From IMG/VR virus record IMGVR_UViG_3300044835_000037, positions 1 through 43,199 of that record: a stretch of 43,199 bases of DNA, one strand, 5' to 3'. The position numbers and the translations under genes are program-made. Below are positions 1 through 43,199 of the stretch, piece after piece. The notes under the pieces are model-generated. The model did not search any database. It had not been told where the DNA came from and saw only the letters and a list, made by a program, of their open reading frames with translations. Every line of letters starts with the position of its first letter. Within the stretch, counting starts at the first letter, position 1. This stretch comes from a virus.

Positions 1-86
1 TGCGGATCTTTGCGTTTGCGATTAGGATTTTTCGCGAACGCGCCATTGCGCGCGAGCTCCGCCGTGGGCTTGCGAGGTCTTGCCAT
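1..86 (-). CDS. terS: Small terminase, N-terminal fragment (duplicate of terS by assembly overlap)
   Basis: The minus-strand ATG at 86-84 is the same start codon as 43158-43156. Only the first 28 codons lie here before the window edge. This is not a second gene: it is the start of the complete terS at 42739-43158, seen twice because the circle was cut inside it. Confidence 0.9.
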   Translation of the reverse strand, partial: MARPRKPTAELARNGAFAKNPNRKRKDP

Positions 87-127
87 GCCTAAAAACTGCC
101 TATTTTAGTTTTGTGGATGCGTGTATT
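1..127. repeat. Terminal direct repeat, left copy (circular-assembly overlap)
   Basis: Bases 1-127 are identical to 43073-43199. An exact repeat of 127 bases at both ends is what an assembler leaves when it closes a circular or circularly permuted molecule, so the true unit is about 43,072 bases. The repeat holds the start of the small terminase gene on the minus strand, so that gene appears once whole at the right end and once as a stub here. A real terminal redundancy is possible but less likely at this odd, k-mer-like length. Confidence 0.93.
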
Positions 128-142
128 GGCTGAAGACGTCGG

Positions 143-562
143 TCACTGGCCAAGAGCTCCAGGCTTTTGACACCCCCCGGGTTCGCGCTTTTCGCTCTGC
201 GCGAAGCCCTGCGTTCGCGCGGTGTGACGATCATGGCAACTCTTCGACATCGCACGCAGATTCGTCCACGACAGTCGCAAGTCCGGTCGCTCGCTGATTG
301 GGATGCGATGGTCAACCACCTGTGCTGCAGTCAACACGGTGCTGGCTCGGCAATCATCGCACTCACACAATGGATGTTCCGCAAGATACAGCCGACGCAG
401 TTGTTGCCATGTTTTATCGTAACCGCGACTCGCAGCCGTGCCGCGCAGCTGATCCGATTGCTTACGCACTGCCTTGGTATGCGTCGCGCAATACGCATCG
501 GTGCGATTGACCGCAATGCCACAGCCTGGATAGCGGCATGGCTTACGCGACGCAGTGGGCAT
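143..562 (-). CDS. HNH endonuclease next to the terminase genes
   Basis: A 139-residue protein. The N-terminal part has Cys and His residues typical of phage HNH proteins (CRYPGCG near the start, then a YCATH stretch). The core reads RGYDKTWQQLRRLYLAEHP, then a CEC pair, then VVDHRIP, an Asn in the SWTNL stretch, and CHDRHTAR, which gives the D-H ... N ... H pattern of the HNH fold. In HK97-type phages an HNH nuclease lies just before terS and helps the terminase cut concatemers at cos; gene order here is HNH, terS, terL, portal. That role is inferred from position. Its ATG overlaps the stop of the gene upstream (ATGA). Confidence 0.85.
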   Translation of the reverse strand: MPTASRKPCRYPGCGIAVNRTDAYCATHTKAVRKQSDQLRGTAASRGYDKTWQQLRRLYLAEHPLCECDDCRASTVLTAAQVVDHRIPISERPDLRLSWTNLRAMSKSCHDRHTARTQGFAQSEKREPGGCQKPGALGQ

Positions 563-840
563 CAGGAGTTCCAGCCACGTACTGGGAATACACGGTTGAT
601 AACTTCGCCATTGCTCAAGGTTGCCTGGCCACTGATCGGCACGGTCTGTCCATGCACGGCGCCACTCACCTTGACCTGCGATAGTGCGTTGACGGTGTCC
701 GTCGATTCACTGATCTTCGTCATGGGCGATGGCACCGCATGTGTGACAGCTGTCACAGTGATGCCAGGCGCCAACTCATTCGAGTAATTGAACGTGATGA
801 CGATCTGATCGGTAGAGTTTGCGAGAACGATATTCGTCAA
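562..840 (-). CDS. Small beta-rich virion protein, fibre-tail adaptor-like
   Basis: 92 residues with alternating hydrophobic and Ser/Thr-rich stretches that look like an all-beta immunoglobulin-like fold. The end of the chain (ATLSNGEVINRVFPVRGW) resembles small phage fibre-tail adaptor or neck-type domains, in which a final strand with a basic residue closes the sandwich. That match is by eye and is an inference. It lies between the repeat protein at 837-1868 and the HNH gene, overlaps both by a few bases and is part of the late leftward operon, so a virion or fibre-attachment role is likely. Confidence 0.5.
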   Translation of the reverse strand: MTNIVLANSTDQIVITFNYSNELAPGITVTAVTHAVPSPMTKISESTDTVNALSQVKVSGAVHGQTVPISGQATLSNGEVINRVFPVRGWNS

Positions 841-1868
841 GATACTGTCCTCGGCGCATAGACGATAAGAATTCGATCAGCGTTAGGCGTGACCGATCTA
901 TCCGCATTCGGCATTACGATGATTCGAGCGATAACCGTGGTCGGCGGCGGAATGAATCCCGCCACCGGTGCCGCGCGCTGCGAAACCCATGAGACGGACC
1001 AGGCGCTCGCCAGCTGCGCGGCCGTTGGGTGCGGTCCACCGGGTGGCGGATTCTGTACTGCTGGCGGCGAGAAATTCCAGCCTGCATTGTCAGTCTCACT
1101 CTGCGAGCTCCACGGCGTAACATCCCAAGACGCCCGAATCGCGATCTGATTGATGAGCGATCGCGGCGGCGGATTGTTGACCGTCGGCGCGACATATCCA
1201 ATCGCAGCGCCATCCGGTTCCGACTGCGCGGCCCAAGCCGGCTGCTGATCCCAGATCGATCGGATGATCGCCTGCGTGACGGTCGAATAACCGGGCGGAT
1301 TGTTGACAACCGGCGGCACGAACGCCACAGCGGCAGCGCCATCCGGTTCCGACTGCGCGCCCCAAGCAGCCTGAGCATCCCAGATCGCCCGAATGCTCGT
1401 CCGAACGACGATGGAGTATGGCGGTGGATTATCGCCTGAGCTCGGCTGAGCGGTCTGCGGCACCGTAATGACGGTGACCGAATAGTCGTTCCAGGCATCC
1501 GCAATGGTTCGCGCAATGGCGGCGGCGCTGCGCGGCGGCGGATTGCTGACTGCCGGCGCGACGTACGCGATTCCCGCGGCAAACGGCTCCGACTGGGCGC
1601 TCCAAGCCGGCTGCTGATCCCAGATCGCACGAATCGATAGCGCCAAGGTCCGCGATACCGGCGTCGGCGGACTCACCGCGGCCGCCGGGATCAGCGGCGC
1701 AATCTCGCGTGAGCCCTGGGCCGGTGCCGGCGGCGGCGTCCAGCTCAAGGTGGCCGCCACCATGAACGCGGCGATGGGGCGATACGGCGGTGGCGGCTGC
1801 CCTTGCGCCGCGATGGGCGCGTGGACTGCGGCCTGTACAACCTGCGGGGGGTTGAAATACAGGCCCAT
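837..1868 (-). CDS. Pro/Trp-rich repeat protein, probable tail-fibre or surface protein
   Basis: 343 residues. After a Pro-rich N-terminus (QGQPPPPYRP) the protein has four to five imperfect repeats of about 50 residues. Each contains an I-R-A/S-I-W-D motif, then an A-W-x-A-Q-S-E stretch, then a P-x-V-x-N-P-P motif; the best copies start near residues 80, 155 and 205, with decayed copies towards the C-terminus. DNA repeats are visible at 1225-1280, 1345-1400 and 1590-1640. No catalytic motif is seen. Neighbours are fibre-type genes under late control. Repeats of this kind suit an extended fibre or decoration protein and can change number by recombination. Function not recognised. Confidence 0.55.
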   Translation of the reverse strand: MGLYFNPPQVVQAAVHAPIAAQGQPPPPYRPIAAFMVAATLSWTPPPAPAQGSREIAPLIPAAAVSPPTPVSRTLALSIRAIWDQQPAWSAQSEPFAAGIAYVAPAVSNPPPRSAAAIARTIADAWNDYSVTVITVPQTAQPSSGDNPPPYSIVVRTSIRAIWDAQAAWGAQSEPDGAAAVAFVPPVVNNPPGYSTVTQAIIRSIWDQQPAWAAQSEPDGAAIGYVAPTVNNPPPRSLINQIAIRASWDVTPWSSQSETDNAGWNFSPPAVQNPPPGGPHPTAAQLASAWSVSWVSQRAAPVAGFIPPPTTVIARIIVMPNADRSVTPNADRILIVYAPRTVS

Positions 1869-1884
1869 GATTACCCCTAGAGTC

Positions 1885-1906
1885 GGGGCAGCACGATTGC
1901 TGCCCC
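1885..1906 (-). other. Perfect 9-bp hairpin between two late genes
   Basis: GGGGCAGCA and TGCTGCCCC are perfect complements with a 4-base loop (CGAT). The hairpin lies between the stop of the gene at 1917-2402 and the start of 837-1868. No run of U follows on the minus-strand transcript, so it is not a standard intrinsic terminator. It may set mRNA stability or transcript ratio in the late operon. Confidence 0.5.
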
Positions 1907-1916
1907 TCGGCGGCTA

Positions 1917-2402
1917 TTACAGTTCGCGATAGCCCAGGCCCGCATTCCAGCTCGTCAACGTGGTCGGTGCCGCCGGGAAGTGCAGACCCAAGCCGGCTGC
2001 GCCGGATGCATTCATGATGATGGTTTCGGTCGGAGTGGGTACCCACAGCCAGCCATTCAACACGTTGAATGCGTCCGGATAGAGGACAGTCTTCGCGCCG
2101 GCGCCTTCGGCCGATGCGTTGACGCCCGCGGTGCCCGCCGCGCCCGCCGTGCCACCGGTGATGAGGGACGCGGGATCGCTGAGCTTGTTCTTCGTCGGCG
2201 TCGCGCTCACGAGCGTCGGAAACGCCGTGACCTGGCTCGACAACTGCACGCGCTGCTGCGCGCTCGTGGCATTTGCCGCTTGCGACGCCCAGGCGCGTGT
2301 GAACTCCAGCGATGCACTCACGCCCGGATTGACGAAGGCCAGGGTGACCGCCTGGTTGGCCAGGGTCACCGCCGCAGCTGAAACTAAATATTCACGTGAC
2401 AT
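1917..2402 (-). CDS. Probable minor virion protein of the late operon
   Basis: 161 residues. The N-terminus (MSREYLVSAAAVTLANQAVTL) is strand-rich; a Gly/Ala-rich stretch near residues 84-100 is followed by FNVLNGWLWVPTPTETIIM, a segment I associate with small virion-type proteins found among phage structural genes. There is no enzyme motif or signal peptide. The Gly/Ala-rich middle suggests a flexible linker between two beta domains. A decoration or fibre-associated role is inferred from context; the exact family is not recognised. Confidence 0.5.
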   Translation of the reverse strand: MSREYLVSAAAVTLANQAVTLAFVNPGVSASLEFTRAWASQAANATSAQQRVQLSSQVTAFPTLVSATPTKNKLSDPASLITGGTAGAAGTAGVNASAEGAGAKTVLYPDAFNVLNGWLWVPTPTETIIMNASGAAGLGLHFPAAPTTLTSWNAGLGYREL

Positions 2403-2414
2403 TGAGCATGCTCC

Positions 2415-2699
2415 TTAGAGAAAGTTTTGGCCGTTCCAGCGTTTCCAGCCGTCGCGGGTAAAGATCCGAACCTTGCCGCCTCGTCGCTCGATCCGGCTGG
2501 CGTATTCGCCGGTCTTTGCCCCATCGCGTAGGACATCGAACTCGTACTCGCCACGCGGACCGGGCCGCATGTCGAACCCAATCGTCCAGACCGATCCGCG
2601 TTCATCGATGATGACCAGCGCCGGCGGTACCGACACATACGCTTCGGTGAGGTGCGTTTGCTCGCCCTGCAGGCGCATGTAGCTGTGCTGATTCGTCAC
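2415..2699 (-). CDS. Small hypothetical late protein
   Basis: 94 residues, mixed strand and helix, with a DERGSVWTIGFD stretch and a basic, aromatic C-terminus (FTRDGWKRWNGQNFL) that looks like a short beta hairpin. No known family is recognised. It sits between two fibre-type genes; its start overlaps the stop of the 2696-3430 gene, so the two are probably translated together. Its size and place suggest a small adaptor or chaperone for the neighbouring surface protein, but this is a guess from position. Confidence 0.45.
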   Translation of the reverse strand: MTNQHSYMRLQGEQTHLTEAYVSVPPALVIIDERGSVWTIGFDMRPGPRGEYEFDVLRDGAKTGEYASRIERRGGKVRIFTRDGWKRWNGQNFL

Positions 2700-3430
2700 T
2701 GCGCCATCGTCGGTTGAAAGGCGTACGGCATGTACGGAACTTGCGCCGGAGCAGCAGCGCCGGCCGCCAGCGCCAGCGCAAAGGTTCCATAGCCCAAATT
2801 GGTCGCGCCTGCGACCGTGATCACTCCGCCATTCGTTCCGGAGGAACCCGCGCTCGCGTTCAACTTGTCGCTCGCCGTGATGACCGGCGAGAACTGAGCG
2901 GCGCCAAAGACGGAGTTGCCATTGCCATAACCCGCCGGCGGCGCATATCCTGGCGCGTTCGTGCCGTCGTAATACTGATTGCCCATCTGCAACACGATGT
3001 CATCGCCCGCCGCCGCGGTGAGGGCCGTGAATGCATAGGTCTCCGGCGAGGTGCCCGAAAAGGTGGTCGAGCTCGCCTGCGTCGCCGTAAACGGCGCAAC
3101 GGTGTTTCGCCCCGAATACACCCGGCAGTGCACAGTCTGGAAATCGTTGATGCTCGAGGTCACCGTATAGCTCGACGGCTCCGAGCCACCCGCGACCTTA
3201 TAGGCGATGCCCTGCGTGCCGACGCCGCTCACCGCCTGGTTCGCCAATCCGGAGATCGGAGCGAATCCGCTGGGATAGGTGAAGGTGGCCGTGGTGCCGC
3301 CGCCGCCGCCCACCATCAGGAGCACGATGTCTCCGGCCTGCGGGCCGGTGCCGCCAATCCCGGAGACCGTGACCGTCACGGTCGTGCTCGCCGACGTGTT
3401 GCCCTGACTTGCTACGCCGCGAAGTGCCAT
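2696..3430 (-). CDS. Probable tail-fibre or receptor-binding surface protein
   Basis: 244 residues, rich in Gly, Ala, Thr and Ser with regular alternation, as in jelly-roll or lectin-like beta sandwiches. Features include GDIVLLMVGGGGG near residue 35, TYPSGFAPI near 52, AGDDIVLQMG near 143 and APPAGYGNGNS near 165. Proteins of this build occur in phage tail and fibre clusters, often as surface-exposed domains. There is no signal peptide or catalytic motif. It lies directly downstream of the larger carbohydrate-binding-type protein at 3435-4670, so the two are likely part of one host-recognition set. Confidence 0.55.
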   Translation of the reverse strand: MALRGVASQGNTSASTTVTVTVSGIGGTGPQAGDIVLLMVGGGGGTTATFTYPSGFAPISGLANQAVSGVGTQGIAYKVAGGSEPSSYTVTSSINDFQTVHCRVYSGRNTVAPFTATQASSTTFSGTSPETYAFTALTAAAGDDIVLQMGNQYYDGTNAPGYAPPAGYGNGNSVFGAAQFSPVITASDKLNASAGSSGTNGGVITVAGATNLGYGTFALALAAGAAAPAQVPYMPYAFQPTMAQ

Positions 3431-3434
3431 TCTT

Positions 3435-4670
3435 TCACCAGGCCGATGTGAAGGCCGGCGCCGACAGATAAAAATCGTTCGTCGTATTGCTCGAGGTCTC
3501 GGTGATCCGAAATCCTCCGATAGTCCCCGGCAGCGAGCCGAAGGCCGTCAAGAGCGCATCGTAGACGGTCCAATTCGTCGGGACGCCGGACTGCAGTCCC
3601 CGGTCGTAGAGCGTATAGGGCGCCATCGCGACGAGATTCCCGACGGGTGTGTTGCTGGTATCGAGAAATTGCACCGAATAGCCGTACCCTGATTTGGTCG
3701 AGTACTGCGCGAAAGTGAAGTGCGCCAGGCCCGCGAGCGAGAAGTTGGCAAACCTGAATTCAACGATCGGATGCGACGCCGTCGCGTTGACATGCATGCA
3801 CAGCGCCGAGGCGACCGGGCTCAACGCCGGCGCCTGGTTCAGCGCATAGAACGCCGGGCCCAGCGTGTTCGGCGCGAACGACGTATCGAGCGTGCAACCG
3901 GTGAGGGTGGCACTCCACCCGGCGACCAGCGCATTGTGGTTGTAGACGAACTTCGTCGTGCCGCCAATGAACTTGACGTCATCGATCTTCGTCGGCCCGG
4001 CCGTGCTCTGATTGATGGCCCACTTGTAGTACGCGTCAGATCCCAAGGCGCCCAAGTGCGAGAGTGGATAGCGTCGGCCGGTGTTCCAGACGTTTGCGGT
4101 GAGCGCTCCCGTCACGCTCATGTCGTCGATCGCGGCGCACGTGCCGATGTCATCGCCGCCCGAACGCGAGTAATGAAAATACAGCGCATTGGTGGTCGCG
4201 GACGGCGGCTTGATCGCCAATTCGATCGCAACGCAGCCGGAGATGTCGAGGCCGAAGGGCGACGCATCATAAGTCGTGCCCTGCTGAAGGCCTGAGAACT
4301 GGCCGCCGACCGCCCAGGAATACGTATGCCCCGCCTGCGGCCCGTAGGGATCATTGAGATTATCGACCGCTCCGCCCGGGCTCGCACCGTTCGTCGTGAG
4401 CGACCAGAAGGTCGCGTTCGGCGGCTCCTGATTGGTGTTCGACGCGATGCACATGAAATTGTGCCCGGCGGCCGTGTCGTGCACGTAGTCGCCGGCGCTG
4501 TACGCCGTGACCGAACTCCATTCGGTGCAGGCTCCGAACGAGTAGTCGTGATCCTTGTGAAAGACGGGATTTAAGACCCCATCCGAATACATCAGGATGT
4601 CGCCAGTCCCCCCCTGGACGGCCGCGGCGGAGGCCGTTGCCGGCCGACTGGGCCGGAAAATGACGGTCAC
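3435..4670 (-). CDS. Probable receptor-binding tail protein with a carbohydrate-binding-type module
   Basis: 411 residues. Residues about 51-91 run from WSSVTAYSAGDYV to NATFWSL, the spacing of Trp, Gly-x-x-Val and a closing Trp-Ser-Leu seen in CBM5/12-like chitin-binding-type modules of phage fibres. The rest is long, beta-rich and Gly/Ser/Thr-rich, probably a sugar-binding or trimeric fibre region. The start is GTG at 4670, because an in-frame TAG lies three codons upstream. This is the first gene after the late promoter/terminator region, so it would be the first product under Q-like control. The receptor is unknown. Confidence 0.6.
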   Translation of the reverse strand: MTVIFRPSRPATASAAAVQGGTGDILMYSDGVLNPVFHKDHDYSFGACTEWSSVTAYSAGDYVHDTAAGHNFMCIASNTNQEPPNATFWSLTTNGASPGGAVDNLNDPYGPQAGHTYSWAVGGQFSGLQQGTTYDASPFGLDISGCVAIELAIKPPSATTNALYFHYSRSGGDDIGTCAAIDDMSVTGALTANVWNTGRRYPLSHLGALGSDAYYKWAINQSTAGPTKIDDVKFIGGTTKFVYNHNALVAGWSATLTGCTLDTSFAPNTLGPAFYALNQAPALSPVASALCMHVNATASHPIVEFRFANFSLAGLAHFTFAQYSTKSGYGYSVQFLDTSNTPVGNLVAMAPYTLYDRGLQSGVPTNWTVYDALLTAFGSLPGTIGGFRITETSSNTTNDFYLSAPAFTSAW

Positions 4671-4724
4671 CGCGCGCTACCCGCTGCCGATGGTGGGCTC
4701 ATGCGGGGTATACCTCAGAAATGC

Positions 4725-4750
4725 GAAAACCCGCTCGTGGCGGGTCTTTT
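4725..4750 (-). terminator. Intrinsic terminator at the head of the late operon (tR'-like)
   Basis: The stem ACCCGC/GCGGGT (4729-4734 and 4740-4745) with loop TCGTG has A-rich sequence on one side and T-rich sequence on the other, so it could act in both directions. On the minus strand the stem is followed by TTTTCGC. It lies between the Q-like gene and the first late gene, about 30 nt after the possible late start point. This is the arrangement of the lambda late terminator that Q overrides. Confidence 0.65.
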
Positions 4751-4779
4751 CGGGCCGATGTAAGACAAGGTTGACACCG

Positions 4780-4808
4780 GATATATACTTTTGGTGCGCA
4801 CTACGCAA
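4780..4808 (-). promoter_or_regulatory. Possible late promoter (PR'-like), minus strand
   Basis: On the minus strand, TTGCGT (4808-4803) and TATATC (4785-4780) are 17 bases apart. The -35 lies in the last codons of the Q-like gene. Matches to the sigma-70 consensus are only fair, as is common for activator- or antiterminator-dependent late promoters. Transcription from here would meet the hairpin at 4745-4729 within a few tens of bases. Position relative to the Q-like gene is the main support. Confidence 0.4.
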
Positions 4809-5265
4809 TCCCCTTGTGCCGGCCGCGCATGGCTTTTTTGACGTTGTTCACATTCACGTTCACCTTCAGGCGCTCGATAAACTCGGTCAGCAAGGTATGC
4901 AGTGACCACTGCGCCGCGTGCAACCGTTGCCGGTAGGCGAGGTAGGCCAGCCCAATTTCTTGGGCTTTCGAGCGGGACGGTCCGCCTTCCATGTACTCGA
5001 TAAAGACGATCTGATTCAGCCGTTGCGGCAGGAGCGCGATCTTCTGGTCGATCAACACGAAGTTGTCATCGTAGAGCTCAATCACCCATTCGCCGCTGCC
5101 GATGATCATCTCGATTTGCCACAGTTCGCCGGCGGCCGTCGGCCGCTGATCGATCCCGGTGTTGTGCGCCCATTTTGCCCAGCCCTCGAGCAGCTGATCG
5201 ATGAACTTCGTCTCGCCGGCGTCCTGGGTGTCTGTCGGCTGGAGGTAGTCGCGCGTGATGGCCAT
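4801..5265 (-). CDS. Q-like late antitermination protein (probable)
   Basis: About 154 residues, ATG at 5265 (a GTG codon lies just before it). The N-terminal part has W-A-K-W-A, as in Phage_antitermQ-type proteins (W-G-x-W). The second half has a helix-turn-helix look: IVFIEYMEGGPSRSKAQEIG, then LAYLAYRQRLHAAQWSLHTLL. Short antiterminators of lambdoid phages have this Y-x-x-G ... A ... L-x-x-A-x-x-x-L pattern. It is the last gene before the promoter/terminator pair that precedes the fibre and head genes, which is where lambda Q lies. It would let RNA polymerase read through the terminator into about 23 kb of late genes. A RinA/ArpU-type late activator is the main alternative. Confidence 0.6.
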   Translation of the reverse strand: MAITRDYLQPTDTQDAGETKFIDQLLEGWAKWAHNTGIDQRPTAAGELWQIEMIIGSGEWVIELYDDNFVLIDQKIALLPQRLNQIVFIEYMEGGPSRSKAQEIGLAYLAYRQRLHAAQWSLHTLLTEFIERLKVNVNVNNVKKAMRGRHKGIA

Positions 5266-5270
5266 CACGG

Positions 5271-5507
5271 TTAGTTCGATCTCGTCTCAAGCTTGCCGCA
5301 ATAATCGCCCGCCAACATGATCGGCCAGAGGGATTGCTGCAGCACTGCGAAGCCGCCCGTCCCGTCTGGAATGTACTGATACGACAAGGTCGGCGGATTG
5401 AAGCGGCAGATCTGCGTGATATTCCCGCCTGCCGACGGCACGACGCGATCGCTGTGAATGCAATCGGAGCAGCTGCGCTTGGTTTCAAATGTCGATTTTT
5501 CCATCAT
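5271..5507 (-). CDS. Small Cys-rich protein before the Q-like gene
   Basis: 78 residues from ATG 5507, chosen because an AGGAGG ribosome-binding site lies 6 bases upstream; an earlier in-frame start would put that site inside the gene. It contains CSDCIHS near the N-terminus, a single Cys in the ICRFNPP stretch and a Cys near the end (GDYCGKLE), a plausible four-Cys zinc site. The order C-x2-C ... C-R-F-N-P-P ... Y-C-G resembles small phage proteins of unknown function. It is co-transcribed with the replication and Q-like genes. Confidence 0.6.
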   Translation of the reverse strand: MMEKSTFETKRSCSDCIHSDRVVPSAGGNITQICRFNPPTLSYQYIPDGTGGFAVLQQSLWPIMLAGDYCGKLETRSN

Positions 5508-5596
5508 CAGCATCCTCCTACCCGATGTCTCCGAACTCTCACAACTGGTCAAGAAACGTACAGCCGGTATAATTGGCGGGCATAGACGGCACGCCC

Positions 5597-5830
5597 CTAG
5601 TCGCCACTACCGTCTACTGCCGCGGCCGGTCCGGCCCCCGAGTCCGCGGCGTTTTTCCTCGCATAATCCACCTCGCAAAACTGTTTCGCCTTCTCGAGCG
5701 TCTGGATCTCACGTCCGAGCACGCCATAGCGATCCTTCGTACGGATCCACACATCGTAGCCACGGACATTGCTGACGATCTGATAGGGATTCGACAGGTA
5801 GCGATTGCCTTGCTGGATCCAGGACCTCAT
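5597..5830 (-). CDS. Small hypothetical protein of the replication operon
   Basis: 77 residues from ATG 5830, which overlaps the stop of the DUF1376 gene (ATGA), so translation is coupled. The chain has a RGYDVWIRTKDRYGVLG stretch followed by a helix with TLEKAKQFCEVDYARK and an Ala/Gly-rich tail. It may be a small partner of the replication protein. No family is recognised. Confidence 0.55.
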   Translation of the reverse strand: MRSWIQQGNRYLSNPYQIVSNVRGYDVWIRTKDRYGVLGREIQTLEKAKQFCEVDYARKNAADSGAGPAAAVDGSGD

Positions 5831-6507
5831 GACGCCGCCCGGTAGGCTTCGCAAAATGCATTTCGCAGTCGTGGCTCTTCGCGATCGGAGCGCTGCTGAA
5901 TCCTCGGCCATCCACCGATCGCGTTGATCGCTGCCTGAATGCGGGGATCTCGCTTCTGGCCTCCGGAGTTCACGAGCTCATGCCAGATCAGGACCGCTTC
6001 GTCCTGCTCCCGTCTATGTTCCGAACGTCGTTGACGAACAGCCCCCTTTTCTAAAGGGGGTTTGGGGGATTTAGATATAGGAGATGGAGATGGAGATGGA
6101 GGCGAGGCGATATCGTCACGCACATTGCTCGCAGGCTGCGAGACTTCTGCGACACGCTTAGCGTGTCGCTCAGCGTAGCGCTTAGCGTTGGTCGCGGCGG
6201 CTCCAGCGGCCTTTTTCTGCCGCATGGAAAGCGCTTTTTCCCTATGCTGTTCAAGGCGTTGGTTGTAAATGAACTCCCCAGCATGCATGAACTTGATGGC
6301 GATCGAGGGCCAGATGGCATCGAACTCCTCCTGTGTGATTCCAAGGAGGCGCGCGAGTACATCGGGCGCTCGCGGCAGGCGTCCCATCTCCCATTGGAAG
6401 TCCAATAGCTCACGGTATGCGCCTCGCTCAGCGATACGCAGAGCGCGAGTTGACGCAATGAAGTCACGCGGGAACCAGGGCATCATGGCGAGAGAACCGC
6501 CACTCAT
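5827..6507 (-). CDS. DUF1376 phage replication-initiation-type protein
   Basis: 226 residues. The N-terminal domain contains MPWFPRDFIASTRAL, then ERGAYRELLDFQW, then RLPRAPDVLARLLGI and EEFDAIWPSI, a clear DUF1376 pattern. Such proteins take the place of lambda O-type initiators in many prophages (YdaU class). A basic coiled segment follows (RQKKAAGAAATNAKRYAER), then a Pro/Ser-rich linker near residues 135-152, and a C-terminal helical region. The linker is encoded by the repeat patch at 6042-6098, which may be the origin, as in lambda O. It lies in the leftward early operon behind the Cro-like gene. In-frame ATGs at 6486 and 6483 are alternative starts. Confidence 0.75.
   Translation of the reverse strand: MSGGSLAMMPWFPRDFIASTRALRIAERGAYRELLDFQWEMGRLPRAPDVLARLLGITQEEFDAIWPSIAIKFMHAGEFIYNQRLEQHREKALSMRQKKAAGAAATNAKRYAERHAKRVAEVSQPASNVRDDIASPPSPSPSPISKSPKPPLEKGAVRQRRSEHRREQDEAVLIWHELVNSGGQKRDPRIQAAINAIGGWPRIQQRSDREEPRLRNAFCEAYRAAS
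6042..6098. other. Repeat and inverted-repeat patch inside the replication gene, possible origin
   Basis: A perfect 8-bp inverted repeat (CCCCCTTT at 6042-6049 and AAAGGGGG at 6053-6060) is followed by a second G-rich run, an AT-rich stretch at about 6069-6079 and three tandem GAGATG hexamers at 6081-6098. In lambdoid phages the origin lies inside the initiator gene and is made of short repeats next to an AT-rich stretch. The repeats also encode a Pro/Ser linker, so simple coding slippage is the rival explanation. Confidence 0.35.
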
Positions 6508-6722
6508 CGGCGGCGTCCCTGAGTGTCCCCACTGATGGCCTCAGCCGGGGCCAGCGTCGCCAGTAGCCTAGCGGCACGAATCTTTGCAACAGCGATCTCG
6601 TGCATCGCATCCCGGAGAATTTCTTGTTTCGTGCGTCCAGTGGTCAGCGACTCGGATTCGAGCCAGGCGATCGTTTCGGCCGTGATCTTGAGCCGCTTCA
6701 GATCCTTGAGGTCGAGGCTCAT
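6504..6722 (-). CDS. Small helical, possibly DNA-binding, early protein
   Basis: 72 residues: LKDLKRLKITAETIAWLES, then GRTKQEILRDAMHEIAVAKI, then a helix rich in Ala and Leu. The early strand-like stretch followed by two helices resembles ribbon-helix-helix regulators, but no family is certain. Its stop overlaps the start of the DUF1376 gene. In lambda the matching position (after cro) is held by cII; nothing in the sequence shows that this is a CII protein. Confidence 0.55.
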   Translation of the reverse strand: MSLDLKDLKRLKITAETIAWLESESLTTGRTKQEILRDAMHEIAVAKIRAARLLATLAPAEAISGDTQGRRR

Positions 6723-6784
6723 TCTGTCAACGCCTTGCGTGAATATGTCTTCTGGAAAAGCCGAAGGTATTCCCGGATCGTCAC
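6719..6784 (-). CDS. Possible 21-residue peptide between the Cro-like and helical genes
   Basis: A GTG at 6784 opens a frame whose product ends REYLRLFQKTYSRKALTE; its TGA overlaps the next ATG (ATGA at 6722-6719). It fills the 84-base gap after the Cro-like gene. The ribosome-binding site is weak. The coupling suggests it is translated, but it may be only the tail of a decayed gene. Confidence 0.3.
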   Translation of the reverse strand: MTIREYLRLFQKTYSRKALTE

Positions 6785-6806
6785 GATGAGGCTGCCCGAA
6801 ATGCGA

Positions 6807-7028
6807 TCAGGCTGTGTTGCGAAGAAATTGCCAGTCGACGTCGGGGCGCAGCGATTCGCAGCGCACCTTTCGTCCGGACTCGCGCTCGATGTTGATGGCT
6901 AGTGACTCGGCGCAAGACCGATAGCCGTAACTGACATTTTTGATGTGCGCGGCGGTCGAGCCGCAACGTGTCGCGAACTCGTCGCGTTCCACCATCGTGA
7001 GGGTTTCGAGAAATGACTTCAGGTCCAT
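6807..7028 (-). CDS. Cro/YdaS-like DNA-binding protein
   Basis: 73 residues. MDLKSFLETLTMVERDEFATRCGST, then AHIKNVSYGYRSC, then AESLAINIERESG and RPDVDWQFLR follow the YdaS/Cro-like family closely: a helix, the helix-turn-helix around residues 20-45, and a final DVDW motif. This is the first gene of the leftward early operon and diverges from the CI-like gene, so it is the likely lytic regulator. The operator ATCACCATACGGTGAT lies 8 bases before its start. The leader is short and the Shine-Dalgarno sequence weak. Confidence 0.8.
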   Translation of the reverse strand: MDLKSFLETLTMVERDEFATRCGSTAAHIKNVSYGYRSCAESLAINIERESGRKVRCESLRPDVDWQFLRNTA

Positions 7029-7036
7029 CCGCGAAT

Positions 7037-7052
7037 ATCACCATACGGTGAT
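7037..7052. promoter_or_regulatory. Operator OR-like site A
   Basis: ATCACCATACGGTGAT is a perfect 6+4+6 inverted repeat just upstream of the Cro-like gene. It matches two sites near 7.68 kb on the far side of the CI-like gene. It would cover the leftward early promoter, whether the -10 is CATAAA (7060-7055) or GATATT (7039-7034). Confidence 0.75.
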
Positions 7053-7078
7053 CTTTTATGCAACACCTTTCAGTGACT

Positions 7079-7092
7079 TCACCAATTGGTGC
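7079..7092. promoter_or_regulatory. Operator OR-like site B
   Basis: TCACCAATTGGTGC keeps the CACC-N4-GGTG core of the other operators but has AATT as centre. It lies between the two divergent genes, 41 bases from site A centre to centre, overlaps a possible leftward -35 (TTGGTG on the minus strand) and lies about 20 bases before the CI-like start. It could serve both promoters. Confidence 0.55.
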
Positions 7093-7113
7093 CAGTCCGC
7101 TCTAATGTTCACC

Positions 7114-7542
7114 ATGCCGAAAAACCCCGATCCACTGACGCCCACTCGCAAGAGGAAGCTGGGCGCGTGGATCGCCGCAAAATATGACGGCAACAAGACA
7201 GAGGCGGCACGGCTCGCCGGAAAACCGCCCAACCAGGTCAGCGACTTATTGCGAGAGAAATCGCCTCGGTCGTTCGGCGGGAAGCTGGCGCGCGAGTTTG
7301 AGAAGAAGCTCAAAATGCCGACCCACTTCTTGGACATCGACGATGAGGAAATACCGAAGACACAAGCGTCCGACGACTGGCCGTTCACCCGGTTCACACG
7401 GGAAGAATTCGAAGACCTGACCGATCTGCAGAAGCTCCAGATCGAAATGTGGGTCCAGGGCTGCATTGCTGGATTCACCGGAACCAATAAGACCCGAACG
7501 CGCGGAGAGAAAAAAACGCGTTCCGATCGGGGTATACCTTAG
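7114..7542 (+). CDS. CI-like prophage repressor lacking the S24 protease domain
   Basis: 142 residues from ATG 7114 (an ATG at 7105 is possible). TRKRKLGAWIAAKYDGN, then KTEAARLAGKPPNQVSDLL, then FGGKLAREFEKKLKMP is a helix-turn-helix repressor domain over residues 10-70. The WPFTRF stretch near residue 92 looks like the linker that in larger CI proteins leads into the self-cleaving S24/LexA domain. Here the protein ends after about 50 more residues with a basic tail and no Ser-Lys catalytic pair. The gene lies between two operator groups and runs with the rightward operon, as lambda cI does. No clear Shine-Dalgarno sequence is seen, so a leaderless message is possible. Confidence 0.7.
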   Translation: MPKNPDPLTPTRKRKLGAWIAAKYDGNKTEAARLAGKPPNQVSDLLREKSPRSFGGKLAREFEKKLKMPTHFLDIDDEEIPKTQASDDWPFTRFTREEFEDLTDLQKLQIEMWVQGCIAGFTGTNKTRTRGEKKTRSDRGIP

Positions 7543-7559
7543 CGAAATGCAGGTTTTTA

Positions 7560-7581
7560 GGCTCCTCACGTACGGGGAGCC
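7560..7581. other. Hairpin after the repressor gene
   Basis: GGCTCC (7560-7565) pairs with GGAGCC (7576-7581), and two more pairs close towards the loop. It follows the repressor stop by 17 bases. There is no U-run after it on either strand, so termination of the repressor message is possible but unproven. Confidence 0.4.
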
Positions 7582-7668
7582 CTGACGCACGGGAATGGTG
7601 GCCCCTGCCGGCTGCCACCCCTCAATAACGCTGAAAATTGTCGATTCGGACATAATCTCACGCCATAT

Positions 7669-7711
7669 ATCACCAAACGGTGTTGACTATTAACACCAGA
7701 CGGTGATACCG
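7669..7711 (+). promoter_or_regulatory. Rightward early promoter (PL-like) with two operators
   Basis: TTGACT (7683-7688) lies 16-17 bases before GATACC/ATACCG (7705-7711). The -35 is framed by two operators: ATCACCAAACGGTGTT (7669-7684) and AACACCAGACGGTGAT (7692-7707), whose centres are 23 bases apart. Both carry the CACC-A-N-A-C-GGTG core of operator A. Repressor bound here would block the promoter that drives the long rightward operon starting at 7740. Confidence 0.75.
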
Positions 7712-7739
7712 TACGCCTTCACTGAACACGGAGGCCTAT

Positions 7740-7841
7740 ATGCGATTTTCCACCCATCCAGTTCCTTTCCAGCTTGAGCTGCTGGTATGCGTGACGCCGT
7801 GCCTCCTGTTTGCCGCCTACCTGCTGAGCGTGGCTGTATGA
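7740..7841 (+). CDS. 33-residue membrane peptide, first gene of the rightward operon
   Basis: The ATG at 7740 follows a strong GGAGG (7730-7734). The peptide ends in a hydrophobic segment (CLLFAAYLLSVAV) after a short polar start. Its TGA overlaps the next ATG (ATGA). As the first product of the repressed early promoter it could be a small host-takeover or exclusion protein, but there is no family match. Confidence 0.55.
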   Translation: MRFSTHPVPFQLELLVCVTPCLLFAAYLLSVAV

Positions 7842-8047
7842 GCGCCGGCATTGAGCCCACCTACCAAAACATCATGGCGGCCAGCCGTGATGCGGGTAAC
7901 TCGCATGCGGCGAAGCACGGCCGCGGTGTCTGGTCCGTCGATGACTACAACACCGCGGCCAGCGTCTCCCATCGGCTGTTCGTCAAGTTCGACTTCGCGC
8001 CCGCTCCGAAGACCAAGAAGATTCGTGCGAATCGGGTGCACTCATGA
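7838..8047 (+). CDS. Small hypothetical early protein
   Basis: 69 residues from ATG 7838, coupled to the membrane peptide before it and to the next gene (ATGA at 8044). It contains YQNIMAASRDAGNSHAAKHG and a basic C-terminus (KTKKIRANRVHS). The middle has a DYNTAASVSHRLF stretch. No known family is recognised. The start was chosen by the overlap; a longer frame from 7787 would run back into the membrane peptide. Confidence 0.6.
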   Translation: MSAGIEPTYQNIMAASRDAGNSHAAKHGRGVWSVDDYNTAASVSHRLFVKFDFAPAPKTKKIRANRVHS

Positions 8048-8424
8048 GCGCCGGCGGCGAAATCGTCATGGGCGCCGCCGCGCTCATGCTCAAAGGCAAA
8101 TCTCCGCTGCGGCGAAATTTGGATCTGCGGGTGAGTATGAACGGCTACCTTTCCGCGGCGCTATATGTTCGCTGCAGGCCGCCGGGTTACACGCAAACGC
8201 TCGCGTATTGCAATGAGAAGATTGCCAACTGCTATCTCCATAGCAACGTTAACGGGCAGTTCTCTCTGTGGCTCAATCATGCGGCGTTCGATATCAGCGA
8301 GGCCGAGGCGCGGCAAATCCGCGAGAAGTTCGAACCGCTGGGCCTTCGCATTGAAAAGGTGGACGCGACTTCTGCGCCTCCGATGATTTCGGGTGCCGCG
8401 TTCGGTGGCGAGACGGGTCTGTGA
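8044..8424 (+). CDS. Hypothetical early protein
   Basis: 126 residues. GAAALMLKGKSPLRRN is a short amphipathic start, then strand-rich segments (YLSAALYVRCRPPG), then FDISEAEARQIREKFEPLG, a helix common in small phage proteins, and a loose Gly-rich tail. No catalytic motif or membrane segment is seen. It is the last gene before the intrinsic terminator at 8475-8503, so it would be made at once after induction, without antitermination. Confidence 0.6.
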   Translation: MSAGGEIVMGAAALMLKGKSPLRRNLDLRVSMNGYLSAALYVRCRPPGYTQTLAYCNEKIANCYLHSNVNGQFSLWLNHAAFDISEAEARQIREKFEPLGLRIEKVDATSAPPMISGAAFGGETGL

Positions 8425-8474
8425 TCTCGTCCCTTCAGTTGCGCCGAAATCGGCCGACAAATGTTCTTGTTCTC

Positions 8475-8503
8475 AGCGGCTGCAGGCAGCTGCCGCTCTT
8501 TTT
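8475..8503 (+). terminator. Intrinsic terminator in the rightward early operon (tL1-like)
   Basis: The stem AGCGGC/GCCGCT (8475-8480 and 8492-8497) is followed by CTTTTTC. It lies in a 96-base gap between two plus-strand genes, so it would cut the early transcript after three short genes. The recombination genes downstream then need read-through, antitermination or their own promoter. Confidence 0.7.
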
Positions 8504-8520
8504 CTCACGGAGGATCCCTA

Positions 8521-8739
8521 ATGAAATCCCTCACTCTGATCGTCGCCCTGCTCTCCCTCTCCGCGTGCGCAACCTGCGAACGGCATCCGGCCGTCTGTGC
8601 GACCGCCGGAGCGATTGTCGTCGGCTCGATCGTCCTGACGCTCAACATGCAAGGCGATCACACCGGCGCGCCGGCGCGCTCGTTCAGTCCCGGTCACGGC
8701 CCGCAGTGCCGTCCGGGTTCCGCTCCGATCTGCAACTAG
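8521..8739 (+). CDS. Small phage lipoprotein
   Basis: 72 residues from ATG 8521, set by the GGAGG at 8509-8513. The N-terminus MKSLTLIVALLSLSAC is a lipoprotein signal with lipobox L-S-A-C, so the mature protein would start at Cys16. A second hydrophobic segment (AIVVGSIVLTL) follows, then a Gly/Pro-rich tail with single Cys residues (PQCRPGSAPIC). It is the first gene after the terminator. Envelope lipoproteins in this early position sometimes block superinfection; here that is only a suggestion. Confidence 0.65.
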   Translation: MKSLTLIVALLSLSACATCERHPAVCATAGAIVVGSIVLTLNMQGDHTGAPARSFSPGHGPQCRPGSAPICN

Positions 8740-8779
8740 CGCGGAGTTCGCGGCCCCTAAACCCCGCCATTGAGGCTCC

Positions 8780-8803
8780 GGCCGCACGCGTACAGGTGCG
8801 GCC
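8780..8803 (+). promoter_or_regulatory. 8-bp perfect hairpin abutting the start codon of the 8804 gene
   Basis: GGCCGCAC (8780-8787) and GTGCGGCC (8796-8803) pair perfectly around an 8-base loop, and the ATG is the very next base. The only Shine-Dalgarno-like bases (AGG at 8794-8796) lie in the loop and first stem base, so folding would control initiation. The loop region reads GTACAGG, the first seven bases of the CsrA target consensus RUACARGGAUGU, but the GGA core is missing. The phage encodes a CsrA homologue 2 kb downstream. Confidence 0.5.
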
Positions 8804-8986
8804 ATGAGCGCCGCCGTCTGGGTCATCGGCGTTTTCTCCGCCTTCGTCATCGTCGGCCTGGTCGTCGACAAGGTCATCGGCCGTTACCTCAAGTGGCGCG
8901 AGCGACGCGATCTGACGATCCGAGCCGACCAGCTGCGCAAGTGGAATATCACGGCGTTTAGCGGCACGCGGAAGCTCGATCCGTGA
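8804..8986 (+). CDS. Small single-span membrane protein
   Basis: 60 residues. A hydrophobic segment at about residues 3-23 (AVWVIGVFSAFVIVGLVVD) is followed by a basic cytoplasmic-type stretch (YLKWRERRDLTIR). The start codon is held by the hairpin at 8780-8803. The stop overlaps the next start. No family is recognised. Confidence 0.6.
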   Translation: MSAAVWVIGVFSAFVIVGLVVDKVIGRYLKWRERRDLTIRADQLRKWNITAFSGTRKLDP

Positions 8987-9171
8987 TGACGATCGATCAA
9001 ATCGCGGCACGCCGGGCGCTTCGCGTTGCGACGTTCGCCATTCACTGGGCGCAAACAGACTTCGATCGCGAGGTCGCGAAGCACTGCCGAGCCCGTGCCG
9101 CTCGAGCGCTGCGCTCCGCGCTCAACGTCGAGAAATATCCGCCGATGCTCCTGCGTCGGCAGGCCGGCTAA
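8983..9171 (+). CDS. Small basic helical protein before recT
   Basis: 62 residues, Arg/Ala-rich: AARRALRVATFAIHWAQTDFD, then ARAARALRSALNVEKYPPM. Two amphipathic helices with many Arg residues. It begins inside the stop of the previous gene (ATGATGA) and ends 20 bases before recT. It could be a recombination accessory factor, but the role is unknown. Confidence 0.55.
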   Translation: MMTIDQIAARRALRVATFAIHWAQTDFDREVAKHCRARAARALRSALNVEKYPPMLLRRQAG

Positions 9172-9191
9172 CTCCAAGCAAAAGGATCCGC

Positions 9192-10139
9192 ATGAACGCG
9201 ACCGCACAGACCGTGGCCCGGAAAAAGAAAGACGATATTCGCGCGATCGAGCACGACCTGACGCTGCTACGTTCGCGGCTTGTCTCGGCGCTGCCGGCGC
9301 ATGTGCCGGTGAAGCTGTTCATCGCCACAATTCTGACCGCCTGTGCGGTCGAGCCGAAGCTCCTGCAATGCGATCGGCATTCGCTGTTCCTCGCTGCCCT
9401 AAAGGCCGCGCGCGACGGGCTGCTGCCGGATGGCCGTGAGGCCGCGCTCGTCCCGTTCAAGGACAATAAGCTCCGCATTCTGGTCGTCGTCTATAACCCG
9501 ATGTACCCTGGGCTGCTCAAGAAGATTCGCAATTCCGGCGAGCTCGCAAGCCTGTCGGCGAACGCCGTGTACGAAAAGGACGTTTTCGAGTACGAGCTCG
9601 GCGACAACGAGCGCATCTTGCATAAGCCGGTGATGTCCGGCGCGCGCGGCAAGCTCTTCGCCGCCTACGCGATCGCCAGGACCAAGGACGGCGGGGTCTA
9701 TCGGCGCGTACTGTCCGCCGAGGACGTGCTCGCGATCAAGGCCTTTTCGAAGTCGTCGGACAAGGGGCCCTGGTCCGGGCCGTTCGAATCCGAGATGTGG
9801 ATCAAGTCGGCGATTCGGCGCCTCTCGAAGATTCTGCCGCAGTCGACCGATATCAACAATTACTTGAACAACGGGCCGCCGCTGCCGGACGACGAGGTTG
9901 CTTCGGTGCTTCCGGACGCGACCGGCGTCGAAGGTGCGCACGCGATCGAATTCGATCTGCGCACCCGGGCCATGCTCACCCTCCGGGAAGAGTCCGATTC
10001 GCTCGAGCTCCTGAACGGCAATTGGAACGGCATCAAAGCCGAGTATCAGAAGCTCAGCGCCGAGATCCCGCTCGAACTCGAGGACGTCTACAACATGTCG
10101 TTGGAGCGCCTCAAAGAAGCCGCGGCGGCGCCGAAGTGA
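9192..10139 (+). CDS. recT: RecT-family single-strand annealing protein
   Basis: 315 residues, the normal size of RecT. Diagnostic segments are LPAHVPVKLFIATILTACA near residue 35, CDRHSLFLAALKAARDGLLPDGREAALVPF at 60-90, YNPMYPGLLKKIRNSGELA at 100-118, and a C-terminal part with ESEMWIKSAIRRLSKILPQS. RecT binds single-stranded DNA and anneals homologous strands, used in phage recombination and in making concatemers. The usual exonuclease partner (RecE or YqaJ type) is not seen next to it. A GGATCC-overlapping Shine-Dalgarno sequence (AAAGGA) lies at 9180-9185. Confidence 0.92.
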   Translation: MNATAQTVARKKKDDIRAIEHDLTLLRSRLVSALPAHVPVKLFIATILTACAVEPKLLQCDRHSLFLAALKAARDGLLPDGREAALVPFKDNKLRILVVVYNPMYPGLLKKIRNSGELASLSANAVYEKDVFEYELGDNERILHKPVMSGARGKLFAAYAIARTKDGGVYRRVLSAEDVLAIKAFSKSSDKGPWSGPFESEMWIKSAIRRLSKILPQSTDINNYLNNGPPLPDDEVASVLPDATGVEGAHAIEFDLRTRAMLTLREESDSLELLNGNWNGIKAEYQKLSAEIPLELEDVYNMSLERLKEAAAAPK

Positions 10140-10507
10140 CCCGGGTCACCTTGAAAGTGAAACCGTCGGCCGCGGTGAACGATGTCCTCGTCGAGCGCGT
10201 CCGCCAATTGAGTGAGGAGGGCTATGACGCTGCACACGATGACCAACACGACGATGGCGCGCTTGCGATGGCGGCGGCCTGCTACGCAGCTCCACATCGC
10301 CTGTACGTAAAAACGGACTACGCCGACGGCTGCTCCTTTTCCGATCCCTGGCCGCGCGACTGGCGTGGCGATAAGCGTCCGCATGAGGGAAATATGGTGC
10401 GCTCGAATGGCGCGCACGGCGAACCTCACCGGCGGAGCTTGCTCGTCAAAGCGGCGGCGCTGATTCTCGCCGAGCTCGAGCGCATCGATCGGGCGGCCGC
10501 GAAGTGA
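10136..10507 (+). CDS. Conserved phage protein of the HDDQH type
   Basis: 123 residues from a GTG that overlaps the recT stop (GTGA). The chain VLVERVRQLSEEGYDAAHDDQHDDGALAMAAACYA, then SDPWPRDWRGDKR and RRSLLVKAAALILAELERIDRA, is the pattern of a widespread phage protein whose acidic His-Asp-Asp core and helical bundle resemble MazG-like nucleotide pyrophosphohydrolases. Enzymatic activity is not proven for it. Coupling to recT suggests expression with the recombination genes. Confidence 0.7.
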   Translation: MTRVTLKVKPSAAVNDVLVERVRQLSEEGYDAAHDDQHDDGALAMAAACYAAPHRLYVKTDYADGCSFSDPWPRDWRGDKRPHEGNMVRSNGAHGEPHRRSLLVKAAALILAELERIDRAAAK

Positions 10508-10707
10508 CGGCGGAGCGGCTCGCTCAGATCCGCAAGGCGATAGCGCTGCGGCCGCGCGCGTTCGACGACAAGGGCCGGCCGGTGATCCAGGCGTCGCTCA
10601 TCCGAGATATCGGCTGCGTTGCGATCCAGCATCGGCGCGAGCTGCTCGAGCACCTGGATGAGGTGGTGGCGGAAAACGAACGACTGAAGAACGGAGCGCA
10701 GGCATGA
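10504..10707 (+). CDS. Small hypothetical protein with a helical C-terminus
   Basis: 67 residues, overlapping both neighbours by four bases (GTGA/ATGA). It reads AERLAQIRKAIALRPRAFD, a short loop, and HRRELLEHLDEVVAENERLKNG, a coiled-coil-like end. This resembles the EAD-type helical proteins found in phage early operons, which commonly end with V-x-x-E-N-x-x-L-K. No function is known. Confidence 0.6.
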   Translation: MTAERLAQIRKAIALRPRAFDDKGRPVIQASLIRDIGCVAIQHRRELLEHLDEVVAENERLKNGAQA

Positions 10708-10919
10708 CCCTGACGCGTCAATTGGTTGGCGTTCCGGAGCTCTATCGAGGAAGCCTGATTTCCGTTCGGTTTCTGGGTCCGGATTTTCTCTGCTACGTCG
10801 GCGATATCGAGATGAGCGGCTTCTACATCAGCCCTGCCGCCGCGGCGGCCGCCGGCCAGCGCTACATCAACGATGAGATCGATGCAAAGGAAAAGTCCCA
10901 GGCGAAGGGGAAAAAGTAA
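10704..10919 (+). CDS. Small hypothetical protein upstream of csrA
   Basis: 71 residues. Beta-rich N-terminal part (LVGVPELYRGSLISVRFLGPDFLCYVGD), then FYISPAAAAAAGQRYINDEIDAKEK, a helix. Its stop overlaps the csrA start (TAATG), so the two are translated together. The family is not recognised. Confidence 0.6.
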   Translation: MTLTRQLVGVPELYRGSLISVRFLGPDFLCYVGDIEMSGFYISPAAAAAAGQRYINDEIDAKEKSQAKGKK

Positions 10920-11110
10920 TGCTGATGCTCAGCCGCCGCGCCGGCGAAGTCATCCGGATCGGGGACGACATCTGGGTCACCATCGTGGCGGTCGACGGCG
11001 CCCAGGTCCGCGTCGGTGTGGTGGCGCCTAAGCAAATTCGGGTTGACCGCGAGGAAGTCCGAGAACGCCGCGACGCCGAAAGGTGGGCGAAGGGTGGTGG
11101 CGGGGCATGA
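10919..11110 (+). CDS. csrA: CsrA-family RNA-binding translational regulator
   Basis: 63 residues, very close to cellular CsrA along its length: MLMLSRRAGEVIRIGDDIWV, then VRVGVVAPKQI and VDREEV. The residues that bind GGA RNA are kept: Leu4, Arg6 and the Arg of the DREE motif (Arg44 in E. coli numbering). The His of the usual VHRE motif is Asp here. CsrA dimers bind GGA motifs near ribosome-binding sites and block or stabilise mRNAs. A phage copy could redirect host Csr control or regulate phage messages such as the hairpin-started gene at 8804. It overlaps the genes on both sides. The C-terminus is Gly-rich. Confidence 0.93.
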   Translation: MLMLSRRAGEVIRIGDDIWVTIVAVDGAQVRVGVVAPKQIRVDREEVRERRDAERWAKGGGGA

Positions 11111-11754
11111 ACGCCCTCGCCATCAAAGCCGCGCCTCTACCGATCCGCTACGACGCGGCGGTCCAGGCCTTGGCGGTCTGCGAGCGCATCGATGAGTGCA
11201 AAGAGTGGGCGGATCGGGCCGCGGCGCTCGAAAGCTACTACCGGCAGTCGAGTAACGTCGAGATGGAGCAAAGTGCCCGACGGATTCGGCTGCGGGCCAA
11301 GCGCCGCGTGGGCGAACTCCTGCTAAAGATCGAGGGCCCAGCGCCGCGGAGCGCCAAAGGGTTCATCCAGGCGGGCGCCCAGACGCCCAGAGGCCGCGCC
11401 GCCCGGGTGGCGGGCTTGAGCAAGATCCAGTCCCGGGCAGCCGTGCGCATCGCTCGCATTCCGAAGGAAATCGCCGAGGCGGCCATTGAAGCCACGCCGC
11501 CGGCGTCCGAGACGCAATTGCTCCGGATCGCGCCCACGGATCCCAGATTCAACGGCCATACCTTCTGCGGCAGTGCCAGCTACACCAAGCTGGTGCGCGA
11601 AGTGAACGGCCTCGCGATGTTTTCGTATTGGTGCCAGAAGAACCCGGCGTCGGAGCTATCGCAGGCATTGAACAGCGAAGAGCGGTCGCGCTGCCTCAAG
11701 CACGTGGCCGAGATCCGGCGATGGCTCGGCGATTTTACTCAACCCGCTTCTTAA
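11107..11754 (+). CDS. Conserved phage protein, helical, possible DNA- or replication-associated
   Basis: 215 residues from ATG 11107 (overlap with csrA). The N-terminal half is a long helical array (ALAVCERIDECKEWADRAAALESYYRQ, then RRIRLRAKRRVGELL), a sequence often seen in phage proteins related to ParB-like or methylase-accessory proteins: residues 1-120 resemble the helical region that precedes R-x-x-G-x-A-A-R-V-A-G-L-S. The second half has a Cys and aromatic-rich part (FNGHTFCGSASYTKL and FSYWCQK). No catalytic motif is seen. It lies between csrA and the DUF2303 pair. Function unknown. Confidence 0.6.
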   Translation: MNALAIKAAPLPIRYDAAVQALAVCERIDECKEWADRAAALESYYRQSSNVEMEQSARRIRLRAKRRVGELLLKIEGPAPRSAKGFIQAGAQTPRGRAARVAGLSKIQSRAAVRIARIPKEIAEAAIEATPPASETQLLRIAPTDPRFNGHTFCGSASYTKLVREVNGLAMFSYWCQKNPASELSQALNSEERSRCLKHVAEIRRWLGDFTQPAS

Positions 11755-11766
11755 AGGAGATTCCGC

Positions 11767-12123
11767 ATGCCACGACCGTTTCTCGAAACTCTGCGCGAGC
11801 TGCGCGCCGGGCGCACCTTGGAGGATCTCGCAACGAATGTTGCCGAGATCGTGACCGCGGTGCGGGCTACCGGCAAGAGTGGTGAGCTCACGCTCAAACT
11901 GAAATTCAAGCCGCCGAAGGCCGGCGGAGCCTCGTACCTGATGGTCGAGGACTCGATCAAATCGAGCGTGCCGAAGTTGGATCACGGCGATACGGTGTTC
12001 TTTCACGTCGCCGGCGGCGGCCTCACGCGCCAGGATCCGAGCCAGATTGAAATGTCGCTGCGCTCGATCGAACGCGTGGACCCGGAGACGGGTGAAATCA
12101 AACAAGTAGGGAGCGAGTCGTAA
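11767..12123 (+). CDS. Small conserved partner of DUF2303
   Basis: 118 residues. PFLETLRELRAGRTLEDLATNVAEIVTAVRATGKSGELTLKLKF is followed by VPKLDHGDTVFFHVAGGGLTRQDPSQIEM. This pair of short alpha and beta segments accompanies DUF2303 genes in other phages as I know them. The Shine-Dalgarno sequence is AAAGGAG at 11754-11760. The stop codon overlaps the DUF2303 start. Function is unknown; gene pairing suggests that the two act together. Confidence 0.6.
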   Translation: MPRPFLETLRELRAGRTLEDLATNVAEIVTAVRATGKSGELTLKLKFKPPKAGGASYLMVEDSIKSSVPKLDHGDTVFFHVAGGGLTRQDPSQIEMSLRSIERVDPETGEIKQVGSES

Positions 12124-12944
12124 TGGATCAAGAAGCAGTACAGGCCGTTTTAGAGGCGATTCGAGCGCCCGTCGTCATCGATGTCGACGTCGAGCATAAG
12201 TTCGCGCTCGTTCCCGATGGCATGAAGGCCATCGATTTGAAGGGAATGCTCCCGGCGCCGAGTCGAATCAAACAGACCGTCGAGATGTTGAGCGTGCCGG
12301 CGCTTCTCGCCTATCTGAATCGGTTCAGGACGGTGGAAAGTGTCATTTTTGCCAATGAGCCGGCGGCAGCCTACGAAGCGGTACTCGACTACCATCCGAA
12401 GGCGATCAACCTCGACACCGCGAGTGAACGCGGCAAGATGGATCACGTCGCCGCCTACCGCTGCCCGCAGTCGGACCAGTGGAAAATCTGGAACGGCGCC
12501 AACGGCAAGATGGTGAATCAGGTGGAATTTGCCACCTTCATCGAGACGAACCTGCGGGACATCGCGCAGCCGGCCGCGGCGGATTTCCTGCAGCTGTGCC
12601 TGCAGCTGCAAATTCACAAGAGCGCCGAGTTCCAATCCGACATCCGCATGGACAACGGGCAGACGCAGTTCCGCTATGTCGAGAACATCAAGGGCACCAG
12701 CAATTCGAAGGCTGGCGACTTGGAGATCCCGCAGGGATTCACGCTGCGCCTCCCGGTGTTTGTCGACGGCACGACCTTCCCGCTCGAGGCCCGGTTCAAG
12801 TACCGCATGGTCGAGGGCAAGCTGTCCTTGGGCTATGACCTGATCCGCCCGCAGGAGACGTATCTCGCGGCGATCAAGGTCGTCACGGCGGAAATCATCA
12901 AAGGCATTCCGGACTTGCCGGTCTATCAGGGCGTGCGGAGGTAA
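12123..12944 (+). CDS. DUF2303 (YfdQ-like) phage protein
   Basis: 273 residues of the DUF2303 type: LPAPSRIKQTVEMLSVPALLAYLNRF, then YHPKAINLD, then RGKMDHVAAYRCPQSDQWKIW, FATFIETNLRDIAQPAAADFLQ and PLEARFKYRMVEGKLSLGYDL. E. coli YfdQ and many prophages carry this family. It is often beside recombination genes; its biochemical role is not settled. The chain has no nuclease signature that I can see, so it is not an obvious replacement for the missing RecT-partner exonuclease. Confidence 0.85.
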   Translation: MDQEAVQAVLEAIRAPVVIDVDVEHKFALVPDGMKAIDLKGMLPAPSRIKQTVEMLSVPALLAYLNRFRTVESVIFANEPAAAYEAVLDYHPKAINLDTASERGKMDHVAAYRCPQSDQWKIWNGANGKMVNQVEFATFIETNLRDIAQPAAADFLQLCLQLQIHKSAEFQSDIRMDNGQTQFRYVENIKGTSNSKAGDLEIPQGFTLRLPVFVDGTTFPLEARFKYRMVEGKLSLGYDLIRPQETYLAAIKVVTAEIIKGIPDLPVYQGVRR

Positions 12945-12947
12945 ACA

Positions 12948-13268
12948 GTGAACGACGTCACTTCCGAGGGCAATCGACTGATCAGCCAATGGTTGCGCTG
13001 CATCGATGACCATCGGCGCAAGCAGCAAGCGATGTGGGACGCGCAAAAGGATGTGAACGAGTCCGAGGCAGCGCTCATCAAATGGCTTGCGCCGCCGCAC
13101 GCAAAACCGGGCGAGAAGATCGCGGTATGGTTCGGCGATTCGCTGATCCAGGTGGAAATGGGATACGACGTTCCGCCAACTCAGGATGACGGGATCGGCA
13201 CGCGTGTACCCACGCGGGTGACCGTCCGCTCCCGCGGGAAGCACTTCGAAGAGTTGAAGGGCCCATGA
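12948..13268 (+). CDS. Hypothetical protein between DUF2303 and the ATPase
   Basis: 106 residues from a GTG start. A helical N-terminus (NRLISQWLRCIDDHRRKQQAMWDAQKDV) leads to a KWLAPPHAKPGEKIAVWFGDSLIQV segment and a beta-rich C-terminus. Its stop overlaps the ATPase start (ATGA), which fits a role as a small partner of that ATPase. The pattern of a helix pair followed by a strand-rich end recalls phage replication accessory proteins. No family is recognised. Confidence 0.55.
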   Translation: MNDVTSEGNRLISQWLRCIDDHRRKQQAMWDAQKDVNESEAALIKWLAPPHAKPGEKIAVWFGDSLIQVEMGYDVPPTQDDGIGTRVPTRVTVRSRGKHFEELKGP

Positions 13269-14956
13269 CCTTCAAGATCCCCGCCGGCGTCCTGGCCCAG
13301 CACGTCATCGCCCTCGGCAAGACCGGCGCTGGCAAGAGTTCGGCGATGCGGGTCCTCGTCGAAGGCCTGCTCGACGCCGACAAGCCGGTTTGCATCATCG
13401 ATCCGAAAGGCGATTGGTGGGGCATCAAGTCCTCGGCCGACGGCAAGAAGGCCGGCTATCCGATCGTCATTTTTGGCGGCGAGCATGCGGACGTCCCGAT
13501 CAATGCGCATTCCGGCGCCAGCATCGCGGAGCTGATCGCGACCGGCAATCGATCCTGTCTCATTGATCTCGGCGGCTGGATGGTGGGCGAGCGGACACGG
13601 TTTTTCATCGAATTCGCCTCAATGCTGTTCAAGCACACCCGCGGCGCGCGCCACCTGGTGATCGATGAGGTCCACAACTTCGCACCGCAGGGCAAGATCT
13701 TAGATCCCGACGCCGGCAAGATGCTGCACTGGACCAATCGCCTGGCGAGCGAGGGCCGCGGCAAGGGCATCACGATCATTGCCGCCTCCCAGCGGCCGCA
13801 GAAGGTGCACAAGGATTTCGTGACGAGCTGCGAGACGCTGATCGCGATGCGCGTCATCCACAAGCTCGACCGCGATTCGATTAAGGACTGGATCGACGGC
13901 TGTGCGGATCCGGCGAAGGGCAAGGAGGTGCTGGCGACACTCGCGCAGATGAAGCGCGGCGAGGCCTGGATCTGGTCGCCGGAGGTCGAGTACGGGCCCG
14001 AACGTATCGCCTTCCCGATGTTCAAGACCTACGACTCGTTCAAACCTCAGGCCCAGGATGTGAAGCCGCTCAAGGGCTGGGCGGACGTGGATCTCGACGA
14101 CGTCAAGACGAAGCTCGCCACGGTCGTCAGCGAGGCCCAGGCCAACGACCCAACAATCCTTAAGAAGCGGATCGCCGAGCTCGAGCGGCAGGCGAAGCAA
14201 GCGCCGGTGGAGAACGCCAATACGACGGAGCATCTGCGCGCCTCTTACGATAGGGGCTTCTCTATGGGGATCAACAAAGGCCGCGCGGAAATCGTCAATC
14301 GCTTGGAGGTCGCGTACGGCGAGCTCGACGCCTGGTTCGCGCGTCGACCGACAATGCCGATGTTTCCCGATATAGATACGCCTCGGCAGACAAAAGTCCC
14401 ACACACAGCCGCGCCGAAACCCGTTATTACCCCGGCAAAAACCCGGTTATTACCCGGTACAAAACCCCCACATGAGGGCAACGGCTCGACCGAAGTCGGC
14501 GCCGGCGGCAAGCGCCGGATCCTGGCCGCCCTCGCGCAGTACCCGGACGGGATGAACCAGCGAAAGCTCTCGATTCTGGTCGATATCGCGCCGAAGGGCG
14601 GGACCTGGCGCACCTACATGGCGGAGCTGCGCGGCAAGGGCTGGGTCGAGGGCGGCAAGGATCACATGCGGATCACGGGCGCCGGCCTGGGTGCGCTCGG
14701 CGATTGGGAGCCGCTGCCCACCGGCGACGAGCTCGTCCAGTACTGGCGCAACCGCCTGGGCGACAGCGGCAAGCGGGCGATCTTCGATGCGGTCGTTGAG
14801 GCCTATCCCGACTCGATCGACGTCGATCGAGTGTCTCAGATCACCGGCATCGCGCGCGCCGGCGGCACCTGGCGAACCTACATGGCCGAGCTGCGCGGGC
14901 TCGGTATCATCGAGGGCCGCGGCGATCTGCAGGCCGCGGCGGACCTTTTCTCATGA
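13265..14956 (+). CDS. HerA/FtsK-like ATPase with a duplicated winged-helix C-terminus
   Basis: 563 residues. The Walker A is GKTGAGKS at residues 18-25, IDPKGDWWG at 45-53 is typical of HerA/FtsK translocases, and Walker B is LVIDE at 131-135, followed by ASQRPQKVHKD. A helical middle (residues 290-370) follows. The C-terminal 150 residues hold two repeats of a winged-helix-like unit, both containing GGTWRTYMAELRG. HerA-type hexamers pump DNA and often pair with a NurA nuclease; none is visible here. In the recombination operon it may resect, load or move DNA for RecT. Several Pro-rich spacer residues lie at 375-410. Confidence 0.8.
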   Translation: MTFKIPAGVLAQHVIALGKTGAGKSSAMRVLVEGLLDADKPVCIIDPKGDWWGIKSSADGKKAGYPIVIFGGEHADVPINAHSGASIAELIATGNRSCLIDLGGWMVGERTRFFIEFASMLFKHTRGARHLVIDEVHNFAPQGKILDPDAGKMLHWTNRLASEGRGKGITIIAASQRPQKVHKDFVTSCETLIAMRVIHKLDRDSIKDWIDGCADPAKGKEVLATLAQMKRGEAWIWSPEVEYGPERIAFPMFKTYDSFKPQAQDVKPLKGWADVDLDDVKTKLATVVSEAQANDPTILKKRIAELERQAKQAPVENANTTEHLRASYDRGFSMGINKGRAEIVNRLEVAYGELDAWFARRPTMPMFPDIDTPRQTKVPHTAAPKPVITPAKTRLLPGTKPPHEGNGSTEVGAGGKRRILAALAQYPDGMNQRKLSILVDIAPKGGTWRTYMAELRGKGWVEGGKDHMRITGAGLGALGDWEPLPTGDELVQYWRNRLGDSGKRAIFDAVVEAYPDSIDVDRVSQITGIARAGGTWRTYMAELRGLGIIEGRGDLQAAADLFS

Positions 14957-15150
14957 GCATGCCGCACGTCTGCCGCTGCGCAATTTGTCATGGTCCGGTC
15001 GGAGGGATCGGAGATGCGTCCGGCGACGCGGCTGATCGAGAGCTCCTCGACCGGATCGAGGATCTCGAGGGCATCGTCGCGCGCAAATCAGCGCTCATCC
15101 ATCGACTCGTCGAGGAACTGCGGAAGCGCAACGAGGCGGCGAAGCCATGA
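14953..15150 (+). CDS. Small Cys-rich coiled-coil protein
   Basis: 65 residues, start overlapping the ATPase stop. C-R-C-x2-C near residues 8-13 is a small metal-binding knuckle and is followed by a heptad-like helix (ELLDRIEDLEGIVARKS ... VEELRKRN). First of the Cys-rich mini-gene array. No family is recognised. Confidence 0.6.
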   Translation: MSMPHVCRCAICHGPVGGIGDASGDAADRELLDRIEDLEGIVARKSALIHRLVEELRKRNEAAKP

Positions 15151-15401
15151 CAATCAAACAACCAGACCGCGCCCTGTCGCTCGAAATGAAGAAAATTATC
15201 AGCCGCGCGGAGCGCGATGCCGAGCGCGCGTACGGCGGCCGCTGCGGCATGGTCATCCTGTTCGTCCCGTTCGACGGGGAGGATTCGGAGCTGCAGTACA
15301 TCGCCAACGTCCAGCGCTCCGATGGCATCGACATGCTGCGGTCGCTGTTCAAACGGTGGAATATTCCGATCGAGGACGTGCCCGCGCACGAGAAGCAATG
15401 A
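15147..15401 (+). CDS. Small hypothetical protein
   Basis: 84 residues, coupled to both neighbours by four-base overlaps. It reads MKKIISRAERDAERAYGGRCG, then MVILFVPFDGEDSELQYIANV and SDGIDMLRSLFKRWN: an alpha-beta-alpha order. It is a common type of small phage protein (a helix, then two strands, then IDMLR). The function is not known. Confidence 0.6.
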   Translation: MTIKQPDRALSLEMKKIISRAERDAERAYGGRCGMVILFVPFDGEDSELQYIANVQRSDGIDMLRSLFKRWNIPIEDVPAHEKQ

Positions 15402-15652
15402 TTCCGGTGCAATTTCCCGAAGCCAACGCCGCGCTTGCCCGCGATCAGGAAGAGTATGAGCCGATCGCGATTTATGCATTCGGCGACGCCGAAGGCCGAG
15501 TCGCTTTCTGCTGCCGCTTGTCCGACGCGGAGATCGAAGAGATTCGAACCACGCGGACACTCTGGATCCAGCAGCTCACGTTCGGCCGGCGCTTTCAGCC
15601 GATTGCGCTCTCGACGTCGCGGCCTGACGATTTACCGGAGGTCTCCCCATGA
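15398..15652 (+). CDS. Small hypothetical protein
   Basis: 84 residues from ATG 15398, chosen by the ATGA overlap; a longer frame starting at 14990 runs in the shadow of two genes. The chain is acidic at first, then AIYAFGDAEGRVAFCCRLSDAEIEEIRTTRTLWIQQLTF. It has two neighbouring Cys. The family is not recognised. Confidence 0.55.
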   Translation: MIPVQFPEANAALARDQEEYEPIAIYAFGDAEGRVAFCCRLSDAEIEEIRTTRTLWIQQLTFGRRFQPIALSTSRPDDLPEVSP

Positions 15653-15918
15653 ACAAACCACCGGCGACCCGCCGGCGTCTCCCGGTTCCGCGCTTTATCG
15701 GCGCTAGCGTCATTGCGAGGCCGCCGGCGCCGATCATCGGCGAGCTGCTACGGCCTGACCACTATCTCGAGATCGGCCTGACGCCGGACGGGCGCGAGAT
15801 CGTCGTCAATTTCCCGGGCGATGCTTACACGCCGGCGCATCACACAATTTTTTCGCCCGCCCAGGCGCGCCACCTCGCGAAACTCCTCCTCCGCAAAGCC
15901 GATGAGTGCGCGCCATGA
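15649..15918 (+). CDS. Small hypothetical protein
   Basis: 89 residues. Basic Pro-rich start (PATRRRLPVPRF), then HYLEIGLTPDGREIVVNFPGD, two strands, and a helix PAQARHLAKLLLRKAD. The strand-strand-helix build resembles small phage proteins next to transcription or DNA genes, but nothing is assigned. The ribosome-binding site is GGAGG at 15639-15643. Confidence 0.55.
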   Translation: MNKPPATRRRLPVPRFIGASVIARPPAPIIGELLRPDHYLEIGLTPDGREIVVNFPGDAYTPAHHTIFSPAQARHLAKLLLRKADECAP

Positions 15919-16142
15919 GCCGCCGGCGCGTTCGTGGCGAGGCCTATCGCCGGCGTCGATTCGCTCGCCAATGGTCGAGCCCGGGGGCGAATGCGCCGAT
16001 CGGGTTCGGACCGGGCCACCTATTTATGCAAACGCCGGCCGTCCTGCTCGCCACCGCGTCGATCGACCGCATTGTGGAGCATGAGATCAGCCTGCTCAGC
16101 GCCGCCGGCGCTCTACCGTCCCCTGCTGAGACGAAGCCATGA
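15915..16142 (+). CDS. Small basic hypothetical protein
   Basis: 75 residues from ATG 15915 (ATGA overlap). A very Arg-rich N-terminus (SRRRVRGEAYRRRRFARQW) could bind nucleic acid. The second half has a helix (IDRIVEHEISLLSAAGAL). It ends with the gene-end sequence AGACGAAGCCATGA, similar to ends of other array genes. Confidence 0.5.
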   Translation: MSRRRVRGEAYRRRRFARQWSSPGANAPIGFGPGHLFMQTPAVLLATASIDRIVEHEISLLSAAGALPSPAETKP

Positions 16143-16312
16143 CCGACGTCGACAAGCTGGCCGCTGAGATTGTCCACGACAAGCCGCTGAACTACCGCGA
16201 GCGCGCGGAGAAGGCCGAGGCCGAGCTCGCCCTCTACAAGACGGCGCTCGATACGGCGAATGGGCTTCTGATCGTCTTCGTCAAAGCCGTGGCCGAGATC
16301 CTCAAGCCATGA
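16139..16312 (+). CDS. 57-residue coiled-coil-type protein
   Basis: From ATG 16139, overlapping both neighbours by four bases. The chain is a nearly continuous helix: VDKLAAEIVHDKPLNYRER, then AEKAEAELALYKTALDTANG and a hydrophobic LLIVFVKAVAEILK end, which may be membrane-associated. It is a typical short phage helical protein with no assigned function. Confidence 0.55.
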   Translation: MTDVDKLAAEIVHDKPLNYRERAEKAEAELALYKTALDTANGLLIVFVKAVAEILKP

Positions 16313-16542
16313 TTCAGGTCAACCGGCTCAACGGCAGGATTATCAAGCTCGAGCGTGAGCGGGACGAACTGGTGCGCGCGAACTTGAAGTTGCGAGATTT
16401 TCTGCTTCAGCGCGCGAATGCGTGTGAGCGATGCGGCGGGTCCGGCTCGATCAATCAATTGAAAGACAAAGCGCTGCCCTACTTGGGAACGACGCCTGTC
16501 CCATGTCCGGACTGTGCCGACCTCCGCAAGGTGCTCGACTAA
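16309..16542 (+). CDS. Small DnaJ-type zinc-finger protein
   Basis: 77 residues. A helix (RLNGRIIKLERERDELVRAN) is followed by CERCGGSGS (C-x2-C-G-x-G) and CPDC, a DnaJ central-domain-like Cys pair set that would bind one zinc. Such half-finger proteins are common in phage and may bind protein or nucleic acid. The start overlaps the previous stop (ATGA). Confidence 0.6.
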   Translation: MIQVNRLNGRIIKLERERDELVRANLKLRDFLLQRANACERCGGSGSINQLKDKALPYLGTTPVPCPDCADLRKVLD

Positions 16543-16874
16543 TGGATATGCCGGTCACGGTCGATTTCGTCAACGCCGTCGAGGCCTGTGCCGACGCCAT
16601 GCAAGATCTGGCCGCCGAGATGCGCAGACACGCGATGTTCGATTCCAATAACTCTGTCGGCAATATCCTGCGGTACAACGTCGAATTATCGGCTCAGCAG
16701 TGCGCGATGTTGCGCGACTGGGTCGGGCGGGCCCGGACTTTGCTCGATAGTTCCGGGGCGGTTCCCAACGAATGCTCAGCGGCGGAGGAAGTCTGCACTA
16801 ACTGCGGTGCGTACAAGCGCGGTGAGCTGCACATTTGCAATTACCCGGGGAATCGCTATCCGGGGATGCCATGA
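16542..16874 (+). CDS. Cys-rich hypothetical protein
   Basis: 110 residues from ATG 16542, set by the TAATG overlap. Helical body (NAVEACADAMQDLAAEMRRHA, then CAMLRDWVGRARTLLD), then VCTNCGAYKRGELHIC near the C-terminus, which gives a C-x2-C-x10-C order. The last ten residues are polar and Pro-rich. No family is recognised; part of the Cys-rich array. Confidence 0.55.
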   Translation: MDMPVTVDFVNAVEACADAMQDLAAEMRRHAMFDSNNSVGNILRYNVELSAQQCAMLRDWVGRARTLLDSSGAVPNECSAAEEVCTNCGAYKRGELHICNYPGNRYPGMP

Positions 16875-17191
16875 GCGAGCAACGATTGACGAAACGGCAG
16901 GCCGCAATTATCGGTGCCTTCACCGGTATTGGGTGTGGGCCGTTCGAGGACATTCATGAGTACATCGATTCGTTCCCGCAGTTCAAAGGGATCATGACGC
17001 ATCACTTCGCTAACCGGGCCGTCTGGAAAGATATCAAGGAGGCCGTGAAGCCTGATTTCTTGGCCATCGTTTACGAACGCCCAGAAACGCCGCCAGAGTC
17101 TCGACAGAGTTTCAAGGGCTGGACTACGGGTGTCTGCCTGAATTGCGGCAAGCACGCGCGCGAGCACAAGCTGCCGGACATGTGGTGCTAG
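16871..17191 (+). CDS. DUF7736-like protein with a C-terminal zinc site
   Basis: 106 residues. The pattern TKRQAAIIGAFTGIGCGPFEDIHEYIDS and FANRAVWKDIKEAVKPDFLAI is a compact helical domain seen in phages. CLNCGKHAREHKLPDMWC follows, in which two or three Cys and two His could hold zinc. The ATG overlaps the previous stop. Function unknown. Confidence 0.6.
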   Translation: MSEQRLTKRQAAIIGAFTGIGCGPFEDIHEYIDSFPQFKGIMTHHFANRAVWKDIKEAVKPDFLAIVYERPETPPESRQSFKGWTTGVCLNCGKHAREHKLPDMWC

Positions 17192-17196
17192 CGGCC

Positions 17197-17523
17197 GTGC
17201 CCATCAAACCTGAAAACCTCGCGCGCTATCCGAAGAACTGGAAAGAGATCCGGGCCGCGATTCTCTACCGCGACGGACACATGTGTCAGTGGCAGCGCTG
17301 CTTGCTGGCGAACGGGATGATCAATCCGCGCACCGGCTCCAAGGTCGTGCTGACTATCGCACACCTCGATCACACGCCGGAGAATTGTGAGCCGTCCAAC
17401 CTGATGACGATGTGTCAGCAACACCATTTGGCATATGACCAGGATCATCACCAGCAGACGGCCTACGCGACCAGGCGGCAAGGTCGGGCGATGGATATGT
17501 TTGAAGCGGAGGGAAAGTCATGA
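17197..17523 (+). CDS. HNH endonuclease
   Basis: 108 residues from the GTG at 17197 (other starts are possible; the ribosome-binding site is weak). After YPKNWKEIRAAILYRDGHMC comes LTIAHLDHTPENC, then the SNLMTMCQQHHLAYD core: the H-x-D-H, Asn and H-H residues of an HNH nuclease. Two Cys pairs could hold structural zinc. This free-standing HNH in the mini-gene array could be a homing-type nuclease or a recombination nuclease. It is one candidate for the nuclease missing beside RecT, though HNH enzymes are not processive exonucleases. Confidence 0.8.
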   Translation: MPIKPENLARYPKNWKEIRAAILYRDGHMCQWQRCLLANGMINPRTGSKVVLTIAHLDHTPENCEPSNLMTMCQQHHLAYDQDHHQQTAYATRRQGRAMDMFEAEGKS

Positions 17524-17699
17524 CGCCTGAGAAATTGGTGCTGTACGAAGTCAAAGACGAAATCGCCAAGTTGCCGCAAGACTCACAAATTCGCATCGAG
17601 GCGATTGCCCGCACGTTTCGTAACTGCTTGGAGCTCGACCCAGGTCACGCGGGCATGGCGCTGGCGCTGGTCGGTGCGGAAGAGGCCGCGAAGGCGTGA
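17520..17699 (+). CDS. 59-residue hypothetical protein
   Basis: Overlaps both neighbours by four bases. EKLVLYEVKDEIAKLPQDSQIRIEAIARTFRN is amphipathic helix, then a Leu/Ala-rich end (AGMALALVGAEEAA). This is a frequent small-protein type in phage early regions. No assigned function. Confidence 0.6.
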   Translation: MTPEKLVLYEVKDEIAKLPQDSQIRIEAIARTFRNCLELDPGHAGMALALVGAEEAAKA

Positions 17700-17896
17700 A
17701 CACTCGAGTCGGCCCCGATTTGCGCGAAATCCCCGATGAGGATGATTACGACGATGAGTGGGCGTGCACCTGGTGCGGCGGAGATGGTGTCACGGATGGC
17801 CTCGATCCACTGGAGGACGACTGCGACGAATGGGGCGTCGGTCGCTGCTCGGCCTGCGGCGGTACCGGGCTTCGCGAACATCAAACCATTTTCTAA
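17696..17896 (+). CDS. Small DnaJ-type double CxxCxGxG zinc protein
   Basis: 66 residues from a GTG that overlaps the previous stop. CTWCGGDG and CSACGGTG are two C-x2-C-x-G-x-G units separated by an acidic stretch (DPLEDDCDEWG). This is the DnaJ central-domain pattern, enough for one zinc. The N-terminus is also very acidic (EIPDEDDYDDEWA). Part of the Cys-rich array. Confidence 0.65.
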   Translation: MNTRVGPDLREIPDEDDYDDEWACTWCGGDGVTDGLDPLEDDCDEWGVGRCSACGGTGLREHQTIF

Positions 17897-17905
17897 GGAG
17901 AACCA

Positions 17906-18154
17906 ATGAAGATTCAAATCGAGTCGACGAGCAAGGTGGTGACGTTCGAGATCGGAAACGCTCAAGTGCCGGCCCGCATCTGGGAAGGCGCAACCGAGGA
18001 CGGAATACCGGTGCATTGCTATATCACGCGCATTTGCCCGTCGATCCCGGAACCGCTGCCCAAGGATATCGAGGCGAAGTTCGCCAAGGAGTTGCTCGAG
18101 CAGACCCCGCCGAGCGACGCGATTCGGTCGATTCCGCTGCGCATGATTCTCTAG
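17906..18154 (+). CDS. Hypothetical protein
   Basis: 82 residues, preceded by AAGGAG at 17895-17900. Strand-rich start (MKIQIESTSKVVTFEIG), then a VPARIWEGATEDGIPVHCYI core and a helix (EAKFAKELLEQT). Phages often carry such a small beta-type protein near DUF551 genes. It is one of the few genes here that has its own ribosome-binding site rather than an overlap. Confidence 0.6.
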   Translation: MKIQIESTSKVVTFEIGNAQVPARIWEGATEDGIPVHCYITRICPSIPEPLPKDIEAKFAKELLEQTPPSDAIRSIPLRMIL

Positions 18155-18158
18155 CAGC

Positions 18159-18845
18159 ATGACCAATCTCGACATTTTCAATCCGACGAAGGTTCGAGGA
18201 CTGTTCGAGGCGCTGACCACAGAACGGGACAAATTGGCCGACACGCTATTTGCCGCCCAGTCGGCGCTGCTGACGGAAGGCATGCGGGCGGACACGCTCG
18301 CCGCCAAAGTTGCGAGCATGGATGGCGAACTGAATCAGGCGGCGGACGAATCGGCCATCAAGGCGGCCCGCATTGAGATGCTTGAAGCTGAGCTTGCCCA
18401 CTGGAAGGACTGCCATGGTGTGACCGGTGATCATTTGGTTGTGGCAAAGAGGCGCATCGCGACGCTTGAGGCTGCGCTACCGCACGTTCTGGATTTTCGC
18501 TTGGAATCCGTGTTCGACGCGAAGGGCACCTACACGCAAGCGAAGGCGGATGAATGGTCGAAGCGTCTGGCCGATTTTGCCGCCGCTCTCCCACCCCGCA
18601 CCGGAGGCGAAATGAGCGAATGGCAACCGATAGATACCGCGCCCGCGTTGGTCGAAGGACTGTTCTACATCCGCCCGCGCAAGGCGGAGGAGCAATGGGT
18701 TATTGACGGTGAAAAGCCGGTGGACTTGAGGGAGCCGCCACGGATTGTATTTGGCAGGAATCGCGCTGCGTGGTCTAGCCTTTGGATCGCAACGCACTGG
18801 ATGCCGTTACCCGCACCACCTGTCGATGGAGAGGTGAAGCCGTGA
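18159..18845 (+). CDS. Coiled-coil protein fused to a DUF551-like domain
   Basis: 228 residues. Residues 1-145 are a long heptad-type helix (ERDKLADTLFAAQSALL ... LEAELAHWKDCHG). From about residue 150 a DUF551-like domain begins: MSEWQPIDTAPALVEGLFYI to IATHWMPLPAPP. DUF551 is usually a separate small protein, and the internal MSEWQPIDT (ATG 18612) looks like its normal start, so this may be a gene fusion or an internal start may give both products. A DUF551-like paralogue lies beyond attP (23127-23504). Confidence 0.6.
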   Translation: MTNLDIFNPTKVRGLFEALTTERDKLADTLFAAQSALLTEGMRADTLAAKVASMDGELNQAADESAIKAARIEMLEAELAHWKDCHGVTGDHLVVAKRRIATLEAALPHVLDFRLESVFDAKGTYTQAKADEWSKRLADFAAALPPRTGGEMSEWQPIDTAPALVEGLFYIRPRKAEEQWVIDGEKPVDLREPPRIVFGRNRAAWSSLWIATHWMPLPAPPVDGEVKP

Positions 18846-19255
18846 GCGATCCGATCCGCTTAAGCGTTGGGCAAATCTACGATCAGTACGCCAGGTCAAT
18901 TTTGGACAAGAAGGACCTGTTCGTCGATGCGCCTTCGTACGATGCGCTCGCCGCCAGTCTTAACGCCGCCCTGCAGGATCGCAACGACGAATGTCGATTG
19001 CGTCAGGGAGCCGAGAAGCGCTACGCAGAAGGATTTGACCGCATCGTAACGCTCGCCGCTGATCGTGACTCGCATCAGCGCGAAGCCATTCGACTGCTGA
19101 CCCGCATCCGCGACCTGGAGGCGGCACTGCGCAAATACGGCGGCCACAGGGTTATCTGCGCTTACGTGGATCGCGAGGCGCCGTGTGATTGCGGTTGGGA
19201 AGTCGCCCTGAGCGGGGCGAGGACAGCTACCGACACGGAGGGTGTCGAACCATGA
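18842..19255 (+). CDS. Coiled-coil hypothetical protein
   Basis: 137 residues from the GTG that overlaps the previous stop. A first domain (VGQIYDQYARSILDKKDLFV) is followed by YDALAASLNAALQDRNDECRL, an extended helix to residue 100, and a short Cys/Asp end (APCDCGWEVAL). The end is the GGAGGGTGTCGAACCATGA type of array junction. It has no known family. Confidence 0.55.
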   Translation: MSDPIRLSVGQIYDQYARSILDKKDLFVDAPSYDALAASLNAALQDRNDECRLRQGAEKRYAEGFDRIVTLAADRDSHQREAIRLLTRIRDLEAALRKYGGHRVICAYVDREAPCDCGWEVALSGARTATDTEGVEP

Positions 19256-19524
19256 CAGAGATGTGCAGCGTTTGCCGTCGGTCGAAAGGCGATCACTTCG
19301 TCGCAGTTGGCGGCCGCCTTGCGTGCCCGCCCATCCGAACGTATTTCACACCGTGCAAGCACGAGCGACGGCAGGGAACCGCAGTTATTAGCGTAGACGG
19401 TACGGGTTGGAGCGACACGACATGTTCGGATTGCGGACAGCGAATAGTAATGGGCTCGCCGCCAGGTCATCAAGCCGATGGAGAAGCAGCCACCGGCCCA
19501 GCTAACGCAAAGGGGAAGCCGTGA
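19252..19524 (+). CDS. Zinc-ribbon-type small protein with repeated gene end
   Basis: 90 residues from ATG 19252. CSVCRRSKGDHFV near the start and TCSDCGQRIVMG near residue 65 make a two-Cys-pair ribbon. The last 12 residues (TGPANAKGKP) come from the repeated gene end, whose DNA form GCTAACGCAAAGG..GGAAG holds the Shine-Dalgarno sequence for the next gene. Confidence 0.6.
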   Translation: MTEMCSVCRRSKGDHFVAVGGRLACPPIRTYFTPCKHERRQGTAVISVDGTGWSDTTCSDCGQRIVMGSPPGHQADGEAATGPANAKGKP

Positions 19525-19721
19525 CCGAGATTGACGAAGTACGCTGCCAGCGCGACGTGGCGCGGGCCGACAATATCCGGCTGCGCCGCGAGTGCGAGCG
19601 GCTGAAAGAGTTGCTCCATTACGCGCAAGCCGCGATTGATGGGGAGTACCAACTGCGGGTAAAGCCAGCCACCGGGACAGCTAACGCAAAGGGAGAGGGG
19701 AAGCATGGGCCAGGACGTTGA
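19521..19721 (+). CDS. Small coiled-coil protein with repeated gene end
   Basis: 66 residues, GTG start overlapping the previous stop. The helical body (VARADNIRLRRECERLKELLHYAQAAID) is a coiled coil. The tail PATGTANAKGEGK is the array's shared C-terminal tail. The frame runs 17 bases into the next gene. Confidence 0.5.
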   Translation: MTEIDEVRCQRDVARADNIRLRRECERLKELLHYAQAAIDGEYQLRVKPATGTANAKGEGKHGPGR

Positions 19722-19923
19722 ACTGTGGAGGCGCGAACTGCGCAAAGCCGGCTGGTCTGCAATTCGTCATGACGTTTGGAAGGCCCCCTGCGGCTGTCTA
19801 TACCGAGGTCCATGGCGAGCCTGGGTCACGATGCTTGAAATGAAAGCCAATATGATTTTGGGAGTCCTTCCGCACGTTCACGCAGCCAGCGGGCCGGCGA
19901 TGACGGGGGAGACGAGGCCGTGA
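19705..19923 (+). CDS. Small hypothetical protein
   Basis: 72 residues. Its ATG follows the repeat GGGAGAGGGGAAGC, an excellent ribosome-binding site. WRRELRKAGWSAIRHDVWKAPCGCLYRGPWRAW is followed by a hydrophobic helix and an ASGPAMTGETRP tail. The C-G-C knuckle with Trp residues is the notable core. The tail is shared, nearly exactly, with the gene at 20421-20636. Confidence 0.55.
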   Translation: MGQDVELWRRELRKAGWSAIRHDVWKAPCGCLYRGPWRAWVTMLEMKANMILGVLPHVHAASGPAMTGETRP

Positions 19924-20300
19924 GTATGCCGCACCACCAATGCCAGTGCCGAATCTGCGGACGATTTGCTTACGATATGTATGCCCCAATGGACGCGCCG
20001 ATCCGCGCGAGGGAGGCCCGTGAGCAGGCAGAACATGAGGCCGCGATGGCGGCGTACCAAACGCCTGAATTTAAGGCAGCGCTCACGAAGATTTGCCTGG
20101 AGGCTATGCGTGCAGCCGCCCTGAGCGCACCGGGGACGGCTGCGGGAACGAAAGATGATCCTAACGCACCGTTCCGCTGGATCTGCATCCATTGCACGAC
20201 GGTCAACGCGGTGGATATTGATGTGTGCGTAGGCTGCAGAAAGCCTCGAACCCTAGCCAGCGTGGCGACGCCGGCTGACGCAAAGGGAGAGGGGAAGTGA
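19920..20300 (+). CDS. Zinc protein with a RanBP2-type finger and a Cys knuckle
   Basis: 126 residues from a GTG overlapping the previous stop. The N-terminus has C-Q-C-R-I-C-G. Residues about 40-60 are helical. Near residue 85 the chain WICIHCTTVNAVDIDVCVGC fits W-x-C-x2-C-x3-N-x6-C-x2-C, the zinc-finger pattern of RanBP2-type (NZF) domains, known for protein or single-stranded RNA binding. The C-terminus is the shared tail TPADAKGEGK. An NZF-type finger in a phage early gene is unusual. Confidence 0.6.
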   Translation: MSMPHHQCQCRICGRFAYDMYAPMDAPIRAREAREQAEHEAAMAAYQTPEFKAALTKICLEAMRAAALSAPGTAAGTKDDPNAPFRWICIHCTTVNAVDIDVCVGCRKPRTLASVATPADAKGEGK

Positions 20301-20386
20301 TCCGCGCACATATATTTGCGGCGCTAATGACGTTGCTTTCTATGGCTTTCCTGATTCTCTTGACCTTGGCGATACTGCGATCATGA
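20297..20386 (+). CDS. 29-residue membrane peptide
   Basis: GTG at 20297 overlaps the previous stop (GTGA). The product is almost all hydrophobic (FAALMTLLSMAFLILLTLAI), one membrane span with short polar ends. Small single-span peptides of this type are common in phage early operons and hard to assign. The Shine-Dalgarno sequence is the repeat GGGAGAGGGG. Confidence 0.45.
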   Translation: MIRAHIFAALMTLLSMAFLILLTLAILRS

Positions 20387-20421
20387 CCAGCGGGACAGCT
20401 AACGCAAAGGGAGAGGGGTAA
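20383..20421 (+). pseudogene. 12-residue remnant of a deleted array gene
   Basis: ATG 20383 opens a 12-codon frame whose product MTSGTANAKGEG is just the shared C-terminal tail of the array genes, followed by TAATG into the next gene. The frame looks like the tail of a gene whose body was lost, leaving the ribosome-binding site for the next gene. It may also be a very short coupling peptide. Confidence 0.4.
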
Positions 20422-20636
20422 TGCATCCACGCGAACTCCGTGAGCCTACCGCGCCGATGATGTGCGAGGCGTGTCTGCGCGGCGACCATCCGAATTGCGG
20501 AATGCAGACGTGGTGCCGATGCGAGCACCCGCTTGACGGCGATCATGGCTACTACGGGCCTGATCCGGCCGACGCAGACTCACAATCCGCCGCCCCAGCC
20601 AGCGGGCCGGCGATGACGGGGGCGAAAGATGATTGA
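20421..20636 (+). CDS. Cys-rich small zinc-type protein
   Basis: 71 residues. MCEACLRGDHPNCGMQTWCRC then HPLDGDH: C-x2-C, single Cys and C-R-C with His, able to hold one or two zinc ions. The C-terminus (PASGPAMTGAKDD) repeats the tail of the 19705 gene. The start overlaps the remnant's stop (TAATG) and uses the repeat ribosome-binding site. Confidence 0.55.
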   Translation: MHPRELREPTAPMMCEACLRGDHPNCGMQTWCRCEHPLDGDHGYYGPDPADADSQSAAPASGPAMTGAKDD

Positions 20637-20865
20637 GCCACGGCCAATTTGCTGGATTGGATTCCCCGAGGAACAGCCCCGCGAGTTCGATATCGTCTAT
20701 GACAATACGACGCGCATTCCTGGCTATCGCTACTCGCCTATTTGGGCGCTTGACGATCACCCCAGTACGATTCGTGGAAAGACCAAGCGTGCCCCCGCGC
20801 CATGCACCTGCCCCGCGTACGAGAAGCAACATCGCCCGGGGTGCCCGGAGGAGACGAAGCCGTGA
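20629..20865 (+). CDS. Small Cys-rich hypothetical protein
   Basis: 78 residues, overlapping the previous gene by eight bases. ICWIGFPEEQPREFDIVYDN is beta-type, the middle is Trp/Pro-rich, and the end CTCPAYEKQHRPGC has a Cys-His pattern. The last bases (GGAGACGAAGCCGTGAG) match the ends of several other array genes. Confidence 0.5.
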   Translation: MIEPRPICWIGFPEEQPREFDIVYDNTTRIPGYRYSPIWALDDHPSTIRGKTKRAPAPCTCPAYEKQHRPGCPEETKP

Positions 20866-20999
20866 GCAAGTGGGATGCAGTGGCATGGCTCGCCGCCGCA
20901 TTGATGGTTGCGTCGATGGCTTCGTGTCAGGCAGTCGAACAGTGGTCAGCCCACAAGTACCGTGAATGCCCAGCACACAGTGGAGAGGTGAAGCGGTGA
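20862..20999 (+). CDS. 45-residue membrane protein
   Basis: GTG 20862 overlaps the previous stop. DAVAWLAAALMVASMASC is a hydrophobic segment near the N-terminus, possibly a lipoprotein-like signal (A-S-C), followed by a soluble HKYRECPAHSG end. The DNA end is GGAGAGGTGAAGCGGTGA, again of the shared junction type. Confidence 0.5.
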   Translation: MSKWDAVAWLAAALMVASMASCQAVEQWSAHKYRECPAHSGEVKR

Positions 21000-21038
21000 T
21001 TGATCTAAAATCGAGCGCCGGCGCGATACGGGGGAGCC

Positions 21039-21248
21039 ATGACCGACGACGATAAACTCAAGCCCCAATTCGCAGCGGCCGCCCTCACCCTGAATCAATA
21101 CGGCATCTGCAAAGAGGTGCACATCGACGGCCACAAGCTGCCGTATGTCGCCGAGGCGCGCGTCATCGTGAAGCCGGGCGAAGTGACGCGGCTGGTGCTC
21201 GAGATCTACGTCTCGACCGTCGCGACGATAACGGAGCCCGGCGCGTGA
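21039..21248 (+). CDS. Small conserved phage protein
   Basis: 69 residues. ATG 21039 follows a strong GGGGGAG. LKPQFAAAALTLNQYGICKEVHIDGHKLPYVAEARVIV then GEVTRLVLEIYV is an alpha-beta protein of a type often found near integrase genes in proteobacterial phages. A GTG-initiated 19-codon frame at 20996-21055 just before it may be a leader peptide. Function not known. Confidence 0.6.
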   Translation: MTDDDKLKPQFAAAALTLNQYGICKEVHIDGHKLPYVAEARVIVKPGEVTRLVLEIYVSTVATITEPGA

Positions 21249-21412
21249 AATTCCGCTGCCTCCTCGGCGACCAGTTCATGGAAGTCGACGCCACCGATCG
21301 GGACGACGCCCAGAATCAGGCGTTTGCGAAATTCGTCGCGCGACTATCGCCGTCGGACTTCATTGTCTGGGAGACCGGGCCGCAGGATGAATGGCGGGAG
21401 GAATCGCCGTGA
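21245..21412 (+). CDS. 55-residue hypothetical protein
   Basis: GTG 21245 overlaps the previous stop (GTGA). KFRCLLGDQFMEVDATDRDDAQNQAFAKFVARL is a strand, then a helix; the end is acidic (ETGPQDEWREE). The next gene begins in its stop codon. Confidence 0.55.
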   Translation: MKFRCLLGDQFMEVDATDRDDAQNQAFAKFVARLSPSDFIVWETGPQDEWREESP

Positions 21413-21651
21413 AACCGTGCAAACACCTGGATCACAACATCGCAACCTATGGCGGGACGTGCGAACTCATCTCGATCGACAGCTCCTCGTGCCAGGTCAA
21501 ATATTGGAAGCGGCTCCATCCTCCCTATGAGGGCGCCCCGGTCAATGTGCAGTTCTGCGGCCAGGGACGCGGCCGGATCAATGGCATTTTCCAGTGCTAC
21601 AACCAGGGAGAGATGCACTGCTACGAACCAGCGGAGGAGCCGCCGGCGTGA
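21409..21651 (+). CDS. Small beta-type Cys protein
   Basis: 80 residues, from a GTG overlapping the previous stop. KPCKHLDHNIATYGGTC is followed by VKYWKRLHPP, then RGRINGIFQCYN and MHCYEP. It contains Cys and His pairs that could hold metal (C-K-H, C, C, C). The pattern is frequent in phage hypothetical proteins. Confidence 0.55.
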   Translation: MKPCKHLDHNIATYGGTCELISIDSSSCQVKYWKRLHPPYEGAPVNVQFCGQGRGRINGIFQCYNQGEMHCYEPAEEPPA

Positions 21652-21848
21652 TCTTCCTGACCGACGAGGAAATGATCAAAATGACCGGCTACATCCAGCC
21701 GGCGAAGCAGATCGCATGGCTGCAGAAATGGGGGATCCGCCACACCGTGAACCGGGACGGCCGACCGAGCGTGACCCAGGCCGCGGTCGATGGCGGCGAG
21801 ACGCCGAAGACGAAGCCGAACTTTAAAGCCCTGCACCAGGTGGTGTAG
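21648..21848 (+). CDS. DUF4224 protein, likely excisionase-like
   Basis: 66 residues from GTG 21648 (overlap with the gene before). FLTDEEMIKMTGYIQPAKQIAWLQKWGIRHTV is the DUF4224 signature (L-T-D-E-E-x-x-x-x-T-G-Y, then K-Q-x-x-W-L). Such proteins lie directly before phage integrases and are thought to act as excisionase or directionality factors with a winged-helix fold. Here it ends just before the integrase start. The role is inferred from the family position. Confidence 0.75.
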   Translation: MIFLTDEEMIKMTGYIQPAKQIAWLQKWGIRHTVNRDGRPSVTQAAVDGGETPKTKPNFKALHQVV

Positions 21849-21849
21849 G

Positions 21850-22866
21850 GTGGGCACCGTGGGGAAAACCCGAAAAAAGAACAAACACCTGCCGCGGCGC
21901 ATGTATCAGCAGCACGGCGCCTATTGGTACGTCGATCGCGGGAACAAGTGGCATCCGCTCGGCAAGGACTACGCCGAGGGCCTGCGACGCTATGCGGGGC
22001 TCGTCGAGGCCTCCGCCAGCAATGCCCGGGTCGACCTCCTGATCGGCCGGTACGAACACGAGATCCTACCCCACCGATCGAAGGAAACGACCAAAGGCCG
22101 CAAGCAGCAGTTCAAGCGGATCCGGAAGGTTTTCGGCCACATGGCGCCGCGGGACATCCAGGGCGCGGACGCCTGGGACTACATGCGCGTGAATGGCGGG
22201 ACCCAGCAGGCCAGGCACGAGATCAGCGCCCTATCGGCGGTCCTCGGCTGGGCGGTCAAATGGCGGGCCCTCGAGGTCAATCCGTTCACGAATTTGCGCC
22301 TGGAGGGTTTCAAGCCGCGGGACCGGTATGTGACGGATGCGGAATTCATGGCGGTGCGCTCGATCGCCCTCCCGATGATCCGGCACTGTATGGATATCAC
22401 CCTGATCACCTCGCTCCGCCAGGGCGATATTCTGAGTCTCGAGCGCAAACACATCGCCAACGGCGTCCTGACCATCACGGCGAGCAAGACCAAGAAAAGC
22501 AAGAAGAGCAAGGCCCAGTCCTTCCCGGTCGCGGGCGACCTCAAGGCCGCGATCGACGAGGCGCTCGGAACCTCGCCGCAGCTGCGGCCGCATGTCATCG
22601 TCAATCGCAAAGGCCGGCGGTACACGATGAACGGATTTCAGGCGAACTGGCAGCGGCTCATGCGCAAAGCCTTGAAGGAGGGCCTCATCCAGGAGCGATT
22701 CACGTTCCACGATATCCGAGCGAAGAATCTGTCGGAGGCCGACACGCTCGAGGAGGCGCGTGCACGAGCTGGTCATGCGGATGCCGCGATCACCGATCGG
22801 GTCTATCGGCGACTGCCGGAGGCGACGACGGTGGCCGACATCAGCCGGCTGGTGCGAAAGACTTAA
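21850..22866 (+). CDS. int: Tyrosine-type phage integrase
   Basis: 338 residues from GTG 21850 (a GTG at 21859 is possible). An arm-binding-type N-terminus (KNKHLPRRMYQQHG) and a SAM-like core-binding domain (RYEHEILPHRSKET to about residue 145) come before the catalytic domain. Catalytic residues: Arg190 (TSLRQGD), His287-x2-Arg290 (FHDIR), His309 (AGHAD) and Tyr319 (DRVY). The TKKSKKSKAQS stretch replaces the Lys beta-hairpin. It recombines attP at 22925-22967 with a tRNA-Arg gene. Length and motifs are normal for the family. Confidence 0.93.
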   Translation: MGTVGKTRKKNKHLPRRMYQQHGAYWYVDRGNKWHPLGKDYAEGLRRYAGLVEASASNARVDLLIGRYEHEILPHRSKETTKGRKQQFKRIRKVFGHMAPRDIQGADAWDYMRVNGGTQQARHEISALSAVLGWAVKWRALEVNPFTNLRLEGFKPRDRYVTDAEFMAVRSIALPMIRHCMDITLITSLRQGDILSLERKHIANGVLTITASKTKKSKKSKAQSFPVAGDLKAAIDEALGTSPQLRPHVIVNRKGRRYTMNGFQANWQRLMRKALKEGLIQERFTFHDIRAKNLSEADTLEEARARAGHADAAITDRVYRRLPEATTVADISRLVRKT

Positions 22867-22876
22867 GGCTGCAATT

Positions 22877-22907
22877 TTTATTAGACACTTCGACGTTTTA
22901 TTAGACA
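22877..22907 (+). promoter_or_regulatory. Integrase arm-type sites P1 and P2
   Basis: TTTATTAGACA occurs twice in direct orientation at 22877-22887 and 22897-22907, exactly 20 bases apart, about two helical turns. Further copies lie on the other side of the attP core. Regular repeats around an attP core are the arm sites that bind the integrase N-terminal domain. Confidence 0.7.
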
Positions 22908-22924
22908 GCCGCGTCGAAATGTTG

Positions 22925-22967
22925 TGCCCCGGGCAGGAATCGAACCTGCGACCTAGCGCTTAGGAGG
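22925..22967 (-). other. attP core: 3' part of a tRNA-Arg(CCU) gene
   Basis: On the minus strand the bases from 22967 to 22925 match the 3' part of a tRNA: the anticodon loop CTCCTAA (anticodon CCU), the 3' strand of its stem, GCAGG-TTCGATT-CCTGC as a perfect T arm, and acceptor strand CCGGGGC then A. The 5' half is absent: the bases before the loop do not pair with GCGCT. This is typical of attP in phages that integrate at the 3' end of a tRNA gene and restore it. The exact core length needs a host junction. Confidence 0.85.
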
Positions 22968-23021
22968 CAATACGCCGATCGAGCTTAACAGTTTGGCGGG
23001 ACTCGAAAATCCGGATTTTGC

Positions 23022-23032
23022 TGTCTAATAAA
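23022..23032 (-). promoter_or_regulatory. Integrase arm-type site (inverted copy)
   Basis: TGTCTAATAAA is the reverse complement of TTTATTAGACA and lies about 55 bases right of the attP core. It gives the P' arm a binding site in the opposite orientation. Confidence 0.65.
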
Positions 23033-23086
23033 ACTGTGCCAGATCGCGTGAGTTTATGCCTATTTCTACAGAGATCGACCGCGGAA

Positions 23087-23095
23087 TATTAGACA
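23087..23095 (+). promoter_or_regulatory. Integrase arm-type site (short copy)
   Basis: TATTAGACA is a nine-base copy of the arm motif in direct orientation, with AA rather than TT just before it. It is the outermost site of the P' arm, ahead of the first cargo gene at 23127. Confidence 0.5.
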
Positions 23096-23126
23096 CTTTT
23101 CGGGCGTGCAAGGAGGGGGTCTGGCT

Positions 23127-23504
23127 ATGGCTAATCCAGTAGAAGGTCGCGACACCGAACCGTATTGGAAGTATTACGAGGAGGACGATTACAAGGCGCT
23201 AGAGGCGCAATTGGTCAAATGGCGGCCGATCGAAACCGCGCCGAAGGATGGGACCGACATAATCGTCGGCTTCGACGCTGCCTCTGTATGGGTTGTGCAT
23301 GTGGCGTTCTGGCGCGAGGTCACTGAGGAACTCATGTCATACACGGACTTTACCCCCGAAGACACTGGCTGGTGGTCCTACGTGCGCGGCAGCGTCACTC
23401 AAGAGCAGCTAGACGGCTATCGCATGCCGACTCACTGGATTGAGTTGCCCGACGTCCCGGGCTACGAAAATGCTCCCGCAGCCGCGGCGAAGCCCCGGTC
23501 ATGA
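23127..23504 (+). CDS. DUF551-like protein in the cargo segment
   Basis: 125 residues from ATG 23127, set by AAGGAGGGGG at 23109-23118 (an earlier ATG at 23106 lacks it). The core WRPIETAPKDGTDIIVGFDA, then VAFWREV and PTHWIELPDVP, is DUF551-like. It lies on the far side of attP from the integrase and is coupled to the next gene. A paralogous domain is fused to a coiled coil at 18159-18845. DUF551 has no proven function. Confidence 0.65.
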   Translation: MANPVEGRDTEPYWKYYEEDDYKALEAQLVKWRPIETAPKDGTDIIVGFDAASVWVVHVAFWREVTEELMSYTDFTPEDTGWWSYVRGSVTQEQLDGYRMPTHWIELPDVPGYENAPAAAAKPRS

Positions 23505-23701
23505 AGACGGGCATTTATTGGTATAGCGGCCCTTATTTCCGGGACGGGGAGCCAATAAGCGCCGCCCGTGAGAAATGGAGCGTGGTGCAGGTGCACGAGT
23601 TTGGGATGTCGTTCATGGGCTCTGACTGGGATTTGATGGCAGCCGATGTTGCCCTGATGGAAGAGCAAGGGCAGTGGATACCAATCGATCCGCCGCCGTA
23701 A
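23501..23701 (+). CDS. Small hypothetical cargo protein
   Basis: 66 residues, overlapping the DUF551-like stop (ATGA). MKTGIYWYSGPYFRDGEPISA is aromatic and strand-like, then VVQVHEFGMSFMGSDWDLM and a Pro end. No family is recognised. A cargo-side gene read in the same direction as the integrase. Confidence 0.5.
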   Translation: MKTGIYWYSGPYFRDGEPISAAREKWSVVQVHEFGMSFMGSDWDLMAADVALMEEQGQWIPIDPPP

Positions 23702-23704
23702 GTC

Positions 23705-23760
23705 GGTGCGGCCCGAAGGGATTCGAACCACCCTGGTTCGAAGGCAGGCATTCTCTTGCG
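23705..23760 (-). other. tRNA 3'-end-like remnant
   Basis: On the minus strand the stretch ending at 23708 contains GGTTCGAATCCCTTCGGG, which has the T-loop TTCGAAT and a following acceptor-like strand. The T stem is poorly paired (GGTGG against CCCTT) and there is no 5' half, so it is not a working tRNA. It could be an old attachment remnant. It may also be chance similarity. Confidence 0.3.
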
Positions 23761-23800
23761 CGCAAGCCCTTGGCGGGATTTGACTTTGTCGGGTTCAAAG

Positions 23801-23873
23801 TGTGGGGAATTTCACACAGTTAAGCCGACATAAGCCCTTGATTGGCCTACATCGGCTATGCTAATTCCCCACA
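23801..23873. repeat. Long inverted repeat upstream of the membrane gene
   Basis: TGTGGGGAATT (23801-23811) and AATTCCCCACA (23863-23873) form a perfect 11-bp inverted repeat around a 51-base centre, which holds a second inverted pair, AGCCGA (23823-23828) and TCGGCT (23852-23857). No U-run follows. The structure is nested, like a regulatory or recombination site, and lies between the tRNA-like remnant and the membrane gene at 23902. Confidence 0.55.
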
Positions 23874-23901
23874 GGAAAAAGAGCACGGAGCACCCCCGTT
23901 T

Positions 23902-24081
23902 ATGGATGAACCACCCGTCAAGCCGATTCCGGCCACGATCGTTGATTTCGACATGCCCATTGGGTCGATGATGATGTTCATGGTCAAGCTCGCGATCGCC
24001 GCGGTACCGGCTGCATTCATTGTTGCTGCCGGATACGCCGGCGTCGCCTACCTGGTGATGGTTTTGGAGAGACACGGATGA
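23902..24081 (+). CDS. Small membrane protein in the cargo segment
   Basis: 59 residues from ATG 23902; an upstream TTG would start inside the inverted repeat. The N-terminus is polar and Pro-rich (MDEPPVKPIPATIV), followed by a hydrophobic region (FMVKLAIAAVPAAFIVAAGYAGVAYLVMV) that could cross the membrane once or twice. It overlaps the next gene's ATG. Possibly a membrane partner of the lipoprotein that follows. Confidence 0.55.
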   Translation: MDEPPVKPIPATIVDFDMPIGSMMMFMVKLAIAAVPAAFIVAAGYAGVAYLVMVLERHG

Positions 24082-24461
24082 GGGTTCGACTGTTGGCGGG
24101 ACTGACACTGGCGGGAATTCTGGCAGGGTGTGCGACGAGCCCGACGTTGCTGAAGCTCGCCATGACGAGCTCGGCGACCATCAAAACGATGCGCACGCCG
24201 GATCTGTGTGATGCCTGGGTGGCAAGCGGCGATGAACGCTTCCTCTACGAGGTGCACAGCCGCCAGCTGTTCGATGAGCGGGACGACCGGGAGATCATGC
24301 ATCACGAGGTGCACGTCGGGATGCCCGTCGCCGCGGCCGAGTGCAGCTGGGGGACGCGGCACACGGTGGAGTCGGACGGCGGCTCGACGCGCTGGCTGTA
24401 TGCCGCGTCCGGATCCCTGATCGTCACCCGGGACGGCGCGGTCACCAGCTTTCGCAATTGA
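24078..24461 (+). CDS. BamE/SmpA-like lipoprotein, possible lysogenic-conversion factor
   Basis: 127 residues. The signal MRVRLLAGLTLAGILAGC has the lipobox L-A-G-C, so Cys18 would be lipid-bound and the protein held in the envelope. The mature part ends with EVHVGMPVAAAECSWGTRHTV, then TRWLYAASGSLIVT, which resembles the SmpA/BamE-type fold (V-x-x-G-M ... then aromatic strands). It lies beyond attP, at a prophage edge. Lipoproteins of this kind can change host surface or block superinfection; that role is inferred. Confidence 0.6.
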   Translation: MRVRLLAGLTLAGILAGCATSPTLLKLAMTSSATIKTMRTPDLCDAWVASGDERFLYEVHSRQLFDERDDREIMHHEVHVGMPVAAAECSWGTRHTVESDGGSTRWLYAASGSLIVTRDGAVTSFRN

Positions 24462-24463
24462 GA

Positions 24464-24682
24464 GTGGCGCGCAAACTCACCAAGGGCGAGCGGCTGGTCA
24501 ATGAGCAGATGCTCGCGCTCCTGGAATGGGCCTCAGAGCATCCGAAGCGCTGGCACGACATCGGCAAGGATCCGGCGACGGTCCAGGCGGCCGAGCTCCT
24601 GGCGAAGCGCGGCGTCATCGAGATCCGCCAGCCGATGAATCAGTACAAGCTCACGCCCGGGCCGTTAAAGGGGGCGGTGTAA
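24464..24682 (+). CDS. Small basic hypothetical protein, last plus-strand gene
   Basis: 72 residues from GTG 24464 (TTG at 24458 would overlap the previous stop). VARKLTKGERLVNEQMLALLEWASEHPKRWHDIG, then AELLAKRGVIEIRQPMNQYKL resembles a winged-helix-like domain: helices followed by a short beta hairpin. It may bind DNA. It ends 18 bases before the last minus-strand gene, tail to tail. Confidence 0.55.
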   Translation: MARKLTKGERLVNEQMLALLEWASEHPKRWHDIGKDPATVQAAELLAKRGVIEIRQPMNQYKLTPGPLKGAV

Positions 24683-24687
24683 TCCAC

Positions 24688-24704
24688 CGTAACCCACCGT
24701 TACG
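24688..24704. other. Hairpin between convergent operons
   Basis: CGTAAC and GTTACG pair perfectly around CCACC, between the last plus-strand gene and the last gene of the minus-strand late operon (its stop lies inside). Only a short T run (CTTTGG) follows on the plus strand, so it is a weak two-way terminator candidate. Confidence 0.35.
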
Positions 24705-24870
24705 CTTTGGTGCGTAATTGTGCGTATTTGAGTGCCTCGAGCGCAGCCTCGGTGAGGGTGCGGCGCCGATCCTCATCCGTGTACTGCTGTTGCAACCGCC
24801 ATTCTTCCCGCTGGGTCGCCCGCAGGCGCGCGAGGCGGTAGTCGATCTCCTGAAATAGCTGCTGCATCAT
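24700..24870 (-). CDS. Small helical protein at the end of the lysis cassette
   Basis: 56 residues from ATG 24870 (a TTG at 24888 gives 62). MMQQLFQEIDYRLARLRATQREEWRLQQQYTDEDR then TEAALEALKYAQLR is a charged helix throughout, similar to small coiled-coil proteins. Last gene of the late operon; no family recognised. Confidence 0.5.
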   Translation of the reverse strand: MMQQLFQEIDYRLARLRATQREEWRLQQQYTDEDRRRTLTEAALEALKYAQLRTKA

Positions 24871-24921
24871 TTGGCGAAATTTGCCCAATGACGCGCCGCG
24901 TTGTCTATCAGAATTCGCCGC

Positions 24922-25383
24922 CTACTTTGGCCACTCCGCATCCAAGCGCCGACAATCCGCCAGCACCGTCTCGTATTTGACCTTTAAGGCTTCGATGGCG
25001 GGGCGAAGATCGCCTCCACCTCCCCGCTGAGCTCCCCCGCCGGCGGGATGGTCGCCGCGGGTTTGGGCTTGGGTGCCGGGCACCCGGTCGGGACATACAT
25101 CGCCTGGTGCGCGCAGGAACACAGGAGTGCGCACAACGCGAGCGGGTAGAGCTTCGACAGTTTGGTCATGGGCAGTTTCCGCCGCGTTGTCGTTGATGGC
25201 CTGAGTCTGGGCCGACGCTCGCTGGGCCAGGAGTGCGTCTGTAGCGGCCTGGGCCATCGCCGTATGGTCGACCTCCAGGGCGTTTCTAGCCGTCAACCCC
25301 CCGAAGTGGTAGCCCACCGCGAGCGCGACCGCCAGCAGAACGGCCGCAATGCCCAGTTCGACCAGGATGCTGTAGGGGTTCAC
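24922..25383 (-). CDS. Rz: Inner-membrane spanin (Rz-like)
   Basis: 153 residues from GTG 25383 (overlapping the small gene before it). One N-terminal membrane segment (LVELGIAAVLLAVALAVGY) is followed by a long periplasmic part rich in Ala/Gln helices (AQAATDALLAQRASAQTQAIN) and a final helix (LKVKYETVLADCRRLD). This is the i-spanin layout. A second gene for a lipoprotein lies inside it in another frame, as in lambda Rz/Rz1. Together they fuse inner and outer membrane in the last lysis step. Confidence 0.8.
   Translation of the reverse strand: MNPYSILVELGIAAVLLAVALAVGYHFGGLTARNALEVDHTAMAQAATDALLAQRASAQTQAINDNAAETAHDQTVEALPARVVRTPVFLRAPGDVCPDRVPGTQAQTRGDHPAGGGAQRGGGGDLRPAIEALKVKYETVLADCRRLDAEWPK
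24984..25169 (-). CDS. Rz1: Outer-membrane lipoprotein spanin (Rz1-like), embedded in Rz
   Basis: 61 residues, read in the +1 frame entirely within the Rz gene. MTKLSKLYPLALCALLCSC is a lipoprotein signal with a Cys at its end; the short mature part is Pro-rich (YVPTGCPAPKPKPAATIPP). Small, Pro-rich and lipid-anchored is the o-spanin type. Its nested position and gene order match lambda. A frame with no selection would rarely have a lipobox and Pro-rich tail at this place. Confidence 0.8.
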   Translation of the reverse strand: MTKLSKLYPLALCALLCSCAHQAMYVPTGCPAPKPKPAATIPPAGELSGEVEAIFAPPSKP

Positions 25384-25496
25384 TTGTGTTTCTCCCGCAT
25401 CCGTTCTGTCAGGACGTGGTACACGACATTGCAACCGATAGAAAAGCCAGCGCAGAAACCAAATGCTATCCAGCAAATAGCCGCCCCGATGCTCAC
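25380..25496 (-). CDS. 38-residue membrane peptide upstream of Rz
   Basis: GTG 25496 overlaps the stop of the gene before (GTGA) and its TGA overlaps the Rz start. The product has one hydrophobic segment (IGAAICWIAFGFCAGFSIG) and a basic end (TERMREKHK). It may be a holin-type or antiholin peptide, but 38 residues with one span is small, so this is uncertain. Confidence 0.55.
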   Translation of the reverse strand: MSIGAAICWIAFGFCAGFSIGCNVVYHVLTERMREKHK

Positions 25497-25684
25497 TGGG
25501 GTACCTGTTCCCGGATGGCGGCCGCAAGCTCCCGCAGTTCCCCGCGCAGTTGGCGAATCTTCAACGCGTCTGCGAGGTGGGTTAACTGCGTGCGGTTACC
25601 CTCGATGATGGTGGCAATGCGATGCTCCATGTTCTCAAGGGAGGCGAGGGCCGCCTCGATGCGTTTTAAGATTTCCTCGCTCAT
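25493..25684 (-). CDS. Small coiled-coil lysis-cassette protein
   Basis: 63 residues: EEILKRIEAALASLENMEHRIATIIEG then LTHLADALKIRQLRGELRELAAAIREQV. A long amphipathic helix with heptads; no membrane span. It overlaps genes on both sides. Function not recognised. Confidence 0.55.
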   Translation of the reverse strand: MSEEILKRIEAALASLENMEHRIATIIEGNRTQLTHLADALKIRQLRGELRELAAAIREQVPQ

Positions 25685-26049
25685 CGTCGTCGTCTCGCGG
25701 CATGGGGCGGGGATTCAGCAATGCCCTCAACGTGCTCCCGCCATTCACGCTGTCGGTCAACTTCATCCGCGATTGTATCGACCTTGGAGCCCATTACGTC
25801 GACGGCCTTATCGATTTTATGAAGTAGGTCCCGGTCCTGGTCGCGCTCCCCCGCGGCCTCTTTTCGTCCCTGCTCCAACTGCGCTACGGTCTCTTTGAGG
25901 CGGCTGATGTCATGCTGCGCATTGAGCACGTAGCCGATGGCAATCGTGACGGTGCCGATGGCGCCCCACACAGTTGCCGGTGTGAGGCGTTTCCTGACGG
26001 CCCGTACGATAACGGCCGTTGTGGATCCGAAGTCGGGCTTGTCCTCCAC
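25681..26049 (-). CDS. Membrane-anchored coiled-coil protein, possible holin-associated
   Basis: 122 residues from GTG 26049. One hydrophobic segment (TVWGAIGTVTIAIGYVLNA) at residues 26-44 is followed by a coiled coil (LKETVAQLEQGRKEAAGERD and DKAVDVMGSKVDTIADEVD) and a basic tail ending ARRRR. The order differs from XhlA-type haemolysins, where the helix comes first. A lysis-control or holin-like role is inferred from place. Confidence 0.55.
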   Translation of the reverse strand: MEDKPDFGSTTAVIVRAVRKRLTPATVWGAIGTVTIAIGYVLNAQHDISRLKETVAQLEQGRKEAAGERDQDRDLLHKIDKAVDVMGSKVDTIADEVDRQREWREHVEGIAESPPHAARRRR

Positions 26050-26050
26050 A

Positions 26051-26128
26051 CTACGGGATGTCCGGCGGCTTCGGATAATTGAACCACGCCCAGAAATCTT
26101 TCCACCAGGCTTTGAGTTTGGCGATCAT
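26051..26128 (-). CDS. 25-residue Trp-rich cationic peptide
   Basis: ATG 26128 has an AAGGAA site 5 bases upstream that lies in the last codons of the gene before. The peptide has four Trp and two Phe with Lys and Asp (KLKAWWKDFWAWF), followed by a PKPPDIP end. One face of the helix would be aromatic and the other basic, as in membrane-active peptides. It lies in the lysis cassette among membrane proteins. It may be a lysis accessory peptide; nothing closer is recognised. Confidence 0.55.
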   Translation of the reverse strand: MIAKLKAWWKDFWAWFNYPKPPDIP

Positions 26129-26130
26129 GG

Positions 26131-26370
26131 CTATTCCTTGAGGGTCTGGTGGGTGCCGGTCGACTCGGCAATCGCCGTGGTCGCGGCATGCACAACTTCC
26201 ACCTTGGCGGCCGTGTCGCGGGTGAGCGCGGTGTTCTCGTCGATCTTGCGGCCGTTCTCTTTGGAACGCCTCGATTGCACAATTTGCAGCACCAGATTGC
26301 CGATGACGGTGGCCAACGTACCGACCGCGGTGATGGTGGCGGCAAGATCGCCGGACAAGGTCACGGTCAT
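26131..26370 (-). CDS. Single-span membrane protein, holin candidate
   Basis: 79 residues, overlapping the endolysin stop. LSGDLAATITAVGTLATVIGNLVLQIV is one hydrophobic span at residues 5-31, followed by a basic helix (RRSKENGRKIDENT) and a polar C-terminus. Small single-span proteins next to endolysin genes may be class III-type holins or pinholins. The order endolysin then holin is unusual but occurs. The protein at 26888-27037 is the other candidate. Confidence 0.55.
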   Translation of the reverse strand: MTVTLSGDLAATITAVGTLATVIGNLVLQIVQSRRSKENGRKIDENTALTRDTAAKVEVVHAATTAIAESTGTHQTLKE

Positions 26371-26891
26371 GCGAATTCGCCGCCGGCGTTGGTGTAGGCG
26401 CGCAGCAGCGTGGCGAGCGGAGTCTGCGGCTGCCCGGAGGAGCTCCCGGGCAAGCTCGCCCAGATCGGATGACAGCGATCGATCGCGTCCTCGAGACGCC
26501 CCACATTGATCAGATCGAGCGCGCCCTGCTTCTTCAAGATCTGCACCGCGACATCGTCCTGGGCGATTTTCCCGAAATCATTCAGCGCGAGGACACTTTT
26601 CCAGCCGAGCCAGGTCGGGCAGGTAATCTGATAGCGGCCCGCCGCGGTCGACACGCAGCCGGGTTTCAGCCCCAGCTTGATGCAATATTCGTCCTTCAGC
26701 GTTTCGCCGCCCCACTCGCGGCTGCCGTCCGGGCGCTCTTCGTGTGGATGCCAGTTGAGGTCCTGGATGATATGGCGTTTGCCATAGCACACGCGATACG
26801 GATCCACGAGGGTGCCGCTCGGATCGCGGACCTGGTCGACGCCTTCGCTATGCGCGGTCATCGTCAGGAAAGCGGCGACGTTCGGCGTCAC
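26367..26891 (-). CDS. Lambda R-like endolysin (GH104-type lytic transglycosylase)
   Basis: 174 residues from GTG 26891. Lambda endolysin R motifs are visible in order: FLTMTAHSEG with catalytic Glu16, then STAAGRYQI near residue 80, then DDVAVQILKKQGALDLI and DAIDRCHPIWASLPG near 140. The enzyme cleaves peptidoglycan between MurNAc and GlcNAc and forms the anhydro product. No signal peptide or SAR span is seen, so release depends on a holin. The start overlaps the stop of the membrane gene before it (GTGA). Confidence 0.9.
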   Translation of the reverse strand: MTPNVAAFLTMTAHSEGVDQVRDPSGTLVDPYRVCYGKRHIIQDLNWHPHEERPDGSREWGGETLKDEYCIKLGLKPGCVSTAAGRYQITCPTWLGWKSVLALNDFGKIAQDDVAVQILKKQGALDLINVGRLEDAIDRCHPIWASLPGSSSGQPQTPLATLLRAYTNAGGEFA

Positions 26892-27037
26892 GTGAAGAAG
26901 ACGGCGAGCAGAAACGCGGTGAACGAGCCGGCGAGCAAATTGAAGCGCGGGCTCGAGGGGACGTTCAAGGTCGCAAGGACACCCAGCACCAAGGCGAGAA
27001 CCAAGAAAAAGTAATGAGCGTTTAACTGAATGTGCAC
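26888..27037 (-). CDS. Two-span membrane protein, holin candidate
   Basis: 49 residues from GTG 27037, chosen because AAGGGG lies 6 bases upstream; the longer frame from 27082 would overlap the previous gene. YFFLVLALVLGVLATL and LLAGSFTAFLLAVFF are two hydrophobic spans joined by a short loop. Placed immediately before and overlapping the endolysin gene, it is a plausible class II-like holin. Confidence 0.6.
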   Translation of the reverse strand: MHIQLNAHYFFLVLALVLGVLATLNVPSSPRFNLLAGSFTAFLLAVFFT

Positions 27038-27047
27038 ACTTTTCCCC

Positions 27048-27455
27048 TTATAGATCGCCGCGAAGTGCTGCGATTTGATCATCGATCGAACGAAGTCGGT
27101 CTTGAGCGCCCGGGACGCTCAAGGCGAGCTCCCGCATGGCCCGGATGCCTTTCGCCTCGAGCTGCCCGATCAGCGTGAGCGCGGAGGTCCTGGCCGCTTG
27201 TTTGGCGGCGATCGCGGGCGTGAGCTGCCAGCGCTTCGCGTCCTTGTTCCATTCGTAGTCTGCGGATGGCGCCGGCGGCTGGTAGTCGACGACTTCACCC
27301 GTGGCAATGTCGACGCGCTGCGTCAGCGGGTCGTAATGGCCGTCGATGGCGATGAATCCGTCCGGCACCATCGCCTTGATCGCGTCACTTGAAGCGAGCA
27401 CTTGCTGTCCGTCGAATCGGCCCGTCGCGGCGTCGTAAAAGCTAGCCTGTTTCAT
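27048..27455 (-). CDS. Tail-fibre assembly-type small protein
   Basis: 135 residues. Start MKQASFYDAATGRFDGQQVLAS, then a PDGFIAIDGHYDPLTQRVD segment and a long C-terminal helix (AAKQAARTSALTLIGQLEAKG and ALSVPGAQDRLRSIDDQIAAL). This two-part build (a beta start, a PPAPSADYEWN linker and an alpha end) is found in small proteins next to tail-tip genes, some of which assist fibre assembly. Overlaps the tail protein gene by four bases. Confidence 0.55.
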   Translation of the reverse strand: MKQASFYDAATGRFDGQQVLASSDAIKAMVPDGFIAIDGHYDPLTQRVDIATGEVVDYQPPAPSADYEWNKDAKRWQLTPAIAAKQAARTSALTLIGQLEAKGIRAMRELALSVPGAQDRLRSIDDQIAALRGDL

Positions 27456-29746
27456 TTCTTGTATTCACGAACCTTGATAAAGTTATTAGTAAAGTTTGCG
27501 GTAACCTGACCCGTCGTGCCGGAAGATTGCCCGCGATAATGCAACGTATAGACGTGGGCGCCGGCCGCAGGAAGGTCGGTAACCGAAAGAGTAATGGGTA
27601 CAGGAGAAATTGCGCCCGTATGCGCCGCAATGTTGGACGACGCGTCGTATTGCGAAGACGCGATGATGGAACCGTCCCGGTAAACGGACACCAGAGCTTG
27701 CACGGGGGATGCGCTGCCGATGGTCCCGGCCGCATAAACGCACGTCACGTCCACGGCAACGGGTAGCCCGGTCGTCGTCATAGACGGCGCCGTAATGATC
27801 GTTGTGTCGACGACAGTACCGCTGACCGTTGAGACATTCTGTACAAGCGTTGCGCTGTAATTACTCGTGATCTGACTGACCGCGCCGTCCGTAATCCAGG
27901 CCGTATCCGCGGTGATCGCGGCGCCTGACTGGCCATTGCCCGCCGGGAAGGTTCCCGACACGACGCCGCCATGCGTGACGCACCTGACCCAGTAAAAGCG
28001 CGCGGTGGTGTCGGACTTCGCGATGACGGCAGTCGTGCCGGAGTGTCCCGAGAGGACGCGCGTGGCGGAGGAGAACGGCGTATTCGCCGTGTATTCCCAG
28101 ATTTCGTAGGTCGCGCCCTTCGGCACGTAGGCGCCCGGCGTCCAGACGAACTGGATCCCGTTCGGAATGCCGCTGATCGTGAGCGCCGTCGGCGCGTCCG
28201 GCCCTTCTTGCGTATTCGCGCCCGCGGTCGCGGTTCCCGGCGCCGCGTAGCTTGAGCCTAAGGGATCGCCGTAGGCGGCGGAGGATTCTTCGCGCGCCGT
28301 GATGGTGACGCCCGGCTGATCGGGGTTGAACTTCCAGTCGGTCACGCGGAATACTTTGTTGACCCAGCCGGGTTCGACCAGCGTCAGAAAAAACGTATCC
28401 CAAGTCGAGAGGGTAAACCCGTTGATGCCGAAGTAGAGTGTGACCGAGATCAGGTTGCGCGACTGCGCCAGGATCAGCGCGCCGATGCGCTGCGCCCGGT
28501 ATTCGTTGTCGACCAGCGTCAGGTCGACCGAGCGCAAAATCGCTTCGCCGTCCGCCGTCACATACGTCGAATTCTGATTGATCGCGGAGGTGACTTGCTG
28601 AAAGTTTCGCGCCGGATCGACATAGATCGGCGAGACGGTGTTGTAAAGATTCGCGCGCCCAGGGGCCAGGATCTCATAACCGCTGCCGATCAAATCCGAG
28701 TCGGTAAAGGTCTGCGTCGGCGAATCGTAGGCACCCGCGTAGATGCGATATTTGCCGCCGCGGTACACGACCTGGCCGGACATCGCCGCGGTGATTTTGC
28801 CTAAATTTTGCGCATGAGTGTCGCTACAGGAGAGGACGCCGGCAATCACATAGCGCGTCTGCGAGGCGACGGGGAGCGCGCACGACTGATCGCAAATATT
28901 CGCGGCGTTCGCCACCAACGCCCAATCAATGCGGGACGGATCTTCGCCCATGCCGAGCGATCGAATCGGCGTCGCGACGTCATAGACCGTCGAGCCGCCG
29001 GTAATATAGTCCGCACACGCCAGCGCCGGATTGCTGGAGAACGACCAGGTCGTTGCATCGTTGACCCGCTGCGACCCGCTGCCGCCGTTGGTCGAGTCCA
29101 AGCGCGGGTCATAGAGGCGCCGACCTTTGACCGACACGAAGAAATTTTGCGGCGGCCCTTGCGAGTAGACGGTCGTATTGTGAACGCAACGCACCACCAG
29201 ATACGCAACGCCGCGGCCGCGGTGGTTGGTGTCCCACGCGGTAAACTTTGCATTGAGGTCTGCATCAACGGTCTGGCCGTCGGTGCCCAAGTGAAAGAAA
29301 ATTTGCGCGTAGCCGGCAAACTGTCCGACTGTGATGACGCCGGTGACGTTGTCGATCCATGAACGCACAATTTGCACGTTGTCGAAATACGTATCGCCCA
29401 TGACGTCTAATTGGTGGCCCGCAATCGCGACCACAAAATAGAGGCTTTCATTCGCCGTCCCGGTCGTGGTCGCCGTATATTCGAACACCACGACGCCCGA
29501 CGTTCGGGTGGCGCCATAGATCATGCTGCGCGGATAGACCGTACCGCGCGCCATAAAGGTCTGAGGGACCGGCTGATTGTTCGCCGACCGATTGCCGGCG
29601 AGCGCGGAGGCCAAGCGTCCAACCGCATAGGCAAACGCAATGTCGGCGATCACGGTCGCGATCGCAAAGACAACGACCTCGGTGACGCCGACGTCGATCA
29701 AAAACGCCAGCGCGCTTTCAATCAGCGGAACTAACAGAACCGGCAT
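27452..29746 (-). CDS. Tail-tip (gpJ-like) host-specificity protein
   Basis: 764 residues, gpJ-like but shorter. An N-terminal hydrophobic stretch (residues 1-45) comes before a TFMARGTVYPRSMIYGATRTSG segment, as in tail-tip proteins. The middle (AWDTNHRGRGVAYLVVRCV to about residue 470) resembles the tip attachment domain, then TREESSAAYGDPLGS, fibronectin-like repeats (residues 500-620) and a beta-rich C-terminus. In siphophages such a protein is the tail hub that contacts the host. It follows the peptidase-like and hub genes in the usual order. Confidence 0.75.
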   Translation of the reverse strand: MPVLLVPLIESALAFLIDVGVTEVVVFAIATVIADIAFAYAVGRLASALAGNRSANNQPVPQTFMARGTVYPRSMIYGATRTSGVVVFEYTATTTGTANESLYFVVAIAGHQLDVMGDTYFDNVQIVRSWIDNVTGVITVGQFAGYAQIFFHLGTDGQTVDADLNAKFTAWDTNHRGRGVAYLVVRCVHNTTVYSQGPPQNFFVSVKGRRLYDPRLDSTNGGSGSQRVNDATTWSFSSNPALACADYITGGSTVYDVATPIRSLGMGEDPSRIDWALVANAANICDQSCALPVASQTRYVIAGVLSCSDTHAQNLGKITAAMSGQVVYRGGKYRIYAGAYDSPTQTFTDSDLIGSGYEILAPGRANLYNTVSPIYVDPARNFQQVTSAINQNSTYVTADGEAILRSVDLTLVDNEYRAQRIGALILAQSRNLISVTLYFGINGFTLSTWDTFFLTLVEPGWVNKVFRVTDWKFNPDQPGVTITAREESSAAYGDPLGSSYAAPGTATAGANTQEGPDAPTALTISGIPNGIQFVWTPGAYVPKGATYEIWEYTANTPFSSATRVLSGHSGTTAVIAKSDTTARFYWVRCVTHGGVVSGTFPAGNGQSGAAITADTAWITDGAVSQITSNYSATLVQNVSTVSGTVVDTTIITAPSMTTTGLPVAVDVTCVYAAGTIGSASPVQALVSVYRDGSIIASSQYDASSNIAAHTGAISPVPITLSVTDLPAAGAHVYTLHYRGQSSGTTGQVTANFTNNFIKVREYKK

Positions 29747-29749
29747 CGG

Positions 29750-30154
29750 CTAGATCCGCCAGCAGCGCGCAATGCACACGCGCGGCAGGTACGCGAGGCC
29801 ACCCGGTGCGACGAAGGCGCAGTGCACCCCTAAGCACACGCCCGCGGTCGGGCCGCTGCGCGTATCGATGAGCACGATGTCGCCGGGCCCAGCGAAGTTG
29901 GGCGCGAGCGACGGAGCGTCCGCCCAATGCGAAATGGCCGCCTCAAAGGAATCGAAGGACGCGAGATACGCAAGCGCGGATGCTTCGTCGGTGTAGTTCG
30001 CCGCGACTTGCGCGGCGTAGGTCGAGCCGGTCAGCGCGTCGACGGCGCCGGCGGTAAAGAGACAACAATCATTGACGCCCCAGGCAAACGGTTTCGCGCG
30101 CGCAGCCTCGATGTAAGCAAAGAACGGAGTTTGCCAATCCTCCAAGCGCTTCAC
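29750..30154 (-). CDS. NlpC/P60-like tail peptidase (gpK-like, DUF6950-like)
   Basis: 134 residues. FAWGVNDCCLFTAGAVDAL holds the candidate catalytic Cys at the start of a helix, and GPGDIVLIDTRSGPTAGVCLGVHCAFV has a central beta strand and a Cys-His pair (residues about 92-113). The order matches NlpC/P60-type or DUF6950 proteins in lambda K position: between the tail hub gene and the tip gene. It may cut peptidoglycan on DNA entry, or be a structural part only. Confidence 0.65.
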   Translation of the reverse strand: MKRLEDWQTPFFAYIEAARAKPFAWGVNDCCLFTAGAVDALTGSTYAAQVAANYTDEASALAYLASFDSFEAAISHWADAPSLAPNFAGPGDIVLIDTRSGPTAGVCLGVHCAFVAPGGLAYLPRVCIARCWRI

Positions 30155-30798
30155 TTGCGCCCCGTGCCGCGGCCGGGATTGTGCGGGGCAACGGTGCCAT
30201 GCGGCTCAATTGTGCCGCCCACGGGGACGCCGCCCCAGGTAATCAACTGATTCACGAGGTAGGGAACCTGATCGAAAAACGTGTCCCCGGGATAGTTGAT
30301 CCCTTGAAATTCTTGGGTATTTAATGCGCCGTTCGCGTGGTCGAATAGAATCATCCGGTCCTCGCACGAGAGCGTGATCGTGTTGGTCGAGCGCTGCATG
30401 GTCAATGCGTCCATGCGCCCTTCCCACACCGCATTTTCGATCGGCGTCAAAATGTTGCGGTTGCTATCGAATAGCGCGATGTCGATGCGGGCCGACTGGG
30501 CGAAGTAGTCCGCGCGGTTGACGCAGGTCGCAGCGAGCGCGGGGGTGAGCGAATCGGGCAAGCCTGAGATCGAGAGCACGACCGGGTTCGAGGGCTTCAA
30601 GTCGGTCGATTCGCCGATCTGCTGGATACCGCCGTACGCGCCCAGGCCGAGATAGGTGGACCCGTTAAAGGGCAGCGTACCGGCGCCGTTGAAGAGGCAC
30701 ACGGTGCCGCTCACGAACGAGAGCTTGACCAGCACCGCATAGAGGACGTGCGGCTGCGCCGCGGCGGCTTGCGCGGTGCTGTTGACGAAGCGGGTCAT
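30151..30798 (-). CDS. Tail-tip hub protein (gpL/DUF2163-like)
   Basis: 215 residues. LFNGAGTLPFNGSTYLGLGAYGGI is typical of this hub family, then KPSNPVVLSISGLPDS and ENAVWEGRMDALTMQ, and the terminal segment FFDQVPYLVNQLITWGG. The order of the strands and the F-N-G-S-T-Y-x-G-x-G motif fit phage tail-tip hub proteins. Its ATG follows just after the stop of the gene before it. Confidence 0.7.
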   Translation of the reverse strand: MTRFVNSTAQAAAAQPHVLYAVLVKLSFVSGTVCLFNGAGTLPFNGSTYLGLGAYGGIQQIGESTDLKPSNPVVLSISGLPDSLTPALAATCVNRADYFAQSARIDIALFDSNRNILTPIENAVWEGRMDALTMQRSTNTITLSCEDRMILFDHANGALNTQEFQGINYPGDTFFDQVPYLVNQLITWGGVPVGGTIEPHGTVAPHNPGRGTGRK

Positions 30799-30801
30799 GG
30801 C

Positions 30802-32379
30802 TTAGAAGCTGATGTCTTCGGCAAATTCGATGGTGGCGTCGGAGAGGCCGCCCGGCTGCTCGTTCCAGGACGTGGTATTCGAGGACACCATGAATTTACC
30901 CATCGGATTGTTCACGATAAAGGGTGCGCCGTCGGCCGGCGAATTGCGGAACGGTCGCGCGAGCTGCACTACGCCTAAGCCCGCGGCGTCGCTGTCCAGG
31001 GAGGCGACGACTTGATTCAACTGGTTATTGCATTCGATCCAATCGCCCGACAGGAGTAGTCCGGCTGTGCTTACCGGCAAGCCTTTGAGGCGCAGCAAGG
31101 TGCCGGTTTGGCCGACGGCGGCTTGCGCAGCGCCGACCGTCTTTGCGCCAATGGTCGCGTTGCTCGAGAGCGCGATACCAGCGCGCCAGACAGAGGTTGC
31201 TTGCGTGGCGGCTCCGACATAGGAGGTATTCAAATCGCTAGCCGCGGGACCCACGGCGAGCGTTACGGTTGTGTCCGCGCTGGTCTTATATCCCGTTACG
31301 GACAAACGGTATTTATTGCCGCCGACATTCGCCATGGTCGCGCGCGCGTTTAGCCAACCCGTCCCGGTCGTTACCGTACCCATGGCGCCCGTCGATAGAT
31401 TCGCATAAACGCTACAGGCGCCGGTCGCGGTGTAGATCTGCAAAAACGCCCACGCCTTCGCGGAGTTCTCAAGCGTTGCGTACCCGGTAATGTCTTGAGC
31501 TGCGGCGCTGCAGGCGCAGGATTGCTGAATGTCGTGTGCAGTATTGACCGCGGTGTCGACAATCGCGTCGGCCGTGAGCGTGCCGTCGGCGGCCGTGAAG
31601 GCGTTCGCGTTGATTGTGCAAGCGACCTTCGTCCAGGCCGCGTTCGTATAGTCGTCCGACCACAGCAGCAAGTTCGCGCCGTTATCGACCAGCGCGCAAC
31701 GCGAGACCGAGGCCCAAGGAATGTCCAGGAAATCGCCGGCTATGCCGCCGGTTGCCGTAGTCTCGTACAAAGCCATTCCCGGACTTGCGACGATATCTGG
31801 AACTGCGGAAAATGCGCAATAGTTCCCGCCGACAAATGGCACATCAACAAACCAGGAACTGGCGACTATATTTAGTCGGAAAGACGACAATCCGGCGCCA
31901 GCTATAACCATGGCGCGAACCGTATACGGAATGTTCAATGCAAGGGTTACAGGCGTGGACGCGCCGTATCCGGCAAATGGCGCTATACGTTTACTGCGCA
32001 GCGTCCTGTCTTGCGCCGATAGTACGCATGATGCATTGAATGCATTCCATCCGGTCGTGCCGTTCGCGAAAGTATTGTTCGGGACGAGCTCCGGCGCCGG
32101 AAACGACCCGCGCAACACCGCGCCCGGCGGCGACATATAGACGCGATTCGCCTGTCCGCGCAGTTTCTTGAGGAACGCCTGCATGCGCCCGCGCTGGCGC
32201 GCCGTGACCGCATCATCCCGATGCGCCGTGAAATCGAAATTGATGCGCAGTCGATCGCCCAGGCGCTCGGTGGTGCGAGTGGAGCCCACAGTCGGAGAGG
32301 AGAACCCGGCCGTATTCGCATCGAGCGAGAGGGTCGCTTTGGCGAGCCGCAGATCTTGCGGCAGGTAGAAATCCGTCAT
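30802..32379 (-). CDS. Minor tail protein with inserted carbohydrate-binding-like modules
   Basis: 525 residues. Residues 1-95 (MTDFYLPQDLRLAKATLSLDA to GQANRVYMSPPG) and about 420-525 (LLRLKGLPVSTAGLLLSGDW to the DISF end) read as one domain of a distal-tail/gpM-type protein. Between them is a 320-residue insert with two jelly-roll-like modules: one at about residues 95-230, the other from NLLLWSDDYTNAAWTK near 235 to about 400, like carbohydrate-binding modules used as decoration. The insert could bind the cell surface. The remaining core gives the usual place between tape measure and hub. Confidence 0.65.
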   Translation of the reverse strand: MTDFYLPQDLRLAKATLSLDANTAGFSSPTVGSTRTTERLGDRLRINFDFTAHRDDAVTARQRGRMQAFLKKLRGQANRVYMSPPGAVLRGSFPAPELVPNNTFANGTTGWNAFNASCVLSAQDRTLRSKRIAPFAGYGASTPVTLALNIPYTVRAMVIAGAGLSSFRLNIVASSWFVDVPFVGGNYCAFSAVPDIVASPGMALYETTATGGIAGDFLDIPWASVSRCALVDNGANLLLWSDDYTNAAWTKVACTINANAFTAADGTLTADAIVDTAVNTAHDIQQSCACSAAAQDITGYATLENSAKAWAFLQIYTATGACSVYANLSTGAMGTVTTGTGWLNARATMANVGGNKYRLSVTGYKTSADTTVTLAVGPAASDLNTSYVGAATQATSVWRAGIALSSNATIGAKTVGAAQAAVGQTGTLLRLKGLPVSTAGLLLSGDWIECNNQLNQVVASLDSDAAGLGVVQLARPFRNSPADGAPFIVNNPMGKFMVSSNTTSWNEQPGGLSDATIEFAEDISF

Positions 32380-34280
32380 AACTGTCCGCGTCTCACCATG
32401 TTCGTCACGACGGCCGTCGACTGTTGCACCGCGCGCTGCGTGCTCGCCTGAATCATCTGCGCGATTTGCGTCGAGTCGGTGCGCGCATCGATATAGTTGT
32501 TATTGACGACGGTCACCCCTCCTTGGCCCTGGCCGGGCTTCGAGACGGTCACGCGCTCGCTGGGCGAGGCCTTGAACTTGACCAGCTGCGAGTCCGTGCC
32601 GCCGGTACCGCCCACCTGGAACGAACCGCCGCCGGCGAATGCGGGGATATAGGGAGTCGCATCGAACGTCGCCGGGGTGAATGGCGCGGCGTCGCCCCCG
32701 CCGAAGAGGGAGCTGAAGGCCCCGAAGATGCCGCCGACGCCCGTTCCGCCACCCTGATTGGCGAAGATCTTGTCGAGGCCGAGCGCCTTGTACAAATCGA
32801 AGGCTGCGGCTTGCGCAAAGATCTGCTGGAACGCCTTGGCAAAATCGCTGACGAGGCCGCGCAGGCCCCCTTTGCCGATGTTCTCAAAGGCCTGAGCGAA
32901 CGAGTTTTGAATCGCGCGGCCGGTGTCGGTGGCGAACTGTGCGGTCTCATCGAAGTTTTTCTTCGCTTCCTGAGCTGCGGATTTCGAGTCCTCGGCCATC
33001 GCCGCGTAATAGGACTTGAAGGAATCCTGACTCTCGCGGATCGACTGATCGACCACGGTTTTGTTGGCGGTGAAGAAGTCCGACAGCGCTTTGGTATCGG
33101 CGGGCCCGCGCTCCCGATTAAACGCGTCCGACTGCGAAATGATCCCATCTTTGACCAGCAAATCGAGGCGCGCCTCGAGGAGCGCGGTATCGGACACCAG
33201 TTTCTCGCCGCTCGTCTGCGTGATCGCGTCCATATCCTCGTAGAACTTCTTTAAGGAATCCTCGCGGATCTTGAGGTTCGGATTGACCTTGATTTCGGTG
33301 ATGTCCGGCGTGAATCCGGGCGGCGCCGTCAGGGAATCGAGCAACCCATTGATATTCTGATTCTTGATGTCGATCGAGGTCTGTTCGATCAACTTTAAGG
33401 TCGCGAGCTTGGTCTCGAGGGTGAGTAAGTCCTTGTCGCTCACCGAACCCGCGATCGGGCTGAAGAAGCCCGACTGCTGTTCCTGCAATTGACTCTTGAC
33501 GAGCGCGATCTGCGCGGTGACCTTTTTGAGTTCATCGCCGCTGATAAAGGCCGTCAGGCGATCCAAGAGCAGGCCCAGCGAGGGCGCCGCATCGACCACG
33601 ATGGCAGTGCCCAAGCCCTTGAGGGAAGCCGTCACATGGTCGATCGAGTCCTGCGTTTGGTGCAGCCGCTCAATCGTCTCATCGCTGAACGAAGCGCCCA
33701 GGAGCCCGGCTTCGATGCGCGCCTTGGCGATGCCGTCGGCGCCTTGCGCAAAGAGCGGCAGGAGATCGGCGCCCGCGCGCCCGAAGAGCTCGATCGCCGC
33801 GCGGGTCTTGTCCGCGGGGCTTTTAAGATCGTTGATGCGCTGCGCCAATACCTCAAATTGCTGGTCCGGCGAGAAGGCCTTTAATGCTGCGAAGGTGATG
33901 CCGAGGGCGTCAAAGGTCACTTTGGTGGTGCCGATGCCGGATCCCGCCGTGGAGATCGCCTTCTGCATCTTGGCGATCGAGGCGGACAGCTCGTCGACGC
34001 CGACGCCACTGCCCTTGGCCGCGAACGCGAGTTCCGAGAACGCACCCGCGCCGATGTTGGCCTTCACGGCGCCCAACGCGAGTTGATTGCCGAGTTCGAT
34101 GGCCGACTTGGTGAAATCCACCAACGCCGCCGCGCTCAAGCCCACGCCGATCAGCTCGAAACCGGCCTTGATCTTCCCGACCGCGTCGTTGGTCGCTTTG
34201 ACGGCATCGTTCAGTTGGCCGCGAAAGCCGGCGATGTCCGCCGCCATTTGGACGACGATTGAACCGATTGTGTTAGCCAT
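32376..34280 (-). CDS. Tape-measure protein
   Basis: 634 residues. The start MANTIGSIVVQMAADIAGFRGQLNDAVKAT is typical of tape-measure proteins, then long helical repeats and hydrophobic stretches (FELIGVGLSAAALVDF; GLRGLVSDFAKAFQQIFAQAAAF). A Gly-rich end (GGGTGVGGIFGAFSSLFGGG) resembles the membrane-inserting region. Tape measures set tail length at about 0.15 nm per residue, so a tail near 95 nm is expected. Overlaps the gpT-like frame by 3 codons. Confidence 0.85.
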   Translation of the reverse strand: MANTIGSIVVQMAADIAGFRGQLNDAVKATNDAVGKIKAGFELIGVGLSAAALVDFTKSAIELGNQLALGAVKANIGAGAFSELAFAAKGSGVGVDELSASIAKMQKAISTAGSGIGTTKVTFDALGITFAALKAFSPDQQFEVLAQRINDLKSPADKTRAAIELFGRAGADLLPLFAQGADGIAKARIEAGLLGASFSDETIERLHQTQDSIDHVTASLKGLGTAIVVDAAPSLGLLLDRLTAFISGDELKKVTAQIALVKSQLQEQQSGFFSPIAGSVSDKDLLTLETKLATLKLIEQTSIDIKNQNINGLLDSLTAPPGFTPDITEIKVNPNLKIREDSLKKFYEDMDAITQTSGEKLVSDTALLEARLDLLVKDGIISQSDAFNRERGPADTKALSDFFTANKTVVDQSIRESQDSFKSYYAAMAEDSKSAAQEAKKNFDETAQFATDTGRAIQNSFAQAFENIGKGGLRGLVSDFAKAFQQIFAQAAAFDLYKALGLDKIFANQGGGTGVGGIFGAFSSLFGGGDAAPFTPATFDATPYIPAFAGGGSFQVGGTGGTDSQLVKFKASPSERVTVSKPGQGQGGVTVVNNNYIDARTDSTQIAQMIQASTQRAVQQSTAVVTNMVRRGQL

Positions 34281-34467
34281 CGTGCGTGGGTCGTCCGAAG
34301 ATTTTCCGCAATTTATCCTCTACCGGCACCAGATCCTCCGGCGTGAGGGCATAGAACGCAGTCCAGAGGTAGAACTCATGCGCCGGCAGCGCGAGAATCT
34401 CGCCCAATGTCTTGCTCAATTTTTCCGCAAGCACCATCGCGAACCGGAGCGACGGCTGGGCGATTAT
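34273..34467 (-). CDS. gpT-like tail chaperone extension (possible -1 frameshift product)
   Basis: The frame -1 to the end of 34464-34799 runs 64 codons from 34467 to TAA at 34273. It contains VLAEKLSKTLGEILALPAHEFYLWTAFYAL, typical of tail-assembly T-type proteins (E-F-x-x-W-x-A-F-Y). No strong ribosome-binding site lies before its only early ATG (34437). At the junction the zero frame reads AAG GAA AAA TAA; a -1 slip on the run of five A joins the two, as in lambda gpG-GT. Confidence 0.6.
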   Translation of the reverse strand: MIAQPSLRFAMVLAEKLSKTLGEILALPAHEFYLWTAFYALTPEDLVPVEDKLRKIFGRPTHDG

Positions 34468-34799
34468 TTTTCCTTGGTATCCTCGATCGGCCCCATGCCG
34501 TTCGCGGCCATGCCCGCATTGATCACGCGACGAAGCACCGCAGGCGACTTGCCGAGCATCGGCTGCGCCTCCTGATAGGTCGAAAAGAGCGGCGTCCCCG
34601 CCTCATCGCAGAGGAAGGCGGCGAGCTGGCAGGCCATGAGTTCGCCCCGATCCTCGATGGGGCGCATGGTCTGCTCGAGCGACAGGGCCTCGGTCGTTGA
34701 GAGGGATCGCACATGGACGGTGCCGCCCCACTCCGGTACCTCGACCGGGACGATCTTTCGATCCTTTGCGCCGATGATATCGGCGGCCGTGAGTCCCAT
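34464..34799 (-). CDS. gpG-like tail assembly chaperone
   Basis: 111 residues, overlapping the tail tube gene stop (ATGA). TAADIIGAKDRKIVPVEVPEWGGTVHVRSLSTTEALSLEQ is the standard start of tail-assembly chaperones in siphophages; the helical C-terminus (KSPAVLRRVINAGMAANGMG) precedes the A-rich slip site. gpG-type chaperones bind the tape measure and recruit tail tube subunits. Its place between the tube and tape measure agrees. Confidence 0.75.
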   Translation of the reverse strand: MGLTAADIIGAKDRKIVPVEVPEWGGTVHVRSLSTTEALSLEQTMRPIEDRGELMACQLAAFLCDEAGTPLFSTYQEAQPMLGKSPAVLRRVINAGMAANGMGPIEDTKEK

Positions 34800-35443
34800 C
34801 AGGCGAACCAGGCCGGCGCGCCGGTCACGCGCAAGGTCACGCTGCCCTTGACCGCGCTATCCGGTCCGCCGGCGTCGAAGGAGAACTGCTTGACGAGCGC
34901 GGCGAAGGCCGCGACGCTGCCATCGGAGAGGCCGATGGTGAAGGCCGCGATCGCGGCCGTGGTCTTGATCGTGCGCAGCCGCAACTGGCCGGTATCGCTC
35001 ACGAGGAAGATGGCGAGCGTCACATTGCCAAAGTCCTGCAGGCCGACCAAGAATTCCTTGGCGGTCGACTGCAGATTGGTGACGTCGATTTCCGAGGACT
35101 GCCCGTCGAAGCCGGTCAGATTCGTGACCGCGCCGACCGGGACCATGGTCTGCAGGGAGGCCAAGCCGCCGCTCACATAGGTGCCGAAGGAGGTCCCGTC
35201 CACCCCTTTAAGATTAAAGGTATTGGCCGCCGGCGTATCGACGACAAACACGCCGACGCCCCCCACCGGGTTGATCTGCGGCATGCCGACGACGCCCGTG
35301 ATCGTGACGATCTGGCCTTGCAGATAGCCGTGTGCGGTCGAGGAGACGACGCAGGGGTTCGCGCTCGTGATGCCGGTGATCGTCTTGGTGGCGGCGGAGG
35401 CGCTCGAGACCGAGAGGCTGGCCGTTTGACTCTTAATTGCCAT
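34799..35443 (-). CDS. Major tail tube protein with an inserted domain
   Basis: 214 residues. Residues 1-20 and 95-214 form the tube core (TMVPVGAVTNLTGFDGQSSEIDVTNL, then AKEFLVGLQDFGNVTLAIFLV and FSFDAGGPDSAVKGSVTLRVTG). Between them a domain at residues 20-93 (ITGITSANPCVVSSTAHGYL, VDTPAANTFNLKGVDG) is like the FCCH-type insert seen in phage structural proteins. The late operon order (DUF3168-type completion, tube, chaperones, tape measure) supports the call. Confidence 0.8.
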   Translation of the reverse strand: MAIKSQTASLSVSSASAATKTITGITSANPCVVSSTAHGYLQGQIVTITGVVGMPQINPVGGVGVFVVDTPAANTFNLKGVDGTSFGTYVSGGLASLQTMVPVGAVTNLTGFDGQSSEIDVTNLQSTAKEFLVGLQDFGNVTLAIFLVSDTGQLRLRTIKTTAAIAAFTIGLSDGSVAAFAALVKQFSFDAGGPDSAVKGSVTLRVTGAPAWFA

Positions 35444-35469
35444 GTTCTGCTACTCCAAAGTGATTGAGA

Positions 35470-35838
35470 TCAAGACCAGAGCTGATATTCCTGCGTGATC
35501 CGGTAGACGCCGCTCGGCGCCGGTTCCAACTCAAAGCCGTCGAGTTCGAGCGTCATCAGCACCGGTACCGCGTCGAAGGCTGCCCGCACGGCGATCGCGA
35601 TCGCGCGCGCGCCCGCGTAGGTGGCATCCCAGCAATCGACCTGCAGGCGCGTGTCGTCGAGTCCGCCGTTGCCGGCGAAGATATTGCTGGGCGTCGTCGT
35701 AATCCGCTGCATCGTGACCGCCGGCAGGACCAAGTCCTGAGCGCGGATGAGCGGCGAGATGCGGGTCCCCACGATCGCGACCACGGGCGCCGCGGCGCTC
35801 AAGATGCCGAGCGCCTGAGCGATTGCTTCGGCCGCCAT
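35470..35838 (-). CDS. Tail completion protein, DUF3168 type
   Basis: 122 residues. IAQALGILSAAAPVVAIVGTRISPLIRAQDLVLPAVTMQRI then LQVDCWDATYAGARAIAIAVRAAF and a DGFELEPAPSGVYRITQEYQLW end. It is the DUF3168 family, which closes the tail on the head side. It lies between the gp10-like protein and the tube gene as usual. Confidence 0.75.
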   Translation of the reverse strand: MAAEAIAQALGILSAAAPVVAIVGTRISPLIRAQDLVLPAVTMQRITTTPSNIFAGNGGLDDTRLQVDCWDATYAGARAIAIAVRAAFDAVPVLMTLELDGFELEPAPSGVYRITQEYQLWS

Positions 35839-36336
35839 CTATCCGCCCAGGGCTCGATTGACGAGGCTCGGCAGAATGTTCCGGATGTAGTCTGCGAACG
35901 CAGTGACCGCGGCCTCTTTCTTCGATTCATAGGCCGGCCGTAGGAACGGTTTCGCCGGTACCGCCTTGACGGTCTTGCCGAAGTAGCCCTTGGCTTTGGT
36001 TCCCAGAGTCCGTTTGTCGGTCGTAATGATCCCGTGACCGTACTCGACCCACACCGCGTAGAAGGCGTCCAGATTCTTCTTCGCCGCGCGCTTGCCGGTA
36101 TGCACGGTCACGTTTCGCACCTGATAGTCGCTATGCTCTTGGCGCTTGGCTTCGATCGAGTAAATGGAGAGTTTGAGGCGCCCGGTGAGCACCGGCGCGC
36201 GGGCCCTCGCCTCCGCGACGATGACATCGCAGCCGGCGCCGAGACCGTTCTGCAGAGCTTCCCGCTGCATCACGTTCGGAAAGTTCAAGAGCGCGAAGCG
36301 CAGCTCCGAGAGGCCCGATACTTTGATTTCACTCAT
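35839..36336 (-). CDS. HK97 gp10-family tail/neck protein
   Basis: 165 residues. SEIKVSGLSELRFALLNFPNVMQREALQNGLGAGCDVIVAEARARAP is the family start, then VLTGRLKLSIYSI and YAVWVEYGHG, and PAKPFLRPAYESKK at the end. HK97 gp10-type proteins act in the head-tail joining. It overlaps the next gene by a few bases and comes just before DUF3168. Confidence 0.85.
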   Translation of the reverse strand: MSEIKVSGLSELRFALLNFPNVMQREALQNGLGAGCDVIVAEARARAPVLTGRLKLSIYSIEAKRQEHSDYQVRNVTVHTGKRAAKKNLDAFYAVWVEYGHGIITTDKRTLGTKAKGYFGKTVKAVPAKPFLRPAYESKKEAAVTAFADYIRNILPSLVNRALGG

Positions 36337-36668
36337 GCGACGACCGCCTTGCAGGTCAATTCCAAGCGCTCACGGCGGCCGAGCTCGGCGATATAGAGGA
36401 TCCCGTAGGAGACGCCCTCCACCAGGAGCCGACACGTTGCGGTGACATCCGAGCGCCAACGGACCCGAAAGATCCGCATGACTTCGGCGCTCACCTGTTG
36501 CGCGAGCAGCACTTCCTGGCCGCTCAGCTCCACTTTCTCGGCCCAGACGGTGTCGAGCGCGGCGAAGGTCTCGATCTGCTCCCCGTAGGCGTTCGGAGCG
36601 AGCGTCCGAGACAATATGATGGCGCGGCGGTCCATGTGGCCGGCGCCTTTTTTATAGGGCTCTGGCAC
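36333..36668 (-). CDS. Head-tail adaptor (head closure) protein
   Basis: 111 residues from GTG 36668, directly after the stop of the connector gene; an ATG at 36635 is the alternative. GAGHMDRRAIILSRTLAPNAYGEQIETF, then VWAEKVELSGQEVLLAQQ fits the SPP1 gp16/HK97-type adaptor pattern (G-x-x-L-D-R-R-V ... Y-G-E). The longer start is favoured because family members include the G-A-G-x-x-D-R-R part. It seals the portal on genome packaging. Confidence 0.7.
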   Translation of the reverse strand: MPEPYKKGAGHMDRRAIILSRTLAPNAYGEQIETFAALDTVWAEKVELSGQEVLLAQQVSAEVMRIFRVRWRSDVTATCRLLVEGVSYGILYIAELGRRERLELTCKAVVA

Positions 36669-36670
36669 GA

Positions 36671-37282
36671 TCAGATCCAGCCTTCGGTCATCGCGTCCTG
36701 CAGCAAGGTCGTGACCGTGAAGGGCAACTCCATCGGCGCTCCGCGCACATCGACGGCCACGGCTTCGCGATGCTCATTGAAATGACTCACCAGCAGCAGA
36801 ATGGCCTGACGGATGGTGTCCGGAAAGTCCGTGGTATACCCCGCGACATAGCGCACGGTGACCGTTTCCAGTTGATTGCGAACGGGAGGCCAGGAGACCC
36901 CATAGGCCGGCTCAATGAACCCAAAGATATCGCCCTTGGAGAATGCATATTGATTCGCCGCCAAGGTCTGCAGCGTGCCGGTCGTGTCGATGTAGGTGAT
37001 GCTCACCACCGACTGCGCCGGCGGATTGGGGAGCACAATCCGCTGCCGTGGCGACACCGTGGGTCGATCGAAGACCGTCGGCCAGCCGCCGTCGACCTTC
37101 ATCTCCCACGTCTGGGTCGCAAACACGCGGCCGGTGTGATTCTCGCAGTGCCGCCGGGCCGCCAGGAGGTAGCCCGCCAACAGTCCATCCTCCTCCGACG
37201 TGGTGCTCCTGACTTGCGCGCGGGCTTCAGCCAGCATCACCGGTTCGAACGTCGGCGGCGTGATGAGCGACAGCGAGGACAT
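36671..37282 (-). CDS. Head-tail connector (gp6-like)
   Basis: 203 residues. TFEPVMLAEARAQVRSTTSEEDGLLAGYLLAARRHCENHTGR is the gp6-like signature, then TQTWEMKVDGGWP, PPAQSVVSITYID, TVRYVAGYTTDFPDTIRQAILLLVSHFNEHREAV. It forms a ring on the portal. Gene order (capsid, small protein, connector, adaptor) is the HK97 order. Confidence 0.85.
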   Translation of the reverse strand: MSSLSLITPPTFEPVMLAEARAQVRSTTSEEDGLLAGYLLAARRHCENHTGRVFATQTWEMKVDGGWPTVFDRPTVSPRQRIVLPNPPAQSVVSITYIDTTGTLQTLAANQYAFSKGDIFGFIEPAYGVSWPPVRNQLETVTVRYVAGYTTDFPDTIRQAILLLVSHFNEHREAVAVDVRGAPMELPFTVTTLLQDAMTEGWI

Positions 37283-37501
37283 TTAGCCAGCCGCGTCCGT
37301 CTTCAACGATTCGGCGTAGGTAACCGCGTCTTCGTTCGAATCGACCGACCCTTGCGCTTCCAAGCCCTTGATCACTGCCGCCGGCGCCGTGACGACGGCA
37401 TTCGGTTCATGCCATACGCCGTCGATCTGCGTGCGCACCAGTACGCGCGCCTTGGCCGGCGCGGACTCGTCCGCCGCCTCTGGTGTGTCTCTCCTCGCCA
37501 T
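37283..37501 (-). CDS. Small head-region protein
   Basis: 72 residues, directly before the connector gene. RVLVRTQIDGVWHEPNAVVTAP then VIKGLEAQGSVDSNEDAVTYAE is a family of small proteins often found after major capsid genes. The ribosome-binding site is GGGAGG, right after the terminator's T-run. Function unknown. Confidence 0.6.
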   Translation of the reverse strand: MARRDTPEAADESAPAKARVLVRTQIDGVWHEPNAVVTAPAAVIKGLEAQGSVDSNEDAVTYAESLKTDAAG

Positions 37502-37515
37502 ACAATAACCTCCCG

Positions 37516-37540
37516 AAAAAAAGGGGCCCCGATGGGCCCT
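37516..37540 (-). terminator. Intrinsic terminator-like hairpin after the major capsid gene
   Basis: On the minus strand AGGGCCC and GGGCCCC pair, followed by a run of seven T. It lies 35 bases after the capsid stop and before the next ribosome-binding site. A leaky terminator here would give more capsid than connector message, in accord with need. Confidence 0.75.
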
Positions 37541-37574
37541 GTGAGTTGACTCGGCAGCGAAATGCCGTCAAATG

Positions 37575-38861
37575 TTACGTGGCACTATTCTGGTAGTACC
37601 GCACCGCGTTCACGTCCATCAGGTTTCCACCCATGCGGCACCAGGCCAAGAACCCGACCTGGCCGAGCTTGGTGTAGACCGAGTCCGTGAATCGGAACAT
37701 CTGCACTTCCATGGCATCGCGGATCTTGTAGTAGTTCAAGGCACCGAAGATCATGCTCTTCGCATTCGCTGCGGGGACGGCGATATCGTTATTCACCCAC
37801 ACCGGATAGCCCAGGAGGTAATCGAATACGACTGGAGTCGTCTGCGAGGTGTAGCCGCCATTGCCGCCGGAGGCCTGGTTGACCTTATTGTTGATGCCAA
37901 CCTGCATGCCGCCATCATACGAAGGCGTCCAAATCGGACGGCCGGCGGTGTCCTTGATCTTTCGCAGCACCTTCAACGACGCATCGCCGGTCATGAATGC
38001 GGAGCCGGTGCCGCGGTAGGCAGGGTCGACCGAATGGATCACATCGACGATGTCATCGTAAATGATCGTGAGCGTTTGCCCGGTTGTACCGACTTTGCCG
38101 AGACTCGCCTTCGGCACAATGCCGTCCGGCTGAGTCGTACCGGTGCCGACCGTAAAGGCGAGATTGCCCACGCGACCAATCCGCTGCGCCAGACGATTCT
38201 GCACGAAGGTTTCCATGTCGATCGTCGAATCCTGGAGCAGTTCGAACGGGACTGCGACGATCTTGGAGGACGCCTTGAACACGTTGAGGGACGCGGTGCC
38301 GAAGACCGGATCCAACGCGGTAGCGGTCGTATTCTGCGCGATCCACTCGCCGACTTCCGCGGTTCCATCCGAGGTCGGATAGGAGAGCGGCTTGCCATCC
38401 GCCGTTTTCAAGATCTCGGAAGTGGCGCGCATCGCACCGTAGGCCTTCATGGCGTCATAGAGCTGAGAGGCGATGAGCGACGGCACGGTGAAGCCGCCTT
38501 CCGAGCCGGTCGTGGTCGACATCGTGTTCTTGATGACGATCTGCTGCTCGGCGGTGAATCCTTCCTTGCCCTGGCGCAGGAACGTATCATAGACGCCGAG
38601 CGGCGAATTGGCCTCGTGCCGTTGCGCGGTCTTGTTGGCGTCCGCGATCACCGTGTCGAGGGCGTTGTCCGCGTCGAGATCCGCCTGCTTTTGCATGCGG
38701 CCGATTTCGGCATCGATGCGGCCGATTTCATCGACCTTTTCGTCGTAAATGGTCTGCTGCGCGGCCGTCCACGCCTTTCCCGGGTGATTGTCGAGCAAAT
38801 TGCGGGTCTCTTTGGCGAGGGCTGAGCGCTGCTCCCGCAAAGCATTGACGGAAATTTTCAT
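37575..38861 (-). CDS. Major capsid protein (HK97 fold)
   Basis: 428 residues. The N-terminal 100 or so residues are helical (RSALAKETRNLLDNH, YDEKVDEIGRIDAEIGRMQ), the delta/scaffold domain normally removed by the protease. The mature HK97-type part has EGGFTVPSLIASQLYDAMKAYGAMRATSEIL, FELLQDSTIDMETFVQNRLAQRI and GYPVWVNNDIAVPAANAKSMIFGAL. The protease gene upstream and the terminator downstream agree with a highly expressed head protein. No separate scaffold gene is seen. Confidence 0.92.
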   Translation of the reverse strand: MKISVNALREQRSALAKETRNLLDNHPGKAWTAAQQTIYDEKVDEIGRIDAEIGRMQKQADLDADNALDTVIADANKTAQRHEANSPLGVYDTFLRQGKEGFTAEQQIVIKNTMSTTTGSEGGFTVPSLIASQLYDAMKAYGAMRATSEILKTADGKPLSYPTSDGTAEVGEWIAQNTTATALDPVFGTASLNVFKASSKIVAVPFELLQDSTIDMETFVQNRLAQRIGRVGNLAFTVGTGTTQPDGIVPKASLGKVGTTGQTLTIIYDDIVDVIHSVDPAYRGTGSAFMTGDASLKVLRKIKDTAGRPIWTPSYDGGMQVGINNKVNQASGGNGGYTSQTTPVVFDYLLGYPVWVNNDIAVPAANAKSMIFGALNYYKIRDAMEVQMFRFTDSVYTKLGQVGFLAWCRMGGNLMDVNAVRYYQNSAT

Positions 38862-38920
38862 TGAATTACTCCGATGGTGTGAGGCCGAAATTGGCCCAGA
38901 AGTTCGCTTGGCGGGATGCG

Positions 38921-39793
38921 CTACGCGAAATCGAGTTGGAACCGCCGAACGCGGTCGGCGTGTTCCATATTTGCTTGATCGTTGGCGGCTGCCTCATCGT
39001 CGGCGATCTGCTTGGCTGCGACCGAAACTTGATCGATCGCCGCGAGCGCGGATTTCGCCGCTGACTCAATTTTGGCGAGCGCTCCGACCGCCTGGCTCGA
39101 ATCGCACTCGACGGTGATCGCGACCTCGTTCTTTTTGGGCGCCGGCGCCGCTTTCTGCTTCGGCGCGTGCACAAAGACCGACAGATCCCAGGCGTTGTCT
39201 ACGCCTTCGGGCTCCTCTTCGGAGACTTTTCCGGCGAATCCTTCGGCGACGGCTTCTTCAGCAGTGAACCAGGTTTCGGCGGACATCCATTCATCAATTT
39301 GCGCGGATGATTTGCCAGTTTTTTTAGCGTAGTCGGCCGCAAGGGAACCATCGATTTTCTCCAGGAGTGCAGCAGTGGCGAGTAGATCCTCGGAATTGCC
39401 ATATGCAAACGTCCAGGCCTTATGGATCATCAGGAAGGAACCCGGTGCCATCTCCACCTCGTCCGCGGCGATCGCGATGTAGGACGCGGCGGAAGCGGCG
39501 AGGCCATCGACGTGGGCCACGACCTTGGAGTCGTGCTGCGCAATGGCGGTCGCGATCGACCGGGCGTCAAACACGTCGCCGCCCGGAGAATTGATTCGAA
39601 GATGGATCACGGGCGCGGTGATTGCGTTGAAATCCTTGACGAAGGCCTCCGCATTCACGCCGTAATACGAGTCGATCGAGTCGTAGAGGTACACGGTCGC
39701 CTCGGATCCGGTCGCGTTTTCGATCTCACGCCGCTTCGGCCGATCCCGGTTCGCCGCTATTAGCGCCAGAAGGCGATGTCGATTGCGTTCCAT
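38921..39793 (-). CDS. ClpP-type prohead protease (S14/S49-like)
   Basis: 290 residues from ATG 39793 (an earlier ATG at 39826 would overlap the portal by 101 bases). IAANRDRPKRREIENATGSEATVYLYDSIDSYYG is the common start of this protease type. The nucleophile is Ser101 (DGLAASAAS) and the His is about 124 (FLMIHKAW). A YAKKTGKSSAQIDEWMSAETWFTAEEAVAEGFAG stretch ends the core, and an Ala-rich helix of about 60 residues forms the C-terminus. It cuts the delta domain of the capsid protein. It overlaps the portal by 68 bases. Confidence 0.88.
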   Translation of the reverse strand: MERNRHRLLALIAANRDRPKRREIENATGSEATVYLYDSIDSYYGVNAEAFVKDFNAITAPVIHLRINSPGGDVFDARSIATAIAQHDSKVVAHVDGLAASAASYIAIAADEVEMAPGSFLMIHKAWTFAYGNSEDLLATAALLEKIDGSLAADYAKKTGKSSAQIDEWMSAETWFTAEEAVAEGFAGKVSEEEPEGVDNAWDLSVFVHAPKQKAAPAPKKNEVAITVECDSSQAVGALAKIESAAKSALAAIDQVSVAAKQIADDEAAANDQANMEHADRVRRFQLDFA

Positions 39794-41078
39794 TGGTTGC
39801 ACCTGGTAGAGGGTTGTAAATTTCATCGCCGCCGGCGACGGCCGGCAGGTTCATCCGCCGGCGGACTTCGTTGATGCGCATGAATCCCGGCCCTTGCGCG
39901 CCGCCCAAGGCCTGCCGGAACCATTCGCCCAAGGATTTCATGTCGCCGCGGGCGAGCGCTTCTTCGTCGAAATCGGTGCAGTAACGTGCGGTACCGAACA
40001 GTTTTCGCGTAGTTTCCTGCTCGATCTCCGCGATATGCGGCGACAGCGTGTAGCGAATGAAGGCCTGCGACATTTGCTCGATGCCGCTGCCCCAGGCGCT
40101 CGTCTTCTCCGTCTCGCCGATCATGAAGGGCGGCACGCCGAAACCGCGGGCGATGTCGATGACCTGAAACTTGCGCGCCTCGAGCATCTGCATCTCTTCG
40201 GCCGTAAAGGTCAGCTTCGTCGCATCGCCGCCGTTCTGCAGGATCAAGGGCAGCGCGGCGTTTGACGCCCCACCGTACCGCTGCACCCAGGATTCGCGCA
40301 GGGAGGTGAGCTGCTTGTCGTCGAGCTTGACGCCCGCCGGGTATTTCAGGATCGTCTTCGGCATACCGCCGTTCGAGAAGAACCGGCCGCAATATTCCTC
40401 AATGGCGATGACGATCCCAATGGCCTGGCGCGTCGAATCGAGCACGGCCGAGAGCGGCGGCTGCGCGATGGAGACGCCGTCGCCCATCATCGATTGCTGC
40501 GAAATCGACAAAAGCGCCTGGCTATCCTTGAAGTGCAGCATATCCTCCGGCAGCACGCCGAAGATCCGACCATTCGCCGTGATCTTGTAGCCGACAATCT
40601 CTGCGCGCCGCGTGGCGGCATTCCATTGGCGTAGGGTCTGCACCTGGCGGTTCGGCATGAAGATGACCTCGCGGACATCAATGCCACGGCCGCCGGCGGT
40701 GCGATTCATGCGGGCGAACGACTCGCCAAACAGCAGCTTGTGGGTCAGCACCCGACGCCAGAACTGCGCGGCGGAGATCTCCCCGTCCGGCGACTCATTG
40801 AACAGCCACCAATAGGGATGGTCATCGGCCGGCGTCTGCAGCCAGGAGCCATCGATCAGCGTGCGGCTCACGATCCGCAGCGGCATCGCCGTAATGCCGC
40901 CGGAGATCAGCGCGCAGCAGGCCTGCACCGGGATCGCCCGCGAGGCGGACTCCGGCGTGACGTCGGAGCCCGTCCAGGTCGGCATCGAGAACATCGAGGC
41001 GAACTGGTCCATCGTCAGGCCGGTGATGTCGTTCTTGACCTCCCGTTTGAACAGCTTGGAAAGCGGCCAAAATTGCAC
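39726..41078 (-). CDS. Portal protein (HK97 type)
   Basis: 450 residues from GTG 41078. SMPTWTGSDVTPESASRAIPVQACCALISGGITAMPLRIV, then LTHKLLFGESFARMNRTAGGRG, PEDMLHFKD and ARKFQVIDIARGFGVPPFMIG fit the HK97 portal family throughout. It forms the 12-mer through which DNA enters and leaves. The C-terminus is Gly/Ser-rich and overlaps the protease gene. Confidence 0.92.
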   Translation of the reverse strand: MQFWPLSKLFKREVKNDITGLTMDQFASMFSMPTWTGSDVTPESASRAIPVQACCALISGGITAMPLRIVSRTLIDGSWLQTPADDHPYWWLFNESPDGEISAAQFWRRVLTHKLLFGESFARMNRTAGGRGIDVREVIFMPNRQVQTLRQWNAATRRAEIVGYKITANGRIFGVLPEDMLHFKDSQALLSISQQSMMGDGVSIAQPPLSAVLDSTRQAIGIVIAIEEYCGRFFSNGGMPKTILKYPAGVKLDDKQLTSLRESWVQRYGGASNAALPLILQNGGDATKLTFTAEEMQMLEARKFQVIDIARGFGVPPFMIGETEKTSAWGSGIEQMSQAFIRYTLSPHIAEIEQETTRKLFGTARYCTDFDEEALARGDMKSLGEWFRQALGGAQGPGFMRINEVRRRMNLPAVAGGDEIYNPLPGATNGTQSTSPSGANSGEPGSAEAA

Positions 41079-41081
41079 AGT

Positions 41082-42818
41082 TCAGAGCTCCGTAAAGGGT
41101 TCGCCGCTTTGGATCGCACTCAACGCACGACCTAAGGCGGTAATTCCAGCGACGACACCGTCGATTTTGTTTTCGGGCCGCTCTTTGCGCGGGTAGATGT
41201 TTTCCTTCGCGTCCGTGTGACATACGACGTTCGATACCATCCACGTCAAAACCGGGTCGCCGTTGTGGTGCAGCCGCCGCTGGCGAATCAGCGCGTCGAA
41301 TTCCTTCATCGGCGCCGAGAAATTGGCCACCGTGTTGCGGTACTCGATCATCGTCGCGCCGTTATCCGTGAGCTTTTGCGCCAGGAACGTCGCCTGCCAC
41401 GGGTCGTAACCGATGTCGTTCAATTGCGCGCGGCTCGAGATCTCGAGGAGGTCGTCGATCACGACCTGAAAATCGAGCGTATCGCCCGGCGTCACCGTCA
41501 AAAGTCCGGCTGCCTCCCAGCCCCGATATTGGCTGTTGCGGCCATCGTGGACAGCCTGTTCCGGCAGAAAGTAACGCGCGAACAGGTAATAATGCCGAAT
41601 GTCCCCGATATCGCGCGTATAGATAATCACGCGCGCCGCGATGTCGGTCTTGCTCGCGAGGTCGAGTCCGCCCCAGGCCGGATCCTTCGCGAAGTCCGCC
41701 TCGTTGAGCTCAGGATCCCCGGCGCGATCCCAGGCACGCATATCCATCCAGGCCTGATCCGCATTGACCCAGACGTTGAGGTGCTTCGTCTTGAAATTCG
41801 ACTGCGCGGCGGGCATCTGCATGGCTTTCGCCGCAATCTGCGCCACGTAAGTCGGCTCGACGGAGATCCCCCAATTGGGGTTCGCCTTGCGCCAACTGGA
41901 CTCTTCCGTCCATTCATCCCCGTCGTCGATCGTGTAAATGATCGAGAACGAGGATTCATCTTCCGCGATGCCGGCCAGCACCTTCGTCGCATAGGTGCGC
42001 TGCTCATAGCAGACGCCGGCGCGATCGCTGCCCGCCGTAGTGATGATCCAAATCATCGACCGCGGCCGCTTGCCGGCGCCAGTTTCGACGACGTCGAACA
42101 CTTCGCGCGTCCGGTGAGCATGGAGCTCGTCGATCGCGGCGAAGTGGATATTCTTGCCGTCTAGCGATTTCGCGTCCGCCGACAGGGCCAGCATGACTGA
42201 CGCCGTACTCTTCTGCGCGATCGCGTGCGCCTGGACCTCAACGCCCAGGGCCTCGCAGAATTCCGGGCGCCGGCGGGCCATGGCCTGCGCGTCGCCGAAT
42301 ACAATGCGCGCCTGGTCGCGCGTGGTGGCTGCGCTATAAACCTCGGCGCCGCCCTCCCCGTCCGCGAAACCTGCTTTCAGCGCGATCCCGGATGTCAGCG
42401 TGGACTTCGCATTACCTCGAGGGACTTCGACATAGACACGCCGAAACCGACGCTTCTCCGTGCCTCGGATCTTCCATCCGAATGCCGTCGTGATGATGAA
42501 GCATTGCCACGGCTCAAGATGAATGTTCTTGCCGGCGAGCTCGCCCTTGATGTGCGGCAGCTGCTCGACGAATTCGCACCACTGATTCGCTTCGTCTTCG
42601 TCGAATTGATACGCGCCTCGAATCGCCCAGCGTTTTAAATCCTTGAGCTGCCGCGTGCAGGCCTGGCGCACGTACTTGCAAGCATCGATGCGCTTCGCGC
42701 GCACATCCTCGGCGTATCGAATTGCGCGTGCGACATAGCTAGTGAACCGGCTTGCGCGCTTCCGCTGCTTTGCCCGCGAACTTGGCGAACGGGTTATCGA
42801 CTTTTTCTTGCGGCGCAT
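41082..42818 (-). CDS. terL: Terminase large subunit
   Basis: 578 residues if started at ATG 42818 (overlapping terS by 80 bases); the first 30 residues are very basic and an internal start is possible. HLEPWQCFIITTAFGW, then VEVPRGNAKST (Walker A about 133-140), FAAIDELHAH (Walker B, Asp230-Glu231), and a nuclease domain with GGLDLASKTDIAARVII and DDLLEISSRAQLNDIGYDPWQ. It packs DNA with ATP and cuts the concatemer. The order HNH-terS-terL-portal is that of cos phages of the HK97 type. Confidence 0.92.
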   Translation of the reverse strand: MRRKKKSITRSPSSRAKQRKRASRFTSYVARAIRYAEDVRAKRIDACKYVRQACTRQLKDLKRWAIRGAYQFDEDEANQWCEFVEQLPHIKGELAGKNIHLEPWQCFIITTAFGWKIRGTEKRRFRRVYVEVPRGNAKSTLTSGIALKAGFADGEGGAEVYSAATTRDQARIVFGDAQAMARRRPEFCEALGVEVQAHAIAQKSTASVMLALSADAKSLDGKNIHFAAIDELHAHRTREVFDVVETGAGKRPRSMIWIITTAGSDRAGVCYEQRTYATKVLAGIAEDESSFSIIYTIDDGDEWTEESSWRKANPNWGISVEPTYVAQIAAKAMQMPAAQSNFKTKHLNVWVNADQAWMDMRAWDRAGDPELNEADFAKDPAWGGLDLASKTDIAARVIIYTRDIGDIRHYYLFARYFLPEQAVHDGRNSQYRGWEAAGLLTVTPGDTLDFQVVIDDLLEISSRAQLNDIGYDPWQATFLAQKLTDNGATMIEYRNTVANFSAPMKEFDALIRQRRLHHNGDPVLTWMVSNVVCHTDAKENIYPRKERPENKIDGVVAGITALGRALSAIQSGEPFTEL

Positions 42819-43158
42819 GGACCTTCGAACGATCGGTGGGTGTCATGCCCATCACAGATAAACACTTTATGAATTGAGCGATCAACGCCGATTCCGGCAG
42901 CACATCGAACGGCAGCCGACGAAAGTTGAACAAGAGCTTCGTTGCCATTTCGAGCAATGCGCGATCGGCAGATCGCAATACGTTGATCGGTGCATGCTCG
43001 GCGAGCTCGTGCCACGTCGCGTGCAATTCGAGATTCATCGAAGGCGGCGGATCGCCGACCGGCCCGCTCGTTTGCGGATCTTTGCGTTTGCGATTAGGAT
43101 TTTTCGCGAACGCGCCATTGCGCGCGAGCTCCGCCGTGGGCTTGCGAGGTCTTGCCAT
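42739..43158 (-). CDS. terS: Terminase small subunit (P27 type)
   Basis: 139 residues. MARPRKPTAELARNGAFAKNPNRKRKDP is the P27 family start, followed by TWHELAEHAPINVLRSADRALLEMATKLLF and a MGMTPTDRSKV end. It recognises the packaging site and brings it to TerL. The start lies in the terminal repeat (also seen at 84-86), so the gene is complete only at this end. A 56-base gap to the HNH gene may hold part of the cos site. Confidence 0.85.
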   Translation of the reverse strand: MARPRKPTAELARNGAFAKNPNRKRKDPQTSGPVGDPPPSMNLELHATWHELAEHAPINVLRSADRALLEMATKLLFNFRRLPFDVLPESALIAQFIKCLSVMGMTPTDRSKVHAPQEKVDNPFAKFAGKAAEARKPVH

Positions 43159-43199
43159 GCCTAAAAACTGCCTATTTTAGTTTTGTGGATGCGTGTATT
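43073..43199. repeat. Terminal direct repeat, right copy
   Basis: Identical to bases 1-127. It joins the right end to the left end, so minus-strand transcription entering from the HNH gene at 143-562 continues directly into terS at 43158 and on through the head genes. Confidence 0.93.

Follow-up and report, generated by a model that had tools for sequence, protein, structure and literature searches.

Short DNA patches shared by the ends of unrelated accessory genes in three phages, candidate boundary sequences for gene exchange

Whether mosaic joints of phage genomes at gene boundaries come from boundary sequences that guide the exchange, or from random joining followed by selection, is an old question. 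Boundary (linker) sequences, like the patches described here, are short conserved junction sequences and have been proposed as sites of homologous recombination (PMC3029335); they are absent at most mosaic joints (PMC3233612, PMC3029335). In Island3, gp68 and gp67 match at the DNA level over their last 18 residues, and gene 68 is missing from Brujita (PMC3029335). Start-associated sequences, described in cluster K mycobacteriophages and in Microbacterium cluster EF, are repeated and over-conserved, hold a ribosome-binding site and precede unrelated non-structural genes (PMC3203893, PMC7302621). Sequence is also shared at the 3' ends of several genes in the variable regions of diversity-generating retroelements, and integron gene cassettes provide an analogy, though only that, as swappable small genes between repeated joints.

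The window (the whole stretch of 43,199 nucleotides analysed here) is a virus record and has a direct terminal repeat of 127 nt; positions 1-127 are identical to 43073-43199, which suggests a circular or terminally redundant genome. It encodes a phage integrase, a RecT-family protein, a terminase and a CsrA homologue (10919-11110, also encoded in the related phages G1, G2 and L064 discussed below), and the sole integrase examined is a phage tyrosine integrase. Adjoining the integrase, 22926-22975 resembles a fragment of tRNA-Arg and is a possible attachment site; no full tRNA was found there by ARAGORN. The accessory genes at 17.5-21.9 kb are small, lie on a single strand and nearly all overlap by 1-17 nt, so that translational coupling is preserved, as a first-pass annotation of this DNA had proposed. 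A simple gene finder overlooked several small genes at about 19.3-20.6 kb, and the gene lists there were therefore hand-set from open frames (Table 1).

Table 1. Gene-end patches, the genes they end and the candidate recombinase of the window.
Feature	Position	Strand	Evidence
RecT-family single-strand annealing protein, candidate recombinase	9192..10139	+	Pfam RecT 1.9e-28; phrog_148
Patch D (GEVKP-stop): end of gene 18159-18845, ribosome-binding site and start of next gene	18824..18849	+	26 nt identical to L064 gene end
Patch C (AALSGARTA / VALSGARTA), near end of gene 18842-19255	19201..19227	+	24-bp exact run with G1 13318 and G2 11889
90-aa gene, end is patch A variant ANAKGKP-stop	19252..19524	+	translation
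Patch A copy 1, shortened: CAGCTAACGCAAAGGG then GAAGCC	19490..19521	+	repeat family D3; 16-bp exact run with other copies
66-aa gene, end ATGTANAKGEGKHGPGR-stop	19521..19721	+	translation
Patch A copy 2, with ribosome-binding site for 19705	19669..19700	+	exact run 28 bp with copy 4 and with G2, 26 bp with G1
72-aa gene in A-to-B slot, end ASGPAMTGETRP-stop	19705..19923	+	translation; body unrelated to other slot genes
Patch B (ASGPAMTG) copy 1	19883..19912	+	repeat D20; exact run 27 bp with copy 2, 25 bp with G1
126-aa gene: N-terminal part, then zinc-ribbon-like part, end is patch A (ADAKGEGK-stop)	19920..20300	+	translation
Patch A copy 3, GCTGACGC variant	20263..20294	+	repeat search, pattern match
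Candidate 29-aa hydrophobic ORF, coding status uncertain	20297..20386	+	codon score does not favour its frame
Mini-ORF MTSGTANAKGEG-stop, 12 codons, patch A only; ATGA and TAATG overlaps join two genes	20383..20421	+	translation; same layout in G1
Patch A copy 4	20387..20418	+	32-bp exact run with G2
71-aa gene in A-to-B slot, MCEACLRGDHPNCGMQTWC body, end ASGPAMTGAKDD-stop	20421..20636	+	translation
Patch B copy 2	about 20591..20625	+	30-bp exact run with G1

A sequence similar to GCTAACGCAAAGGGAGAGGGG, patch A, is found at or after the ends of four genes (19490-20418), in agreement with the four junctions reported in the first-pass annotation. It is exact at 19680-19700 and 20398-20418 and has one mismatch at 20274-20294, and its 21-nt core was absent from 100 dinucleotide shuffles (0 expected). 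The tail ANAKGEG, described as common to unrelated proteins, is exact at copies 2 and 4, but copy 1 gives ANAKGKP-stop and copy 3 ADAKGEGK-stop, and copy 4 is not on a protein body, as it forms a mini-ORF (20383-20421) after the stop of the preceding small ORF. The second tail, ASGPAMTG (patch B), is indeed shared by two genes (19705-19923 and 20421-20636), with an exact run of 27 bp. Beyond these two tails we found further gene-end patches, C and the weaker D, the latter with a weaker copy at about 20981-20998. The upstream protein takes its last 8-12 residues from the patch, unless the patch encodes a mini-ORF; patches A, B and D also contain the ribosome-binding site for the following gene and precede an overlapping stop/start; for patch A, where this site had been predicted, it was seen in every copy. 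The 90-aa gene (19252-19524) has no match in Pfam or PHROG. Within the 126-aa gene, just 5' of the zinc-ribbon part, lies a patch-C-like stretch (AALSAPGTA, 20114-20160), possibly a former gene end turned fusion point.

When 2.9 million contigs were searched, exact patch A was found in two other uncultured viral contigs, G1 (41 kb) and G2 (44 kb). Patches B and C are present in both as well (B in a diverged form in G2), again on unrelated genes, and the order C-A-B is kept in the window, G1 and G2 (3/3 phages). The comparison suggested by the first-pass annotation thus turned out as it had anticipated, with two phages that have A, B and C in the same order and unrelated genes between them; related phages with the same genes at the same places, and no repeats at other junctions, were not seen. 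The A-to-B slot holds 19705-19923 and 20421-20636 in the window, 13637-13849 in G1 and 12267-12530 in G2, and these four gene bodies have no detectable similarity to one another. Over the cassette stretch the window, G1 and G2 match almost only at the patches; outside it G1 and G2 are up to 93% identical. The patches are identical over 24-32 bp, although other matches between the window and G1 reach only about 77-80% identity. The region has two features of boundary sequences, a short conserved junction sequence common to mosaic phages and differing genes between the same boundaries. With unrelated genes sharing the patches and the same slots occupied by different genes, the patches have the appearance of short homology joints for the swapping of accessory genes.

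Only these three phages were found with patches A, B and C; no near-identical pair differing by one cassette only was found, in searches from which near relatives may be missing, and no single exchange was caught. Degenerate patterns at the peptide level matched 36 viral stretches for patch A and 15 for patch B, and in stretches other than the window, G1 and G2 none of these matches was a copy of the patch DNA at a gene end. A scan of genome contigs gave 8 matches (rough chance estimate about 15), none of which was, by inspection, a gene-end patch in a prophage. Known phage records gave only two weak partial matches to a 53-nt patch A query (51-53% of the query covered), and the cassette gene bodies had no match in phage and plasmid collections.

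The sharing of sequence is concentrated at gene ends. Among unrelated ends in the three phages (gene lists hand-set from open frames, four pairs with known homology excluded), at least 14 identical bases were shared in 14/374 gene-end pairs, as compared to 0/963 interior pairs and 0/321 start pairs; elsewhere in the window at least 14 nt were shared by 1/2926 end pairs. Across 61 surveyed loci (39,614 gene pairs) shared 14-mers were found at the ends in 12 pairs, at the starts in 17 and mid-gene in 5, and 10 of the 17 start-sharing pairs belong to one phage, L115. That phage has, at 2506-4560, a counterpart of the patches at gene starts, a repeat similar to GCAGTCACCCCGCGTCCCAGCC in 7 copies, mostly at the starts of unrelated small genes (MTEQSPRVPA...), and several copies contain an inverted repeat, TGACTG-AG-CAGTCA, which spans the upstream stop codon.

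In several genes the ends vary independently of the bodies. A homologue of the zinc-ribbon-like part of 19920-20300 occurs in L142, where it ends in patch D (ASGEVKS-stop) and not, as in the window, in A, and the body of 20421-20636 has homologues in L137-L141 with other C-termini and without patch B. G1 12229-12498 and G2 10985-11371 have an N-terminal part in common (57% identity) and different ends. In G2, but neither in the window nor in L064, patch B stands before the ATPase gene, whose homology ends at the start and stop codons. Identity between patches takes in silent positions, and the copies differ by N-to-D, R-for-G and indels as well as by silent changes. In G1 the gene upstream of patch A has a strong coding score and terminates before the patch, which makes up a mini-ORF (MTANAKGEGTP-stop); patch A at 20383-20421 of the window probably lies outside its upstream gene in the same way. 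Because patch A of G1 is outside the upstream gene and the copies differ mostly by coding changes, we conclude that the unit is DNA, not peptide.

These observations bear on the possibility that selection has kept the tails on many proteins as functional peptides, serving as a tag, degron or binding motif. Unrelated proteins of all three phages do end in the same peptides; however, their DNA is identical including silent positions, the differences include coding changes and indels, the G1 patch is outside the gene and homologues elsewhere do without a patch, which makes this explanation very improbable. We give as little credence to regulation at the RNA level, e.g. by phage CsrA binding to GGA motifs over the shared ribosome-binding sites. 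Homologues of CsrA are encoded in the window, G1, G2 and L064, and ANGGA is present in patches A and D, but patches B and C lack it (by inspection), GGA belongs to any strong ribosome-binding site, patches A and B, the two that were tested, are no better folded than shuffles, and no Rfam match was found. If a single ancestor had undergone a simple tandem duplication and the gene bodies had then diverged, this would fit the near-equal spacing (A2-A4 718 bp, B1-B2 713 bp), but such a history is hard to reconcile with bodies that have no similarity next to ends that are identical at silent sites, or with still other bodies in the slot in the other phages, and we consider it extremely improbable.

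Alternatively, the patches may be kept for translation and copied because they are functional, as has been proposed for start-associated sequences. In this view the double ribosome-binding site (GGGAGAGGGG) is strong and coupling proceeds by re-initiation; exchange would then occur by illegitimate recombination, and selection would retain only products with a good junction. Every copy of patch A provides the following gene with its ribosome-binding site and runs into an overlapping start, and patch D is little beyond a ribosome-binding site and a stop. Start-associated sequences, too, are linked with the ribosome-binding sites of different gene families (PMC3203893, PMC7302621), and most phage mosaic joints are without boundary sequences (PMC3233612). 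Against this, the identity reaches 15-20 nt upstream of the ribosome-binding site, in sequence without known translational role, patch C, with 24-29 identical bp, does not lie at a start site, and selection on translation alone leaves the fixed C-A-B order in three phages unexplained. As a full account we find this rather unlikely. A role in translation may contribute, but the upstream half of the patch and patch C stay unexplained by it.

With moderate confidence, we instead favour the patches being short boundary sequences for the exchange of accessory genes by an annealing recombinase in a mosaic region of temperate phages. The patches at the 3' ends of accessory genes would be the pairing sites; as the same few patches recur within and between phages, an annealing recombinase could pair them, and the gene between two paired patches would be exchanged, added or deleted, in a recombinant product that retains frame, stop, ribosome-binding site and coupling. 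The pairing enzyme could be RecT in the window and a Sak4-like protein in G1 and G2. The minimal pairing length is 23-27 bp for the lambda annealing protein and 31-34 bp for RecA (PMC3945230), and the exact patch runs, 25-32 bp, are at or above the minimum of the annealing protein and mostly below that of RecA. Pfam RecT had no match in G1 or G2. These phages instead have an AAA_24 protein, with a weak RecA match in the G2 protein and the same gene in G1, which we take to resemble Sak4 and which is a candidate for this role. Since the run lengths fit the pairing minimum and each phage has a RecT or a Sak4-like candidate, recombination at the patches is plausible. The swapping by homologous recombination put forward in the first-pass annotation is partly supported, the run lengths being suited to phage annealing recombinases; we infer both that homology-directed recombination at the patches produced the pattern and which enzyme performed it. 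The further description as a cassette system was an overstatement, as there is no sign of a dedicated enzyme or site, and ordinary short-homology recombination together with selection for an intact frame and ribosome-binding site is enough.

Copies A1, A3 and B in G2 share only 10-17 bp, which is under the pairing minimum, and may therefore be old or otherwise formed; many junctions in the same region have no patch, and thus illegitimate recombination must also act. A joint that supplies both the minimum homology for the recombinase and the ribosome-binding site of the next gene would allow new genes to be slotted in and expressed at once. It is conceivable, although we regard it as doubtful, that the phages have a modular assembly grammar made up of a few standard joints at gene ends, and if so, new accessory genes should enter at A-to-B or C-to-A positions.

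Among the described systems, gene 68 of Island3 has the same anatomy as a single case; here about ten genes in three phages carry patches of three to four distinct kinds, the order is conserved, and the same slot holds four unrelated genes. In comparison with start-associated sequences the patches are longer, lie within the upstream coding end, are of several types and have no inverted repeat and few copies. A conserved repeat at the ribosome-binding site, a few nt before the start codon, is what we see for patch A (6/6 copies) and not for patch C, and by inspection the patch sequences differ from the 13-bp start-associated consensus GGGATAGGAGCCC or GGGAAAGGACCCC. The relative L072 has at 2869-6758 a likely diversity-generating retroelement, with a reverse transcriptase ORF and three target genes ending ECFVRAVRSSQ-stop. 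Because it shows how a retroelement shares gene ends, this explanation was tested, and no reverse transcriptase (PF00078) was found in the window, G1, G2 or L064 (G000, G001, G002, G004), the control L072 being positive. As opposed to the joints of integron cassettes the patches sit inside coding ends, and a structured attC-like site was not found, patches A and B folding no better than shuffles; a known RNA family was likewise rejected, with no Rfam match for the patches. The boundary-sequence model itself is already known, and what appears to be new, relative to the open-licence literature, is how densely the patches occur, that they are of several types in a conserved order, and that their slots contain different genes. 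With several boundary types in three phages and lengths near the pairing minimum, the region therefore makes the guided model directly testable.
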